64,000 bases of DNA from contig NZ_JYNX01000058.1 in assembly GCF_001044255.1 (NCBI RefSeq), positions 107,566-171,565 of the forward strand. The letters are read 5' to 3'. The translations under genes were made by a program, and so were the position numbers. This DNA comes from Mycolicibacterium chubuense. Lineage in GTDB: Bacteria; Actinomycetota; Actinomycetes; Mycobacteriales; Mycobacteriaceae. The notes beneath the pieces were generated by a model that saw only the letters and a list, made by a program, of their open reading frames with translations, did no database searches and was not told where the DNA came from. Shown one piece after another: positions 1 to 64,000 of the stretch (its first letter is position 1; each line of letters begins with the position of its first letter).

Positions 1-1
1 G

Positions 2-673
2 GCCTCGCTGATGGACATCGACACCATCTACATCTGGACCCACGATTCGATCGGCCTCGGTGAGGACGGCCCCACCCACCAGCCGATCGAGCATCTGGCA
101 GCGTTGCGCGCCATCCCGAACCTGTCGGTGGTGCGCCCGGGCGACCCGAACGAGACCGCCTACGCCTGGCGCAGCATCATCGCCCGCGGCAACGGCAGCG
201 GCCCGGTCGGTTTCATCCTGACCCGTCAGGCCGTCCCGGTGCTCGAGGGCACGGCCTTCGACGGAGTCGCCAAGGGCGGCTATGTCCTGGGCGGCGGCAA
301 CCCGATCGACGACGCCGACGTGATGATCATCGCCACGGGTTCAGAACTGCAGATCGCGGTCGAGGCGCAGAAGATGTTGCGCGACAAGGACGTCGTCGCC
401 CACGTGGTGTCGATGCCGTGCCTGGAGTGGTTCGAGTCGCAGCCCCAGCAGTACCGCGACAGCGTGCTCCCGCCGCAAGTGTCGGCACGCGTGGCGGTCG
501 AGGCCGCGGTAGCGCAGAGCTGGCACAAGATCGTGGGTGACGCCGGCGAGATCGTCTCGCTCGAGCACTACGGCGAGTCGGCCGACGACAAGACCCTGTT
601 CCGCGAATTCGGGTTCACGCCAGACGCGGTGGTCGCCGCCGCCGAGCGGTCCATGAACAACCAACGAGACTAG
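2..673 (+). CDS. tkt: Transketolase, C-terminal part (5' end outside window)
   Basis: This is the last 223 residues of transketolase, the thiamine-diphosphate enzyme that moves two-carbon units in the non-oxidative pentose phosphate pathway. The reading frame is open from base 2, so the start lies upstream of the window. The visible part begins at the end of the pyrimidine-binding domain, with the family motif [11 protein letters not shown] followed by [10 protein letters not shown], and continues through the C-terminal domain. The transaldolase gene starts eight bases after the stop, so the two are very probably co-transcribed. The identification is secure from these motifs and from the tal neighbour. 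Confidence 0.97.
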
Positions 674-681
674 GCAACACA

Positions 682-1797
682 ATGACCCAGAACTCCAACC
701 TCGCGGCCTTGAGTGCCGCAGGGGTGTCCGTATGGCTCGACGATCTGTCCCGCGAACGACTGCAGTCGGGCAACCTGAAAAACCTGATCAACACCCGCAG
801 CGTCGTCGGCGTCACCACCAACCCGTCGATCTTCCAGGCGGCGCTGTCCGAGGGCGACGCCTACGACGCGCAGGTCAAGGAACTGGCCGAGCGGGGCAGC
901 GACGTCGAGGCGACCGTCCGCGCCGTCACCACCGACGACGTGCGCGACGCGTGCGACCTGCTGACCGAGACACACGAGGCCACCGACGGCGTGGACGGCC
1001 GGGTGTCCATCGAAGTCGATCCGCGGCTGGCCCACGATGCGGACAAGACGATCGCCGAGGCGATCGAGCTGTGGAAGATCGTCGACCGGCCCAACCTACT
1101 CATCAAGATTCCGGCGATGGAGGACGGCCTGCCCGCCATCACCGCCGTGATCGCCGAGGGCATCTCGGTCAACGTCACCCTGATCTTCTCCGTCGAGCGT
1201 TACCGCCTGGTCATGGACGCCTATCTGGCAGGCCTGGAGAAGGCCAGGGAGGCCGGCCGCGACCTGTCCCGGATCCATTCCGTCGCCTCGTTCTTCGTGT
1301 CGCGTGTCGACGGCGAGATCGACAAGCGACTGGAGGTCCTCGGCACCGACGAAGCCCTGGATCTGCGCGGGCGGGCGGCAGTGGCCAACGCGCGCCTGGC
1401 CTACGGCGCCTACCAGGAAGTGTTCGAGGTCGGAGATCGCTTCGCCGCGCTGGCCGCCGACGGCGCCCGCCCACAGCGCCCGCTGTGGGCGTCGACCGGT
1501 GTGAAGAATCCGGACTACTCCGACACCCTGTACGTGACCGAACTGGTCGCCCGCGGCACCGTCAACACCATGCCGGAAAAGACACTCGACGCCGTCGCGG
1601 ACCACGGCGACGTCACCGGCGACACCATCGCGGGCACCACGCGCGACGCGGGAACCGTGTTCGACCGGCTCGACACGATCGGCATCGACCTCACCGATGT
1701 CTTCCTCACCCTGGAGAACGAGGGCGTCGACAAGTTCAAGAAGTCCTGGCAGGAACTGCTCGAGACCACCGAGACCCAATTGCACGCCGCGACCTGA
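682..1797 (+). CDS. tal: Transaldolase
   Basis: Transaldolase exchanges a three-carbon unit between sedoheptulose-7-phosphate and glyceraldehyde-3-phosphate in the non-oxidative pentose phosphate pathway. The product is 371 residues, the size of the actinobacterial TalB-type enzyme. The N-terminal GVTTNPSIF motif is present, and the Schiff-base lysine lies in the LIKIPA motif (about K142). The ATG lies eight bases after the tkt stop, so this is a tkt-tal operon. In mycobacteria I know, zwf and opcA follow tal; here the next gene is a GIY-YIG-type protein, so the usual pentose phosphate cluster ends early. Confidence 0.96.
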
Positions 1798-1855
1798 GGA
1801 GCGAGCCGCATCACGGGTCACGAAGCCGCCCGCGAGAACGATTAGGCTGTCGGAC

Positions 1856-2488
1856 ATGGCTGGATCGATGTCGGAGAAGCGAACCGCGGAGATCGTAGCG
1901 AAATTTGTTACGGCACAACGCTTCACACGCGAAGAGGTGTTCTCCGAGTCAGATCCCGTTCCCGCGCAGGCGGGTGCGCACGGATGGTGGTTCCGTGAAA
2001 TCCCCGGCAATATCGACGTCTCCGGGTGCGAAGAGCGCGATGGCTGGACGCTGCTCTACGTGGGAGTGAGCCCCGGCCCGCCGCGCGCCGACGGTAAACC
2101 GCAGACCCCGCAGGATCTCCGCAAACGCATCCGCTACCACTTCGGTGCGGGCAACGCCGGTGCCGACGGTTCGACGCTGCGCAAATCGTTGGGGGTGCTG
2201 CTCGGCAGCGAACTGGGTTTCGCGCTGCGCCGGGTCGGTTCCGGTAAGCGCCAGACCTTCGCCGGCGGTGAAGCGATCCTGACCCGATGGATGGCCGAGA
2301 ACGCCACAGTGTCGTGGGTGCTGCACCCGGAGCCCTGGCACCTCGAAGCGAAATTGATCAAAGCGCTCCAATTGCCCTTGAACTTTCAGGACAACGAGCG
2401 CAACGCCTTCGCCCCCGAGTTGAAGAGGCTGCGCCGGGAGGCGGGGGTCAAAGCGGGCAAGATGCGGGTGCTCGCCGAGTGGTCCTGA
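1856..2488 (+). CDS. GIY-YIG nuclease family protein
   Basis: This 210-residue protein has a segment that reads like a GIY-YIG fold: GWTLLYVGVSPG near residue 60 (the strand with the first Tyr and Gly), then LRKRIRYHFG with a conserved arginine-rich helix, then a C-terminal helical region. GIY-YIG domains cut DNA in repair and mobile-element enzymes, but stand-alone versions like this one are not characterised. I chose the ATG at 1856 rather than the longer frame, because the upstream extension overlaps tal; a second ATG lies four codons later. It sits about 60 bases after tal on the same strand. No signal peptide or membrane segment is visible. Confidence 0.6.
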   Translation: MAGSMSEKRTAEIVAKFVTAQRFTREEVFSESDPVPAQAGAHGWWFREIPGNIDVSGCEERDGWTLLYVGVSPGPPRADGKPQTPQDLRKRIRYHFGAGNAGADGSTLRKSLGVLLGSELGFALRRVGSGKRQTFAGGEAILTRWMAENATVSWVLHPEPWHLEAKLIKALQLPLNFQDNERNAFAPELKRLRREAGVKAGKMRVLAEWS

Positions 2489-2511
2489 CGCACAACGTCA
2501 TTAAGAGCAAC

Positions 2512-3195
2512 TCAGAACTTGTCCAGTCGCGCCAGCTGAGCTCGATACAAGGCCGGCAGCTTCGCCGCGAGGGCCGGATCGAAGTCGCCGCGCGGTCCGG
2601 GCGTGTACTCCGCGGTCACCAGTAATCCGCGATGAGTGCCCACGATCATGGCGATATCCCATGCGAGGGATTGTGTGGCCGTCGCGGTTCTCGTGTGCAT
2701 CTGCACGCTGACCGCCTCAGGCGGGATCGGACCGAACTGGGCAGCGTCCAGGCGGGTCGTTGAACGCAGGGCCGGCGTGGTCATGGAGAACGTCGCGCAT
2801 TTCTCGACGAGACCGTCCGCGTCGACGGGGCGCGGAGTCAGGGCCAGTTCGACACCGATCGCGGCCCCGTTGGCGGAGCGCAGCGCCAGCACCTTCTGCG
2901 TAGCCTCGCCCTCGGATTGAAAGATGCCGCACTCCGGCGGGGTGACGGGGGCCGGACCACCCTGCGGTGCGCCGATGATGGTGCCCCATTGCGCGCCGGG
3001 TAACGGGGGCACCGTGCGCTGGTCGACCGGCATCTTCTCGGTGAGGAAGTAGAGGTCGGGCAGCACCGGCGGGCCGGCACGCCGTTCCACGCGAACGTCG
3101 AGGCTGAGCAGGACAACGATCCCGGACAGCGCCATCACCACATTGAATGCGGCAAGAGATGCGCGAAGGCGTTGTCGGATCCGGGGCTGTCCCAC
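2512..3195 (-). CDS. Membrane-anchored exported protein of unknown function
   Basis: The 227-residue product begins with a short basic stretch and one hydrophobic segment (about residues 10-29, around VVMALSGIVVLLSL), followed by a soluble extracytoplasmic domain. That domain has two cysteines (in PPECGIF and VEKCATF) about 47 residues apart, as in mycobacterial PknH-type extracellular sensor domains and DUF5642-like proteins, which I consider its most likely relatives. The start is a GTG with no strong ribosome binding site. It is convergent with the preceding GIY-YIG-type gene and divergent from the EspR-like gene. I cannot give a function. Confidence 0.5.
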   Translation of the reverse strand: MGQPRIRQRLRASLAAFNVVMALSGIVVLLSLDVRVERRAGPPVLPDLYFLTEKMPVDQRTVPPLPGAQWGTIIGAPQGGPAPVTPPECGIFQSEGEATQKVLALRSANGAAIGVELALTPRPVDADGLVEKCATFSMTTPALRSTTRLDAAQFGPIPPEAVSVQMHTRTATATQSLAWDIAMIVGTHRGLLVTAEYTPGPRGDFDPALAAKLPALYRAQLARLDKF

Positions 3196-3371
3196 GCACC
3201 GTATTCGGCGCGGAGCCGGGTTCGGACTGTGCAGGCATCGTGCCGCCGGCTCACGTCGCTGAGCTGCCCATACCGCGTCGTAGGCACATCAGAGTGCTTG
3301 CGTACGCAAATGCCTCGCTGATGAGAACTGTGAAGACGATCCGATTTACAGCTGTCGACTTCGTCAAGAGG

Positions 3372-3400
3372 TTGGCGACGAGGAATCTGGTACCTATCCT
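3372..3400 (+). promoter_or_regulatory. SigA-type promoter for the EspR-like gene
   Basis: TTGGCG at 3372-3377 and TATCCT at 3395-3400 are separated by exactly 17 bases, 42 bases before the ATG at 3442. This fits a housekeeping sigma-factor promoter. It is a sequence match only. Confidence 0.45.
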
Positions 3401-3441
3401 GAATCGGCGGGCCGGACGCCGCCAACCGGGTGGGAGCAGAT

Positions 3442-3849
3442 ATGAACACATTCGCAGCGCGACTGAACCGACTCTTCGAGACGGTGTATCCGCCAGGGCG
3501 CGGACCGCACACTTCCGCCGAAGTCGTCGCGGCGCTGAAGGCTGAAGGCCTGACGATGTCGGCCCCCTACCTGTCGCAGCTGCGATCGGGAACCCGGACC
3601 AATCCGTCCCCCACGACCATGGCCGCGTTGGCCAACTTCTTCCGGATCAGACCTGCCTTCTTCACCGATGACTCCTACTACGCGAAGCTCGACCAAGAGT
3701 TGACCCTGCTGGCCGGCCTTCGCGACGAAGGTGTCCGCCGTGTCGCGGCACGGACGATCGGACTGTCACCACAGGCGCAGCGCGATCTCGTGGACACCGT
3801 CGACGAACTGCGGCGCAGGGAGCAGCTCGCCGACGATCCCGTCGCTTGA
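3442..3849 (+). CDS. EspR-like nucleoid-associated regulator
   Basis: The 135-residue protein closely resembles M. tuberculosis EspR, the nucleoid-associated helix-turn-helix protein that regulates ESX-1 secretion genes. The start FAARLNRLFETVYPPGRGPH, the helix-turn-helix MSAPYLSQLRSG, and the following NPSPTTMAALANFFRI all match the family. The C-terminal half (dimerisation domain in EspR) is more divergent from what I remember. The ATG at 3442 is preceded by GGGAG at a good distance; a GTG four codons earlier is less likely. The genomic neighbours differ from those of M. tuberculosis espR (Rv3849), so this may be a paralogue rather than the orthologue. The next gene follows almost immediately. 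Confidence 0.75.
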   Translation: MNTFAARLNRLFETVYPPGRGPHTSAEVVAALKAEGLTMSAPYLSQLRSGTRTNPSPTTMAALANFFRIRPAFFTDDSYYAKLDQELTLLAGLRDEGVRRVAARTIGLSPQAQRDLVDTVDELRRREQLADDPVA

Positions 3850-3890
3850 TCGGGCCCTCCTCGAGCCACGCACGGGATCTGGAAACAGCG

Positions 3891-5468
3891 ATGAGGCCGC
3901 AGGGCCGGGAACGCAGCCAAGCCACCTTGCCGGACTGGCGGGTGGTAGCCGCGGGCGGAGCCGTGTTCTCGATGCTCGTCGTCGTGGGCGGCGGCGGAGC
4001 CGTCGCCTATGCCGACACTGGAACCGGCACGTCGAACGCGACCGACTCAGTCAGCCACGACAGCTCCCAGAACACTGACCGCTCCGACAGCACGTCGACG
4101 CGGCGATCGGCCACGACAGTCGAGACCTCACAGACAGAGACCGAGGCAAGGGAAACCGACGCCGCCGAGAGTTCCGAGACATCTCGGCTCACCAGTGCCG
4201 AGGAACAACTCGACCAGGTGGAGTCACCGGCTGGCGATACGCCTACCGCAACGGACAGCACGGCGGATTCCTCGCCTCCAGTGCACGACGATCCGTCGCT
4301 CGAGAACAGCCCGACAACCGACCCCAGCCCACCCGCGCAAGACAACTCTCCTGCGACCGAGGTCGATTCCCCTCCAGATCCGCCGGCCACCACGCCGGAC
4401 ACGCCGACCGTCCCGGGCGAAGACAACCCGACCACCGACCCGACTCCACCGGTTCAGGACACCGGATCTACCACGGGGGCCAGTTCTTCGACACCCGAGG
4501 CGAATTCGTCCTCAGGGTCGACTCCGCCGGCGCCCGCGATCGCAGTAGCCACGGTGACAGACGACTCCACGGCGGGCACCACCACAGACCCGGTCAGCAC
4601 GGTCACCGCGAGTGACCCTGCGCCCGCCGCCGATCCCACGCCCGTCGCCAGTGTCACTTCCGCCGTGGAGACTGTCGCCGCCGCCCTCGATCAGCCTTCT
4701 CTACCCGCTGTTGAGCCGAGTGTCGTTGCACCCGTTGTTGTTACCGCGGTTCCCATGACGGTATCCCTCGTCCCGGGAACGGTGGCCGCACCGCCCGGCA
4801 TACTGCAGTGGTTCGTCCTGTTGACGTGGTTTCAGCTTCAGTGGCTGATGCAGTGGCAACAGCAGCTGGGCGGGTCGGGCGCGACACCCGTGCTGAATCG
4901 CTTCGACGCCAGAGACACCCGGGTGATGGGCACGGTATTCCAAAACCCCTCCACGACGGCGTTTCTCGCGACGCAACTTCCGTGGCTGACAACGACATTG
5001 GGCGCTCTTCAGGGGATGCCGATGTCCGCTCTTCAGGCAATGCAACTGGGCGACCTGGAGATCGATCAGGACATGCTGCACAGGATGTCGATGACATTGG
5101 CGGCCGAAACGTCGTCGCTGCCCGCGATCGCACAAGCACTCACCGATCAGGCGCATTCTCGCCTGGGGCTTCTGGGCTCTCCCTGCGTCGGCACGTTCAT
5201 CCGCAACGTGTCGGTGTGGGCACTGTTCACCGCTGCCGCCCTCGGGCTTCTCGGCCTGACCAGCCTGACCGGCCTCGGGACCTTGGTCGGCTTCCGCCAG
5301 GCGAAGGCGGGCTACGCGCTTTACGCATCCGGCCTGGCCCGGTTCACCGGACCCGGTCCACTGGGCGTCGTCCGTGAAGCGGGATTCGTACGCATCGGGT
5401 CGCGACGCCCGAAGGATGGACCGCCGCGCCTGCGCGTCACCGGAACGGATCTGCGCGACAGCGCCTGA
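3891..5468 (+). CDS. Ser/Thr/Pro-rich membrane protein of unknown function
   Basis: This 525-residue protein has an N-terminal hydrophobic signal-anchor (about residues 15-38), then roughly 230 residues dominated by Thr, Ser, Pro, Asp and Glu with repeated DPSPP/DNP-type motifs, as in cell-wall-spanning or glycosylated linkers. A tryptophan- and glutamine-rich helix follows (around LQWFVLLTWFQLQW), and near residues 440-470 a hydrophobic segment rich in Leu/Gly (ALGLLGLTSLTGLGTLVG), ending in a basic tail. It starts 41 bases after the EspR-like stop; a TTG at 3846 overlapping that stop would give 15 more residues. I recognise no domain. Its position suggests co-transcription with the regulator. 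Confidence 0.55.
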   Translation: MRPQGRERSQATLPDWRVVAAGGAVFSMLVVVGGGGAVAYADTGTGTSNATDSVSHDSSQNTDRSDSTSTRRSATTVETSQTETEARETDAAESSETSRLTSAEEQLDQVESPAGDTPTATDSTADSSPPVHDDPSLENSPTTDPSPPAQDNSPATEVDSPPDPPATTPDTPTVPGEDNPTTDPTPPVQDTGSTTGASSSTPEANSSSGSTPPAPAIAVATVTDDSTAGTTTDPVSTVTASDPAPAADPTPVASVTSAVETVAAALDQPSLPAVEPSVVAPVVVTAVPMTVSLVPGTVAAPPGILQWFVLLTWFQLQWLMQWQQQLGGSGATPVLNRFDARDTRVMGTVFQNPSTTAFLATQLPWLTTTLGALQGMPMSALQAMQLGDLEIDQDMLHRMSMTLAAETSSLPAIAQALTDQAHSRLGLLGSPCVGTFIRNVSVWALFTAAALGLLGLTSLTGLGTLVGFRQAKAGYALYASGLARFTGPGPLGVVREAGFVRIGSRRPKDGPPRLRVTGTDLRDSA

Positions 5469-5563
5469 CGATGGTGAATCGCGCGGCATCGGCGATGCCC
5501 CTGTGCGCATCGATCGCGAAGGACCAGGGGGCTGACAGCCACCCCCCGGCATCGCGCCTTCCG

Positions 5564-5604
5564 GTGCCCCCAGTCGGACTCGAACCGACACTGGGCGGAT
5601 TTTA
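5564..5604. repeat. Left 41-bp attachment repeat (tRNA-Leu 3' fragment)
   Basis: The 41 bases are identical to 12315-12355 and correspond to the tRNA-Leu T-arm, variable region and 3' half of the anticodon arm on the minus strand. The sequence diverges right after the anticodon-loop bases, so this is a remnant and not a functional tRNA gene. Confidence 0.93.
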
Positions 5605-5868
5605 TGTAAAGCTAGGCCGCTATTCGCGACCAGCCCGAACTGTTCGTTGCAGGCCCTGTAACCGCTGATCAAGGGCCGGTATCGGTACGGGTCCGGGTCG
5701 CCTAGAGTCCGCCCTCGGTAGGCCCCCGGTCGCCGGGGTGACGCCGGGGTAGCACGCGTTGCCACCTGTTAGCTAGGGGGCGACACGCGATATAACCTCC
5801 GTGGCGGACTTCCAACTCTCAGGGCAGCGCGCGGGCATACTGGGCGTACCAGCCAGGCTTGAGCCTCG
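5605..5868. other. Non-coding left end of the element
   Basis: No convincing gene lies here. It holds the tandem 11-bp repeats at 5731-5750, a 10-bp motif at 5768-5777 shared with the right end, and a possible -10 hexamer TATAAC at 5791-5796 that could drive the DUF262 gene. A short open frame at 5801-5986 lacks any support. Confidence 0.5.
5731..5777. repeat. Candidate integrase arm-type sites, left end
   Basis: CGCCGGGGT occurs twice (5731-5739 and 5742-5750) with an 11-base period, followed by GTTAGCTAGG at 5768-5777. The same tandem pair with the same 11-base period, and the same 10-mer, occur near the other end (12196-12256), in reversed order relative to the attachment core. That symmetry suggests integrase arm binding sites; this is inference. 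Confidence 0.5.
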
Positions 5869-7008
5869 GTGGCAGCGCGAAAGGTTTCGGGGACGTCATT
5901 GGCCCATCAAGAGGACATTCGTAAATCGTCGCGTAGTTCCGCAAGAGACCGTGAAATTGCGAAGCGCTTCGAGGACGCTCAAGTAAGTCTTGTGCTGCAA
6001 TCATCAGATCTGTCACTCGAATCTGTCTCGCAGATGGTCGAAACTAGCGCCATCGACGTCAAACCAGAATTTCAACGACGAGACCGGTGGACACAGGCGC
6101 AGTCCTCTGCGCTCATCGAGTCGTTTCTACTGAACATTCCGGTGCCGCCCGTCTACCTCGCCGAGGAACAATTCGGCCGATACTCTGTAATTGACGGGAA
6201 ACAGCGCATCACATCCATAAATCAATTCATGTCCAATACGCTTGCGTTGACAAATCTTTCTCGATTCGAAGAAATCGAGGGTAAGCGGTTTCTGGAGCTG
6301 CCTGACGAACTTGCCAACGCTCTGCGTGTGCGACCGTATATCCGCGTGGTGACATTGCTACGTCAATCAGATCCAGAAACAAAATACGAAGTATTTCATC
6401 GCCTCAATTCCGGCGGGGAAGCATTAAACGCTCAAGAAATTCGTAACGTGTTATACAGGGGAGCATTCAACGATCTTCTTCAGCGGCTCGCAGAAAACAA
6501 CTTTTTGCGCAACCGACTGAAGATTACCACCACCCGTTCTCCAGCGTTTAAAGCAATGCAAGATGTCGAATACGTTCTTCGATTCTTCACCGTCGATGCA
6601 TACTGGCGCGACTTCAGCGGTGACTTCAGGAAGTCAATGAATTCGTACATGCGCGCCCATCGCGATCCAGACGAGAAGTTTCTGTCAGAAAAGGAGAGTC
6701 AGTTTGTGAGGGCCCTCGCAGCCTGCGAGAGCATCTTCGGGCGTCATGCGTTCCAGAGATTCGAGCGAGGCCAGTGGCGGAACCAAATGCTTAGTGGCCT
6801 CTATGACGCTCAGATGATCGCCGTAAGTTCGATGTCGGATTATCAGCTTTCAACGGTGATCCGCAACCGCGAAAAGATGATAGCCCGTTACAAAGATCTC
6901 TTCGACGACGAAGACTTCAACGCTGCGATTAGGACCGGAACCAATACGCCGAGGCGCCTTACGTATCGTATTATGCGAACAATCGAGTGCCTCAGCGATT
7001 TCGCTTAG
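5869..7008 (+). CDS. DUF262 (ParB/GmrS-like) protein, partner of HEPN gene
   Basis: The 379-residue product has the DUF262 signature: FQRRDRW (residues 68-74), the helix SALIESFLLNIPVPPVYL (about 79-96), then DGKQR (109-113), the catalytic-type motif of the ParB-like fold, and later FHRLNSGG with QEIRN (about 177-196). DUF262 domains form the nucleotide-hydrolysing half of GmrSD-type restriction systems and occur in many defence islands. There is no DUF1524 HNH nuclease domain, so this is not a complete GmrSD; the nuclease role may fall to the HEPN protein encoded 20 bases downstream. The GTG start at 5869 has no strong ribosome binding site, so it is uncertain. Codons are much richer in A and T than in the surrounding genes, indicating separate acquisition. 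Confidence 0.82.
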   Translation: MAARKVSGTSLAHQEDIRKSSRSSARDREIAKRFEDAQVSLVLQSSDLSLESVSQMVETSAIDVKPEFQRRDRWTQAQSSALIESFLLNIPVPPVYLAEEQFGRYSVIDGKQRITSINQFMSNTLALTNLSRFEEIEGKRFLELPDELANALRVRPYIRVVTLLRQSDPETKYEVFHRLNSGGEALNAQEIRNVLYRGAFNDLLQRLAENNFLRNRLKITTTRSPAFKAMQDVEYVLRFFTVDAYWRDFSGDFRKSMNSYMRAHRDPDEKFLSEKESQFVRALAACESIFGRHAFQRFERGQWRNQMLSGLYDAQMIAVSSMSDYQLSTVIRNREKMIARYKDLFDDEDFNAAIRTGTNTPRRLTYRIMRTIECLSDFA

Positions 7009-7028
7009 CAAACAGGTCGACCAAAACG

Positions 7029-7973
7029 ATGCCTGGCGCGCGTGACGAGTTTCTGGACAATATTGTCGGCATACGCGATGCCGCTAATTCTGCACCTCTG
7101 CAGAGTCTCGCCCCTCTTGCCTCTAACAGAAGCGCAAATAAGATGGCCGATCTGTTGCGAAGGGGTCTCTACGTTGTGGCCTTCAACGCTATGGAAGACT
7201 ATTTAAAGAGCCGCGCCAGCGAGCATTTTAATAATCTTCCGTTGGTCTCGTCGCTGGATTTTGATGATCTGCCCCCTGGCCTCCGCAAGGCGGCTGTTAT
7301 TGACGCCATAAAGAACGGCGTTCGCGAAGCGGGCTATGATAAGAGCAACGAAATTCAGATAATCCGTGCCGTGGCGGGAGCAGTAGCTAGTACTGCTAAT
7401 AGGCAGCAGTACGGCATTCACGAGTATTCGGTTCTGAGAAGCGGCTCGAACATATCTGCCGACGACATCGGAGCAGCGATAGGCAGGCTGCACCTCGATC
7501 GTCCATGGGATCAGATGCAAAGCCTGCTCGACACCGTTGGAAACGTAGGGTCACCGATTAGAGGCCGCTTCTCGACTTGCCTTGTTAAGCGTAATGCTGC
7601 AGCACATGATGGACAGCCAGTCGACTACACCGATCTAGTGGAGATCGCGGATTTGGCGACTGCGCTCTGTTTCGCGTTCGATGTAATTTTCAGCGCTGGG
7701 ATGACCCGAATCGCCGACAATGTTCCGACGGCTGACACCGACACGCGCGTCCAACTTGCCGGCAACATTGTCGTGCGCTACGTCGCTGAGCGGGGAAACC
7801 GATGGTGCAGGCTTAACCAGAATAAGCAACCCTTTCGTTATTTCGCGTCAAGGACCGACGCCGTCAGAAACGCTCTTCGCAATCTGCAGCCTCAAGGCGT
7901 AGTTGCAGTTCTGGGCGCAAGAGGCGAGATAATTGGTTGGCACCTCGCCGACCTACGACATCCACATCCATGA
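7029..7973 (+). CDS. HEPN-domain putative ribonuclease
   Basis: The 314-residue protein carries the HEPN ribonuclease motif R-X4-H as RNAAAH (R188 to H193), preceded by helices and followed by DLVEIADLATALCFAFD, as expected for the final HEPN helix. Near the N-terminus, LLRRGLYVVAFNAMEDYLKSR resembles the first helix of RiboL-PSP/MAE_28990-type HEPN proteins; I cannot fix the subfamily. The C-terminal 80 residues look like a separate small beta-rich domain. HEPN proteins typically cut RNA in abortive-infection or toxin systems. The ATG at 7029 is 20 bases after the DUF262 stop; a GTG at 6987 would overlap that gene. Base composition is as low in GC as its partner's. It is convergent with the integrase, three bases away. 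Confidence 0.75.
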   Translation: MPGARDEFLDNIVGIRDAANSAPLQSLAPLASNRSANKMADLLRRGLYVVAFNAMEDYLKSRASEHFNNLPLVSSLDFDDLPPGLRKAAVIDAIKNGVREAGYDKSNEIQIIRAVAGAVASTANRQQYGIHEYSVLRSGSNISADDIGAAIGRLHLDRPWDQMQSLLDTVGNVGSPIRGRFSTCLVKRNAAAHDGQPVDYTDLVEIADLATALCFAFDVIFSAGMTRIADNVPTADTDTRVQLAGNIVVRYVAERGNRWCRLNQNKQPFRYFASRTDAVRNALRNLQPQGVVAVLGARGEIIGWHLADLRHPHP

Positions 7974-7976
7974 TGC

Positions 7977-9384
7977 CTAGCCCTCCCGCCGCAGCGGCAC
8001 CACATTGCTCGCCTCGGCCCGCTGAACAGGCGCGGGTGGCTCGGGCAGAGTGTTGGCCGCTCCACCATCCTGCTCCGGGATATAGTCGCCGTAGACGTCG
8101 AGCGTGAGCGTGTAGGTACTGTGCCCCAACCACTTTGACACCTGCATAAGGTGCGTGCCCGCCGAGAGCTGGAGGACCGCGAACGTATGCCGGAGGTCGT
8201 GGAGGCGTACGCCCCGAGTAGCGGGCGCATCCTTCGTCGCGGGGCGGCTCGCGGGTAGGCCGACCGCCTCCAGGGCTGGCTTGAGGATCGTGTCGTAGAA
8301 GGTTCCGAGCGCGAGCGGCTGGGACCAGTCGAGCGGTACCGCGTACCGCTCCCCTGCCGGGCGGTATCCGCCCCCGTTCTTCCGCGAAGGCCAGAGGGGC
8401 GCGGTCGGTTCGTCCGCGCGGGGGTGGTCGGTCGCGAGGTAGTCGGCCATCCGTCGAGCGAGCCAGGGCGGGAGAGGCACGGTTCGGCGGCTGCGCTTGC
8501 TCTTCGGGGTGCCGACGACCCAGACACCATTCTTTCGGTCCTTCGTCCGCGCGACCCGCACCGAGCACGTCGGTCCCGGCCCGAATCGAAGGTCAGCGAC
8601 CTCCAGCCCTGCGGCCTCAGCGGCCCGTAGGCCTGTGTACGCGAGGAACTCGACCAGAAGCCCGCACACCGGGTACGCAGGGAGTTCTGGGCCGTCGTAG
8701 CCCTCGGGCGGGTAACCCGAGACCGCCGCGCTCAGCGCGCCGACTTCTGCGGTCGTGAGCGGGTGGTGTTCGAACTCGGCGTGGTCGCCGGTCGCCCGGC
8801 TCGCAGAGAAGTCCACCCGGTCCGCAGGGTTCGCGTCGAGCGCGCCGTGCTGGACGGCGTAGCGGAGCACCCGACGCACGACATCCCAGACATGCTTGAC
8901 GGTGCCGGGGGTGATCGGCTTCTTGTCGCCCTGGCGAGATTGTTGGCGTACCAGGGCGGTTAACAGCTTCTCCAGATGGGCCGGCGTGACTGCCGCGACC
9001 GCGAGACTGCCTAGCTCGCCGAGCACATAGGTGTGTAGCTGGCGTTCGTACTCGTCCACCGTGCGCTGCTTTACCTTGCCGCTGGCGACCCGAACGGCCT
9101 GCGCGTCGAGCCAGGCCCGCGCGTAAAAGCCAAACGGCTGCTCCCCTTGGCCCTCTGGTCGGCCAGGGCGCTGGTGCCCGCGTGGGTGTGCTTCGCAGCG
9201 TTGAGTTCGTCGCGGCGCGCTTCTGCGGCATCGCGGGTCGAGTAGCTCTCCTGCCGCGCTCGTGTGCGCCCGGTTGGTAGACCGAACTCGTCACGAACGG
9301 GCTCGCGCCAGACGACCTCGTATCGCTTCGCGATCTTGCCGTTGCGTCGCTGCCTAGTTTCATGGGCACGTACGTGTATGCCAT
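7977..9384 (-). pseudogene. Tyrosine integrase, interrupted by two frameshifts
   Basis: The catalytic part (7977 to about 9140) is a phage-type tyrosine recombinase with a SAM-like core-binding domain, the first catalytic Arg in TGLRAAEAAGL, HDLRHTFA with the His-X-X-Arg, and the nucleophile region WLGHSTYTLTLDVYGD. Upstream, in a second frame, lies an arm DNA-binding domain (around VRAHETRQRRNGKIAKRYEVVW, ending near ALADQRA). The only plausible start (ATG at 9384, MAYTYV) is in a third frame. One base seems lost near 9143-9146, in a run of four G (minus strand), and a second shift lies near 9374. As it stands no full-length protein can be made unless frameshifting or sequencing error is invoked. 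The gene would be the last of a leftward operon with overlapping starts. Confidence 0.8.
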
Positions 9385-9392
9385 TGCTACTC

Positions 9393-9605
9393 TTACGCTT
9401 CCCAGCGGTTGCCGACTTCGGCGGACCGTAATTCTTCGGTGATGTACTCGCCTGTCTCGCCGCCGCCGAACTCGACAACGTGAACCATGTCGCCCGCGTC
9501 GTTGTAGCTGCTGACCACACGGCCCTGCTGCCGGTTTCTCGGGTCGCCGGACAACGCCACGCGAACTCGCGTGCCGCGCTTGTAGTAGTCGTGGTCCGCG
9601 TTCAT
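9393..9605 (-). CDS. Small KOW-like protein of the element
   Basis: The 70-residue product contains RGTRVRVALSGDPRNRQQGRVVS, which looks like a small SH3/KOW-type beta barrel, followed by a strand VHVVEFGGGETGEYI and an acidic helix end. Its ATG overlaps the stop of the preceding small gene by four bases (ATGA), indicating translational coupling. The integrase start lies eight bases downstream. Function unknown; in a tRNA-linked element of this kind it could be a recombination accessory or DNA-binding protein, but nothing proves that. Confidence 0.6.
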   Translation of the reverse strand: MNADHDYYKRGTRVRVALSGDPRNRQQGRVVSSYNDAGDMVHVVEFGGGETGEYITEELRSAEVGNRWEA

Positions 9606-9841
9606 CGTTCGTGCCTAATTCGGCGCATGTGCGCCTGGTTGCGCCGGGATGGGTCGCCGCCGGGCTTCCGCCACGACCGACGCCGTGGCTTGGTCGACTT
9701 CGGCGGGCTGGGGTGCTGAGCCGGTTTGACCAATTCACAGCCAAGGCGGTCTGCTGCGTGCTGCGGATTGTCCTCAGCCCAGCGCCAGTACGCAGCGGCA
9801 CGAACCTCCTGCATGTCGGCCTCGGTGAGTTGTACGATCAT
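9602..9841 (-). CDS. Small basic protein of the element
   Basis: The 79-residue product has an N-terminal helical part (TEADMQEVRAAAYWRWAEDN) and a very basic Pro/Lys/Arg tail (KSTKPRRRSWRKPGG), suggesting nucleic-acid binding. The ATG at 9841 overlaps the serine recombinase stop by four bases (ATGA), and its own stop overlaps the next start in the same way. I do not recognise a family. The longer frame that starts upstream within the recombinase gene is not supported. Confidence 0.55.
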   Translation of the reverse strand: MIVQLTEADMQEVRAAAYWRWAEDNPQHAADRLGCELVKPAQHPSPPKSTKPRRRSWRKPGGDPSRRNQAHMRRIRHER

Positions 9842-10518
9842 GCTGTCTTCTCCATTTCGGTTGTAGCGGTCGCAGATTGGTAGATGCGGCGCACGGTTGA
9901 CGACTGCCAGTTGGGCCGGCCAGCGGGCGACAGGATGCATTCGGCCTCAAGCGCGTTGGCGATTCTGGCGTAGCTCAAGCCAGCTTGGCGGTCCATGACG
10001 ATTCGACGCAGGAGGCCCGCGTGCACCAGGCGTGGTCGGCCGATCCGCTCGCCGCGTGCTCGCTTGGCCGCGAGTGCCGCCTTGGTCCGCTCACTGATCA
10101 GCTCGCGCTCGTATTGGGCGTAATTCACCAGATTCATTGCGAACATGCGGCCGGCTGCGGTGGTCAGGTCGACGCCGAGGTCGAGCAGAACCAGCGACCA
10201 GCCTTGCTTCTGGGCACATTCGATGATCGTGGCCGCATGGATGATCGACCGGGACAGTCGGTCTAGCTTCGCAACGATCAACCCCTCGCCTTGACCTAAT
10301 GCCAAGAGCTCAAGCGCCTCAGCCAGTTTGGGGTTGATGTTCTTGCCGCTGCCGCCCTCGTCGGCAAAGTGCTCGACATCCCAGCCGCGCCGTTTGGCTT
10401 CAGCGTCGATCGCGGCGCGTTGCGCTTCGAGCCCGTTGCGTTTGTCTGCCTGGTCCTCAGTGCTGACGCGCGTGTACGCAAACATCAACGGCCGCAGGCA
10501 ATTCGCGTTCCCAGTCAT
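9838..10518 (-). CDS. Serine recombinase (resolvase/invertase family)
   Basis: The 226-residue protein has the resolvase catalytic domain: AYTRVSTEDQ with the nucleophilic serine near residue 18, then LIVAKLDRLSRSI with the conserved Arg pair, and YERELISERTKAALAAKRARGERIGRPR leading into a short C-terminal helix-turn-helix. The size fits small resolvases or invertases rather than large phage serine integrases. The ATG at 10518 follows GAGAAG; a TTG at 10548 and an ATG at 10485 are alternatives. A 13-bp palindrome lies just upstream. It heads a four-gene leftward operon with two small genes and the tyrosine integrase, so the element carries both recombinase classes. Confidence 0.85.
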   Translation of the reverse strand: MTGNANCLRPLMFAYTRVSTEDQADKRNGLEAQRAAIDAEAKRRGWDVEHFADEGGSGKNINPKLAEALELLALGQGEGLIVAKLDRLSRSIIHAATIIECAQKQGWSLVLLDLGVDLTTAAGRMFAMNLVNYAQYERELISERTKAALAAKRARGERIGRPRLVHAGLLRRIVMDRQAGLSYARIANALEAECILSPAGRPNWQSSTVRRIYQSATATTEMEKTA

Positions 10519-10548
10519 TCGCTTCTCTGCTTTCTTCCCGGGGCTCAA

Positions 10549-10561
10549 CCGAACGGTTCGG
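10549..10561. promoter_or_regulatory. 13-bp palindrome upstream of the serine recombinase
   Basis: CCGAAC-G-GTTCGG is a perfect palindrome about 30 bases before the recombinase ATG. It could be an operator or a recombinase half-site pair. The 180 bases further upstream, to 10742, show nothing else I can name. Confidence 0.35.
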
Positions 10562-10742
10562 CCTTACGCCCCGAAAAGTACGCCAGCAGCGAACGCTGCA
10601 TGAGCCGCTGAACAGCGCGTTGGCGTTCGTTGGCTAACACTGTTCATCGTTGTTCTGCCGTGCGGGTTGGGCCCTGCCGGTCCGCCGTAGCCGGGCGACG
10701 GCCCGACAAGCCAGTGGGCCTCTGAGCGGGCTCTATGGGCGT

Positions 10743-11485
10743 TCACCGCTGACCCCGATCACGGAGGTCGGCCACTGCGTCCTCCCACGTCTGAAGCTCG
10801 GTACCGGGCGGGCGGCTCGGCGGCTCGTCGGCGAAATGCGGTCTCGGGGTCGGGCCGTCGCCCCCGTCGGCGGGTACGGGGCCGTGAGCGGAGCGATGAG
10901 GCGGGTCGGCGGGGTATTCGTCGACGAGTTCGGCGTCGACGACTTCGAGGGGTTCCTCCGAGGACCTCCGACCGGGGTGGGTGACCTCAGACCCCGCCCC
11001 GGTCGGACTGCTAGACGCGTGTCGCGCAAGCCTGCGACGCCCAGCCCAAAACTTCGCCGCAGCGGATTGTTGCCGCAGGAGAAAATCCTCCTGCGCCGCG
11101 CGGCCCCGCCCAGGGTCTAGACCACGTTCGCGTGCATAGGTATAGAACGCCCGCCCAATGGGGTTGTCCCGGTCGTTCTTGTGAACGACCACCGACGACA
11201 CCAAACAACCCGCCATGCCGAACTCCCGGCAAAAGGTTCGGCCTGGTCCCACAATCGGTCGTTGAGGCTACCCAACAACCATCCGATTCCGTTGCGGCCG
11301 TGATCAGTTCCCAAGTCGAATTCTCGCAGCCCTGTACGCCTCGCTATTTCATCCCTGACATCCGAATAGGCGGGCAAATGTCCGAATGTTGCGGGCACGA
11401 GTTGGATGAGCATCTCTTCGGCGGCAAGAAGAAGTTGCTCCCACTCGCCCTCGGAGTAGCCCCAACTAGCAGGTGTGTAGGGCAT
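10743..11485 (-). pseudogene. Element-encoded protein of unknown function, split by a frameshift
   Basis: Two overlapping frames appear to be halves of one gene. The first (ATG at 11485 with GGAGG, ending at 11117) encodes an N-terminal domain: EWEQLLLAAEEMLIQLV, then YSDVRDEIARRTGLREFDLGTDHGRNGIGWLLGSLNDR. The second (possible ATG at 11216, ending at 10743) starts with SSVVVHKNDRDNPIGRAFYTYARERGLDPG and has a low-complexity Pro-rich tail. From memory, proteins in actinobacterial mobile elements join such segments in one chain, so a one-base loss near 11220-11235 is likely. The alternative is two overlapping genes, since GGGAG precedes the ATG at 11216. No function is known to me. Confidence 0.5.
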
Positions 11486-11526
11486 TCGGTCCTCCGTAGT
11501 AGCCAAGGCGCGGTGGAAGTTGTGAT

Positions 11527-11979
11527 CTATTCGCCGCGATCACGAGCACCGCGGAACAGGTCAGCGTTCTCAGGGGTCAACCAGTACTCCGCTAGCTCGC
11601 CGTCTGGGTACGCAAAAGACCACAGCCATTCTCGATTTACTGCGTGGCAGTGTCGCCCCGGCCACCCGAGCAATCCGGCGACACCGTGCTTGCCATTGGA
11701 GATGTCGAGCAAGTCGGCAAGGTCTTGCCCGCTAAATCGTTGGCCAGGATTGTCAATGAGGATTGAGAACAGTCGCTTCGCGGGTTCGCTTAGCCGACCC
11801 CAAACTTCCGCTGCCAATTCCTCATCCACGCTAGACCACGATTTGAGGTCGCGATCGGTCGACGCCGCAACGACTGTCGCGGTTTCTGCGGGCTCACCGT
11901 TCAACCACGCGCCGTACATCTGATAGAAGTCCGCAACGCGTTCTTCGGGAACCTTCACCGTCATGTCGATCATTGCCAT
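11527..11979 (-). CDS. DUF6416-type protein
   Basis: The 150-residue product starts with a beta-strand-like MTVKVPEERVADFYQMYGAWL, then EVWGRLSEPAKRLFSILIDNPGQRFSGQDLADLLD, which looks like a winged-helix DNA-binding segment, and ends with a conserved-looking GVAGLLGWPGRHCHAV and YWLTPENADLF. Proteins of this type (DUF6416, as I recall) are common in actinobacterial phages and integrated elements; their role is unknown, possibly regulatory. Several ATGs cluster at the start; the one at 11979 lies four bases after AAGGGAG. Direct repeats TTGAGATA, placed 21 bases apart, lie just upstream and may be its operator. Confidence 0.6.
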   Translation of the reverse strand: MAMIDMTVKVPEERVADFYQMYGAWLNGEPAETATVVAASTDRDLKSWSSVDEELAAEVWGRLSEPAKRLFSILIDNPGQRFSGQDLADLLDISNGKHGVAGLLGWPGRHCHAVNREWLWSFAYPDGELAEYWLTPENADLFRGARDRGE

Positions 11980-12018
11980 CATTCTCCCTTTCGAGTTCTG
12001 GAGCCCCGCCGACTCCGG

Positions 12019-12073
12019 TTGAGATAAGTCTGACACCCGTTGAGATACCTGTCAAGGGGTTTGAGATATCTCA
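12019..12073. promoter_or_regulatory. Three TTGAGATA direct repeats, 21 bases apart
   Basis: TTGAGATA occurs at 12019, 12040 and 12061, exactly 21 bases apart, so all three face the same side of the helix. The last copy is part of the perfect 12-bp palindrome TGAGATATCTCA (12062-12073). On the minus strand a TTGACA hexamer (12050-12055) lies between copies two and three. The array sits 40 bases upstream of the DUF6416-type gene and reads as an operator for the element's leftward transcription. Confidence 0.55.
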
Positions 12074-12195
12074 TGGGGTATCCCCGCCATCGCTCGCTAC
12101 ATCGGCGACTGACGCATGCTTGACGAAGCCCGCCCCCTTCGGCGATACCGGCGCGGCATCACGCCTACGCAGCCATGAGCGGGCCAGGTGGGCGT

Positions 12196-12256
12196 GTTAG
12201 CTAGGTGCGCGGTCCCGCGGTCGCGTTCCCGCCACGCGCCGGGGTAACGCCGGGGT
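12196..12256. repeat. Candidate integrase arm-type sites, right end
   Basis: GTTAGCTAGG (12196-12205) is followed by two copies of CGCCGGGGT at 12237-12245 and 12248-12256, the same 11-base period as the pair at the left end. The rest of 11983-12315 holds only the TTGAGATA array and no gene. Confidence 0.5.
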
Positions 12257-12314
12257 GAAGCGGTCTGTATCGTCGACTAGGGCGACCGAAAACGGCTCTA
12301 CCAGCGCCTATAAC

Positions 12315-12355
12315 GTGCCCCCAGTCGGACTCGAACCGACACTGGGCGGATTTTA
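12315..12355. repeat. Right 41-bp attachment repeat, inside tRNA-Leu
   Basis: Identical to 5564-5604. It spans from one base beyond the tRNA 3' end up to the anticodon loop, so integration regenerates a complete tRNA gene here. The crossover must lie within these 41 bases. Confidence 0.93.
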
Positions 12356-12389
12356 AGTCCGCTGCCTCTGCCAATTGGGCTATGGGGGC
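12316..12389 (-). tRNA. tRNA-Leu (anticodon UAA)
   Basis: The 74-base minus-strand gene folds into a full cloverleaf: acceptor stem GCCCCCA/TGGGGGC, D arm, anticodon stem GCGGA/TCCGC with loop CTTAAAA (anticodon UAA at positions 34-36), a five-base variable loop and T arm GTCGG-TTCGAGT-CCGAC, with discriminator A. CCA is not encoded. The variable loop is short for a leucine tRNA, but the anticodon is unambiguous. It is the target of the element on its 3' side. Confidence 0.93.
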
Positions 12390-12489
12390 CGTCGCCTGAT
12401 CCTAGACATCCGCCCGTGCCGCCGAACGTGCGCGGACGGCGTCGGAGAGGCCGGCAAGCCGCCCAGGACGCACGCTCGGCGCGCCGAGC

Positions 12490-14178
12490 TCAGTCGATGA
12501 CCGGGACCAGCAGCCTCGCCTGCCGCTCCAGGCCCCAGTGCACCGTGGCGGTTCCCCGCGACCGCCGCTCGTAGGCGCCGGGGAACTGTCCCGTGAGCGG
12601 GTTGCGCGGCCACAGCCAACGCCCGGCCATCACCAGCCGGAGCTGTTCTCCGCGCCGGAACACCGTGGCCGACGGCCCGAGCGCGATATCGACCTTGACC
12701 ACCTCTGCCGCCCGTAACTTCTGCGGGTCGGTGAACGTGTGGACCGGCGCGAACGGCCGCGACTGCTCCTCATCGAGTGCCCGCATCGACGCCCGCAGCC
12801 ACCCGGTGCTCACCCGGTCCCGGCCGAAGCCGTACGAACCCTCGAACGGAACATAGGTGCCGCCGCGCCACTTCTCCACGCCGACGAACAGGTCCACATC
12901 GTCGGCATCCGCACTCACGAACAGCCGCAATGCCATTGGGCCCGTCAGCTCCACATCCCGCGGCGCCGTCCACCCGAATGTGAGTCCAGACGAGCGCGTG
13001 TCGAAGCTCATCGAGCCGCCGACCGGCGCCGGCTCCCCCCGCAATCCGCCCTCGGTCAGGTACAGCGGCGTCCACGTCGTCCGCTCCAGCGGCCAGCTCG
13101 ATTCGTTGCGCACTTCCACGACCTGGTCACGACTTTCGCGGACCTCCAGCCGCACGCGCGGCGGCGGTGCGGCCTCCCCGCCGCGCAGGTGGCGATCCAG
13201 GAAGGCCAACTGGGTGCGCAGCGGTTCGTCCGAATAGAACGTGGCCCACTTGCCGCCGCGGTGGGTGAACAGATGCCGGTCGGGTGAGGAGATGTTCTCG
13301 AAGGCGCGCACCGACCCGCGCGTATGCAGGTTGTTGTCGGAGAAGCTCCCGCAGATCAACGCAGGCACCGCGATGCGCTCGAGGTCCGGCACCAGCGAGC
13401 ACCAGAAGTCATCCCGCAGAGGATGTTTCGTGTTCCCCGCCCCCACGTCGTAGGTGAGGCGGATGTTGCGCAGTTCGCGGGTCCACAGCTTGACGAACCC
13501 GACCTCCTGGATGCCGCCCGGCCGCATCAGGTCGCGGTAGGCGTCGGTGAACCCTTCCCACGGGACGATCGCACGCAGATGCGGCGGATGCAGCGCGGCC
13601 GCCTTCCACTGCGAGATCGCCAGATAGGACACGCCGAGCATCCCGACGGCGCCGCTGCTCCACGACTGCTCCGCCGCCCACTCGATCAGGTCGTAGACGT
13701 CTTCGCCCTCCTGGTCCGACAGCACCGAGCCCACACCGTCGGAGGTGCCGGCGCCGCGCAGGTCGCAGTTCACCACCGCGAATCCGTGCGCGGTCCACCA
13801 GGCCGGATCGGGCGCCTCCCATCCGGTCAGCGCCGAGAAGCGAACGGGTGCCGGTTGTCTCAGCGCACGGTACTGAAAAGGGATGCGATAGCCGGGGAGC
13901 CGCGTCCGCTTCCGGGGATGGTTGTCCTTGCCGTAGGGGTGCGCGCACAGCACCACGGGGCACCGGTCACCGCCCGACGGGAGGTACACATTGACGCGCA
14001 GCACGGTGCCGTCGCGGGTGGTCACCGGCACGTCGTGGTGGACGGTCACCGACCCCGGCGCGGGACTGTAGACCTCGACCGGCGGCCGGACGATGCTGCG
14101 CAACCGGCCCAGCGCGTACCGCAGGGAACCGGGACGGCGCCACGGCCGGTCGTGAGCGGGTGCGTCGGTGACGGCCAC
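12490..14178 (-). CDS. CocE/NonD family hydrolase
   Basis: This 562-residue enzyme belongs to the X-Pro dipeptidyl-peptidase/cocaine esterase family. It has the DGTVLRVNVYLP entry strand, an oxyanion region around NCDLRGAGTSDG, the nucleophile elbow GVSYLAISQW (Ser), a later Asp in CGSFSDNNLHTRG and a His in FTHRGGKW, then the C-terminal jelly-roll domain. Such enzymes cleave esters or amides in the cytoplasm; the substrate is unknown. I chose the GTG at 14178 because GAGGAG lies four bases upstream; the longer frame to 14319 is not supported. It is divergent from the ABC importer operon and lies 100 bases beyond the tRNA-Leu. Confidence 0.85.
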   Translation of the reverse strand: MAVTDAPAHDRPWRRPGSLRYALGRLRSIVRPPVEVYSPAPGSVTVHHDVPVTTRDGTVLRVNVYLPSGGDRCPVVLCAHPYGKDNHPRKRTRLPGYRIPFQYRALRQPAPVRFSALTGWEAPDPAWWTAHGFAVVNCDLRGAGTSDGVGSVLSDQEGEDVYDLIEWAAEQSWSSGAVGMLGVSYLAISQWKAAALHPPHLRAIVPWEGFTDAYRDLMRPGGIQEVGFVKLWTRELRNIRLTYDVGAGNTKHPLRDDFWCSLVPDLERIAVPALICGSFSDNNLHTRGSVRAFENISSPDRHLFTHRGGKWATFYSDEPLRTQLAFLDRHLRGGEAAPPPRVRLEVRESRDQVVEVRNESSWPLERTTWTPLYLTEGGLRGEPAPVGGSMSFDTRSSGLTFGWTAPRDVELTGPMALRLFVSADADDVDLFVGVEKWRGGTYVPFEGSYGFGRDRVSTGWLRASMRALDEEQSRPFAPVHTFTDPQKLRAAEVVKVDIALGPSATVFRRGEQLRLVMAGRWLWPRNPLTGQFPGAYERRSRGTATVHWGLERQARLLVPVID

Positions 14179-14318
14179 AGTGCTCCTCGAGGCAGGCGCG
14201 GCGGACGTGCCGAACGTTACAACGCCTGTCCCGGGCTGTACGGCCAATAGCCCGCGATCCTCGGAGCGACTAGCGATCACGTCGCCTCGATCCGTGGCGG
14301 TGGCGAGCCAGATGCGCA

Positions 14319-15197
14319 ATGATGCCGCGCATGCATCGCCTCACTGGTGTCCTCTGCGCGCTCCTCACCGTGTCCACCGCATCCATGGCGCTCGGCGCCT
14401 GCGCCCCCGCAGACGAGAACTCGTCGACCGCGTCGTCGACCTCCGCCAGCGCCGACGCCTGCACCAAGGACAACCTCGCCACACTGAAGCCGGGGACCCT
14501 CACCCTGGCCACCGACCAACCGGCCTACGCGCCGTGGTTCGACAACGACGACCCCGCCAACGGCAAGGGTTTCGAATCGGCCGTCGCCTACGCCGTGGCC
14601 GCCGAACTCGGCTACGCCCGCGAGAACGTCACCTGGGTCCGCGTCCCCTTCAACGCGGCCATCGCACCCGGGCCGAAGCAGTTCGACGCCGATCTCAACG
14701 AGTTCTCGATCACCGACGAACGCAAGCAGGCCGTCGACTTCTCCTCCCCCTACTACGACGTCACGCAGACCGTCGTCGCCCTGAAGTCCTCACCCGCGGC
14801 CAAAGTCACCACCGTCGACGGCCTCAAAGGACTCAAGCTCGGCGCGCAGGTGGGCTCCACCAGCTACACCGCCGCGCAGAAGATCGACCCGGGCGTCGCC
14901 GTGTTCAACAACAACGACGACGCCAAGGCCGCGCTCAGCAACGGGCAGATCGACGGCCTCGTCGTCGACCTGCCCACCGCCTTCCAGATCCAGTCCGAAC
15001 TGACCGACGGCGTCATCGTCGGCCAGCTTCCGGCCGGCTCCGACAAGCCGGAACAGTTCGGCATCGTCCTCGACAAGGGCAGCCCGCTGACCGCGTGCGT
15101 CTCGCGCGCGGTCGACCAGCTCCGCGACCGCGGCGAACTCGCAAAGCTCCAGACGACGTGGCTCGCGCAGGCGGGGAACGCACCGGTCCTGTCGTGA
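14319..15197 (+). CDS. Amino-acid ABC transporter substrate-binding lipoprotein
   Basis: The 292-residue protein is a periplasmic-binding lipoprotein of the polar amino-acid uptake family. It has a signal peptide ending in the lipobox LGAC (Cys near residue 27), a Ser/Thr linker, then LTLATDQPAYAPWF, GFESAVAYAVAAELGY, and DFSSPYYDVTQTVVA, all typical of family 3 binding proteins. It captures an amino acid or related compound at the cell envelope and passes it to the permease. It starts the operon; its stop overlaps the permease start (GTGA). The ATG at 14331 is an alternative start. Confidence 0.9.
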   Translation: MMPRMHRLTGVLCALLTVSTASMALGACAPADENSSTASSTSASADACTKDNLATLKPGTLTLATDQPAYAPWFDNDDPANGKGFESAVAYAVAAELGYARENVTWVRVPFNAAIAPGPKQFDADLNEFSITDERKQAVDFSSPYYDVTQTVVALKSSPAAKVTTVDGLKGLKLGAQVGSTSYTAAQKIDPGVAVFNNNDDAKAALSNGQIDGLVVDLPTAFQIQSELTDGVIVGQLPAGSDKPEQFGIVLDKGSPLTACVSRAVDQLRDRGELAKLQTTWLAQAGNAPVLS

Positions 15198-16021
15198 CGG
15201 CCGTCGGCATCGACCGCGTCGCCTACCGGCAGGCGCGGGCGCGCCGCTCCACGGGAATCGCGCTGCTGTCGACGGTGGTGTTCGCCGCGGTCGTGCTCGT
15301 GGCCGTCACCTCGGCGCCCGGCTGGTCGCGCGTCCAGAACTCATTCTTCAACCTGCGCGTCGGCTGGGACAGCCTGCCCGCGTTGCTGTCCGGTCTGTGG
15401 CTCAACATCCGTGTGCTGATCGTCTGCCAGATCCTGGTGCTGCTCGTCGGGTTGGCGCTGGCGGCGCTGCGCACTCTGCGCGGGCCCGTCTGGTTCCCGC
15501 TGCGCGCGCTGGCCACCGGCTACGTCGACCTGTTCCGCGGCCTGCCGCTGCTCATCTGCCTCTACCTCGTCGGGTTCGGACTGCCCGGTTTGCGCCTCAC
15601 CGGCCTGCCGACCAGCCCCGTGCTGCTGGGTGGTCTCGCGCTGGTGCTGGTCTACTCGGCCTACGTGGCCGAGGTGCTGAGGGCCGGCATCGAATCCGTG
15701 CATCCGTCGCAGTTCGCGGCGGCACGCTCGTTGGGCCTCACGTATCGGCAGACCATGCGGCTGGTGGTGCTCCCCCAGGCCACCCGGCGAGTCACCCCCG
15801 CACTGCTCAACGACTTCGTCGCCCTGCAGAAGGACTGCGGGCTGATCTCGGTCCTCGGCGCTGTCGACGCCGTGCGCGCCGCCCAGATCCAGTCCGCCAC
15901 CACCTACAACTTCACGCCGTACGTGGTGGCCGGTCTGTTGTTCGTCGCCCTCGCGGTGCCGTCGGCCCGGCTGGCGGATTGGGCGGCGCGGCGCTCGGCG
16001 ACGAGGCAGGGCGCGCTGTGA
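15194..16021 (+). CDS. Amino-acid ABC transporter permease
   Basis: The 275-residue membrane protein has about five transmembrane helices and the permease EAA loop (AARSLGLTYRQTMRLVVLPQATRRV) that contacts the ATPase. The segment GYVDLFRGLPLLICLYLVGFGLP matches the HisMQ/GlnP family. The GTG start overlaps the binding-protein stop (GTGA), and its stop overlaps the ATPase start in the same way, so the three genes are translationally coupled. One permease gene suggests a homodimeric channel. Confidence 0.92.
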   Translation: MTAVGIDRVAYRQARARRSTGIALLSTVVFAAVVLVAVTSAPGWSRVQNSFFNLRVGWDSLPALLSGLWLNIRVLIVCQILVLLVGLALAALRTLRGPVWFPLRALATGYVDLFRGLPLLICLYLVGFGLPGLRLTGLPTSPVLLGGLALVLVYSAYVAEVLRAGIESVHPSQFAAARSLGLTYRQTMRLVVLPQATRRVTPALLNDFVALQKDCGLISVLGAVDAVRAAQIQSATTYNFTPYVVAGLLFVALAVPSARLADWAARRSATRQGAL

Positions 16022-16767
16022 CCGGCGTCGACCCGCTGCTTCAGGTACGCGGCCTGGTCAAGGCCTACCACGACCGCACCGTGCTGTCGGGGGTGGATCT
16101 GGACGTCGCGGAACACGAGGTGGTGGTGCTCATCGGCGCGTCGGGTTCGGGCAAGTCGACCCTGCTGCGCTGCATCGACCTCCTGGAGGAGATCGACGAC
16201 GGCCAGATCATCCTGGGTGGCCGCGACATCAGCGACCCGCGTATCGATGCCGAACAGGCTCGCCAGGCCATCGGCATGGTGTTCCAGTCGTTCAATCTGT
16301 TCCCGCACATGACCGCACTGAGCAATGTCGCTCTGGCACCGCGAGTGGTGCACGGCCGCAGCCGAACCGAGGCCGAGCAGCGCGGCCGAGATCTGCTCGA
16401 GCGCGTCGGCATGGCGTCGCACGCGGATTCCTATCCCGACAAGCTCTCCGGCGGCCAGCAGCAGCGCGTCGCCATCGCCCGCGCGCTCGCCTACGAGCCC
16501 AAGCTGCTACTGCTCGACGAGATCACCAGCGCGCTGGATCCCGAACTCGTCGGCGAGGTGCTCACCCTGGTGGGTGAGCTCGCCGCGTCGGGAGCGACGA
16601 TCGTGATGGCCACCCACGAGATGGCTTTCGCCCGCGACGTGGCCGACACCGTGTGTTTCCTCAGCGACGGGCAGATCGTCGAATCCGGGTCCGCAGCAGA
16701 CGTTCTCGACTCGCCACGTCAAGAGCGGACGCAACGCTTCCTGCAGCGCTTCACTTCTGGGCGTTGA
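16018..16767 (+). CDS. Amino-acid ABC transporter ATP-binding protein
   Basis: The 249-residue ATPase has Walker A GASGSGKST, the Q-loop FQSFNLFPHMT, the signature LSGGQQQRVAIARAL, Walker B LLLLDEITSALDP and the H-loop ATHEMAFARDV. The FNLFPHMT motif is typical of polar amino-acid importers (GlnQ/HisP type). The GTG start overlaps the permease stop. It energises the importer encoded by the two preceding genes. Confidence 0.94.
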   Translation: MTGVDPLLQVRGLVKAYHDRTVLSGVDLDVAEHEVVVLIGASGSGKSTLLRCIDLLEEIDDGQIILGGRDISDPRIDAEQARQAIGMVFQSFNLFPHMTALSNVALAPRVVHGRSRTEAEQRGRDLLERVGMASHADSYPDKLSGGQQQRVAIARALAYEPKLLLLDEITSALDPELVGEVLTLVGELAASGATIVMATHEMAFARDVADTVCFLSDGQIVESGSAADVLDSPRQERTQRFLQRFTSGR

Positions 16768-16773
16768 GAGGAC

Positions 16774-17085
16774 TCAGCTCGTCGGCGGCTCGTAGTGCGC
16801 GTCGGGGTTCTCTCGGTGCCAATCCACTTGCTTCTCTTGCACTTTGCGGTGCCGCGACGCCAGCCAGGCGAGCCCGGCGCCGGCAAGTGCCAGCGCGAGG
16901 ACGACGGCAATGATCCCGGTGGTGCGGGATCCGTTGGCGAACGAGAACAGCCCCGCCACCAGGGCCAGCACTCCGAGGCCGACACCGATCAGCCCGGGCG
17001 CGTTCACGCCTGCCTTCATCGTCTCGCCGGCGTGCTGCCGGGTGGTGCGTGCGTGGTCGACGGGATCGCGTGAAGTATCAGGCAT
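16774..17085 (-). CDS. UsfY-like membrane protein
   Basis: The 103-residue protein begins with DTSRDPVDHARTTRQHAGET, nearly the start of mycobacterial UsfY (the protein encoded upstream of the sigF operon), followed by two transmembrane helices and a charged C-terminus. UsfY proteins are uncharacterised but linked to the SigF stress response. The ATG at 17085 follows GAGAGGAG. An excellent SigF-type promoter lies at 17159-17183 on the same strand, which supports the assignment. It is convergent with the ABC operon and divergent from a small stress gene. Confidence 0.75.
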   Translation of the reverse strand: MPDTSRDPVDHARTTRQHAGETMKAGVNAPGLIGVGLGVLALVAGLFSFANGSRTTGIIAVVLALALAGAGLAWLASRHRKVQEKQVDWHRENPDAHYEPPTS

Positions 17086-17158
17086 GTGTGGACTCCTCTC
17101 GTCGCTACCCGAGTCGGGCGCGCGCACCGAAGTGCGCGTCACCGGTCTTGACACAGCG

Positions 17159-17183
17159 TTACCCGGGCCGCCTACGCACAAAC
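17159..17183 (-). promoter_or_regulatory. SigF-type promoter for the UsfY-like gene
   Basis: On the minus strand GTTT, 15 bases, then GGGTAA. This matches the mycobacterial SigF consensus GTTT-N15-17-GGGTAT, about 75 bases before the ATG. Confidence 0.7.
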
Positions 17184-17228
17184 GGAAGCCGCACACAGGT
17201 CACAGCTCGGTCATCGATTCCGCGCCGG

Positions 17229-17253
17229 GTTTAGGTCCGGGGCGTTCGGGCAT
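17229..17253 (+). promoter_or_regulatory. SigF-type promoter for the small gene at 17284
   Basis: GTTT, 15 bases, then GGGCAT, 30 bases before the ATG at 17284. It is divergent from the SigF-type promoter at 17159. Confidence 0.6.
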
Positions 17254-17283
17254 GCCGTTGCTCACCCGCAACAGGAGGCACTG

Positions 17284-17466
17284 ATGAGCAACCCCCGTTC
17301 CGAGAAGGCTGAATCCGACGTCGACGCCGACCCCAAGGTGGCCGGCTCACGGGCCAGCGAGGGTGATGGCGACAACGCCGACGGACCGTACGTCGGACGC
17401 GCCGGCTCAGACGACGACATCGACACCGAGGAGTCCGGCGCAGAGGCGCGCGCGCAACAGGACTGA
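17284..17466 (+). CDS. Small acidic hydrophilic protein, probably SigF-controlled
   Basis: The 60-residue product is rich in Asp, Glu, Ser, Gly and Ala, with no hydrophobic segment, and looks intrinsically disordered. AGGAGG lies six bases before the ATG, and a SigF-type promoter lies just upstream, so it is probably a real stress-induced gene. I recognise no domain; hydrophilic proteins of this kind can act as stress protectants, but that is only a guess. Confidence 0.6.
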   Translation: MSNPRSEKAESDVDADPKVAGSRASEGDGDNADGPYVGRAGSDDDIDTEESGAEARAQQD

Positions 17467-17472
17467 CGCAGT

Positions 17473-17730
17473 TCAGTGATTGCGTAACTCGGAGATGAGC
17501 TTGTCCTTGGTCAGGCGTGAATAACCCGTCAAACCCAGTTCCTTGGCGCGCTGTTTGAGCTCATCGACGCTCCAGTCGTCGTACGAACCGGACTGACCAC
17601 CTTTGCGACCGACTGACGACGAACCGCGAGCAGCCGCGGCGTTCGAGATGCGGGCCGCTTTCTCCTTCGAATTGCCCTCGCGCCGAAGATCCTCATACAT
17701 CTTCTCGTTCTTGATCGACGAATTCGGCAT
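17473..17730 (-). CDS. Rho N-terminal-like domain protein
   Basis: The 85-residue protein ends with WSVDELKQRAKELGLTGYSRLTKDKLISELRN, the helix-extended-loop-helix of the Rho termination factor N-terminal domain (SAP-like), which binds nucleic acid. The N-terminal half (NEKMYEDLRREGNSKEKAARISNA) is a charged helix seen in small stress proteins that carry this domain. The ATG at 17730 is preceded by AGGAGG at seven bases. Convergent with the small acidic gene. Confidence 0.75.
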   Translation of the reverse strand: MPNSSIKNEKMYEDLRREGNSKEKAARISNAAAARGSSSVGRKGGQSGSYDDWSVDELKQRAKELGLTGYSRLTKDKLISELRNH

Positions 17731-17785
17731 GGATCTACCTCCTACAACATTCCGCTGTCTGTAGGTTTTCCGCCGCGGTGGGCCG

Positions 17786-18814
17786 TCAAACACCGCTATC
17801 GCGTGCCACCCGGCGGATGAGTTGACGCGTGGCTTTCTCGAGGGTCTCCTGCGCGCGATCGGCATCGGGGATCTTCTCCGCGCGCCGCGTCGCCGAGGCG
17901 ATCGTCATCCCGCGCTCATATCCGACCACCACCCGGGGGTCCACGTAAGACGCGCGCGCCACCGCCGGAGTGTTGCCCAGCTCGGAGGACACCTCCTTCA
18001 TGACCGCGGAGGTCTCCCGCTTGGCCGCGGTCTTCGAGGTGGGCGGCTTCGCATCGGCGAATGCCGCGGCCGCCAGGACGGTGCCATGCCAGGTGCGCAA
18101 ATCCTTGACGGTGAACTCCTCGCCGACGATCTCCTTGAAGCGCGCATTGAGGTCATCGGCCCTGACATCGACCCACCCACTGGACCCGCTGCGGCACACC
18201 AGAAGCCGATCCGTGCGCTCGGTGCGCCGCATCAGCGACCGGACCGCGCGCACCACCTCGGGGTCGTCCACCTCGACGGTGCGCTGCACCCCGCTCTTGG
18301 CCGGATAGTCGAACTCCACGGCGTTCTTCTTCAATGTCACGTGCTCACAGAGCAGCGTGGCGAGCCCGTAATGCTCGTGCTCCTCGGCGGACCGCTCGCC
18401 ACCGGCACGGAAGTATCCGCGGTCGAGCAGCTGCAGCGCCAGCGCCAGCACCCGATCTCGGGTCAGCCCGCGGCCGGCGAGATCACCCGCGATCCGCGCA
18501 CGCCACTCCGGCAGCCGGGTGGAGAGCTCGAGGACCCGGTCGAACTTCTCCTCGGCCCGCTCCTGCTGCCATCGTTCGTGATACAGGTACTGGCGACGGC
18601 CGGCGGCATCGACACCCACCGCTTGGATGTGCCCGTTGGGCCGCGGGCTGATCCACACGTTCTTCCACGCCGGCGGGATGACCAGATCTTTGATCCGCTG
18701 AGCGGTGGCGGGGTCGGCCAGCAATTCGCCGTCCGGTCCGTAGTAGGCGAAGCCCTTGCCTCGCCTCTTACGAACGATTCCCGGTGTGTCCAATTTGCTG
18801 CGCGCCAGTCGCAT
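17786..18814 (-). CDS. DNA topoisomerase IB
   Basis: The 342-residue protein is a poxvirus-type bacterial topoisomerase IB, which relaxes supercoils through a covalent 3'-phosphotyrosine. It has the N-terminal GIVRKRRGKGFAYYGPDG and IPPAWKNVWI motifs, the catalytic core with KDLRTWHGT, and the nucleophile tyrosine in VARASYVDP (Y290). The start at 18814 is the most family-like; an upstream GTG and the longer frame are alternatives. Such enzymes are often accessory in bacteria and occur near stress genes, as here. Confidence 0.92.
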   Translation of the reverse strand: MRLARSKLDTPGIVRKRRGKGFAYYGPDGELLADPATAQRIKDLVIPPAWKNVWISPRPNGHIQAVGVDAAGRRQYLYHERWQQERAEEKFDRVLELSTRLPEWRARIAGDLAGRGLTRDRVLALALQLLDRGYFRAGGERSAEEHEHYGLATLLCEHVTLKKNAVEFDYPAKSGVQRTVEVDDPEVVRAVRSLMRRTERTDRLLVCRSGSSGWVDVRADDLNARFKEIVGEEFTVKDLRTWHGTVLAAAAFADAKPPTSKTAAKRETSAVMKEVSSELGNTPAVARASYVDPRVVVGYERGMTIASATRRAEKIPDADRAQETLEKATRQLIRRVARDSGV

Positions 18815-18893
18815 CCGCCGTACCCCTCGCCCACCGATACATGTGCGCAACAGCAGATACCCACTGAATCGCCGCATCTACCGCGGGAGAGGC

Positions 18894-20075
18894 TCAGGGC
18901 TGCAGCATGACCTTGACGGCGCCGTCCTGCTTCTTCTGGAAGATGTCGTAGGCGTGCGGAGCCTGGTCGAGGGGCAGCACATGGGTGGCGAACGTGTCGA
19001 CGCCCAGCGGGTCGGAGTCGGTCAGCAACGGCATGATGTCGTCGACCCACTTCTTGACGTTCGCCTGGCCCATCCGCAGCTGAATCTGCTTGTCGAACAA
19101 CGTCAGCATCGGCAGCGGATCGGCCATCCCGCCGTACACGCCGCTCAGGGAGATCGTGCCGCCCCGGCGCACGCAATCGATCGCCGAGTACAGCGCGCCG
19201 AGTCGGTCCACCCCGGCCTTCTGCATGAACGGCTTGGCGATGAAATCGGGCAGGAACGCGGTGGCCGTCTGGGCGGCCTGCGCGACCGGGGAACCATGCG
19301 CCTCCATGCCGACCGCGTCGATCACCGAGTCGGTGCCCCGCCCGTCGGTCAGGTCGCGCACCGCGTCGCCGACCGATCCTGTGAGCTCGCGCATATCGAT
19401 GGTCTGGATGCCGCGCGCCGTGGCCCGCGCCAGCCGCTCCGGCACGCGGTCGACAGCGATCACCCGATGACCGAGGTGCTGGGCGATCCGTGCGGCCATG
19501 TCGCCGATCGGTCCCAGACCCAGCACCGTCACCGAACCGCCGTCGGGGATGCCGGCGTACGCAACCCCCTGCCAGGCCGTCGGCAGCACGTCCGACAGAT
19601 AGACGAATCGCGAATCGGGCGGCCCCTCAGGAACTTTGATGTGAGTGAACTGCGCCTGCGGCACCCGTAGGTACTCAGCCTGCCCGCCCGGCACCTCGCC
19701 GTAGAGCTCGGAATACCCGAAGAGGGCGGCGCCCATCCCCTGATCACGGACCTGGGTGGTCTCGCACTGTGTGTACAACTGCTCGTCGCACATGAAGCAG
19801 TGCCCGCAAGAGATCTGGAACGGAATGACGACGCGGTCGCCCACAGTGAGGTCGCCGACCCCCGCCCCGACCTCACGGACGACGCCCATCGCCTCGTGAC
19901 CGAGGATGTCCCCCGGGTTCATGAACGCACCGAGAACTTCATACAGGTGCAGGTCGGAGCCGCAGATGTTCGTCGACGTGACCTCGATGATCGCGTCGGT
20001 GGGCTCCTCGAGCTTCGGATCTTCCACGGTGTCGACGCGCACATCGCGCCGACCATGCCAGGTGACAGCCTTCAT
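18894..20075 (-). CDS. Zinc-dependent alcohol dehydrogenase (formaldehyde dehydrogenase-like)
   Basis: The 393-residue protein is a medium-chain dehydrogenase of the glutathione-independent formaldehyde dehydrogenase branch. The catalytic zinc ligands lie in NICGSDLHLYE and LGHEAMGVV, four cysteines CGHCFMCDEQLYTQC bind the structural zinc, and VLGLGPIGDMAARIAQ is the NAD(P) site. The substrate is not determined. A perfect SigF-type promoter lies 12 bases upstream of the ATG, so this is probably a general-stress enzyme. It is divergent from the hemerythrin gene, which also has a SigF-type promoter. Confidence 0.9.
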   Translation of the reverse strand: MKAVTWHGRRDVRVDTVEDPKLEEPTDAIIEVTSTNICGSDLHLYEVLGAFMNPGDILGHEAMGVVREVGAGVGDLTVGDRVVIPFQISCGHCFMCDEQLYTQCETTQVRDQGMGAALFGYSELYGEVPGGQAEYLRVPQAQFTHIKVPEGPPDSRFVYLSDVLPTAWQGVAYAGIPDGGSVTVLGLGPIGDMAARIAQHLGHRVIAVDRVPERLARATARGIQTIDMRELTGSVGDAVRDLTDGRGTDSVIDAVGMEAHGSPVAQAAQTATAFLPDFIAKPFMQKAGVDRLGALYSAIDCVRRGGTISLSGVYGGMADPLPMLTLFDKQIQLRMGQANVKKWVDDIMPLLTDSDPLGVDTFATHVLPLDQAPHAYDIFQKKQDGAVKVMLQP

Positions 20076-20086
20076 GACCGGCTGCG

Positions 20087-20111
20087 ATACCCGGCAGTGA
20101 CCCCTTCAAAC
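20087..20111 (-). promoter_or_regulatory. SigF-type promoter for the zinc dehydrogenase
   Basis: Minus strand GTTT, 15 bases, GGGTAT: an exact consensus match, with the predicted transcript start only a few bases from the ATG at 20075. Confidence 0.75.
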
Positions 20112-20134
20112 GCCGGGGACCCGCCCGGGCGCGC

Positions 20135-20159
20135 GTTTCACGGTCGCGGCGACGGGTAC
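20135..20159 (+). promoter_or_regulatory. SigF-type promoter for the hemerythrin gene
   Basis: GTTT, 15 bases, GGGTAC, about 70 bases before the GTG at 20230. It lies back to back with the promoter at 20087-20111. Confidence 0.65.
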
Positions 20160-20229
20160 CGCACCCACCACGCGATGCGCATCGATGCGTTTCGCCCAGC
20201 TCAAGTATCAACAGCAGCAGGAGGTTCCA

Positions 20230-20796
20230 GTGTCCGCTCCGAGCATCTCCTCGGCCCGCGACGTCATCGACTACCTCAAGACGCAGCACGAGACCATCAA
20301 GGCGCTGTTCGTCGAGGTGTTGGACGCCGCAGACGCCGAGACCCGTCAGGACGCGTTCACCCGACTCCGGACCATGCTCGCCGTGCACGAGACGGCCGAG
20401 GAGATGGTGGTGCATCCCCGCGTGCGGCGCAAGGTCGACGGCGGCCAGGCGATCGTCGACGCGCGGTTGGCCGAAGAGCACGACGCGAAGGTCCTGCTTC
20501 GCGACATCGAGGAGTTGCCGATCGACAGCGCCGAGTTCGGCAAGGCGCTCATCCACCTGCAGGGCGCGGTGCTCACGCACGCCGCCAATGAAGAGGAACT
20601 GGAGTTCACCGCGCTGGAGGAGGCGGTCAGCGAGGACGAACTGGCCAAGCTCGCCGACGCCGTGGCCGTCGCCGAGCGCATCGCCCCGACGCATCCGCAT
20701 CCCGGTGTGGAGTCCGGGGCGGCGAATTTCGCGGCGGGGCCCTTCGCATCGGTCCTGGACCGGGCGCGGGACGCGCTCAGCGCTTTCAGGTCCTGA
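20230..20796 (+). CDS. Hemerythrin HHE-domain protein
   Basis: The 188-residue protein has a hemerythrin-like four-helix bundle: YLKTQHETIKALF (first His), LAVHETAEEMVVHPRV (His-x3-Glu and His), AEEHDAKVLL, and LTHAANEEELEF, which together provide the di-iron ligands. Mycobacterial hemerythrin-like proteins have been linked to oxidative and nitrosative stress responses and to SigF. The GTG at 20230 follows AGGAGG; the longer frame is not needed. The SigF-type promoter upstream fits that regulation. Confidence 0.9.
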   Translation: MSAPSISSARDVIDYLKTQHETIKALFVEVLDAADAETRQDAFTRLRTMLAVHETAEEMVVHPRVRRKVDGGQAIVDARLAEEHDAKVLLRDIEELPIDSAEFGKALIHLQGAVLTHAANEEELEFTALEEAVSEDELAKLADAVAVAERIAPTHPHPGVESGAANFAAGPFASVLDRARDALSAFRS

Positions 20797-20817
20797 AACG
20801 CGTTCAGCCCGCCGGAA

Positions 20818-21318
20818 TCACGGTTCGCCGGCGCGCATGCTCAGCGGGAGCACGAACCAGAATCCGGTGAACAACAGCAGCGCGCACCCGCCCGCGACCA
20901 GCGCCGGCGTCAGACCGGCGACCGCGTCGAAGATGATGACCGTCATGCCGGTGACGGCCACTCCGAGCAACAGCAAACCCGTGTACGCGCAGCGGTGCGC
21001 GGCCGACACCAGCGTGCCCAACCGGTGGCGCCGGAACAGCACCCGGTGCATGCCGACCGGCGCGATCAACAGCGCGGTGGAGAGCACCGCCGCGCTGACC
21101 GTGGCGAGGTAGACCCTCTGCATCGCGTCGCCGAGCATGGTGAAGCGTTGCTGGAAGGGCAGCGTCAGCAGAAAGCCGGTCAGCAGCTGCACCCCGGTCT
21201 GCACGACACGCAGCTCCTGCAACAGGCTGGCCCAATTACGGTCCAGCCGTTCGGTTTCCGTCTCCTGGCGCTCGCGCTGGTCCCAGCCCTGATCGTCTGC
21301 GGGAGGATCGGTACCCAC
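20818..21318 (-). CDS. DUF6328-type membrane protein
   Basis: The 166-residue protein has a charged N-terminus, an ELRVVQTGVQLLTGFLLTLPF segment and about four transmembrane helices in the second half. This is the pattern I associate with the DUF6328 family, found next to stress genes in actinobacteria; its role is unknown. The GTG at 21318 follows GGGAGG. It is divergent from the DUF4235-type gene. Confidence 0.7.
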   Translation of the reverse strand: MGTDPPADDQGWDQRERQETETERLDRNWASLLQELRVVQTGVQLLTGFLLTLPFQQRFTMLGDAMQRVYLATVSAAVLSTALLIAPVGMHRVLFRRHRLGTLVSAAHRCAYTGLLLLGVAVTGMTVIIFDAVAGLTPALVAGGCALLLFTGFWFVLPLSMRAGEP

Positions 21319-21357
21319 GACGCCGATCCTCCCACCCGCGACCGCGGGATGCGTCGC

Positions 21358-21382
21358 GTTTGGCGACGGCAGGCCCGGGTAT
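21358..21382 (+). promoter_or_regulatory. SigF-type promoter for the DUF4235 gene
   Basis: GTTT, 15 bases, GGGTAT: an exact consensus match, 22 bases before the ATG at 21405. Confidence 0.75.
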
Positions 21383-21404
21383 CTTTCCCGGCAGGAGGCC
21401 CGTC

Positions 21405-21680
21405 ATGAGCAAACTGTCACAGAAGCTGTACACCCCGCTGTCGGTCGCCACCGGCGTCGGCGGCGGCTTGTTGGCCGGCCAGATCTTCGGTCAGATCTGG
21501 AAGCGTGTGGGCCAGAACGATCCCGAACCGCCGGACCCCAAGGACCTGAGTTATTCGACCAGATCGGTGCTGCTGGTGGGCGCACTCCAGGGCTTGATCG
21601 TCGGGCTGGTCCGGGCCAGTCTTCAGCGGGCCGGCGCCCGCGGCTACCAGGCGCTCACCAAGGAACCTCCCCCCGCCTGA
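21405..21680 (+). CDS. DUF4235 membrane protein
   Basis: The 91-residue protein has two glycine-rich transmembrane segments (GVGGGLLAGQIFGQIWKRV and VLLVGALQGLIVGLVRA) with the central PEPPDPKD typical of DUF4235. Function unknown; the family is frequent in actinobacterial stress clusters. AGGAGG precedes the ATG, and a consensus SigF-type promoter lies immediately upstream. Confidence 0.8.
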   Translation: MSKLSQKLYTPLSVATGVGGGLLAGQIFGQIWKRVGQNDPEPPDPKDLSYSTRSVLLVGALQGLIVGLVRASLQRAGARGYQALTKEPPPA

Positions 21681-21752
21681 TCGGCGGAATTACATACGTT
21701 TTCCACAGCCGACGGTGAGCAAGTTCTCAGCGGCGGGTCGCACCGTTGAGTC

Positions 21753-21980
21753 ATGTCTCGCGCGATCGACACCCGACTGCTCGGGTGCGCAGCCGTCCTT
21801 GCGCTGCCCGCAAGCCTGGCGGTGATGCTGTTGGCCACCCCGGGATCGGCGTCTCCCCTGCTGTCGTGGACGGTCTCCACGCTGGCGCTGCTCACTGCGC
21901 TCGTCGTGCTGGCTGCCGGCGAATGTGCGTGGGAGAACAGCGTCGCCCGCGCCCGGGCCGCAGGGCTGGTGGGCCGCTGA
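21753..21980 (+). CDS. Small two-helix membrane protein
   Basis: The 75-residue product has two hydrophobic segments (VLALPASLAVMLLATPG and VSTLALLTALVVLAAG) and a short charged tail. No family recognised. It ends two bases before the convergent LysA-like gene. The ATG lacks a strong ribosome binding site, so confidence is moderate. Confidence 0.45.
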   Translation: MSRAIDTRLLGCAAVLALPASLAVMLLATPGSASPLLSWTVSTLALLTALVVLAAGECAWENSVARARAAGLVGR

Positions 21981-21981
21981 T

Positions 21982-22653
21982 TCACGCGACCCGCGGTCCC
22001 AGCAGCACCGCCGGCCGCGGCAATCGCCACCTCGCGCAACCCTCGGTCAACGCGTCGTCGACGGCCGTCGCGGCCGCCCGACTGGTCACTCCGGCGCCGT
22101 ACACCCACGCGCCGGCGTCCCCGCCGGCCAGGCTCATCCGCGCCAGCGCCAGCCCGCAGGTGCGCAACACCGACATCCGGCACAGCATCCGCTCGGCCGC
22201 GACTCCCCACTCGAGCGCGCCGTCGGAGTCATCGACATCGGCGTGCAGCCCGATGACGTCGATGCGGCGTTCCCCGATCACCCCCGGCCCCTGCTCGTCG
22301 AGGTACACCCCGATTCCGGGGCGCCCGGTTCCCGCGAGGACATCGACGTGTCGATCGGTCGCGACGATGAATCGGACCACCCCGGCGCCGACCGCGTTCC
22401 CGATCGTCGCCGTCGACGGACCGCATCGGAGGACGACATGCTCGGGCCGGATGCCGAGCCGCCCGACCTGCTCCACCTCGTCGTCGCCACACACGGTCAC
22501 CGTGATGCCGTGGGCGCGCCCCCAGGCGGCCACCGCCGGATCACCGAGAGCTCGCGCAGGAATGCCGCACGCCGCCGTCGGCAGGATCCGCCGAATGCAC
22601 CGGATCGACGACGGGAGGCGATGGGCGGGACGCGGGAGGTCGAGAACAGCCAT
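21982..22653 (-). CDS. Truncated PLP-decarboxylase-like (LysA-type) protein
   Basis: The 223-residue protein resembles part of the alanine-racemase-fold barrel of diaminopimelate/ornithine decarboxylases: GITVTVCGDDEVEQVGRLGIRPEHVVLRCG and GAGVVRFIVATDRHVDVL follow the barrel pattern, and IGLHADVDDSDG echoes the GLHxHIGS segment. It is about half the normal length, lacks the C-terminal domain, and I see no lysine at the position that normally holds PLP (the YAVKAN strand). Mycobacteria carry short LysA-like proteins of this kind. It is probably not an active decarboxylase. It lies downstream of the hydrolase gene on the same strand. Confidence 0.5.
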   Translation of the reverse strand: MAVLDLPRPAHRLPSSIRCIRRILPTAACGIPARALGDPAVAAWGRAHGITVTVCGDDEVEQVGRLGIRPEHVVLRCGPSTATIGNAVGAGVVRFIVATDRHVDVLAGTGRPGIGVYLDEQGPGVIGERRIDVIGLHADVDDSDGALEWGVAAERMLCRMSVLRTCGLALARMSLAGGDAGAWVYGAGVTSRAAATAVDDALTEGCARWRLPRPAVLLGPRVA

Positions 22654-22736
22654 GCTCTCGGTCTACGCGGACACGGGCGGCCAGTGGGCGCCCCTTGCGA
22701 CATCTTGACGCCCCGGTGCTCACCTTTTACGGGAAG

Positions 22737-23609
22737 CTACCGGGCAGGCACCTCGTTGACGAGCTCGATCAGCTTGGCGCGCACCAACTCCGGCTGCTCG
22801 TCGAGAATGAAGTGCCCGCCGTCGACCAACTCCAGCGTGTAGTCGTCGGCGCGGGCCGTCTCGGCCGCCGCCAGTGACGGGTGGATGGCGAGGTCCTTTT
22901 GGGCGAACAACACCCGCGTCGGCACCGTGGACCGGCGCCGCTCCGGGGTGCGCGCACCCTCGCGCACCTCCCGGAGCAGGAACGTGCGGTAGGTGTCGCG
23001 CGCAGTGCGGGCGACCATCGGATCGCGGAACGCGTCGGCGTACACCCGGGCCGTCTCGCGGTCGATCTCCGGCGCCGCCGCCCCGAAGACGACCCGCTCC
23101 AGGTAGCGGGTGCGGCGCTGCAGCGGCACCCCGATCGACGCCACGAACGGCTGGTACAGCAGGAACCGCCACAGGTGCGGCGCCAGCGTCTTGGTCGACA
23201 CCCACGGGTGCGCGATGTTGAGCGCCAGGTAGCCGTCGATCCGCTCGGGCACCCGCAGGGCCAGCAGATGGCCGATGTAACCGCCCCAGTCGTGGCCGAC
23301 GAGCAGCACGTGCTCAAGACCCAGGGCGTCCATCAGCGCCACCAGGTCGCTGACCACGTCCTCCTTGGCCCACTTGTGCGGCGCCGGGCCTGACCATCCG
23401 TACCCGGGAAGGTCGGGCGCGATGATCCGCAGCCCGGGCGGCGGATCGGCCAACAGGTCGCGATAGGCCCAGTGGTGCTGCGGCCAGCCGTGCAGCGCCA
23501 GCACCGGCCTGCCGTCCTCCGGCCCGGCCTCGGTGACATGAAAACGCACCCCTCGGGCAGTCACATGACTCCGGCGGACCCCTCCGATCGGCGGGGGTTG
23601 GTTCGTCAT
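22737..23609 (-). CDS. Alpha/beta hydrolase (epoxide hydrolase-like)
   Basis: The 290-residue enzyme has HGWPQ (oxyanion region), the nucleophile elbow GHDWGGYIGH, which gives an aspartate nucleophile as in epoxide hydrolases and haloalkane dehalogenases, and the C-terminal histidine in DGGHFILDEQPE. The cap region WRFLLYQPF is compatible with either family. Substrate unknown. Divergent from the PrpE-type synthetase with only 37 bases between the starts. Confidence 0.85.
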   Translation of the reverse strand: MTNQPPPIGGVRRSHVTARGVRFHVTEAGPEDGRPVLALHGWPQHHWAYRDLLADPPPGLRIIAPDLPGYGWSGPAPHKWAKEDVVSDLVALMDALGLEHVLLVGHDWGGYIGHLLALRVPERIDGYLALNIAHPWVSTKTLAPHLWRFLLYQPFVASIGVPLQRRTRYLERVVFGAAAPEIDRETARVYADAFRDPMVARTARDTYRTFLLREVREGARTPERRRSTVPTRVLFAQKDLAIHPSLAAAETARADDYTLELVDGGHFILDEQPELVRAKLIELVNEVPAR

Positions 23610-23646
23610 GCCCCTGAGACTAACGGGGAGGGTTTACGGTGCTGAT

Positions 23647-25515
23647 ATGCCCGGGTACCGCGACCTCTTCGACGCCAGCATCACCGACCCCGAAGCCTTC
23701 TGGTCCGACGCCGCCACCGCCGTGACCTGGTCTCGCGCGCCGCAGCGGATCCTCGACGACAGCCACCCGCCGTTCTACCGCTGGTACCCGGACGCCGAAC
23801 TCAACACCTGCGCCAACGCGCTGGACCGCCACGTCGAGGCGGGCCGGGGTGAGCAGGCCGCACTGATCTACGACTCCGCCGTCACCGACACCCAGCGCAC
23901 CTACACCTATCGCGAACTGCTCGACCACACCGCCCGGTTCGCCGGCGCGCTGCGGGCCCTGGGCGTCGGCAAGGGCGATCGGGTCGTCATCTACATGCCG
24001 ATGATCCCCGAGGCCGTCATCGCGATGCTGGCCTGCGCACGGCTCGGCGCCGTGCATTCGGTCGTCTTCGGCGGGTTCGCGCCGCACGAACTGGCGGTGC
24101 GCATCGACGACGTGCAGCCGACCGTGATCGTCTCCGCGTCCTGCGGCATCGAACCGACGCGCATCGTGGAGTACAAGCCGATGCTCGACGCGGCGATCGA
24201 GATGACGGCGCACCCACCACGAAATTGCGTTGTGGTGCAGCGGGACCGGCACCGCTGCGAGCTCACCGACGGCCGTGATCTGGATTGGGCCGACGTGATG
24301 GCCGCCGCGCCCGTCGACCCGGTTCCCGTCGCCGCGACCGACCCGCTCTACGTGCTCTACACGTCTGGCACGACGGGCAAACCCAAGGGCATCGTGCGCG
24401 ACAACGGCGGCCACGCCGTCGCGCTGCTGTGGAGCATGCGCCACATCTACGACATCGCCCCCGGCGAGGTGTTCTGGGCCGCCTCCGACGTGGGCTGGGT
24501 GGTCGGCCACTCCTACATCGTCTATGCGCCACTGCTTCTGGGCGCGACGACGGTGCTCTACGAGGGCAAGCCCGTCGGCACCCCCGACCCCGGCGCGTTC
24601 TGGCGGGTGATCTCCGAGCACAACGTCAAGGCGCTGTTCACCGCACCGACCGCGATCCGGGCCATCCGCAAGGAGGACCCGGAGGGCAAGTACCTCGCCG
24701 ACTACGACCGCTCGGCGCTGAAGTACCTGTTCCTGGCCGGCGAGCGCCTCGACCCCGACACCTATCACTGGGCGTCGGACAAGCTCGGCGTCCCGGTGAT
24801 CGACCACTGGTGGCAGACCGAGACCGGCTGGGCGATCGCCGCCAATCCCGTTGGCGTGGAGCCGCTTCCGATCAAGGCGGGGTCACCGACGGTGCCGATG
24901 CCCGGCTATGACGTCCGCATCCTGCACGAGGACGGATACGGCTGCGGGCCCGGGCAGGAGGGCGCCATCTGCATCCGGCTGCCGCTGCCGCCGGGCACGC
25001 TGCCGACGCTGTGGAACGCCGAGGCCCGCTACGAGTCGTCGTACCTGACCGAGCACCCCGGCTACTACCTGACCGGCGACGGCGGCCACTTCGACGAGGA
25101 CGGCTACCTGTTCGTGATGGGCCGCATCGACGACGTCATCAATGTCGCCGGGCATCGGCTGTCCACCGGCGCCATCGAGGAGGTGCTGGCCACCCACCCG
25201 GCCGTCGCCGAATGCGCGGTGATCGGGGTGCCCGACGAGATCAAGGGCCAGGCGCCGCGCGGGCTCGTCGTGGTCAAGGCCGGCGCGTCCACCGAGGGAC
25301 TGGCCGAGGAGCTGATTCAACTGGTGCGCGACGAGATCGGTGCCGTGGCCGCGTTCCGTCTCGTCGACGTCGTGCCCGCCCTGCCCAAGACCCGGTCGGG
25401 CAAGATCCTGCGCAAGACCATGCGGGGGCTGGCCACCGGCCGCGACGAACCCGTGCCCTCCACCATCGAGGACCCGACGGTGCTGGACAAGCTCGCCCCG
25501 ATCCTGCGGCCCTGA
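23647..25515 (+). CDS. prpE: Propionyl-CoA synthetase-type acyl-CoA ligase
   Basis: The 622-residue ligase activates a short-chain acid (propionate most likely) to its CoA thioester through an acyl-adenylate. It has the N-terminal ACS signature, the P-loop YTSGTTGKPKGIVRDNGGHAVAL, which is characteristic of PrpE, the adenylate motif HWWQTETGWAI, and GRIDDVINVAGHRLSTGAIEE with the catalytic lysine in TRSGKILRKTMRG. The ATG at 23647 is preferred over the 13-codon longer frame. Its neighbours do not include methylcitrate-cycle genes. Acetyl-CoA synthetase is the alternative reading. Confidence 0.88.
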   Translation: MPGYRDLFDASITDPEAFWSDAATAVTWSRAPQRILDDSHPPFYRWYPDAELNTCANALDRHVEAGRGEQAALIYDSAVTDTQRTYTYRELLDHTARFAGALRALGVGKGDRVVIYMPMIPEAVIAMLACARLGAVHSVVFGGFAPHELAVRIDDVQPTVIVSASCGIEPTRIVEYKPMLDAAIEMTAHPPRNCVVVQRDRHRCELTDGRDLDWADVMAAAPVDPVPVAATDPLYVLYTSGTTGKPKGIVRDNGGHAVALLWSMRHIYDIAPGEVFWAASDVGWVVGHSYIVYAPLLLGATTVLYEGKPVGTPDPGAFWRVISEHNVKALFTAPTAIRAIRKEDPEGKYLADYDRSALKYLFLAGERLDPDTYHWASDKLGVPVIDHWWQTETGWAIAANPVGVEPLPIKAGSPTVPMPGYDVRILHEDGYGCGPGQEGAICIRLPLPPGTLPTLWNAEARYESSYLTEHPGYYLTGDGGHFDEDGYLFVMGRIDDVINVAGHRLSTGAIEEVLATHPAVAECAVIGVPDEIKGQAPRGLVVVKAGASTEGLAEELIQLVRDEIGAVAAFRLVDVVPALPKTRSGKILRKTMRGLATGRDEPVPSTIEDPTVLDKLAPILRP

Positions 25516-25528
25516 CCGCCGCCCGGGT

Positions 25529-25553
25529 GTTATCCGGGCGCCACGATGGGTAC
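25529..25553 (+). promoter_or_regulatory. SigF-like promoter for the DUF4383 gene
   Basis: GTTA, 15 bases, GGGTAC, 46 bases before the ATG at 25599. One base differs from the GTTT element, so this is a weaker match than the four at 17-21 kb. Confidence 0.5.
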
Positions 25554-25598
25554 CTCTCCAGCACGCACGTCAATAACGACGACGTGAAGGGAGTCGGG

Positions 25599-26066
25599 AT
25601 GGCCAACGCCCCGAAATACATGGCGGTGCAGGGTGCAGCGCTGATCGTCGCCGTCGCGCTGACGGTGATCGGCGTGCTGGGCTTCGTTCCCGGGGTGACC
25701 TCCGGCGTCGACCAGCTGAGCTGGACCGGTCAGCGCCCCGGCGCGCTCCTGTTCGGCACCTTCGCGGTGTCGGCCCTGCTCAACATCATCCACATCGTGG
25801 TGGGGGTCGCCGGGTTCGCGGGCGCCCGCACCTATGCCGCGGCACGCGCCTACCTCCTGGTCGGCGGCCTGATCTACCTCGCGCTGTGGCTCTACGGCCT
25901 GTTCGTCGAGCGGGGCAGCGACGCCCACGTCCTACCGCTCAACGGCGCCGACAACTGGCTGCACGCCGGCGTCGGCGCCGTGATGGTGCTGCTCGCGATC
26001 ACCCTCGCCGGTCAGCACGACCCGACCAAGCGCCGGCCGCGGATGCGGCGGGCGGCCAGTCACTGA
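25599..26066 (+). CDS. DUF4383 membrane protein
   Basis: The 155-residue protein has four transmembrane helices and the DUF4383 features GFVPGVTSGVDQLSWTG, LNIIHIVVGVAGFAGA and ADNWLHAGVGAVMVLLAI. Function unknown. AAGGGAG precedes the ATG, and a SigF-like promoter lies upstream, consistent with a general-stress gene. It is convergent with ppx. Confidence 0.8.
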   Translation: MANAPKYMAVQGAALIVAVALTVIGVLGFVPGVTSGVDQLSWTGQRPGALLFGTFAVSALLNIIHIVVGVAGFAGARTYAAARAYLLVGGLIYLALWLYGLFVERGSDAHVLPLNGADNWLHAGVGAVMVLLAITLAGQHDPTKRRPRMRRAASH

Positions 26067-26073
26067 GCCGGTC

Positions 26074-27012
26074 TCACGCGATCGACAGCGCGATCCCATC
26101 CAGGATGTCGTGCTCGCTGACCACCAGCGTGTGGATGCCGGCGCGCTGACCCAGCATCTCCGCGAGCTCCTGCACGATCAGCGCGCCCCCGCCGATGACG
26201 TCGACGCGGCCCTCGTGCATCGGGCCCAGCACCGCGCGCTGCGCGCGCGTCATCGCCAGCAGGTCGGCACACACCGGCAGCAGGTCGTCGAAGCCGACCG
26301 ACGACAGGTGGATCGCGTCGGAATCGTAGGTCGTCATCCGGCGCGCCAGCGCGGCCAGCGTGGTCATCGTGCCCGCCACCCCGACCCACGTGTGAGCCTG
26401 CTCGACGGGCACCACCCGTAGCGCTTCGCCAAGCGCCTCCCGCACCACCGCGCGCGCCGCGGCGATCTCGTCGTCGGTGGGCGGATCGGAGTGCAGGCAG
26501 CGTTCGGTCAGGCGTACGCAGCCGATGTCCGCGGAGTAGGCGGCAGCGACGTCATCCGAGCCGAGCACCACCTCGGTCGAGCCGCCGCCGAGATCGACGA
26601 CCACGAAAGGCGCACCGGCCGGGTCCAATTCACCGACCGCGCCGCGGAACGACAGCTCCGCCTCCTGCGCGCCGGTGATCACCTCGGCCACCGAACCGGG
26701 GACCACGGCGCCGAGGACCTCCGAGGTCATCGCGAAGAACTCCTCGCGGTTGCTGACGTCGCGGGCCGCCGATGTCGCGACCATCCGCACCGCGGTCACG
26801 TCGTGATCGCGCATCAATGCCGCATAGGCGCTCAGCGCCGTGCGGGTCCGGGCCAGCGCGTCGGGGGCGAACTCCCCGGTCGCGTCCACACCCTGACCCA
26901 GTCGCACGATCCGCATCTCGCGGTGCACATCGACCAGCCGACCGTCGGTGACGTCGGCGATCAGCAGCCGCATCGAATTGGTCCCGCAGTCGACGGCGGC
27001 CACCCTAGCCAT
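26074..27012 (-). CDS. ppx: Ppx/GppA phosphatase family (exopolyphosphatase)
   Basis: The 312-residue protein is a Ppx/GppA-type sugar-kinase-fold phosphatase that degrades polyphosphate or pppGpp. It begins VAAVDCGTNSMRLLIAD (phosphate 1 loop), has VVVDLGGGSTEVVLG (phosphate 2 loop), and a SFRGAVGELD region. It is the equivalent of M. tuberculosis Rv1026, the last gene of the eno-ftsB-DUF501-ppx operon, where it starts three bases after the DUF501 stop. It is shorter than the two-domain Ppx of enteric bacteria, as is usual here. Confidence 0.93.
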   Translation of the reverse strand: MARVAAVDCGTNSMRLLIADVTDGRLVDVHREMRIVRLGQGVDATGEFAPDALARTRTALSAYAALMRDHDVTAVRMVATSAARDVSNREEFFAMTSEVLGAVVPGSVAEVITGAQEAELSFRGAVGELDPAGAPFVVVDLGGGSTEVVLGSDDVAAAYSADIGCVRLTERCLHSDPPTDDEIAAARAVVREALGEALRVVPVEQAHTWVGVAGTMTTLAALARRMTTYDSDAIHLSSVGFDDLLPVCADLLAMTRAQRAVLGPMHEGRVDVIGGGALIVQELAEMLGQRAGIHTLVVSEHDILDGIALSIA

Positions 27013-27502
27013 TGGTCCACACCTCCGGATCGAGAATGCCGGTCATCGCCGGCTCGGTCGCCAACATCGCCAACGCCTCGTCACCGAACGGGTTCACGCC
27101 GGGGCCCTTCGCCAACGCGTGTGCGATCACCACGTGCAGGCATTTGACCCGGTCGGGCATGCCGCCGCCGGAGAACGTGGTGTGCAGGGGTTCGATCGCG
27201 TCGCGCTCGGCCAGATACGACTCGTGCGCCCGCCGGTAGGCGGCCGCCAGTTCGGGATCGTGCTCCAACCGCTCGGTCATCTCGCGCATCAGCCCCGAGG
27301 ACTCCAGCCGGCTGGCTGCGGCCGTCAGCACCGGATGGGTGAGGTAGTACAGCGTCGGGAACGGGGTGCCGTCAGGCAGTCTCGGCGCCGTCGTGACCAC
27401 GGCGGGGTCGCCGTCGGGGCAGCGGTAGGCGATCTCGAGCACACCGCGCGGCTCCCGGCCCAACTGCCGCGCGACGATCTTGAGATCTTCGGGCTCAACC
27501 AC
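27005..27502 (-). CDS. DUF501 protein
   Basis: The 165-residue protein has the DUF501 pattern: LGREPRGVLEIAYRCPDGDPAVVTTAPRLPDGTPFPTLYYLTHP, then GGMPDRVKCLHVVIAHALAKG with a conserved Cys and His pair. Function unknown. It matches M. tuberculosis Rv1025 in position. The GTG at 27502 overlaps the FtsB-like stop; the longer frame would use Arg/Pro-rich overlap sequence. Confidence 0.85.
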   Translation of the reverse strand: MVEPEDLKIVARQLGREPRGVLEIAYRCPDGDPAVVTTAPRLPDGTPFPTLYYLTHPVLTAAASRLESSGLMREMTERLEHDPELAAAYRRAHESYLAERDAIEPLHTTFSGGGMPDRVKCLHVVIAHALAKGPGVNPFGDEALAMLATEPAMTGILDPEVWTNG

Positions 27503-28181
27503 CGGGCGGCGGCGGTGGTGGCGGCCCGGGCGGTGCCGGCGGTACGGGCGGGGGCGCGGTGGGCGAAAGTCCGTGCGGCGCATCGGCGATGGTGTGCCAC
27601 AGCGCGGTGTACCAGGGGTCGGAGCTGGTGACCGCGGTCTGGCCCTCCGGCGCCGCGCCGGGCTGTGTGGCTCCGGGCGGCAATTGCACCTGATAGGGGA
27701 TCTCCCCCGGCATCACGAAGCCCAGCCGTTCGCGCGCCTGCGCCGCGATGAACACCGGATCGGCCAGCTTGGCCTTCTGCGCCTCGAGATCGGCGATCTG
27801 GTCCCGCAATTGGGCTTCCGAGGCCTGCAGCTGCTTCATCTCGGTGCGCTGCCCGAAGTACGTGCGCACCGGACCCGCGATCGTCAGGGTCAGCACACAC
27901 ACCACCGCGGCCAGGATCGCCGCGCGCCGCGCTGTCGACCCGAACCGCTGATCGGCGGCGGCCTCCACCGACGCCGCGATCGACTCGCGGATCGACGTCC
28001 CCGCCGGCTGCAGCTCGAGCTCCTGCCCCGGCTCGCGTTCCGGCGCGGGGAGTTGAGCCACAGGGCGCTCGCGCCGGACCGAGGTGCCGCGCGGCTTGGC
28101 CCGTCCGGCATCGCCGGGCTTACCCGGCTTCGCGGGCCGGGACGTGCGCCGCCGGGGATCGGGCCGTTTCGCTTCGGGCAC
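27495..28181 (-). CDS. ftsB: Septum formation initiator (FtsB/DivIC-like)
   Basis: The 228-residue cell-division protein has a basic Pro-rich cytoplasmic N-terminus, one transmembrane helix (about residues 86-105, AAILAAVVCVLTLTIAG), then a coiled coil QLQASEAQLRDQIADLEAQKAKL and the conserved FIAAQARERLGFVMPGE. This is the FtsB/DivIC architecture, with a Pro-rich tail extending into the periplasm. It corresponds to Rv1024 and follows eno by three bases. Confidence 0.88.
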   Translation of the reverse strand: MPEAKRPDPRRRTSRPAKPGKPGDAGRAKPRGTSVRRERPVAQLPAPEREPGQELELQPAGTSIRESIAASVEAAADQRFGSTARRAAILAAVVCVLTLTIAGPVRTYFGQRTEMKQLQASEAQLRDQIADLEAQKAKLADPVFIAAQARERLGFVMPGEIPYQVQLPPGATQPGAAPEGQTAVTSSDPWYTALWHTIADAPHGLSPTAPPPVPPAPPGPPPPPPPGG

Positions 28182-28184
28182 AGG

Positions 28185-30327
<2,143 letters not shown>

Positions 30328-30389
30328 GCTGCCACGCACCAAAGGACTTAAGACTCATCCCGGGCCGCGGAGGGGCGGTGTACATTCAC

Positions 30390-30449
30390 TTAGCGCAACG
30401 CTAAGCAAGGTGAGCCACACCTTGCTTTGCTTAGGCAAGGCTAGGTGCC
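30390..30449. promoter_or_regulatory. Iron-box-like inverted repeats before efeU
   Basis: Three elements lie in tandem: TTAGCG-CAA-CGCTAA (30390-30404), a 10-bp inverted repeat AAGCAAGGTG-N5-CACCTTGCTT (30403-30427), and TTAGGCAAGGCTAGGT (30431-30446). The central AGGTGAGCCACACCT keeps 11 of 15 bases of the IdeR/DtxR core AGGTTAGGCTAACCT. This suggests iron-dependent repression of efeUOB. Confidence 0.55.
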
Positions 30450-30472
30450 ACAGACGTAGCGAGGACGATTCG

Positions 30473-31396
30473 ATGAGCATGATCACCGACCTGCCGGTCA
30501 GCATGTCCTCGACCACCCTGGCAGCCTCCCCCAACATCACCTCCCAGCTGTTCGGCAGCGGCCTGATCGGCCTGCGTGAGGGCCTCGAGGCGGCCATCGT
30601 GGTGTCGATCCTGGTCGCCTTCCTGGTCAAGTCGGACCGTCGCGACGCGCTCAGATGGGTGTGGCTGGGCGTCGGCGCCGCGATCGCGCTGACGCTGACC
30701 GTGTTCCTGGTCATCCAGTTCGGCGAGAACACCATCACCGGCCTGGCCGCCGAGGCCATCGCGGGAGTCGCGTCCCTGATCGCCGTGGTCATCGTCACCA
30801 CGATGGTGCTCTGGATGCGCAGAGCCGCCGCCGGGATGTCAGGCGAACTGCGCAACGACATGGCCCAGGCCCTCGAGACCGGCCCGCCGGCCGTCGCGCT
30901 GCTGGCCTTCTTCGCGGTCGGCCGCGAAGGCGTGGAAACCGCCCTGTTCATGGTCGGGTACGCCGAGGCGACGACGAACTGGCCGCTGGTCGGACTCGTC
31001 GTCGGCGTGCTGATCGCCGGGGTCATCGCCTACGGCATGTATCGCGGCGCGCTGAGCATCAACCTCGCCAAGTTCTTCACCTACACCGGCGTCTTCCTGA
31101 TCGTCGTCGCCGCCGGCATCCTCGCCTACGGCATCGGCGCCCTGCAGACGGTCGGCTGGCTCCCCGGCCTGGCCACCAAGGCCTTCGACATCACCACCTG
31201 GTTCAACTGGTCCTCCTGGTACGGCGAGGTGATCCAGGGCGTCTTCAACGTCACCCCCACCCCGACGGTGCTGCAGCTGGTCAGCTGGCTGGCCTACCTC
31301 GCCGTCGTGCTCGCCCTGTTCCTGCGTCCCACCCCGGCGCCGGCTCGCCCGGCCCGACCCGCTCCCCTACCCGATCCCGAAAGGTCCACCACGTGA
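30473..31396 (+). CDS. efeU: EfeU iron permease (FTR1 family)
   Basis: The 307-residue membrane protein is the FTR1/EfeU iron channel, with about seven helices and two REGLE-type iron-binding motifs, LREGLEAAIVV and GREGVETALFM. It imports ferric or ferrous iron delivered by EfeO/EfeB. It starts the efeUOB operon; its stop overlaps the efeO start (GTGA). Iron-box-like repeats lie upstream. The operon sits between lpqU and mazG, which are neighbours in M. tuberculosis as I recall. Confidence 0.92.
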   Translation: MSMITDLPVSMSSTTLAASPNITSQLFGSGLIGLREGLEAAIVVSILVAFLVKSDRRDALRWVWLGVGAAIALTLTVFLVIQFGENTITGLAAEAIAGVASLIAVVIVTTMVLWMRRAAAGMSGELRNDMAQALETGPPAVALLAFFAVGREGVETALFMVGYAEATTNWPLVGLVVGVLIAGVIAYGMYRGALSINLAKFFTYTGVFLIVVAAGILAYGIGALQTVGWLPGLATKAFDITTWFNWSSWYGEVIQGVFNVTPTPTVLQLVSWLAYLAVVLALFLRPTPAPARPARPAPLPDPERSTT

Positions 31397-32544
31397 AGGT
31401 TCACCCCGTCGTGCTCACCGCGGCCCTGGCCGCCCTGGCGTTGAGCGGTTGCCAGGCCAAGGAGGAGTCCGCAGGTGCCGCCGAGGGCTCCGAAGCGCCC
31501 GCCCAGATCACCGTCGACGCCTCCGACACCTCGTGCCAGCTGTCCGGGTCCGCCGGCACCACCGGAACGAACACGTTCGTGATCACGAACAACGGCAACA
31601 AGGTGACCGAGTTCTACGTCTACGGCGAGGGTGAGCGCGTGATGGGCGAGGTGGAGAACATCTCCCCCGGACTGCAGCGCAAGCTCGTCGTCCAGCTCTC
31701 CCAACCCGGCACCTATCAGACGGCCTGCAAGCCCGGCATGATCGGCGACGGCATCCGCGGCGACTTCACCGTCACCGGCGACGCCGTCGAGATCGACACC
31801 GAGGGCAAGTTCAAGGAAGCCGCCGACAGCTACAAGCGCTACATCAACAGCCAGAGCGACGCCCTCATCCCGGCCGTCGAGTCGTTCGTCGCCGCGATCA
31901 AGTCCGGTGACATCGAGGCCGCCAAAGCGCAGTACCCGACGGCGCGGACCTACTACGAGCGCATCGAGCCCGTCGCCGAGTCGTTCCCCAACGACCTCGA
32001 CCCGCGCATCGACCTGCGGGAGGCCGACCTCGAGCCGGGCCAGAAGTGGACCGGGTTCCACCGGCTCGAGAAGGACCTGTGGGTCAGCGGGCTGCAGCCC
32101 GACACCAACGCGATCGCCGACCAGCTGGTGGCCGACGTCAAGGAACTCGACGCCGGCGTGAAGGCGCCCGACTACACGATCGACTCCACCCAGATCGCCG
32201 GTGGCGCACAGGGTCTGCTCGACGAGATCGCCACCAGCAAGATCAGCGGCGAAGAGGACATCTTCAGCCACACCGACCTGTGGGACTTCAACGCCAACCT
32301 GCAGGGCAGCCAGACCGCGGTGGCGTCGGTGCGGCCGATCCTCGACGAGCGCAACGCCGATCTGGGCAAGCGCGTCGACCAGCGGTTCGCCGAGGCCGAG
32401 AAGCTGCTCGAGAAGTACCGCCAGGGCGACGGATTCGTCGGCTACGACAGCGTCACCGAGCCCGAACGTCAGGAGCTCTCGCGCGCGATCGACGCGTTGA
32501 GCAAAGAGGTGAGCCAGGTGCAGGGTGTCATCGCACCCCAATGA
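31393..32544 (+). CDS. efeO: EfeO iron uptake lipoprotein
   Basis: The 383-residue lipoprotein has a signal peptide with lipobox LSGC, an N-terminal cupredoxin-like domain (about residues 35-130, ITVDASDTSCQLSG to GIRGDFTV) and a C-terminal M75/imelysin-type helical domain with YERIEPVAESFPNDLDPRID and WTGFHRLEKDLW, the region with the HxxE-type metal site. It binds iron at the envelope for the EfeU channel. The GTG start overlaps the efeU stop. Confidence 0.92.
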   Translation: MKVHPVVLTAALAALALSGCQAKEESAGAAEGSEAPAQITVDASDTSCQLSGSAGTTGTNTFVITNNGNKVTEFYVYGEGERVMGEVENISPGLQRKLVVQLSQPGTYQTACKPGMIGDGIRGDFTVTGDAVEIDTEGKFKEAADSYKRYINSQSDALIPAVESFVAAIKSGDIEAAKAQYPTARTYYERIEPVAESFPNDLDPRIDLREADLEPGQKWTGFHRLEKDLWVSGLQPDTNAIADQLVADVKELDAGVKAPDYTIDSTQIAGGAQGLLDEIATSKISGEEDIFSHTDLWDFNANLQGSQTAVASVRPILDERNADLGKRVDQRFAEAEKLLEKYRQGDGFVGYDSVTEPERQELSRAIDALSKEVSQVQGVIAPQ

Positions 32545-33823
32545 GCCCGTGCCCGCACGGCAGGGGCTGAGTAGGCGGAAGCTGTTCGGCGCGGCCGGAG
32601 TCGGCGCCGCGGTGGTCGGCGCAGCCGGCGCCGGAGCGCTGGCCGGCCGCGCGACCGCGGCCGCGCCCGCCGTGCACCTGGAGACCGCGGTCCCGTTCCG
32701 CGGTGAACACCAGGCGGGCATCGTCACCGAGGCGCAGGACCGCATGCACTTCGCGACGTTCGACGTGACGACGAACAGCCGCGACGACGTCATCAAGATG
32801 CTGGCCGACTGGACCGAGATGGCCGAGCGGATGACGCAGGGCCAGGAGGCGTTCAAGAACGGGGCCACCGGCCAGAACCCCTATGCCCCACCGACGGACA
32901 CCGGTGAGGCGCTCGGCCTGCCGCCGTCGCAGTTGACGCTGACGATCGGATTCGGCCCGTCGTTCTTCGTCAAGGACGGCGTCGACCGGTTCGGCATCGC
33001 GGACAAGAAGCCCGCGCAGCTGGTCGACCTGCCGAAGTTCCCGAACGAGAAGATCGAACCGGCCCGCAGCGGCGGCGACATCGTCGTGCAGGCCTGCGCC
33101 AACGACCCGCAGGTCGCCGTCCACGCGATCCGCAACCTGGCCCGCATCGGCTTCGGCACCGTCGCGGTGCGCTACTCCCAGCTCGGCTTCGGCCGCACGT
33201 CGTCGACCACCCGCGACCAGACGACGCCGCGAAACCTGTTCGGCTTCAAGGACGGAACGGCGAACCTGCGCTCCGACGAGACCGACAAGCTGAACCGGTT
33301 CGTGTGGGTCGGCGACGGCGACGGGCCCGCCTGGCTGACCGGCGGCACCTATCTGGTGGCGCGGCGGATCCGGATGCGGATCGAGCAGTGGGACCGCACC
33401 ACGCTACTCGAGCAGGAACGCGTCATCGGCCGGCAGAAGGGCAGCGGCGCGCCGATGGGTCAGTCCGAGGAGTTCGACGAGCTGAACTTCTCGCTCAAGG
33501 ACAAGAAGGACAAGCCGCTGATCGACGAGGTCGCGCACGTGCGGCTCGCGTCGAAGGAGAACCTCGGCGGCATCGAGATCCTGCGCCGCGGCTACAACTT
33601 CACCGACGGCTCGGACGGCTTCGGCCACCTCGACGCCGGGCTGTTCTTCATTGCATTCGTCCGCGACCCGCTCACGCAATTCATCCCGATGCAGAATGCG
33701 TTGTCGCGCAAGGACGCGCTGAACGAATACATCACGCCGACGAGCTCCGCGCTGTTCGCCTGCCCGCCGGGCATCCGCGAGGGCGACACGTCGACGTTCT
33801 GGGGCTCGACACTGTTCGACTGA
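32525..33823 (+). CDS. efeB: EfeB deferrochelatase/Dyp-type peroxidase (Tat exported)
   Basis: The 432-residue product has a twin-arginine signal (LSRRKLFGAAGVGAAVVGAAG) and a Dyp-peroxidase domain with the family GFKDGTANL motif (GxxDG catalytic Asp) and a proximal haem region around RRGYNFTDGSDGFGHLDAGLFF. EfeB oxidises ferrous iron or strips iron from haem outside the membrane for uptake through EfeU. The GTG at 32525 overlaps the efeO end by 20 bases; a GTG at 32549 is possible. Third gene of the operon. Confidence 0.92.
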   Translation: MSSHPNEPVPARQGLSRRKLFGAAGVGAAVVGAAGAGALAGRATAAAPAVHLETAVPFRGEHQAGIVTEAQDRMHFATFDVTTNSRDDVIKMLADWTEMAERMTQGQEAFKNGATGQNPYAPPTDTGEALGLPPSQLTLTIGFGPSFFVKDGVDRFGIADKKPAQLVDLPKFPNEKIEPARSGGDIVVQACANDPQVAVHAIRNLARIGFGTVAVRYSQLGFGRTSSTTRDQTTPRNLFGFKDGTANLRSDETDKLNRFVWVGDGDGPAWLTGGTYLVARRIRMRIEQWDRTTLLEQERVIGRQKGSGAPMGQSEEFDELNFSLKDKKDKPLIDEVAHVRLASKENLGGIEILRRGYNFTDGSDGFGHLDAGLFFIAFVRDPLTQFIPMQNALSRKDALNEYITPTSSALFACPPGIREGDTSTFWGSTLFD

Positions 33824-33862
33824 CCTCGGGCGGGGACTCGGCCGCCACAGCAGTCACATCTC

Positions 33863-33909
33863 TGCACGATGTGCAGACGAAGTGCGAGTGCACCGGTGCA
33901 CAACGTGCA
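33863..33909. repeat. Three TGCAC-N2-3-GTGCA palindromes
   Basis: TGCAC-GAT-GTGCA (33863-33875), TGCAC-CG-GTGCA (33889-33900) and TGCAC-AAC-GTGCA (33897-33909) lie in the 179-base gap between the convergent efeB and mazG genes. The last two share an arm. They might be a protein-binding array or a bidirectional terminator, though no T-tract follows. Confidence 0.5.
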
Positions 33910-34002
33910 TACCTGCGACTCCTGAGAATCCGGAACGCACGAAATCCACGCTCTGCGGAGAAAGTTCGACCAGATCGCTGCACACAGTGGATCTCGTCGC
34001 GG

Positions 34003-35015
34003 TCAGTCCTCGCGCTCGGGCTCCTCGGCCTCGCGCTCAGCCTCCTCGTCCGCCTCCGCCGACTCGGACTCGGGGTCGTCGACGATCGCGTGCGGCCAGT
34101 GGGCACGCCATTCGTCGGCGGAGATCACCGCGTGCGGGCTGTCGTCGAGCTCCTCGGCGACGTCATCGCCGCGCTGCGCCGCGGCCGCGGACCGCTCGGC
34201 GGCACGGACATCGGCCATGAACTCCAATACCGCTGAGCGCAAAGCGTTCTCGGCGTCGAAATCGGCCGTCACGGTGATCCAGGTGAGCGCATCGGGCACC
34301 AGCTCCGGCGGGAAGCCGGCGCCTTCGGCGCGGGCGAGCACCTTCTGCGCCAGCGCCAGCGCGGGTTGCGCCGTCGGGATGTCGTCCATGATCGACTGGC
34401 GCGCCGACTTCTCCAGCGCCTTGCGTGCTTCCCACTGTGCCAGTTGATCTTCCAGCGAGATCGACTCGCCGGCGAGCACCGCGGGCACGCGATTGCCGAG
34501 CTTGCGGACCAGCGCGTCGGCGACGTCGTCGATGCCGAACGCGTTCTCCGGCGCGTCCTCGGCGATACGGGCGTGGAACAGCACCTGCAGCAGCACGTCG
34601 CCGAGCTCGTCGCGCAACTCGGTCAGGTCTCCGCCGTGCACCGCGTCGAACAGCTCGTAGGTCTCCTCGAGCAGATACCGCCGCAGCGAGTCGTGGGTCT
34701 GCTCGCTCTCCCACGGGCCCGCGGTGCGCAGCTTGTCCATCATCGCCACGGCGTCGACCAGATGCTCGCCGGGCGCGGGCTCCGGCGCGGCGATCACCCG
34801 CTCGCCGGCGGCCAGCCGCGCGGCCACCGACGGGTGGTCGCGATCGGACGACAGCAGCACGGGTGCGGGATCGCCCTCGTAGGCGGGCCGGGCCGACGGC
34901 AGCGACCACGGCACTTTGATCGGCATCTCCTCGGTGTACTGCACGTCACCGGAGAGCAGCTCGATCGCCTCGACGGGCACCAGCGAGGGGCGGCGCGGGT
35001 CCACCAGGACAACCG

Positions 35016-35019
<4 letters not shown>
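34003..35019 (-). CDS. mazG: Nucleoside triphosphate pyrophosphohydrolase MazG
   Basis: The 338-residue protein hydrolyses (d)NTPs to monophosphates and pyrophosphate, sanitising damaged nucleotides. The MazG motif [31 protein letters not shown] lies near residues 115-145, with the acidic metal ligands, and a second, less conserved MazG-like half follows. The N-terminal 90 residues are an actinobacterial extension, and the C-terminus is very acidic. Its ATG overlaps the mfd stop (ATGA), as in Rv1020-Rv1021. Confidence 0.92.
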
Positions 35020-38648
<3,629 letters not shown>

Positions 38649-38691
38649 GATGCCCCCATCGTAGGCCCCGCCGGCGGCGCGACCGATCCCG

Positions 38692-39327
38692 CTACTCGTC
38701 CTGCAGGTGGGGGTCGGCTTCGAGATGGGTCAGGCCGTTCCACATCAGGTTCACCAGATGCGCGGCCACCACTTCTTTCTTCGGCTCGCGGGTGTCGAGC
38801 CACCACTGCGCCGACATCGACACCGAACCGACCAGCGCCTGGGCGTACAGCGGTGCGAGGTCGGGGTCCAGGCCGCGCCGGGAGAAGTCCCCGGCCAGGA
38901 TCGAGGAGACCTGGCTCACGGCGTCGTTGAGCAGCGTCGAATAGGTGCCCGAGGTGATGCTGGCCGGCGAGTCCCGGATCAGGATGCGGAACCCGTCGGT
39001 GTGCTCCTCGACGTAGGTCAGCAGCGCCAGCGCCACCCGCTCGACGCGCACGCGGGAGCGGTTGTTGGTCAGCGACGCGGTGATGCCGTCGAGTAGCGCG
39101 GACATCTCGCGGTCGACGACGACGGCGTAGAGGCCCTCCTTGCCACCGAAATGCTCGTAGACCACCGGCTTGGAGACATTGGCCCGCAGCGCGATCTCCT
39201 CGATGGAGGTGCCGTCGAAACCGCGCTCGGCGAACAGCGACTTGGCGATCTCGATCAGCTGCTGCCTGCGCTCGCTGCCGGTCATCCGGGCGCGGGGGGC
39301 GCGGACTTCCTTGTCGGCTGCGGCCAC
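38692..39327 (-). CDS. TetR family regulator
   Basis: The 211-residue regulator has a TetR helix-turn-helix: [47 protein letters not shown] (about residues 19-66). The ligand domain ends around [20 protein letters not shown]. It corresponds to Rv1019, whose target genes neighbour it. It lies 43 bases upstream of mfd on the same strand, so it may be in the mfd transcript. The GTG at 39327 is the likely start. Divergent from the PucR-type gene with 45 bases between starts. Confidence 0.88.
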
Positions 39328-39372
39328 GCGTCCCAGCCTAAACCGCGGCGCCCCGGCGTACCGTCAAGCTCC

Positions 39373-40881
39373 GTGATCACGCTGGATCGGCTGATCAACG
39401 TCCTCGGCGGCTACGGCGCCCGCTGGCAGGCCGGCACGGCGGACCGGTCGACCGAGCTGCGCAGCGTCGTGCTGCCCGAGGTCGTCGACGGACGCACGAT
39501 GCCGGGCGACGTACTGCTCGCCGTGGGCGCGTCGAACCAGGCCGAGGCGCTGGACTGGGCCACCGCCGCAGGCGCGGTCGTCGTGCTCACCCGCGCGGCG
39601 GACCGCACCATCGCCGACGCCGGGGGCATCGCGCTGGTGGTCATCGACTCCGCGATGTCGTGGAGCGAGTTCGCCGCGGTCGTCTACGGCCTCGTTCTGG
39701 AAGGGCGGGAGACCGATTCGGGCCGAGGACCGACGGACCTGTTCGCCCTGGCCGACAGCCTGTCCGGGGCGGTCGGCGGCGCCGTCGTCATCGAGGACCG
39801 GCAGTCACGGGTGCTGGCATTCTCGCGCGGCCAGCAGGACGCCGACCCGGCGCGCGCGGCGACGATCCTCGCCCGCCAGGCTCCTGTGGACGTGCGCGCC
39901 CGCCTCGAGGCCGCCGGGGTGTTCGCCCACCTGTCGGTGTCGGACGAGCCCCTTTTCGTGCCGGCCGATCCGGACGCCGGGCTGACCGGCCGGATGGTCG
40001 TCGCGGCACGCGCGGGCCGGGATGTCCTGGGCTCGGTGTGGGTCGCCACGCCCCGCGCACTCGCCGGTGAACAGCGAAGGGCGCTTGCGGACGGCGCGCA
40101 CACCGTCGCCCTGCATGTGCTGCGCTCGCGGGCCAGTGCCGACCTGGAACGTCAGGTCGAGTCGGAACTGGTGATCCGGCTGCTCGAGGCGCCGGCCGAC
40201 TCGGCGACCCTGGCCAGCCGCCTGGGACTGCCGCCCTCGGCGTTGCGGGTGATCGCCCTGCGCGCCCAGGACGGCGGCGAACGGCACGCGGCGCTGCTGC
40301 AGGCGTTCGAGCTCGCGACCGCCGGCTTCGGCTGGTCGCGCCCTTCGCGCAGCGCCCTGGCCGACACCACGGTGTACACCGTGCTCGCAGCCGACGAGGC
40401 AGCCATCGCCCGGGCCTGGGTGACCGCGCTGATCACAGCACTGCCCCGCCAGCTGACGGTCCATGCTGGAATCAGCGCACCGGCGACCGCCACCGATCTC
40501 GCGGTGGCGCGCAGCGAAGCCGACGAGTGCCTGGCACTGCACGAGGGCACCGGTGTCGCGGATCCCCCGGCCTACGACGAGTCGTGGAACGACGTGGTGC
40601 TGCAACGCCTCAAGACGGCGGCAGGCGTGGGCCGTCGTCCGCACCGCGGGGCCGTCGCCGAGTTGAGGGCGCACGACGCCGCGCACGGCACGGCCTACGT
40701 GGTCACCCTGCGCGCGTGGCTGCAGGAACACGGCGACCCTGTCCGCACCGCGCTGCGGCTCGGGGTCCACGAGAACACCGTGCGGTACCGCATTCGCCGC
40801 ATGGCCGAACTCACCGAGCTGCAGCTCGACGATGCCGACAAGCGGTTCGCCATGATGATCGAACTCGCTGTCCGCGACTGA
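39373..40881 (+). CDS. PucR-family regulator
   Basis: The 502-residue protein has an N-terminal purine-catabolism-type sensory domain (VVLPEVVDGRTMPGDVLLAVG), a central GGDEF-like/CdaR region and a C-terminal PucR helix-turn-helix: AWLQEHGDPVRTALRLGVHENTVRYRIRRM. PucR/CdaR proteins activate catabolic genes for purines, sugars or amino acids. Its downstream neighbour, an FAD amine oxidoreductase, is a plausible target. The GTG at 39373 avoids overlapping tetR. Confidence 0.85.
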   Translation: MITLDRLINVLGGYGARWQAGTADRSTELRSVVLPEVVDGRTMPGDVLLAVGASNQAEALDWATAAGAVVVLTRAADRTIADAGGIALVVIDSAMSWSEFAAVVYGLVLEGRETDSGRGPTDLFALADSLSGAVGGAVVIEDRQSRVLAFSRGQQDADPARAATILARQAPVDVRARLEAAGVFAHLSVSDEPLFVPADPDAGLTGRMVVAARAGRDVLGSVWVATPRALAGEQRRALADGAHTVALHVLRSRASADLERQVESELVIRLLEAPADSATLASRLGLPPSALRVIALRAQDGGERHAALLQAFELATAGFGWSRPSRSALADTTVYTVLAADEAAIARAWVTALITALPRQLTVHAGISAPATATDLAVARSEADECLALHEGTGVADPPAYDESWNDVVLQRLKTAAGVGRRPHRGAVAELRAHDAAHGTAYVVTLRAWLQEHGDPVRTALRLGVHENTVRYRIRRMAELTELQLDDADKRFAMMIELAVRD

Positions 40882-40995
40882 GCTCTTTGTCGAGATTCGA
40901 CACTGTGCGCCTGCTTGTTTGTCCTGCCAGCACAACAGCTGCGTCTCTCCGGGACCCGACCATGGAGTCATCGGTCATCGGAGAAGGAGGATGCG

Positions 40996-42252
40996 ATGTC
41001 GGGCAGGTCCGGGATGGACGGCGGTCCCCGGTCTGTGGTCGTCGTCGGCGCGGGCATCGTCGGGCTGTCGACGGCGTGGTTCCTGCAGGACCGCGGGGTC
41101 GATGTGACCGTCGTCGACCGCACCGGTGTCGCGGCAGGAGCGTCGTGGGGAAATGCCGGCTGGGTGTCCCCGGCGCTGACAGCGCCGCTGAACTCGCCGT
41201 CCGTGCTGCGCGAGGGGCTGCGCGCGATGGCCGATCCCGCCGCGGCACTGCACATCCCGCTGCGCGCGGACCCCGTCCTGGCGCGGTTTCTGGTGCGGTT
41301 CGCCGCGAACTGCCGGCCCGGCGTCTGGCAGCGGGCGGCGCGGGCCAATGCGGTGCTCAACGACGAGGCGCTCGAGACCTTCGACGTGCTGGTGGCCAAC
41401 GGGGTGGACGCCCCGGTGACCGACACCTCCATCGCCGTCGCGTTCCGCGACGCCGACCGTGCGGTCGCCTTCCGGCGTGAGCTCGACCGGATTCAGGGGG
41501 TGCACAAGCCGACCGTCGAGGTGCTGGCCGGCGCGGCGCTGCGCACCCACGTGCCGATCGCGTCGGCGCAGATCGCCAGCGTCGTCGCTGTCTCGGGACA
41601 GCGCTTCGTCGACCCCGGCCGCTTCACCCATGCGCTGGCCCGCGCTGTCGTCGAGCGCGGCGCCACGATCCGCACCGGGGACGTCGAACGGGTGCTTCCG
41701 GTGCCCGGCGGGGTGCGCGTCGAGGTGCGCGCCGGGGAACCGCTGCACGCCGATGCCGCAGTCGTCGCGACCGGCGCCTGGTTGACCTCCCTGTGGGGCC
41801 GTCGGATCCGCGTCGGGCTGCACGCGGGACGTGGCTATTCCTTCTCGGTTCCGGTCGACCGGCCGCTGCCCGGTCCGATCTATCTGCCTGAGGCGCGTGT
41901 GGCGTGCACGCCATACCGCACGGGCTTGCGTGTCGCCGGGACCATGGAGTTCCGCCGCCCCGAGGAGCCGTTGTTCCGGCGCCGGATCGAGGCGATCGTC
42001 GCGTCCGCAGCCCCGCTGCTCGACGGGGTGCGCTGGCAGGAACGCCATGCCGAATGGGTCGGCTCCCGGCCGGTGACCGATGACGGCATGCCGCTGATCG
42101 GGCAGGTCGACCGCGGTCTGTACGTCGCGGGCGGGCACGGAATGTGGGGCCTCGCGCACGGTCCCGCCACCGGCCGTCTGCTCGCCGAGCAGATCGTCAC
42201 GGGCAAGCAGACCGAGGCGGCACGGGCGTTCGATCCGCTGCGACGACGCTGA
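40996..42252 (+). CDS. FAD-dependent oxidoreductase (DadA/D-amino-acid dehydrogenase-like)
   Basis: The 418-residue flavoprotein has the N-terminal dinucleotide fold VVVVGAGIVGLSTAWFLQDRGVDVTVVDR and the DAO-family C-terminal segment SRPVTDDGMPLIGQVDRGLYVAGGHGMWGLAHGPATG. It should oxidise an amine such as a D-amino acid or N-methylated amino acid and feed electrons to the respiratory chain. AAGGAGG lies five bases before the ATG at 40996. Located after the PucR gene, which may control it. Confidence 0.88.
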   Translation: MSGRSGMDGGPRSVVVVGAGIVGLSTAWFLQDRGVDVTVVDRTGVAAGASWGNAGWVSPALTAPLNSPSVLREGLRAMADPAAALHIPLRADPVLARFLVRFAANCRPGVWQRAARANAVLNDEALETFDVLVANGVDAPVTDTSIAVAFRDADRAVAFRRELDRIQGVHKPTVEVLAGAALRTHVPIASAQIASVVAVSGQRFVDPGRFTHALARAVVERGATIRTGDVERVLPVPGGVRVEVRAGEPLHADAAVVATGAWLTSLWGRRIRVGLHAGRGYSFSVPVDRPLPGPIYLPEARVACTPYRTGLRVAGTMEFRRPEEPLFRRRIEAIVASAAPLLDGVRWQERHAEWVGSRPVTDDGMPLIGQVDRGLYVAGGHGMWGLAHGPATGRLLAEQIVTGKQTEAARAFDPLRRR

Positions 42253-42342
42253 ATCTCCCCTCGTACGAGGGTTCCCGGTCGTCAGGGGCGGCGCCGATCC
42301 GACCCGCCCCTGACGACGATCACCACACCGGAAGGACACCAC

Positions 42343-42840
42343 GTGCCCACCAACCACGACAGCGTCTGGATGACGCCGCACACCCGCACTGCGCTGGAGG
42401 CCGAACTGGCGGGCCTGCTCACCCTGCCGCACGCGGCGGACGCCGAGGCCCGCACCGATCAGGTCGTCGACGCGTGGCTCGCCCGCAAACACCGCATCCG
42501 TGAGATCCATGAACTGCTCAGCAGGGCTGGCCACACCCGCATCCCGCCCGACGACGGCGTCGCCGAGCCCGGCATGGTTCTCACGGTCCGGTTCGACGAC
42601 ACCGGGGACACCGAGACGTTCCTGCTCGGCACCCGCGGCACGACCGACGACGAACTGGAGGTCTACACCGTCTACTCACCGCTGGGCAGCGCGCTCCTCG
42701 GGGCGACGCCCGGCCGGCAGTGCAGCTACCGGCTGCCGACCGGACGCAGTCAGCGTGTGACCCTCCTGGCGGCCGTCCCGTTCGGCGCTCACCAGCCCGC
42801 CAGGTCGGAATCGCGCGGGTTCGCGCACCCGGGTTCCTGA
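42343..42840 (+). CDS. GreA/GreB-family-like protein
   Basis: The 165-residue protein has an N-terminal helical hairpin (TALEAELAGLLTLPHAADAEARTDQVVDAWLARKHRIREIHELLSRA is too long to be coincidental with the Gre coiled coil) and a C-terminal FKBP-like part with YSPLGSALLGATPGRQCSYRLPTG, the family SPLGKALLG motif. Such proteins bind RNA polymerase near the secondary channel or, as Rnk-type regulators, antagonise GreB. The GTG at 42343 follows GGAAGGACACCAC. It could be a Rnk-like regulator instead of a cleavage factor. Confidence 0.75.
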   Translation: MPTNHDSVWMTPHTRTALEAELAGLLTLPHAADAEARTDQVVDAWLARKHRIREIHELLSRAGHTRIPPDDGVAEPGMVLTVRFDDTGDTETFLLGTRGTTDDELEVYTVYSPLGSALLGATPGRQCSYRLPTGRSQRVTLLAAVPFGAHQPARSESRGFAHPGS

Positions 42841-42881
42841 TCTCCCGTTGAGCTAGAGTCGCACGCGTATTACGTCACCGA

Positions 42882-42953
42882 TCCGTCGTGGTGTAATCGG
42901 CAGCACCTCTGATTTTGGTTCAGATAGTTCAGGTTCGAGTCCTGGCGACGGAG
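42882..42953 (+). tRNA. tRNA-Gln (anticodon UUG)
   Basis: The 72-base gene forms a cloverleaf with acceptor TCCGTCG/CGACGGA, anticodon stem TCTGA/TCAGA around loop TTTTGGT (anticodon UUG), T arm loop TTCGAGT and discriminator G. CCA is not encoded. It precedes glmU, its usual neighbour in mycobacteria. Confidence 0.93.
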
Positions 42954-42967
42954 CACTCACTCGCGAC

Positions 42968-43023
42968 GAGCGTGCGCACAGTGACACCCGCGGACGGAGT
43001 GTCGGGTACAGACACGCACGCTC
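42968..43023. repeat. Dispersed hairpin, copy near glmU
   Basis: GAGCGTGCG at 42968-42976 pairs with CGCACGCTC at 43015-43023 in the gap between tRNA-Gln and glmU. A related element lies at 54155-54218. It may be a terminator or a dispersed palindrome. Confidence 0.45.
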
Positions 43024-43045
43024 GCGCAGGGGAAGGACGACAACG

Positions 43046-44506
43046 ATGGGCGACGCAGGCAACGCAGCCGTCCTGATTCTGGCCGCGGGATCCGGCACCC
43101 GGATGAATTCCGACACCCCGAAGGTCCTGCACACCCTCGCCGGCCGCAGCATGCTCGCCCACGCCGTGCGCTCGGTCGCCGCGGTGGCGCCGACGCATCT
43201 GGTCGTGGTCGTGGGCCGTGACCGGGAACGGGTGGCCCCGGCGGCGCTGGAGATCGGCGCCGCCGTCGGGCGACGCGTGGAGATCGCCGTCCAGGAGGAG
43301 CAGCGCGGCACCGGACACGCGGTCGGATGCGGGCTCGCGGCGCTGCCCGACGACTTCGCCGGCGTGGTGGTCGTGACCTCGGGCGACGTGCCGCTGCTCG
43401 ACGCCGACACCCTCGCCGCGCTGATCGCCACCCACACCGCGGGCGCCGCCGCGGCCACGGTGCTCACCACCACGACCGCCGACCCCACCGGCTACGGCCG
43501 GATCCTGCGCACCCAGGACGGCGAGGTGATCGGCATCGTCGAGCAGGCCGACGCCAGCCCGGCCCAGCAGGCGATCACCGAGGTCAACGCCGGGGTGTAC
43601 GCGTTCGACGCCGGCGTGCTGCGCTCGGCGCTGAGCCGGCTGCGCGCCCACAACGCCCAGCAGGAGCTCTACATCACCGACGTGTTCGCGATCGTGCGCA
43701 GCGACGGCCACCCAGTGCTCGGCCGGCACGTCGACGACCCCGCGCTGGTGGCCGGCGTCAACGACCGCGTGCAGCTCGCTGCGCTGGGCGCCGAGCTGAA
43801 CCGGCGCATCGTCGCCGCGCACCAGCGCGCCGGCGTGACGATCATCGATCCGGCGACGACGTGGATCGACGTCGAGGTCTCCATCGGCCGCGACACCGTC
43901 GTGCGGCCCGGCACCCAGCTGCTCGGCACCACCGAGATCGGCGCGGGCTGCGAGATCGGCCCCGACACCACGTTGACCGACGTCGAGGTGGGCGACCGCA
44001 CGTCGGTGGTGCGCACCCACGGCCAGCTCGCCGTGATCGGTGACGACGCCGCCGTCGGCCCGTTCACCTACCTGCGTCCCGGCACCGTGCTCGGGGAGGC
44101 CGGCAAGCTGGGGGCGTTCGTCGAGGTGAAGAACGCCACCATCGGCACCGGCACCAAGGTGCCGCACCTGACCTACGTCGGTGACGCCGACATCGGCGAC
44201 CACAGCAACATCGGGGCGTCCAGCGTCTTCGTCAACTACAACGGCGAGACAAAGAGCCGCACCACGATCGGCTCCCATGTCCGCACCGGATCGGACACCA
44301 TGTTCGTCGCCCCGGTGACGATCGGCGACGGCGCCTACACCGGAGCGGGCACCGTCGTGCGCGAGGACGTACCGCCCGGCGCGCTGGCCGTCTCCGCCGG
44401 ACCGCAGCGCACCATCGAGGGCTGGGTGGAACGCAAACGCCCCGGTAGCGCGGCGGCACAGGCTGCGGCAGCGGCCCGGGCGGCCGCTGAAGCTACCGGC
44501 GAGTAG
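43046..44506 (+). CDS. glmU: Bifunctional N-acetylglucosamine-1-phosphate uridyltransferase/acetyltransferase
   Basis: The 486-residue enzyme makes UDP-GlcNAc, the precursor of peptidoglycan and arabinogalactan, by acetylating GlcN-1-P and then adding UMP. The N-terminal uridyltransferase has [20 protein letters not shown]; the C-terminal left-handed beta helix (hexapeptide repeats from about residue 265) contains [20 protein letters not shown] and the acetyltransferase site residues [15 protein letters not shown]. It ends in an Ala-rich tail. The next gene is prs, as in M. tuberculosis. Confidence 0.97.
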
Positions 44507-44623
44507 CGATTCGTCGCCGTTTATTGGCATTCTGGTAACCCGCCAGCGTGCGCGAGTCACCGCTACGTACGATGGCCCGGGAATCGATCCCCCCATCGAT
44601 GACGAGAAGCCGAGGGCAGCGCT

Positions 44624-45604
44624 GTGAGCCACGACTGGACCGACAACCGCAAGAATCTGATGCTCTTCTCGGGTCGGGCGCACCCCGAACTGGCCGAGCA
44701 GGTCGCCAAGGAGTTGGACGTCGCCGTCACCGCGCAGACCGCGCGGGACTTCGCCAACGGCGAGATCTTCGTCCGCTTCGACGAATCGGTGCGCGGCTGC
44801 GACGCGTTCGTGCTGCAGAGCCATCCGTGGCCGCTGAACCAGTGGCTGATGGAACAGCTGATCATGATCGACGCGCTCAAGCGCGGCAGCGCCAAGCGCA
44901 TCACCGCGATCCTGCCGTTCTATCCGTACGCCCGGCAGGACAAGAAGCACCGCGGTCGTGAACCCATCTCCGCCCGCCTGGTCGCCGATCTCTACAAGAC
45001 TGCAGGCGCCGACCGGATCGTCACCGTCGACCTGCACACCGACCAGATCCAGGGCTTCTTCGACGGCCCCGTCGACCACATGCGGGCGCAGAAGCTGCTG
45101 ACCGGCTACATCGCCGAGAACTACGCCGACCACGACATGGTGGTCGTCTCCCCCGACTCCGGCCGCGTGCGCGTCGCCGAAAAATGGGCGGACTCCCTGG
45201 GCGGCGTCCCGCTGGCATTCATCCACAAGACCCGCGACCCGCTGGTGCCCAACCAGGTGAAGTCCAACCGCGTGGTCGGTGACGTGCGCGGCAAGACCTG
45301 CATCCTGACCGACGACATGATCGACACCGGCGGCACCATCGCCGGCGCGGTCCGTCTGCTCAAGCAGGACGGCGCGGCCGACGTCGTGATCGCCGCGACG
45401 CACGGCGTGCTCTCCGACCCGGCCCGGGAGCGGCTGGCCGACAGCGGAGCGCGCGAGGTCATCGTCACCAACACCCTGCCGATCGGCGAGGACAAGATGT
45501 TCCCGCAGCTGACGGTCCTCTCGATCGCGCCGCTGCTGGCCAACACCATTCGCGCGGTGTTCGAGAACGGTTCGGTGACAGGGCTGTTCGACGGATCGGC
45601 ATGA
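44624..45604 (+). CDS. prsA: Ribose-phosphate pyrophosphokinase
   Basis: The 326-residue PRPP synthase makes 5-phosphoribosyl pyrophosphate for nucleotide, histidine, tryptophan and decaprenyl-phosphoryl-arabinose synthesis. It has ARPDFANGEIFVR-type substrate sites (RDFANGEIFVRF), YPYARQDKKHRGREPISARLVADL, DLHTDQIQGFFDGPVDHMRA-type motifs, and the PRPP loop CILTDDMIDTGGT. The GTG start gives family length. It overlaps arsC by four bases. Confidence 0.97.
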   Translation: MSHDWTDNRKNLMLFSGRAHPELAEQVAKELDVAVTAQTARDFANGEIFVRFDESVRGCDAFVLQSHPWPLNQWLMEQLIMIDALKRGSAKRITAILPFYPYARQDKKHRGREPISARLVADLYKTAGADRIVTVDLHTDQIQGFFDGPVDHMRAQKLLTGYIAENYADHDMVVVSPDSGRVRVAEKWADSLGGVPLAFIHKTRDPLVPNQVKSNRVVGDVRGKTCILTDDMIDTGGTIAGAVRLLKQDGAADVVIAATHGVLSDPARERLADSGAREVIVTNTLPIGEDKMFPQLTVLSIAPLLANTIRAVFENGSVTGLFDGSA

Positions 45605-45942
45605 GCGCTCGCATCCTGCACAACCCCCGCTGCTCGACGTCGCGCAAGACGCTGGACCTGTTGCGCGACAACGGCATCGACCCCGAGATCGTGCTCTACC
45701 TGAAGAACCCGCCGTCACGCTCCGAGCTCGCCACGATGATCGCCGAGGCCGGCATCGATGTGCGTGCCGCGGTGCGCACCCGCGAACCGCTCTACGCCGA
45801 ACTCGGGCTGGCGTCGGCCTCGGACGACGAACTGCTCGACGCTCTTGCCGAGCACCCGATCCTGATCGAGCGCCCGTTCGTCGTGACGCCGAAGGGCACC
45901 CGGCTGGCGCGCCCGATCGACAACGTTCGCGAGATTCTGTGA
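45601..45942 (+). CDS. arsC: ArsC-like thioredoxin-fold protein
   Basis: The 113-residue protein belongs to the glutaredoxin-dependent ArsC/Spx family, with the redox Cys in HNPRCSTSRKTLDLLRD and the late EHPILIERPFVVTPKGTRLARP, the anion-binding part. It may reduce arsenate, though the family also includes non-arsenate proteins. The ATG overlaps the prs stop (ATGA), and its stop overlaps the lpqT start (GTGA), so all three are translationally coupled. Confidence 0.9.
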   Translation: MSARILHNPRCSTSRKTLDLLRDNGIDPEIVLYLKNPPSRSELATMIAEAGIDVRAAVRTREPLYAELGLASASDDELLDALAEHPILIERPFVVTPKGTRLARPIDNVREIL

Positions 45943-46610
45943 CGGCTCGCCGGGTGGCCGCGGCTGCCGCGGTGATGCTGAGCGTGGTCGGCTGCGCGCC
46001 CGAAGCGCCCGACTACCAGGCGGTGTGGTCGACGTCCAGCGCGCCCAGCGCGGCGCCGACCTCCACGGCGCCCGGCGCCGCGCCCGTGCCGATCGCCGCC
46101 TACCTCGAACAGGCCGGCGTCGCCGGTCAGCCCGTCGCGCCTGACCGGCTGACCGACATCACGGTGACGATGCCGTCGCCGCCGGGCTGGCGGCCCTACC
46201 AGAACACCAACCTCGCGCCGGGCACCCGGATGATCGCCAAGGGCGACACCTACCCGACCGCGATGCTGATGGTGTTCGAGCTCAACGGCGACTTCAACGT
46301 CGCCGAGGCGCTCACGCACGCCAACGTCGACGCCCAGATGAGTCAGAACTTCACGCAGCTCGGCGCCTCGACGGACCCGTTCGACGGCTTCCCGTCGTCG
46401 ATGATCGAGGGCAGCTACGACCTCAACGGTGCGCGGATGCACAGCTACAACCGGATCGTCATCGCCACCGGCGCGCCGCCGAAGTCGCAGCGCTACCTGA
46501 TCCAATTCACCGTCACCGGCTTCGCCGACAAGGCCGCCGAGCAGGCCGGCGACATCGAGGCCATCATCGGCGGCTTCTCGGTCACCGTGCCGAAGCCCAG
46601 CATCCGCTGA
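45939..46610 (+). CDS. lpqT: LpqT-like lipoprotein
   Basis: The 223-residue lipoprotein has a short signal peptide ending in the lipobox SVVGC (residue about 18), a Ser/Ala/Pro linker and a mycobacterial LpqT/LpqN-type lipoprotein domain (DITVTMPSPPGWRPYQNTNLA to YLIQFTVTGFADKAAEQAGDIEAIIGGFSV). Function unknown. The GTG overlaps the arsC stop. It corresponds to Rv1016c. Confidence 0.88.
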   Translation: MTARRVAAAAAVMLSVVGCAPEAPDYQAVWSTSSAPSAAPTSTAPGAAPVPIAAYLEQAGVAGQPVAPDRLTDITVTMPSPPGWRPYQNTNLAPGTRMIAKGDTYPTAMLMVFELNGDFNVAEALTHANVDAQMSQNFTQLGASTDPFDGFPSSMIEGSYDLNGARMHSYNRIVIATGAPPKSQRYLIQFTVTGFADKAAEQAGDIEAIIGGFSVTVPKPSIR

Positions 46611-46627
46611 CGTCCTCCCCCGTCCCC

Positions 46628-46688
46628 GCCGAAACGGCATTCCGGCAGCGGAAGTTCGACTGAGGGCCTGCCGGAATGCCGTTTCGGC
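46628..46688. repeat. Perfect 21-bp inverted repeat (hairpin)
   Basis: 46628-46648 and 46668-46688 are exact reverse complements around a 19-base loop, located 18 bases after the lpqT stop and 20 bases before the SDR start. It could terminate the glmU-prs-arsC-lpqT transcript, but has no T-tract; it may belong to a dispersed mycobacterial repeat family. Confidence 0.75.
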
Positions 46689-46708
46689 GCGACTCTAGGG
46701 TGGTGGCC

Positions 46709-47578
46709 ATGAGCCAGTGGACCGCCGCGGACCTTCCCTCCTTCACCGGCCGCACCGTGATCGTCACCGGCGCCAACAGCGGACTGGGCCTGGTCACCGC
46801 CCGCGAGCTGGCACGCGTGGGCGCACGGACCATCCTCGCCGTGCGCAACACCGACAAGGGCCAGGCGGCCGCGGACGGCATGACCGGTGACGTCGAGGTG
46901 CGCCACCTCGATCTGCAGGACCTGTCGTCGATCCGGACGTTCGCCGACGGTGTGTCCGGGGTCGACGTGCTGATCAACAACGCGGGCATCATGGCGGTGC
47001 CGTACGCGCTGACCGTCGACGGATTCGAGAGCCAGATCGGCACGAACCACCTGGGTCACTTCGCGCTGACGAACCTGCTGCTGCCCCGGCTCACCGACCG
47101 GGTGGTGACGGTGTCGTCGTTCATGCACGTCTTCGGCCGCCTGAGCCTGAAGGACCTCAACTGGAAGTCCCGGCCCTACCTGGCGTGGCCCGCCTACGCG
47201 CAGTCGAAGCTGGCCAACCTGCTGTTCACCAGCGAACTGCAGCGCAAGCTGACCGCGGCCGGCTCACCGGTGCGGGCGCTGGCCGCCCATCCCGGCTATT
47301 CGGCCACCAACCTGCAGGGCCAGACGGGCAGCCGGTTCGGCAGCCGCATCTACGACGCCGGGAACCAGTTCTTCGCCACCGACGCCGACTTCGGCGCCCG
47401 CCAGACGCTCTACGCCACTGCGCAGGACCTGCCCGGCGACACGTTCGTCGGACCCCGGTTCGCGATGCGGGGCCCGACCGGCGCGGCCTGGCGCACCCCC
47501 GCCGCCCGCAACCGCGCCAAGGCCGCCGCGTTGTGGACGCTGTCCGAGCAGCTCACCGAGGTCGAATTTCCGCTGTAG
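46709..47578 (+). CDS. Short-chain dehydrogenase/reductase
   Basis: The 289-residue enzyme has the Rossmann motif TGANSGLG, the NNAG stretch in VLINNAGIMAVPY, and the catalytic YxxxK in YAQSKLANLL. It resembles the retinol-dehydrogenase/oxidoreductase branch, including SRFGSRIYDAGNQFF. Substrate unknown. The ATG at 46709 is preferred because the 11 codons upstream lie inside the hairpin repeat. Confidence 0.9.
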   Translation: MSQWTAADLPSFTGRTVIVTGANSGLGLVTARELARVGARTILAVRNTDKGQAAADGMTGDVEVRHLDLQDLSSIRTFADGVSGVDVLINNAGIMAVPYALTVDGFESQIGTNHLGHFALTNLLLPRLTDRVVTVSSFMHVFGRLSLKDLNWKSRPYLAWPAYAQSKLANLLFTSELQRKLTAAGSPVRALAAHPGYSATNLQGQTGSRFGSRIYDAGNQFFATDADFGARQTLYATAQDLPGDTFVGPRFAMRGPTGAAWRTPAARNRAKAAALWTLSEQLTEVEFPL

Positions 47579-47717
47579 CCGGGTGCTGAGCTACCCTGGT
47601 CGACGCATCACGGCGAGGGTGGCCAACCGACGGGCCGCCGTTATCGACGGGAACTGAGCATCTGCAGTTCGTGTGACCCTGGCCGTGTCCGACACCACCG
47701 GCACAGGAGTACCGAAC

Positions 47718-48389
47718 ATGGCGAAGAACGCCCCGAACAATCTGACCGCCCAGGTCCGCACCGCGACCGGCAAGGGCGCCTCGCGCCGCGCCCGCCGCGA
47801 GGGCCGCGTCCCCGTGGTCCTCTACGGCCACGGCACCGAGCCCCAGCACCTCGAGCTCGACGGCCACGACTTCGCCGCGGTGCTGCGTAACGCCGGCACC
47901 AACGCCGTGCTCACGCTCGACATCGCCGGCAAGGAGCAGCTCGCGCTGACCAAGTCGCTCGAGATCCACCCGATCCGTCGCAACATCCAGCACGCCGACC
48001 TGCTCGTCGTGCGCCGCGGCGAGAAGGTGACCGTCGAGGTCAACGTCGCCGTCGAGGGTGACGCCGCCCCCGGCACCCTGGTCACCCAGGAAGCCAACTC
48101 CATCGAGATCGAGGCCGACGTGCAGTCGATCCCCGAGCAGCTCACCGTGTCGGTCGAGGGCGCCCAGGAAGGCACCCAGATCCTGGCCGGCGGCGTCGAA
48201 CTGCCCTCGGGTGTGACGCTGGTGTCCGACCCCGAGCTGCTCGTGGTCAACGTGGTGCCCGCGCCGACCGAGGAGGAGCTCGAGGCCGAGGGTGGCGGCG
48301 AGTCGATCGAGGAGCAGGCCGCCGAGGCTGCCGAGGCCGAAGCCGAGGCCGAGGGCGGCGAGGGCGAGTCCGCCGGCGACTCCGAGTAG
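47718..48389 (+). CDS. rplY: 50S ribosomal protein L25/general stress protein Ctc
   Basis: The 223-residue protein binds 5S rRNA in the large subunit. It has the N-terminal L25 domain ([28 protein letters not shown]), the long TL5/Ctc C-terminal beta domain ([17 protein letters not shown]) and an acidic Glu/Ala tail characteristic of actinobacteria. AGGAG precedes the ATG at 47718. It is followed 12 bases later by pth. Confidence 0.95.
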
Positions 48390-48401
48390 GACGCCGTCGT
48401 C

Positions 48402-48980
48402 GTGGCCGAACCCCAGCTGGTGGTCGGCCTGGGCAACCCCGGCCCGCAGTACGCGCTCACCCGGCACAACCTGGGCTTCCTCGTCGTCGACATCCTCGCC
48501 GACCGCATCGGCGAGACGTTCAAGGTGCACAAGAAGTCCGGGGCCGACGTGGCCACCGGGCGGCTGGCAGGCCGCCCGGTGGTGCTGGCCAAACCGCGCG
48601 TCTACATGAACGAGTCCGGGCGCCAGGTCGGCCCGCTGGCCAAGTTCTACTCGGTGGCCCCGCGGGACGTGATCATCGTCCACGACGAACTCGACATCGA
48701 GTTCGGCCGGATCCGGCTCAAGTACGGCGGCGGGGTGGCCGGGCACAACGGCCTGCGCTCGGTCGGATCGGCGTTGAGCAGCAACGACTTTCACCGCGTC
48801 CGGGTCGGCATCGGCAAGCCGCCGGGACGGCAGTCGGGGGCGTCGTTCGTGCTGGAACCGTTCAACTCCCGGGAGCGCCCGGAGATCGCGACCATCTGCG
48901 AGCAGGCCGCCGACGCGGTCGAACTGCTGATCGGCCAGGGCCTCGAACCGGCCCAGAACGTGGTGCACGCCTGGGCCTGA
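48402..48980 (+). CDS. pth: Peptidyl-tRNA hydrolase
   Basis: The 192-residue enzyme cleaves peptidyl-tRNA released from stalled ribosomes. It has the catalytic His motif [30 protein letters not shown], and [29 protein letters not shown], which matches the family. The GTG at 48402 lies shortly after the rplY stop (operon rplY-pth). The order matches Rv1014c-Rv1015c. Confidence 0.96.
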
Positions 48981-48984
48981 CCGG

Positions 48985-49221
48985 CTACCAGGTCAGGACG
49001 ATGCCCGACCGGTTGTTGTTGCGGGGGATCGTGTCGGCGACGTTCGGCGCGCGCGTTCCGGGCACCGTCTTGATCGAGACGCTGCCGTTGGTCTCGCACC
49101 GGGTCAGGCCGCCGGCCTCCTGGCAGGTCGCCTGCGCGACGGCCGTCGGCGCCGAAACAAGGCCGGCGGCAACGCCACTCGCGATCAGTGCCGCCGACGC
49201 GTACTTCCAGAAACTGGTCAT
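48985..49221 (-). CDS. Small secreted protein
   Basis: The 78-residue product has a signal peptide (about 28 residues, ASAALIASGVAAGLVSAPTAVAQA) and a short mature part with a Cys pair (TCQEAGGLTRCETNGSV) that could form a disulphide. GGAG precedes the ATG. It looks like the small exported proteins with unknown function common in mycobacteria. It is convergent with pth. Confidence 0.6.
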   Translation of the reverse strand: MTSFWKYASAALIASGVAAGLVSAPTAVAQATCQEAGGLTRCETNGSVSIKTVPGTRAPNVADTIPRNNNRSGIVLTW

Positions 49222-49247
49222 GGTCACTCCACTTCCGAGAGCGTGAG

Positions 49248-49667
49248 TCACGGGCAGGACGACGCGAGGATGCGGGCAGCCGGGTCGAGTGTCAGATTCG
49301 CCTGGCCGACATGACGGAAGGCGTCCTCGCGTGCCGCCTCCGGGGTGGCGCCCGCGCCGCCCGACACGATGCCGCTGCCGTCGTCGGCCCCGACCGACAC
49401 GATGCAGAACACGTCGTTGGTCTGTTCGTCGCTGCTGCACTGCTCCGCCCCGGCCGCCTGGCAGGCGGCGATCACCGCGGAGGCGGCCATCTCGTTGGTG
49501 GGGCCGGTGGCCGTGAAGCCGATCAGCGTTCCGTCCCGCAGTCCGGATCCGACGGCCCGGGACACCACACCGGTGTCCACTACTCCCCCGGGTCCGCCGG
49601 CCCACGCGGGTGGCGCCAGCGCGACCGCGCACAGCAGTCCGGCCGACAGGCCACGGATCCACACCAT
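49248..49667 (-). CDS. DUF4189-like secreted protein
   Basis: The 139-residue protein has a signal peptide (LSAGLLCAVALAPPAWAGG) and a DUF4189-like domain: AASAVIAACQAAGAEQCSSDEQTNDVFCIVSVGADDGSGI and GATPEAAREDAFRHV, with four cysteines. Function unknown. The ATG at 49667 is chosen because GGAGG lies five bases before it. The small secreted protein gene follows on the same strand. Confidence 0.65.
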   Translation of the reverse strand: MVWIRGLSAGLLCAVALAPPAWAGGPGGVVDTGVVSRAVGSGLRDGTLIGFTATGPTNEMAASAVIAACQAAGAEQCSSDEQTNDVFCIVSVGADDGSGIVSGGAGATPEAAREDAFRHVGQANLTLDPAARILASSCP

Positions 49668-49773
49668 TCGTTCCTCCTCCAGCGGCCACCTCGGCGCAGG
49701 CACAGCGTCTGGCCGGCAGCCAGCCTCATCTAACCTCCGCGCCGGTGATCCCGCGACCGTTCGCCGCGATACG

Positions 49774-50814
49774 TCACCGGCCGCGGACACCCCGGATGCC
49801 GCTGTCGACCCGCTTCACCGGCTTGTGCGGGTACCGCTTGACGGCGTGCGCCTCGGCTTCCGAACCCGGGAGCACGTACAGCGTCTCCACCTTGTCCTGC
49901 AACGGTTTGAGGACGAGATCCATGAACCCCTTGCGGTCATCGAGGTAGGGCTCGATCACCTCCTCCCCCGCCGGGCAGACCGCCAGGCAGTAGGCCGCCT
50001 TGTAGTTCGCCTTGAACGACAGGCTCTGCCACATCGACGCGTTCTCCGAATCGCTGACCCGGGAGCGAAAGTCCTCGGCGTCCTCGCTGTCGGCAACGGT
50101 CTGCACCCAGTCGGTGAAGCCGCCCATGAACTCGCGGTAGTTGTGCACCGAGCACGCGACGAAGTCGAAGTCGCCGTTCTTCTTGATCGCCCCGACCGGG
50201 CAGGCCGCCACGCAGAGCTTGCACTCCAGGCAGGGCGAATAGTCCAGCGGCGCATCGTAAGTGGAGATGTCAGCGGCCACCAGGATCGTGCCGAGCAGGA
50301 TGAAGTTGCCGAATCGCGGGTGGATGACGTTGCGGTGGATGCCCATCACGCCCATGCCCGCGGCGACGGCGACCGGCTTGTGCGCCACCACCCAGATGCG
50401 GCCCGGGTAGCGATCCATCTCCATCGGGAAGGTGGCCGACGGGTTGACCACGCGGTGCCCCGCGTCCTGGAGGATGCGCGTGATGCGGTGGGCGGCCTCG
50501 TTCATGATCTCGCCGCTGCGGTGAAACTCCTGATTGGCGACGCTGCGTGCCGTCGAGCGGACGTTGTCGCGGTTCATCTTGACGACGAGCGAGAGGTAGC
50601 TGACGGCGCCCGGCAGCGCCGCCTGCACGTGCTCGACCTCGGAGGCCAAGGCCGGATCGGCGACGCGGGCGAACCCGACGTCGTCGACGCCCGCCTCCCG
50701 GCAGATCGCGCGCAACCAGTCCGCGTCGATCACGCCGGGAGGACGCGACGGGTGCGCCTGCACCTTCCGGACGGTCGGATGGTCGGCCAGCCGCGGGGGC
50801 AACTTCTGCGCCAT
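49774..50814 (-). CDS. 4Fe-4S protein (QueG/reductive-dehalogenase-like)
   Basis: The 346-residue protein has a ferredoxin-type cluster motif CLECKLCVAACPVGAI and a second CLAVCPAGEE, enough for two 4Fe-4S clusters. The N-terminal VDDVGFARVADP and IPHRFGNFILLG-like segments resemble the QueG/reductive-dehalogenase fold, but there is no secretion signal, and a cobalamin-binding motif is not obvious. Its substrate is unknown. The ATG at 50814 is directly preceded by a palindromic operator, and the predicted -10 hexamer lies seven bases from the ATG, suggesting a leaderless transcript. The ABC exporter genes lie upstream on the same strand. Confidence 0.72.
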   Translation of the reverse strand: MAQKLPPRLADHPTVRKVQAHPSRPPGVIDADWLRAICREAGVDDVGFARVADPALASEVEHVQAALPGAVSYLSLVVKMNRDNVRSTARSVANQEFHRSGEIMNEAAHRITRILQDAGHRVVNPSATFPMEMDRYPGRIWVVAHKPVAVAAGMGVMGIHRNVIHPRFGNFILLGTILVAADISTYDAPLDYSPCLECKLCVAACPVGAIKKNGDFDFVACSVHNYREFMGGFTDWVQTVADSEDAEDFRSRVSDSENASMWQSLSFKANYKAAYCLAVCPAGEEVIEPYLDDRKGFMDLVLKPLQDKVETLYVLPGSEAEAHAVKRYPHKPVKRVDSGIRGVRGR

Positions 50815-50840
50815 GCTGAGTATCGTACACAATACTCAGC
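50815..50840. promoter_or_regulatory. Palindromic operator at the 4Fe-4S gene start
   Basis: GCTGAGTAT (50815-50823) and ATACTCAGC (50832-50840) are perfect 9-bp inverted arms around an 8-base spacer, directly next to the ATG at 50814. A minus-strand -10-like TACGAT (50822-50827) sits inside it. This is the geometry of a TetR-type repressor site. Confidence 0.6.
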
Positions 50841-50849
50841 CTCGCGGTG

Positions 50850-51704
50850 CTAGCCGGACGTGCGGCGCCGGTAGGCGGCCAGCGCGAACGGCGCGAAGAC
50901 CGCGGTCAGCGCCAGCGACCACAGGATGGTCGACAGCACCGGGTGATGCAGGGGCAGTTGCGCATCGGGGGCCGCCGGCCCGCCGTTGCCCCACAGTTCG
51001 CGCATCGCCTGCGCCAACGACGACACCGGGTTCCACTCGGCGATCACCCGAAGCCAGTGCGGCATCGGCTCCGTCGGCACGAAGGTGTTGGCCAGGAACG
51101 TCACCGGGAACAGCACGGTGAACATCACGCCGTTGACCGCCTCGACGGTGCGCATCAGCGATCCGACCAGGATGCCGAACCAGATCATCCCGAAGCCGAA
51201 CACCAGGATCAGGGCGAACGCCAGCACCGCCTCGGCGATGCTGCCGCGGATGCGCCAGCCGATCGCCAGCCCCGTCAGCGCCATCACCACCACGCCCAAC
51301 GACGAATGGATCAGGCTCGCGACGCTGCGCCCGATCAGCACCGACGACCGGGAGATCGGCAGCGAGCGGAACCGGTCGATGATGCCCTTCTCGACGTCGG
51401 CGGTGATGCCCGAGGCCACCACGAACGCCGAGAACACGATGGTCTGCGCCTGGATGCCCGGCAGCAGGAACTCCCGGTAGGAGGCTCCCCCGGTGTTGGT
51501 GATCGACGCGCCGAACACGAACGCGAACAGCAGCACGAACATGATGGGCTGCGCCGTCACGTCGCTGAGCATCTCGGGCATCCGCTTGGTGTGGATCATG
51601 TTGCGCTTCACCATGATCCACGACTGCTGAACCAGATTCGTCGGGCGCGTCGGCACCCGGTCGACGCGCACGGCCGCGGGGTGTTCGGTGTCCAGCGCGG
51701 TCAT
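50850..51704 (-). CDS. ABC-2 type drug exporter permease
   Basis: The 284-residue protein has six transmembrane helices and the ABC-2 features of the DrrB family: LVQQSWIMVKRNM, VLLFAFVFGASI, GIIDRFRSLPISRSSVLIGR, and FVPTEPMPHWLRVIAEWNPVSSLAQAMRELW. It exports a hydrophobic compound together with the ATPase encoded just upstream. Its ATG overlaps the ATPase stop (ATGA). Confidence 0.92.
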   Translation of the reverse strand: MTALDTEHPAAVRVDRVPTRPTNLVQQSWIMVKRNMIHTKRMPEMLSDVTAQPIMFVLLFAFVFGASITNTGGASYREFLLPGIQAQTIVFSAFVVASGITADVEKGIIDRFRSLPISRSSVLIGRSVASLIHSSLGVVVMALTGLAIGWRIRGSIAEAVLAFALILVFGFGMIWFGILVGSLMRTVEAVNGVMFTVLFPVTFLANTFVPTEPMPHWLRVIAEWNPVSSLAQAMRELWGNGGPAAPDAQLPLHHPVLSTILWSLALTAVFAPFALAAYRRRTSG

Positions 51705-52657
51705 GCGCCGACCTCCTCGGATTCGTCGGTACGGTGGCCGGTCAAGCTCAGGAACACGTCGTCGAGGCTGGGCCGGGACAACCCGATGTCGTCGACGCCG
51801 ATGCCGCTGTCGCGGAACCAGCCGGCGACGGCGATCATGTCGTCCAGCCCGTCGGCCGACGCGGTGAGCCGCCGCGCCGCCGCGTCGACGAACACCTCGG
51901 CCCCGGTGCGTCGCAGCAGGTCCTGCGCTGCCGGCAGATCCGCCGCGTCGCCGACCGTGATCACCAGGCTGGCCCGGCCGGCCTGCTGCTTGAGCTGCAG
52001 CGGGGAACCCTCGGCGATGATGCGGCCCTGGTCGATCACCACGATGTTGTCGGCCAGCTGGTCGGCCTCTTCGAGATACTGCGTGGTCAGCAACAGCGTG
52101 GTGCCCTCGGCCACCAGCCCGCGCAGCACCTCCCACAGCTCGCTGCGGCTGCGCGGATCGAGGCCGGTGGTCGGCTCGTCGAGGAACAGCACGGGCGGCG
52201 AGGCGAGCAGACTGACGGCGAGATCCAGCCGGCGGCGCATGCCGCCTGAGTAGGACTTCACCACCCGGTCGCCCGCCTCGGTCAGCGAGAACTGCTGCAG
52301 CAGTTGATCTCCCAGCTTCTCCAGCGCTCGGCGCCGGATGCCGTAGAGGCCGCCGATCATGCGGATGTTCTCCCGGCCCGTCAGCAACTCGTCGACCGTC
52401 GCGACCTGACCGGTCAGCCCCATGTGGCGGCGCACCTGGTCGGGCTCTGCGCGCACGTCGTATCCCGCCACCCGCGCGGTGCCGCTGGTGGGTTCGGTCA
52501 GCGTCGTCATCATCCGCACCGTGGTCGTCTTGCCCGCGCCGTTGGGTCCCAGCAGACCGAGCACGCTGCCCGGCGGGACGGCGAAGCTGACCCCGTCGAC
52601 CGCGGTGTGGTCACCGAACCGCTTGACGAGGTCGATCGCTTCGATGGCCGGGTCCAT
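51701..52657 (-). CDS. DrrA-type ABC exporter ATP-binding protein
   Basis: The 318-residue ATPase has Walker A GPNGAGKTTTV, signature YSGGMRRRLDLAVSL, Walker B VLFLDEPTTGLDP and H-loop LTTQYLEEADQLAD, the layout of daunorubicin-resistance DrrA proteins. The ATG at 52657 starts just before AIEAIDLVKRFG; the longer frame overlaps the divergent gene. It is coupled to the permease through ATGA. Confidence 0.92.
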   Translation of the reverse strand: MDPAIEAIDLVKRFGDHTAVDGVSFAVPPGSVLGLLGPNGAGKTTTVRMMTTLTEPTSGTARVAGYDVRAEPDQVRRHMGLTGQVATVDELLTGRENIRMIGGLYGIRRRALEKLGDQLLQQFSLTEAGDRVVKSYSGGMRRRLDLAVSLLASPPVLFLDEPTTGLDPRSRSELWEVLRGLVAEGTTLLLTTQYLEEADQLADNIVVIDQGRIIAEGSPLQLKQQAGRASLVITVGDAADLPAAQDLLRRTGAEVFVDAAARRLTASADGLDDMIAVAGWFRDSGIGVDDIGLSRPSLDDVFLSLTGHRTDESEEVGA

Positions 52658-52733
52658 GGCCTCGACGGTATCCGCGCCGACCGACATCCGGCCAATGCTT
52701 TTGCCGCGGCAGGCGACGGCGTTGACTGAAACC

Positions 52734-54170
52734 GTGCACGCGGACTGGTTCGCCGCACCGGGATACTGGCTGGCCCGGGAGGTGCTGCAGCGCGGCGTGG
52801 CGGCGGTGTACCTGATCGCGTTCATCGGTGCGGGCCGCCAGTTCCGCGCGCTGCTCGGATGCGATGGCCTGTTGCCGATACCGCACTTCGTCACGCGGGT
52901 GCCGTTCCGGATCGCGCCCAGCATCTTTCACCTGCACTACTCCGACCGCTTCTTCGCCGCGGTCTGCTGGGCCGGCGCGGCACTGGCGGGCGCGATCGTC
53001 GCCGGAGCCGACGACGCGGTCCCGCTGTGGGTGGCGACGCTGGCGTGGCTGACGCTGTGGGTGGGTTACCTGTCGATCGTCAACGTGGGCCAGCGCTGGT
53101 ACGGGTTCGGCTGGGAGTCGCTGCTGCTGGAGGCGGGCGTCCTGATGATGCTGCTGGGCAACGACGAGACGTCCCCGCCGCTGCTGACCCTGTGGCTGCT
53201 GCGCTGGCTGCTGTTCCGCGTCGAGTTCGGCGCCGGGCTGATCAAACTGCGCGGCGATCCATGCTGGCGTGACCTGAGTTGCCTGGACTACCACCACGAG
53301 ACGCAGCCGATGCCGGGGCCGCTGAGCTGGTTCTTCCATCACCTGCCCCGGCCGCTGCACCGCGTCGAGGTGGCCGGCAACCACGTCGCCCAGTTGGTCG
53401 TGCCGTTCGGGCTGTTCTTTCCGCAACCTGTCGCATCGATCGCGGCGGCGGTCATCATCGTCACGCAGCTGTGGCTGGTGGCGTCCGGGAACTTCGCGTG
53501 GCTGAACTGGCTGACGATCCTCCTCGCGTTCAGTGCGGTCGACCGGGCCGCGTTCGCCACGGTGCTGCCCGTGCCCGCGGCTCCCTCAGTGACGGCGACA
53601 CCGGGGTGGTTCGCCGCCCTCGTGATCGCGGGCGCGGCGTCGACGGTGGTGCTGAGTTACTGGCCGGTGGCCAACATGATCGGCCGGGCACAGAAGATGA
53701 ACGCGTCGTTCAACGCGCTGCGCTTGGTGAACACCTATGGGGCGTTCGGCACCGTCGGGCGCGTGCGCCACGAGGTGGTGATCGAAGGCACCGACGCGGC
53801 CCAGCCCACGCCGGATGCGGTGTGGAAGGAGTACGGCTTTCGGGGCAAACCGGGCGATCCGCACCGGATGCCGCGTCAGTGGGCGCCCTACCACCTGCGG
53901 CTGGACTGGCTGATGTGGTTCGCCGCTTTGTCGCCGGCCTATGCGCGAGAGTGGTTCGGACCGCTGATGGACCGGCTGCTGCGCGGCGACCCCGCCACGC
54001 TGCGACTGTTCGGCCACAACCCGTTCCCCGACGCGCCGCCACGCTACGTGCGGGCCCGACTGTACGAGTACCGCTTCACGTCCTGGCGCGAACTCCGCGA
54101 GGACCGGCGGTGGTGGAACCGTGAGCTCATCGGCGACTACCTGCCGCCCACCGGCCGCGAGCGTGCGTGA
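52734..54170 (+). CDS. Lipase maturation factor family protein
   Basis: The 478-residue membrane protein has about eight transmembrane helices and the LMF motifs WLAREVLQRGVAAVYLIAF, FRVEFGAGLIKLRGDPCWRDLSCLDYHHETQPMP (conserved lysine and disulphide region) and EVVIEGTDAAQP with EYGFRGKPGD near the C-terminus. In animals LMF1 helps lipases fold; the bacterial members are poorly understood. The GTG at 52734 fits the family start. Divergent from the ABC exporter. Confidence 0.85.
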   Translation: MHADWFAAPGYWLAREVLQRGVAAVYLIAFIGAGRQFRALLGCDGLLPIPHFVTRVPFRIAPSIFHLHYSDRFFAAVCWAGAALAGAIVAGADDAVPLWVATLAWLTLWVGYLSIVNVGQRWYGFGWESLLLEAGVLMMLLGNDETSPPLLTLWLLRWLLFRVEFGAGLIKLRGDPCWRDLSCLDYHHETQPMPGPLSWFFHHLPRPLHRVEVAGNHVAQLVVPFGLFFPQPVASIAAAVIIVTQLWLVASGNFAWLNWLTILLAFSAVDRAAFATVLPVPAAPSVTATPGWFAALVIAGAASTVVLSYWPVANMIGRAQKMNASFNALRLVNTYGAFGTVGRVRHEVVIEGTDAAQPTPDAVWKEYGFRGKPGDPHRMPRQWAPYHLRLDWLMWFAALSPAYAREWFGPLMDRLLRGDPATLRLFGHNPFPDAPPRYVRARLYEYRFTSWRELREDRRWWNRELIGDYLPPTGRERA

Positions 54171-54218
54171 CGTGCCGTCCACACGCGGCGTGTCGCGTCC
54201 AGACACGCTCGCTCGCGG
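54155..54218. repeat. Dispersed hairpin, copy after the LMF gene
   Basis: A 15-base arm at 54155-54169 pairs with 54204-54218 with one mismatch, and an inner ACACGC-G-GCGTGT lies between. It overlaps the LMF stop codon and sits between convergent genes, so it may terminate both. It resembles the element at 42968-43023. Confidence 0.45.
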
Positions 54219-54227
54219 AAGGAGGGG

Positions 54228-55862
54228 CTAGGTGACCAGCGAGACGGAGGTCGAACGGCGCAGCTTGCCCGACGACGTCTTCGGGATGCTGCCCGGCCCC
54301 AGCACGACGACGTTGCGCGGCCGCATCTCGACCTCGGCGACCACCTCGTGGGCGACCTGGTGCTCGATGCGGCGCACCTCGGCGGGGTCCTGCCAGGCGT
54401 TGGACTCGACGGCGACGGCGAAGGTCTCCCGCGAGTGCCCGGCGTCCAGGCGAACCGCGACCGCACACCCCGGCCGCACACCCTCCACGCGGCCCGCCGC
54501 GCGCTCGATGTCGGTCGGGTAGATGTTGCGGCCGGCCATGATGATGACGTCCTTGACGCGGCCGCAGACCACGACGTGGCCGTCCTCGGTCAGGTAGCCG
54601 AGGTCGCCGGTGTCGTACCAGCCGTGCTCGTCCTGCGCGGGGATGAAACCGCCCATCGTCATGTAGCCCGGCGTCACGCACTCGCCGCGCAGTTCGATGA
54701 CCCCGACGCCGCGCGGCGGCATGACATTGCCGTGGTCGTCGATGACGCGGGCCTCGAGGTCGGTGAGCAGCGGGCCGAGATCGGCCAGCCGCTTGGTGTT
54801 GCCCTTGGTGGCCGGCACGGCGCGGCGCAGCGCGGCCAGCAGGTCGGCGTCGACCTCGTCGACCACCAGGCCCGCGTTGCACGGCGAGAACGACACCGCC
54901 AGCGTGGTCTCGGCCATGCCGTAGGCCGGCAGGATCGCCCCGGGGTTCAGGCCGAATGGCTTGCCCGCGTCCAGCAGGTCCTCGACGTCGGCGGGGTCGA
55001 CGGGCTCGGCGCCCGACAGCGCGAACCGCAACGTCGACAGATCGAACTCGCCGGGCTTGGCCTGCCGGCGCAGCCGCTTGGCGAACAGCGCGTAGGCGAA
55101 GTTCGGGGCGGCGGTCATCGTGCCCTTGTACTTGTCGATGAGCTTGGCCCACAGCAGCGTGTCGCGCAGGAAGTCCAGCGGGGTGACCTTGACCAGCTCG
55201 GCGCCGAAGTACATCGGGATGGTCAGGAAGCCGACCATGCCCATGTCGTGGAAGCAGGGCAGCCAGCTCACCATCACGTCGGTCTCGACGTCGTACTGCG
55301 CGCCGATGAACATCGCCTCGGCATTGGAGTGGATGTTGCGGTGCGTGATCTGCACGGCCTTGGGCGACCCGGTCGAACCGGACGTCAGCTGCATCAGCGC
55401 CAGGTCGTCTTCGCCGACCTCGATCGGATCGATCGGCTCAGCGGCCAGCAGGTCCTCGACGGTCAGGACCGTGATGCCCTTCTCTTCCAGCACGGGGATC
55501 GCCACCAGGAACGGCTCGGAGACGATGACGGCCTTGGCCTCGATCATGCCGATGACGTTCATCGTGTCCTCGGCCCACATCACGAGGTCCGTGCGGGGGG
55601 TGGGCTGGTGCAGCATCGTCAGCGAGGCACCGCGCATCCACAGGCCCTGGGCCGTCGGAGCGATCTCGACGGGAAGCCCGGCGAGCACGCCGACCGCGTC
55701 CCCGCGCCCGACGCCCGCTGCGGCGAGTCCACCGGCGATGCGCCGAGCCCGCTCGTGCACCTCGCCCCAGGTGTGCCGAACCGGCTCATGGGGTTCGCCG
55801 GTGACCATGCCCCGGGTGGTGGTGCGGGCATTGCGGTACATCTTCTCGGTGAACTTGCTCAC
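54228..55862 (-). CDS. pks16: Pks16-type acyl-CoA/acyl-AMP ligase
   Basis: The 544-residue adenylating enzyme activates a fatty or aryl acid. It has the AMP-binding motif [21 protein letters not shown]-type loop ([13 protein letters not shown]), [49 protein letters not shown]-type motifs and the C-terminal lysine in [12 protein letters not shown]. Despite the name pks16 in M. tuberculosis (Rv1013), it has no ketosynthase domain. The GTG at 55862 follows GAGGAGG. A SigA-like promoter lies about 210 bases upstream. Confidence 0.85.
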
Positions 55863-56082
55863 GACGACCTCCTCGCCGACATCTGCCCCTGTGCACATGC
55901 GCGTTTGCCATGTTCCGCCTGTTGAACGACCTTCGCATGGAGGCGCGCACACGTTTGGGCAGCGGTTTCGTCTCGAATCGGTGATGTCGCCGCGGCGCGG
56001 CCGGATCCGTTCGGACGCCCACCGTCGGTAGCGACGGAGGAATTCGCGTCCACTGCTCGACCGCTAGCTCTCACCGTCGCTC

Positions 56083-56111
56083 ATCTTAGGAGACTCTTAA
56101 GTAACTGCCAA
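56083..56111 (-). promoter_or_regulatory. SigA-type promoter for pks16 with a long leader
   Basis: Minus strand TTGGCA (56106-56111), 17 bases, TAAGAT (56083-56088). The predicted leader to the GTG at 55862 is about 210 bases. The 306-base gap between pks16 and ispE holds nothing else I can name. Confidence 0.45.
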
Positions 56112-56168
56112 ACGCGCGCGTGTATTGAGGCGTTTGTCACAGTTCTGGCGATCCGGTCCCGCGGACGC

Positions 56169-57137
56169 CTACACCGACGCCGACGGGCTCGGCACCACCC
56201 GCGCGCCGTGCACCGGCCCGCTGGCCACCCGCACGGTCCGGCACACGCCGGCGCCCGCCAGTTCGGTGCCGACGTCGACAGCCGAACCGGCCGACGTGCA
56301 CAGGAACGCACAGGTCGGTCCCGACCCGGAGACGACGCCCGCCAACGCGCCGGCCTCGACGCCCGCACGCAGGGTGCGGCGCAGCGACGGGTCGAGCGTC
56401 AGCGCGGCGGGCTGCAGGTCGTTGCCCAGCAACGGCGCGAGCTCGGCCGGATCCCCCGATGCCAGCGCGGCCAGCACCGGCTCGGCGGACTCCAGCCGCG
56501 GCGGCAGCGTGCGGTCCTGCGCTTCGCGCAGCCGGTCGATCTCGGAGAACACCGTCGCGGTCGACAGACCGCCGTCGGAGAACGCGAGCACCCAGTGAAA
56601 GGTGTTGCGGGTCAACACCGTTGCCAGTTCCTCACCGCGCCCGGTGCCGAGCGCAGTGCCACCGTGCAGCGCGAACGGCACGTCGGAGCCCAGCTGCGCG
56701 GCCAACGCGTGCAGGTCGCGCCGCGGCACCCCGAGCTCCCACAACTCGTTCATCGCCACCAGCACCGCGGCCGCGTCGGCGCTGCCGCCCGCCATGCCGC
56801 CGGCCACCGGAATGGTCTTGTCGATGGCGATGGCGACGTCCGGGGCGCGGCCGACGTGCTCGGCCATCAGTTCGGCCGCCCGCCAGGCGAGATTGCGGTC
56901 GTCGGTGGGCAGCGACTCGGCGCCCTCACCCGCCACCTCGAGTGTCAGCACATCCGAGGTGCTGACCGTCACTTCGTCGAGCAGCGACACGGCGTGGAAG
57001 ACGGTGGAAAGCTCGTGGTAGCCGTCCGCGCGGCGGTCGCCGACCTCGAGGTAGAGGTTCACCTTGCCGGGCACGCGGACCGTCACCGAACCGGTGGGAA
57101 CCCACTCCGTAGCCGTATTTCCGTCGCGCGCGGACAT
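56169..57137 (-). CDS. ispE: 4-diphosphocytidyl-2-C-methyl-D-erythritol kinase
   Basis: The 322-residue GHMP kinase phosphorylates CDP-methylerythritol in the non-mevalonate isoprenoid pathway. It has the N-terminal [22 protein letters not shown], the ATP loop [16 protein letters not shown] and the C-terminal [10 protein letters not shown]. In M. tuberculosis ispE follows ksgA and rpfB directly; here a kinase and a permease gene lie in between. Confidence 0.96.
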
Positions 57138-57188
57138 CGCACGACCCTAACGCCGCGATGTGACGCGGGCGAACCCTACTCTGGAAGC

Positions 57189-57992
57189 GTGCTTTCGCCG
57201 GGCGACCGCTTCGAAGGCCGCTACGCCGTGGAGGCCGTCATCGGCCGCGGCGGTTCGTCGACCGTCTACCGGGCCCGTGACACCCGGCCACCCGAGCGCA
57301 CCGTCGCGCTGAAGGTGCTCGCCGACCGAGCCCAATCCGCCGAGGCACAGGCCCGGCTGGATCGCGAGTTCGCCGTCGCCCGGGCCATGGCGCAGCCGCA
57401 CGTCATCGAGGTCTTCGACCACGGCCCGGGATGGCTGACCATGGAACACCTCGCCGGCGGGCCGGTCGCCGGGCTGGCCACCATCCCCAACCGCCTCGCG
57501 GCGCTGACCCAGATCGCCGGCGCCCTCGACGACATCCACGGTCGCGGCGTCGTGCACTGCGACGTCAAACCCGCCAACATCCTGTGCCACGCGGACTTCT
57601 ACGCCGACGGCGCGGTGCTGGTCGACTTCGGCACCGCGCACACCCGCGACGAGAAGCCGCGGCCGCACGCAGGCGAGGTGACCGCGTCGCTGCCCTACTC
57701 GCCGCCGGAACTGCTGACCGGCGGGCCGGTCAGCGGCGCCACCGACGAGTATGCGCTGGCGTGCACGGTCGTGGAGATGGTCACCGGAGCTCCGCCGTTC
57801 ACCGCGGCCACCCGCATGGGCCTGACCGCCGCGCAGTTGAACAGCGTTCCACCCCGGCTGTCCCGTCGAATCGCCTGGCTGCCAAGCGCGTTCGACTCCG
57901 TGATGGCCAAAGCCCTGGCGAAGAGGCCCGCCGATCGCTATCAGAACTGCACGCAGTTGATGGCGTTGATTACCCGTATTCTGCGGGACTGA
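57189..57992 (+). CDS. Soluble serine/threonine protein kinase with altered HRD motif
   Basis: The 267-residue protein is a stand-alone kinase domain with no membrane helix or sensor: glycine loop IGRGGSSTVY, VALKVL (ATP lysine), VVHCDVKPANI (catalytic loop), VDFGTAH (DFG) and SPPEL (APE-like). The catalytic HRD is HCD, so Cys replaces the Arg that contacts the phosphorylated activation loop, as in kinases that do not need loop phosphorylation. The C-lobe ends with KALAKRPADRYQNC. The GTG at 57189 is near the predicted start. It lies between ispE and the AnsP-like gene, unlike the contiguous order in M. tuberculosis. Confidence 0.88.
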   Translation: MLSPGDRFEGRYAVEAVIGRGGSSTVYRARDTRPPERTVALKVLADRAQSAEAQARLDREFAVARAMAQPHVIEVFDHGPGWLTMEHLAGGPVAGLATIPNRLAALTQIAGALDDIHGRGVVHCDVKPANILCHADFYADGAVLVDFGTAHTRDEKPRPHAGEVTASLPYSPPELLTGGPVSGATDEYALACTVVEMVTGAPPFTAATRMGLTAAQLNSVPPRLSRRIAWLPSAFDSVMAKALAKRPADRYQNCTQLMALITRILRD

Positions 57993-58077
57993 AACGTCAA
58001 TCGCGTTCTGCCACTCTGTAACCCAGCGTTAACGTCGGCGAATTCCGCCGTGACACGACGGGGCTAGCGTCCCGCCC

Positions 58078-59581
58078 ATGGAATCTGCCGTGCAGTACGA
58101 CAACTCGGCCCTGGCCCACGAGGAAGAGGGCTATCACAAGGGCCTCAAGCCGCGACAGCTGCAGATGATCGCCATCGGCGGCGCGATCGGCACCGGTCTG
58201 TTCATGGGCGCGGGCGGCCGTTTGAACACCGCCGGCCCCGGACTGTTCATCGTCTACGCCGTGTGCGGCGTCTTCGTGTTCTTCATTCTGCGCGCGCTCG
58301 GGGAGCTGGTGCTGCACCGTCCGTCCTCGGGATCGTTCGTCTCGTATGCACGCGAATTCCTCGGCGAGAAGGCGGCTTTCGTGGCCGGCTGGATGTACTT
58401 CTTCAACTGGGCCTGCACTTCGATCGTCGACGTCACCGCGATCGCGCTGTACATGCACTACTGGGGCGCGTTCAAGGCGGCCCCGCAGTGGACGATCGCG
58501 CTGATCGCGCTGATCATCGTGCTGACGGTGAACATGATCTCGGTCAAGCTGTTCGGGGAGATGGAGTTCTGGGCCGCGCTGATCAAGGTCGTCGCGCTGG
58601 TGACCTTCCTGGTCGTCGGCATCGTGTTCCTCGCGGGCCGGTTCACCGTCGACGGTCAGCCGACCGGCCTGTCGGTGGTCGCCGACAACGGCGGGATCCT
58701 CCCCACCGGCGCGCTTCAGCTGGTGCTCGTCACCTCCGGCGTGATATTCGCCTACGCCGCAGTCGAATTGGTGGGCACCGCGGCGGGTGAGACCGAGAAC
58801 CCCGCCAAGGTGATGCCCAAGGCGATCAACTCCGTGGTGTTCCGCATCGCGGTGTTCTATGTGGGCTCACTGATCCTGCTGGCGCTCATGCTGCCCTACA
58901 CCAGCTACAAGCAGGGCGAGAGCCCGTTCGTGACGTTCTTCTCCAGCATCGGCGTGCCCGCGGCGGGCGACATCATGAACTTCGTCGTGCTGACCGCCGC
59001 CATGTCGAGTCTGAACGCGGGCCTGTACTCGACGGGACGGATCCTGCGCTCGATGGCGCTGAACGGCAGCGCGCCGCAGTTCACCGCTCGCATGACCAAG
59101 CGCGGTGTGCCGTTCGCCGGTATCGCGCTGACGGCGGTGTTCACCGTGGTCGGCGTGTTCCTGAACCTGGTGGTTCCGGCCGAGGCGTTCAACATCGCAC
59201 TCGACCTGTCGGCTCTGGGCATCATCGCGTCCTGGGGCACCATCGTCATCTGCCAGATCCAGCTGTACCGCTGGTCGAAGAAGGGGATCCTGTCCCGTCC
59301 GAGCTTCCGGCTCTGGGGCACGCCGTACACCAGCTACGCCACCCTGGTGTTCCTCGTCGGGGTGACGGCGTTGATGTGTTACGAGAACTACTGGAATCTG
59401 GTCGCGCTGGTGGTGCTGGTGCCGGCGCTGGTGATCGGCTGGTTCGCGGTGCGCACCAGGGTGATGGAGATGGCCCGCGAGCGGGTCGGCATCACCGGCA
59501 ACTACCCGATCGTCGCGGAGACGCCGTTGATGGACGAGTACCTGCGTGCCGACGGCACGAAGGACAGCGACAGGCCGGGGC

Positions 59582-59595
<14 letters not shown>
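58078..59595 (+). CDS. ansP: Amino-acid permease (L-asparagine permease-like)
   Basis: The 505-residue APC transporter has 12 predicted helices and the family start [29 protein letters not shown], then [24 protein letters not shown] and the consensus [13 protein letters not shown]. It most resembles AnsP/GabP-type asparagine permeases; the substrate is not proven. It ends 14 bases inside the convergent ksgA gene. Confidence 0.88.
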
Positions 59596-61725
<2,130 letters not shown>

Positions 61726-62580
61726 CTACGGGCGGCAACTCTGCAGGCCGTACGCTCGCTCCGCCGTCACCGAGGTCTGCTCGGCGATCTCTTCCGGCGC
61801 CCGGCCGACCACGTCGGCCAACGCTCGAACAGTGTAAGGGAGGCAATAGGGCTCGTTCGGCGCGCCGCGGAAGGGGTGCGGTGTCAGAAATGGCGCGTCG
61901 GTCTCGACCAACAGCTGGTCGACGGGGATCAGCGTGGCCGCTTCCCGCAGCTCACGGGCGTTCTTGAAGCTGACCGTGCCCGACAGGCTGAGCAGCCAGC
62001 CCGCGTCGACGCAGGAGCGTGCCATCGCCGGGCCGGAGGAAAAACAGTGGAAGATCACAGTCTCCGGGGCGCCCTCGGCGCGCAGCACGTCCAGCACCTC
62101 GTCGTCGGCGTCGCGGTTGTGGATCATCAACGGCTTCCCGCTGCGCTTGGCCAGGTCGATGTGCCACGCGAACGCCTCGCGCTGGACGGCCGGCTCCGCG
62201 CACCCCTCCAGCCGCCCCGGCCAGTACAGGTCCAGGCCGGTCTCCCCGATCGCGACGACCCGCGGGTGCGCGGCCAGCCGCTCCAGCTCGGCGCGGGCAT
62301 CGTCGGTGAGCGCATCGGCCCGGGTGGGGTGCAGCGCCACCGCGGCGTACACGCGCGGATCCCACTCGGCCGCGCCGGCCGCCCACCGGGCGGCGTCGAG
62401 GTCGTCGGCGATGGTGACCACGGCCTGCACCCCTGCCGAGTTGGCGCGGTCCAGAACGGCCGCCACATCGTCGGCGGTGCGGGTCCCACAGGCGTCGAGG
62501 TGGGTGTGAGCGTCGATCAGAGGCGTCAGCGGCTCGGGGACGGGGGGCGGCTCGCGCCGCTGTCGGGAGGAGGAGCTCAC
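61726..62580 (-). CDS. tatD: TatD-family metal-dependent deoxyribonuclease
   Basis: The 284-residue TIM-barrel hydrolase has the TatD motifs DAHTHLDACG (metal site), GETGLDLYW, MIHNRDADDEVLDVL, FHCFSSG and ETDAPFLTPHPFRG. TatD enzymes are 3'-5' exonucleases linked to DNA quality control. The start is uncertain: GTGs at 62580 and 62589 or an upstream frame are possible; I chose 62580. Neighbour metG is divergent. Confidence 0.9.
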   Translation of the reverse strand: MSSSSRQRREPPPVPEPLTPLIDAHTHLDACGTRTADDVAAVLDRANSAGVQAVVTIADDLDAARWAAGAAEWDPRVYAAVALHPTRADALTDDARAELERLAAHPRVVAIGETGLDLYWPGRLEGCAEPAVQREAFAWHIDLAKRSGKPLMIHNRDADDEVLDVLRAEGAPETVIFHCFSSGPAMARSCVDAGWLLSLSGTVSFKNARELREAATLIPVDQLLVETDAPFLTPHPFRGAPNEPYCLPYTVRALADVVGRAPEEIAEQTSVTAERAYGLQSCRP

Positions 62581-62606
62581 CGTCCACACCTTAGGGTGAA
62601 GCACAA

Positions 62607-64000
62607 ATGAGCGAGCCCTACTACATCACCACGGCGATCGCCTATCCCAACGGCGACCCGCACGTCGGCCATGCCTACGAATACATCGCCACCGACGCGA
62701 TCGCGCGCTTCAAGCGGCTGGACGGTTTCGACGTCCGCTTCCTGACCGGCACCGACGTGCACGGGCTGAAGATGGCCGAGACGGCCGCCCGCGAGGGGGT
62801 GCCGACCATCGAGCTGGCGCGGCGCAACTCCGACGTCTTCGAGCGGCTGCAGCGCAAGCTGAACGTGTCGTTCGACCGCTTCATCCGGACCAGCGACGCG
62901 GACCACTTCACGGCGTCGGAGGAAATCTGGCGGCGGATGGTCGACGCGGGCGACGTGTACCTCGACAACTACTCGGGCTGGTACTCGGTGCGCGACGAGC
63001 GGTTCTTCGCCGAGAACGAGACCGTCCTGGGCGAGGACGGGGTCCGCGTCTCCATCGAGACCGGCACCCCGGTGACCTGGACCGAGGAACAGACGTACTT
63101 CTTCCGGCTGTCCGCCTACGCCGACCGGCTGCTCGCGCTCTACGCCGAGCACCCGGAGTTCATCGAGCCGGAGGTGCGGCGCAACGAGGTGGTCAGCTTC
63201 GTCTCCGGCGGGCTGCGCGACCTGTCGATCTCCCGGACCACGTTCGACTGGGGCGTCCCGGTACCCGGCCACCCCGACCACGTCATGTACGTCTGGGTCG
63301 ACGCGTTGACCAACTACCTGACCGGTGTCGGTTTCCCCGACACCGATTCCGAGCTGTACCGGCGTTACTGGCCCGCCGACCTGCACATGATCGGCAAGGA
63401 CATCATCCGGTTCCACACGGTGTACTGGCCGGCCTTCCTGATGTCGGCCGGCATCCCGCTGCCGAAGAAGGTGTTCGCGCACGGCTTCCTGTTCAACCGC
63501 GGCGAGAAGATGAGCAAGTCCGTCGGCAACGTGGTCGACCCCAACGACCTCGTCGACACATTCGGCGTCGATCAGGTGCGCTATTTCCTGCTGCGCGAGG
63601 TCCCGTTCGGCCAGGACGGCAGCTACAGCGAGGACGGCATCATCGCCCGGATCAACGCCGATCTGGCCAACGAGTTCGGCAACCTGGCGCAGCGCTCGCT
63701 GTCGATGGTCGCCAAGAACCTCGACGGCGTGGTCCCGCAGCCCGGCGACTTCACGCCGGAGGACCTCGAGATGCTCGCGGTCGCCGACGAGCTTCTCGAG
63801 CGGGTGCGCGGGCATTACGCGGCGACGGCGATGCACCTGGCCCTCGAGGCGATCTGGTCGGTGCTCGGCGCGGCCAACCGCTACTTCTCGGCGCAGGAGC
63901 CGTGGGTGCTGCGCAAGACCGATCCACAACGGTTCGCGACCGTGCTGTACACGACGCTCGAGGTGGTGCGCATCGCCGCGCTGCTGAGCCAACCCGTGAT
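62607..64000 (+). CDS. metG: Methionyl-tRNA synthetase (3' end outside window)
   Basis: The first 464 residues of MetG are present; the gene runs off the window. It has the HIGH-type motif [17 protein letters not shown], the catalytic-domain core [37 protein letters not shown] and the KMSKS loop [20 protein letters not shown]. The ATG at 62607 starts 26 bases from the tatD start. It charges tRNA-Met and lies next to tatD, as in M. tuberculosis. Confidence 0.97.

Follow-up and report, generated by a model that had tools for sequence, protein, structure and literature searches.

A DUF262-HEPN gene pair on a tRNA-Leu element of Mycolicibacterium chubuense looks like a somewhat unusual member of a recognised anti-phage pairing

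The survey of Anantharaman et al. 2013 lists RiboL-PSP-HEPN as an 'operon with ParB' and the MAE_28990 HEPN as 'in operon with a ParB nuclease and DNA methylase genes' (PMC3710099). We infer that the 'ParB' of those two rows is of the DUF262 type; both kinds of operon would then hold the same pairing as the locus described here, the MAE_28990 row with a DNA methylase besides. For restriction-linked HEPN RNases, the same authors propose reversible inhibition followed by release, as in PrrC (PMC3710099). A 2023 review lists the PD-T4-2 system under both DUF262 and HEPN PF18735 (PMC10952713), and PD-T4-2 confers protection from T4 on E. coli K-12 as well as on the strain it comes from (Vassallo et al. 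2022, PMC9519451). GmrSD, BrxU, and SspE are given in that review as DUF262 with DUF1524. BrxU and GmrSD are described there as nucleotide-dependent nucleases of modified DNA, and in SspE modified DNA, once recognised, sets off the DUF262 NTPase, which then activates a nuclease domain (PMC10952713). The original prediction for our locus, made from its letters alone, had called the combination little-described; with the pairing listed in both the survey (PMC3710099) and the review (PMC10952713), that description is not supported. Among the literature matches listed, no paper was devoted to the mechanism of DUF262-HEPN pairs.

The gene pair studied here looks like a somewhat unusual member of this recognised anti-phage pairing, not a new kind of system. 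It lies in a stretch of 64,000 nucleotides from M. chubuense (hereafter the window), to which all coordinates refer unless another contig is named. The two genes and their landmarks are as follows.

5869-7008, plus strand: DUF262 / GmrSD_N protein, 379 aa, proposed sensor NTPase (Pfam PF03235, 4.6e-25)
6193-6207, plus strand: DGKQR codons, residues 109-113, proposed nucleotide-binding motif (conserved in pair members)
7029-7973, plus strand: HEPN protein, 314 aa, proposed RNase effector (PF18735 at 1.6e-4, below cut-off; clade hhalign)
7590-7607, plus strand: R188-N-A-A-A-H193 codons, HEPN catalytic motif (conservation across pairs)
7731-7970, plus strand: extension of about 80 aa at the HEPN C-terminus, common to a six-member clade (alignments)

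The window thus holds a GmrSD_N protein with DGxQR and, adjacent to it, a HEPN protein with R-X4-H, as expected of a DUF262-HEPN operon. The two genes lie 20 bases apart on the same strand, and the coordinates, strand, order, and gap originally given for them were all correct. Particular to the window pair are its extension-bearing clade of six members, its location at a tRNA-Leu hotspot, and a HEPN half missed by the PADLOC profiles. Neither the tRNA-Leu carriage nor the C-terminal extension is mentioned in the survey's passages on such operons (PMC3710099).

The upstream protein belongs to the DUF262 family. Its GmrSD_N score exceeds the Pfam cut-off, and no other Pfam family matched the 379-aa protein at E values up to 1. 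The DGKQR motif, predicted to be intact, is so at residues 109-113. Across an alignment of 88 pair members, the D, G, Q, and R of DGxQR are each present in 88 of 88, and the third position is variable (Q in 33, L in 19, K in 17). A profile of the DUF262 alignment found four DUF262 chains in the PDB; the single window sequence as query found no solved structure.

The downstream protein is assigned to the HEPN fold on sequence profiles. An alternative upstream GTG start at 6987 would give a protein of 328 aa, and alignment with relatives favours the start at 7029. R188 and H193 form the sole R-X4-H within the 314-aa protein. Such a motif alone is weak evidence, because 49% of 2000 shuffled copies of the window HEPN contain one; the real evidence is its conservation. 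Over 88 aligned partners, R188 and H193 are each kept in 87 and E56 in 85, and the spacing from R to H is exactly four residues in all 87 rows that have both. The sole row without R-X4-H is a short partner (L005, 167 aa) that ends ahead of the motif. The window HEPN matches HEPN_RiboL-PSP (PF18735) below the Pfam cut-off, and its clade mate L014 exceeds the Pfam HEPN cut-off. Two further clade mates (L013 and L015) matched no HEPN model in Pfam at E 0.1, which counts against the reading we prefer. In hhalign, a profile of the six-sequence window clade nonetheless matches one built from 21 other HEPN partners (probability 98.5, E 1.8e-15), with R and H in register along 214 aligned columns. Most of the 59 HEPN partners scanned match HEPN_RiboL-PSP (55) and HEPN_MAE_28990 (46) at E <= 0.01. 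Alignment A5 comprised the window and 58 of the 68 listed HEPNs, those left out being mostly short, and alignment A8 comprised 21 HEPNs hand-picked from A5. HEPN profiles found nothing convincing among solved structures. With the motif kept in 87 of 88 partners and the clade profile matching, the earlier call of a 314-residue HEPN protein with intact R188 and H193 is upheld.

The window pair resembles PD-T4-2 in its DUF262 half. Its DUF262 protein matches PD-T4-2_A at 4.7e-44, though NsnA is the stronger match (3.4e-78). The PD-T4-2_B profile (PDLC04028, 168 positions) had no match at E <= 1 in the window genome or in eight further genomes or records that carry the pair, and it matched 3 of 14 control genomes. 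When 59 HEPN partners were scanned with PADLOC, the weak and scattered matches fell into 15 families, each in at most two partners and the best with E 0.0011, and PD-T4-2_B was not one of these families; the window HEPN had no PADLOC match at E <= 1. Since the B profile is absent, PD-T4-2 can be no more than a distant analogue as far as the HEPN half is concerned, a comparison made with the profile. Strict membership was rejected at component B, and the looser statement that the pair works like PD-T4-2 was kept.

A second likeness is to the system with the NsnA, NsnB, and NsnC names, which we take to be Menshen. Each of the seven DUF262 proteins scanned, the window's included, has NsnA as its top PADLOC match. 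The three-gene Menshen arrangement is illustrated by a Pantoea locus (L133), where NsnA, NsnB, and NsnC match at 1.7e-111, 4.8e-102, and 1.1e-80, respectively. At the window, no NsnB lies within 8 kb of the pair; the NsnB profile has 36 matches in the window genome (best 4.2e-7) and matches 14 of 14 control genomes. Menshen identity was rejected, as the next gene is HEPN and NsnB is not beside the pair. Because the B profile is absent and the partner matches are weak, we place the window pair with the DUF262-HEPN kind, propose that it works like PD-T4-2, and do not assign it to Menshen.

The pair is also distinct from GmrSD-type systems, with which it shares the DUF262 domain and DGxQR. No DUF1524 or HNH domain is fused to the window DUF262 protein (Pfam) or encoded next to it, the downstream neighbours being the HEPN and integrase genes. 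In place of the nuclease of type IV GmrSD, the window has a HEPN protein.

DUF262 and HEPN genes form a real unit, as seen from their adjacency across loci and their co-evolution. Ten DUF262 proteins served as seeds: the window's, one relative, and eight plasmid or phage hits picked before their neighbours were seen. Among 111 distinct related DUF262 proteins, the window's included, 89 have a HEPN gene directly downstream. All 89 pairs are on the same strand, with a median gap of -1 base, and 86 are within 50 bases. HEPN was called at E < 0.05 with an HMM trained on the loci of this analysis, one of the 89 (L055) being weak; for three of the 22 negatives (L022, L067, and L075), the contig stops at the DUF262 gene or shortly beyond it. 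Pairwise distances of DUF262 and HEPN correlate at r = 0.85 over 88 pairs, and none of 2000 permutations exceeded 0.074. The two genes had been expected to be neighbours elsewhere, and they are.

Adjacency varies with the source of the sequences. On viral contigs, where the ten seeds found 270 relatives and the best 80 were kept, a HEPN partner accompanies 68 of the 73 distinct DUF262 proteins. A search of the order with the window DUF262 protein alone matched 27 of 298 genomes, the window's own included, and 11 of its 28 further DUF262 proteins have a HEPN partner, a proportion that counts against the preferred reading. HEPN follows 10 of the 14 best further matches of that search versus 1 of the 14 weakest. 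From 171 plasmid and 26 phage records with matches, 16 matches were opened. All eight of the first picks have a HEPN-like partner, L005 included, as do five of the next eight (L135 split over two frames); the other three are the Menshen locus L133, a locus with an unassigned partner (L132), and one that meets the record end (L134). Overall, the pair recurs on phages as well as on plasmids and tRNA elements.

Close relatives of the window HEPN itself are few. Of 100 genomes, 60 from the genus and 40 from the order, 2 contain this HEPN, and the window's own genome is one of the two. No close relative was found by tblastn in the phage and plasmid collections, or in viral contigs with the window HEPN or a two-sequence DUF262 alignment as query; one was found in genome contigs. 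The closest pair, from the same genus (G008), has protein identities of 65% for HEPN and 73% for DUF262, and its DUF262 protein (L003) is identical to that of a Mycobacterium MAG (L012). Third codon positions hold 240 of 384 and 207 of 346 differences between the pair's two genes and this relative. This is in line with purifying selection acting on both genes; because dS is saturated, no dN/dS ratio is given.

We infer, with a probability of about two in three, that the pair is a two-gene anti-invader module carried as cargo of the tRNA-Leu element, in which DUF262 senses invading DNA and releases a HEPN RNase. The DUF262 protein, a ParB/Srx-like NTPase, would bind nucleotide and act as both sensor and switch. 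It would recognise a state of the invading DNA, most likely modification or its absence. Until then, HEPN would be kept inactive together with DUF262; upon recognition it would be released and cut RNA with R188 and H193. This scheme applies to the window pair what is described for SspE (PMC10952713) and proposed for restriction-linked HEPN RNases (PMC3710099). Growth of the infected cell would stop as a consequence of this cutting, and phage resistance would be the presumed outcome.

A tight two-gene operon with co-evolution, carried on mobile elements, would also be expected of a toxin-antitoxin pair that stabilises its element, with HEPN as the toxin, DUF262 as the antitoxin by which it is blocked or modified, and defence against phage as a secondary effect; one genome of the order (G158), where the two genes alone make up a 2.27-kb unit between direct repeats, points the same way. 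We regard this explanation as rather unlikely. The HEPN/MNT-type motif with its acceptor tyrosine is R-X4-H-X-Y. The place of the tyrosine is taken by G in the window and by Y in only 2 of 87 rows (L030 and L049), and DUF262 elsewhere in the family pairs with HNH and ATPase partners. An AMPylation site in the HEPN/MNT style was accordingly rejected, the window not being among those two rows. We retain the reading of a sensor that releases an RNase.

The effector beside this DUF262 family varies. Four of its proteins (L018, L022, L096, and L120) have an HNH-like C-terminal stretch, recognised by eye and confirmed by Pfam in one. An NsnB-type ATPase lies downstream of three others, and these NsnB-bearing DUF262 proteins cluster together in the DUF262 tree. 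On that tree, the HEPN label needs 7 changes versus a mean of 16.1 in shuffles. It had been predicted that an RNase fold takes the nuclease's place here, which agrees with the variation among HEPN, HNH fusion, and NsnB-type ATPase. Such partner exchange fits a sensor role for DUF262 and would also be compatible with an antitoxin-like role.

The window genome has two more DUF262 genes on another contig (G000, C19), about 7 kb apart at 99198-100148 and 106584-107270 (L139 and L161). One is a 504-aa DUF262-HNH fusion, and the other lies within a 752-aa open frame; this region is possibly a separate defence island.

Some pairs have a DNA methyltransferase nearby. One was found in the flank of 12 of 89 pairs; the queries came from five of these 12 loci, and seven are independent finds. 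In eight (L008, L011, L065, L074, L076, L078, L084, and L092), it is of the cytosine type, six being convergent with the pair and two (L084 and L092) five bases upstream. The close cytosine methyltransferases suggest three-gene restriction-like sets. The other four pairs have other types, and that of L010 is 1.2 kb off, beside a separate restriction gene. None of the 22 HEPN-negative loci has a methyltransferase, although their flanks are mostly shorter and they make no fair control. Some pairs therefore resemble parts of restriction-modification sets, and the window pair does not: no methyltransferase was found among the scanned ORFs of its element, which lends modification sensing no direct support there.

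These neighbours bear on a restriction-like explanation, in which DUF262 itself would cut or nick DNA in a type IV-like manner and HEPN would be a back-up suicide effector. The methyltransferases flanking 12 pairs, the place of DUF262 in the GmrSD_N family, and the survey's 'ParB nuclease' beside the MAE_28990 HEPN (PMC3710099) agree with it. GmrSD_N is, however, the only Pfam family in the 379-aa protein, and the HNH-like nuclease, where present in the family, is a separate C-terminal addition. We consider direct cutting by DUF262 improbable, and continue with DUF262 as the sensor.

The pair lies within a tRNA-integrated element, as originally predicted. Its boundaries and recombination genes are listed below.

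5564-5607, strand not applicable: outer attachment repeat, a partial 44-bp copy of the tRNA-Leu 3' end (98% identical to 12315-12358)
7977-9059, minus strand: tyrosine integrase, catalytic part (Pfam Phage_integrase 3.4e-09; PHROG integrase 1.5e-42)
9838-10548, minus strand: serine recombinase (resolvase-like) inside the element (Pfam Resolvase 2e-35)
12315-12389, minus strand: tRNA-Leu(taa), intact integration target, whose 3' end at 12315-12358 is the inner attachment repeat (ARAGORN)

The element spans about 6.75 kb between the 44-bp repeats. The integrase gene is convergent with the HEPN gene, with 3 bases between them, and G+C is 0.50-0.57 over the pair versus 0.62-0.71 in the 2-3 kb on either side. 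The same attachment copy is present in the Mycobacterium MAG (L012), where it lies at 4521-4567 of that locus, some 250 bp ahead of the pair, with 97.9% identity across 47 bp; the MAG also matches the integrase end of the window element. A stretch resembling the N-terminal arm of the integrase (9071-9520, minus strand) is in a different frame from the catalytic part, and the integrase may therefore be split. Also inside the element is a DUF6416 protein (11527-12036, minus strand; Pfam 2.1e-23), and upstream, outside it, is a GIY-YIG domain protein (1697-2488, plus strand; Pfam 5.6e-31).

The tRNA-Leu(taa) site is a recurrent integration hotspot in the genus, as judged from its sequence in other genomes. 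The region was matched in 96 of 98 genomes of the genus, and in at least 12 other genomes the full copy is accompanied by another, partial copy of the tRNA 3' end, lying on the same strand of that contig at a distance of about 3-16 kb (among the matches listed: G006, G019, G026, G027, G037, G053, G175, G354, G358, G359, G367, and G372).

Decaying or inert cargo without function would agree with the rarity of the HEPN near home (2 of 100 genomes, one the window's own) and with an integrase that appears to read in two frames. Yet both pair genes are intact with every conserved motif present, and differences from a relative with 65% (HEPN) and 73% (DUF262) protein identity are biased to third positions. 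That the pair is inert is very improbable, and a working anti-invader module remains our reading.

The window pair belongs to a small clade. On a tree of 106 DUF262 proteins (a quick search with no bootstrap; 6 of the 111 proteins, with < 110 bits, were left out and L133 was added), the window falls in a set of six rows with SH-aLRT 100, every row with HEPN. Nearest to it are five rows: L003 (identical to L012), the viral contigs L013-L015, and L094 from a genome of the order. HEPN proteins of this clade are 308-316 aa long, the window's being 314 from the 7029 start, and their C-terminal extension has one invariant tryptophan. The extension fragments of all six had no Pfam match above cut-off. 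A suspicion, formed by eye, that the extension is DUF2188 was rejected on the same ground; DUF2188 had no match in the window genome and was found in 1 of 21 genomes in all.

In the genome of L094 (G158, contig C7; L138:5685-8095), the DUF262-HEPN pair alone is the 2.27-kb unit between 100-bp direct repeats. The repeats are 99% identical, with a further 39 nt at 82%, and duplicate the beginning of a MerR/TipAS regulator gene. Inside the unit, no ORF for a recombinase was seen.

We suggest only tentatively that the window clade is a distinct variant, with a C-terminal recognition or regulatory domain of about 80 aa, without a methyltransferase, and travelling as a minimal mobile unit (as in G158, or as tRNA-Leu cargo). 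If so, the C-terminal domain would set the RNA target or the trigger, and DUF262 would be a general sensor module that takes HEPN, HNH, or OLD-like ATPase effectors.

As PADLOC gives the HEPN half no proper match, annotation will probably overlook such systems or record them as partial Menshen or PD-T4-2. Yet the pairs are common on phage-like contigs, where 68 of the 73 distinct DUF262 proteins among the best relatives kept are paired, and the bare pair is small and easily tested. If DUF262 does work with interchangeable effectors, one recognition module would be common to type IV restriction (HNH/DUF1524), Menshen (ATPase), and the RNA-cutting HEPN suicide systems.
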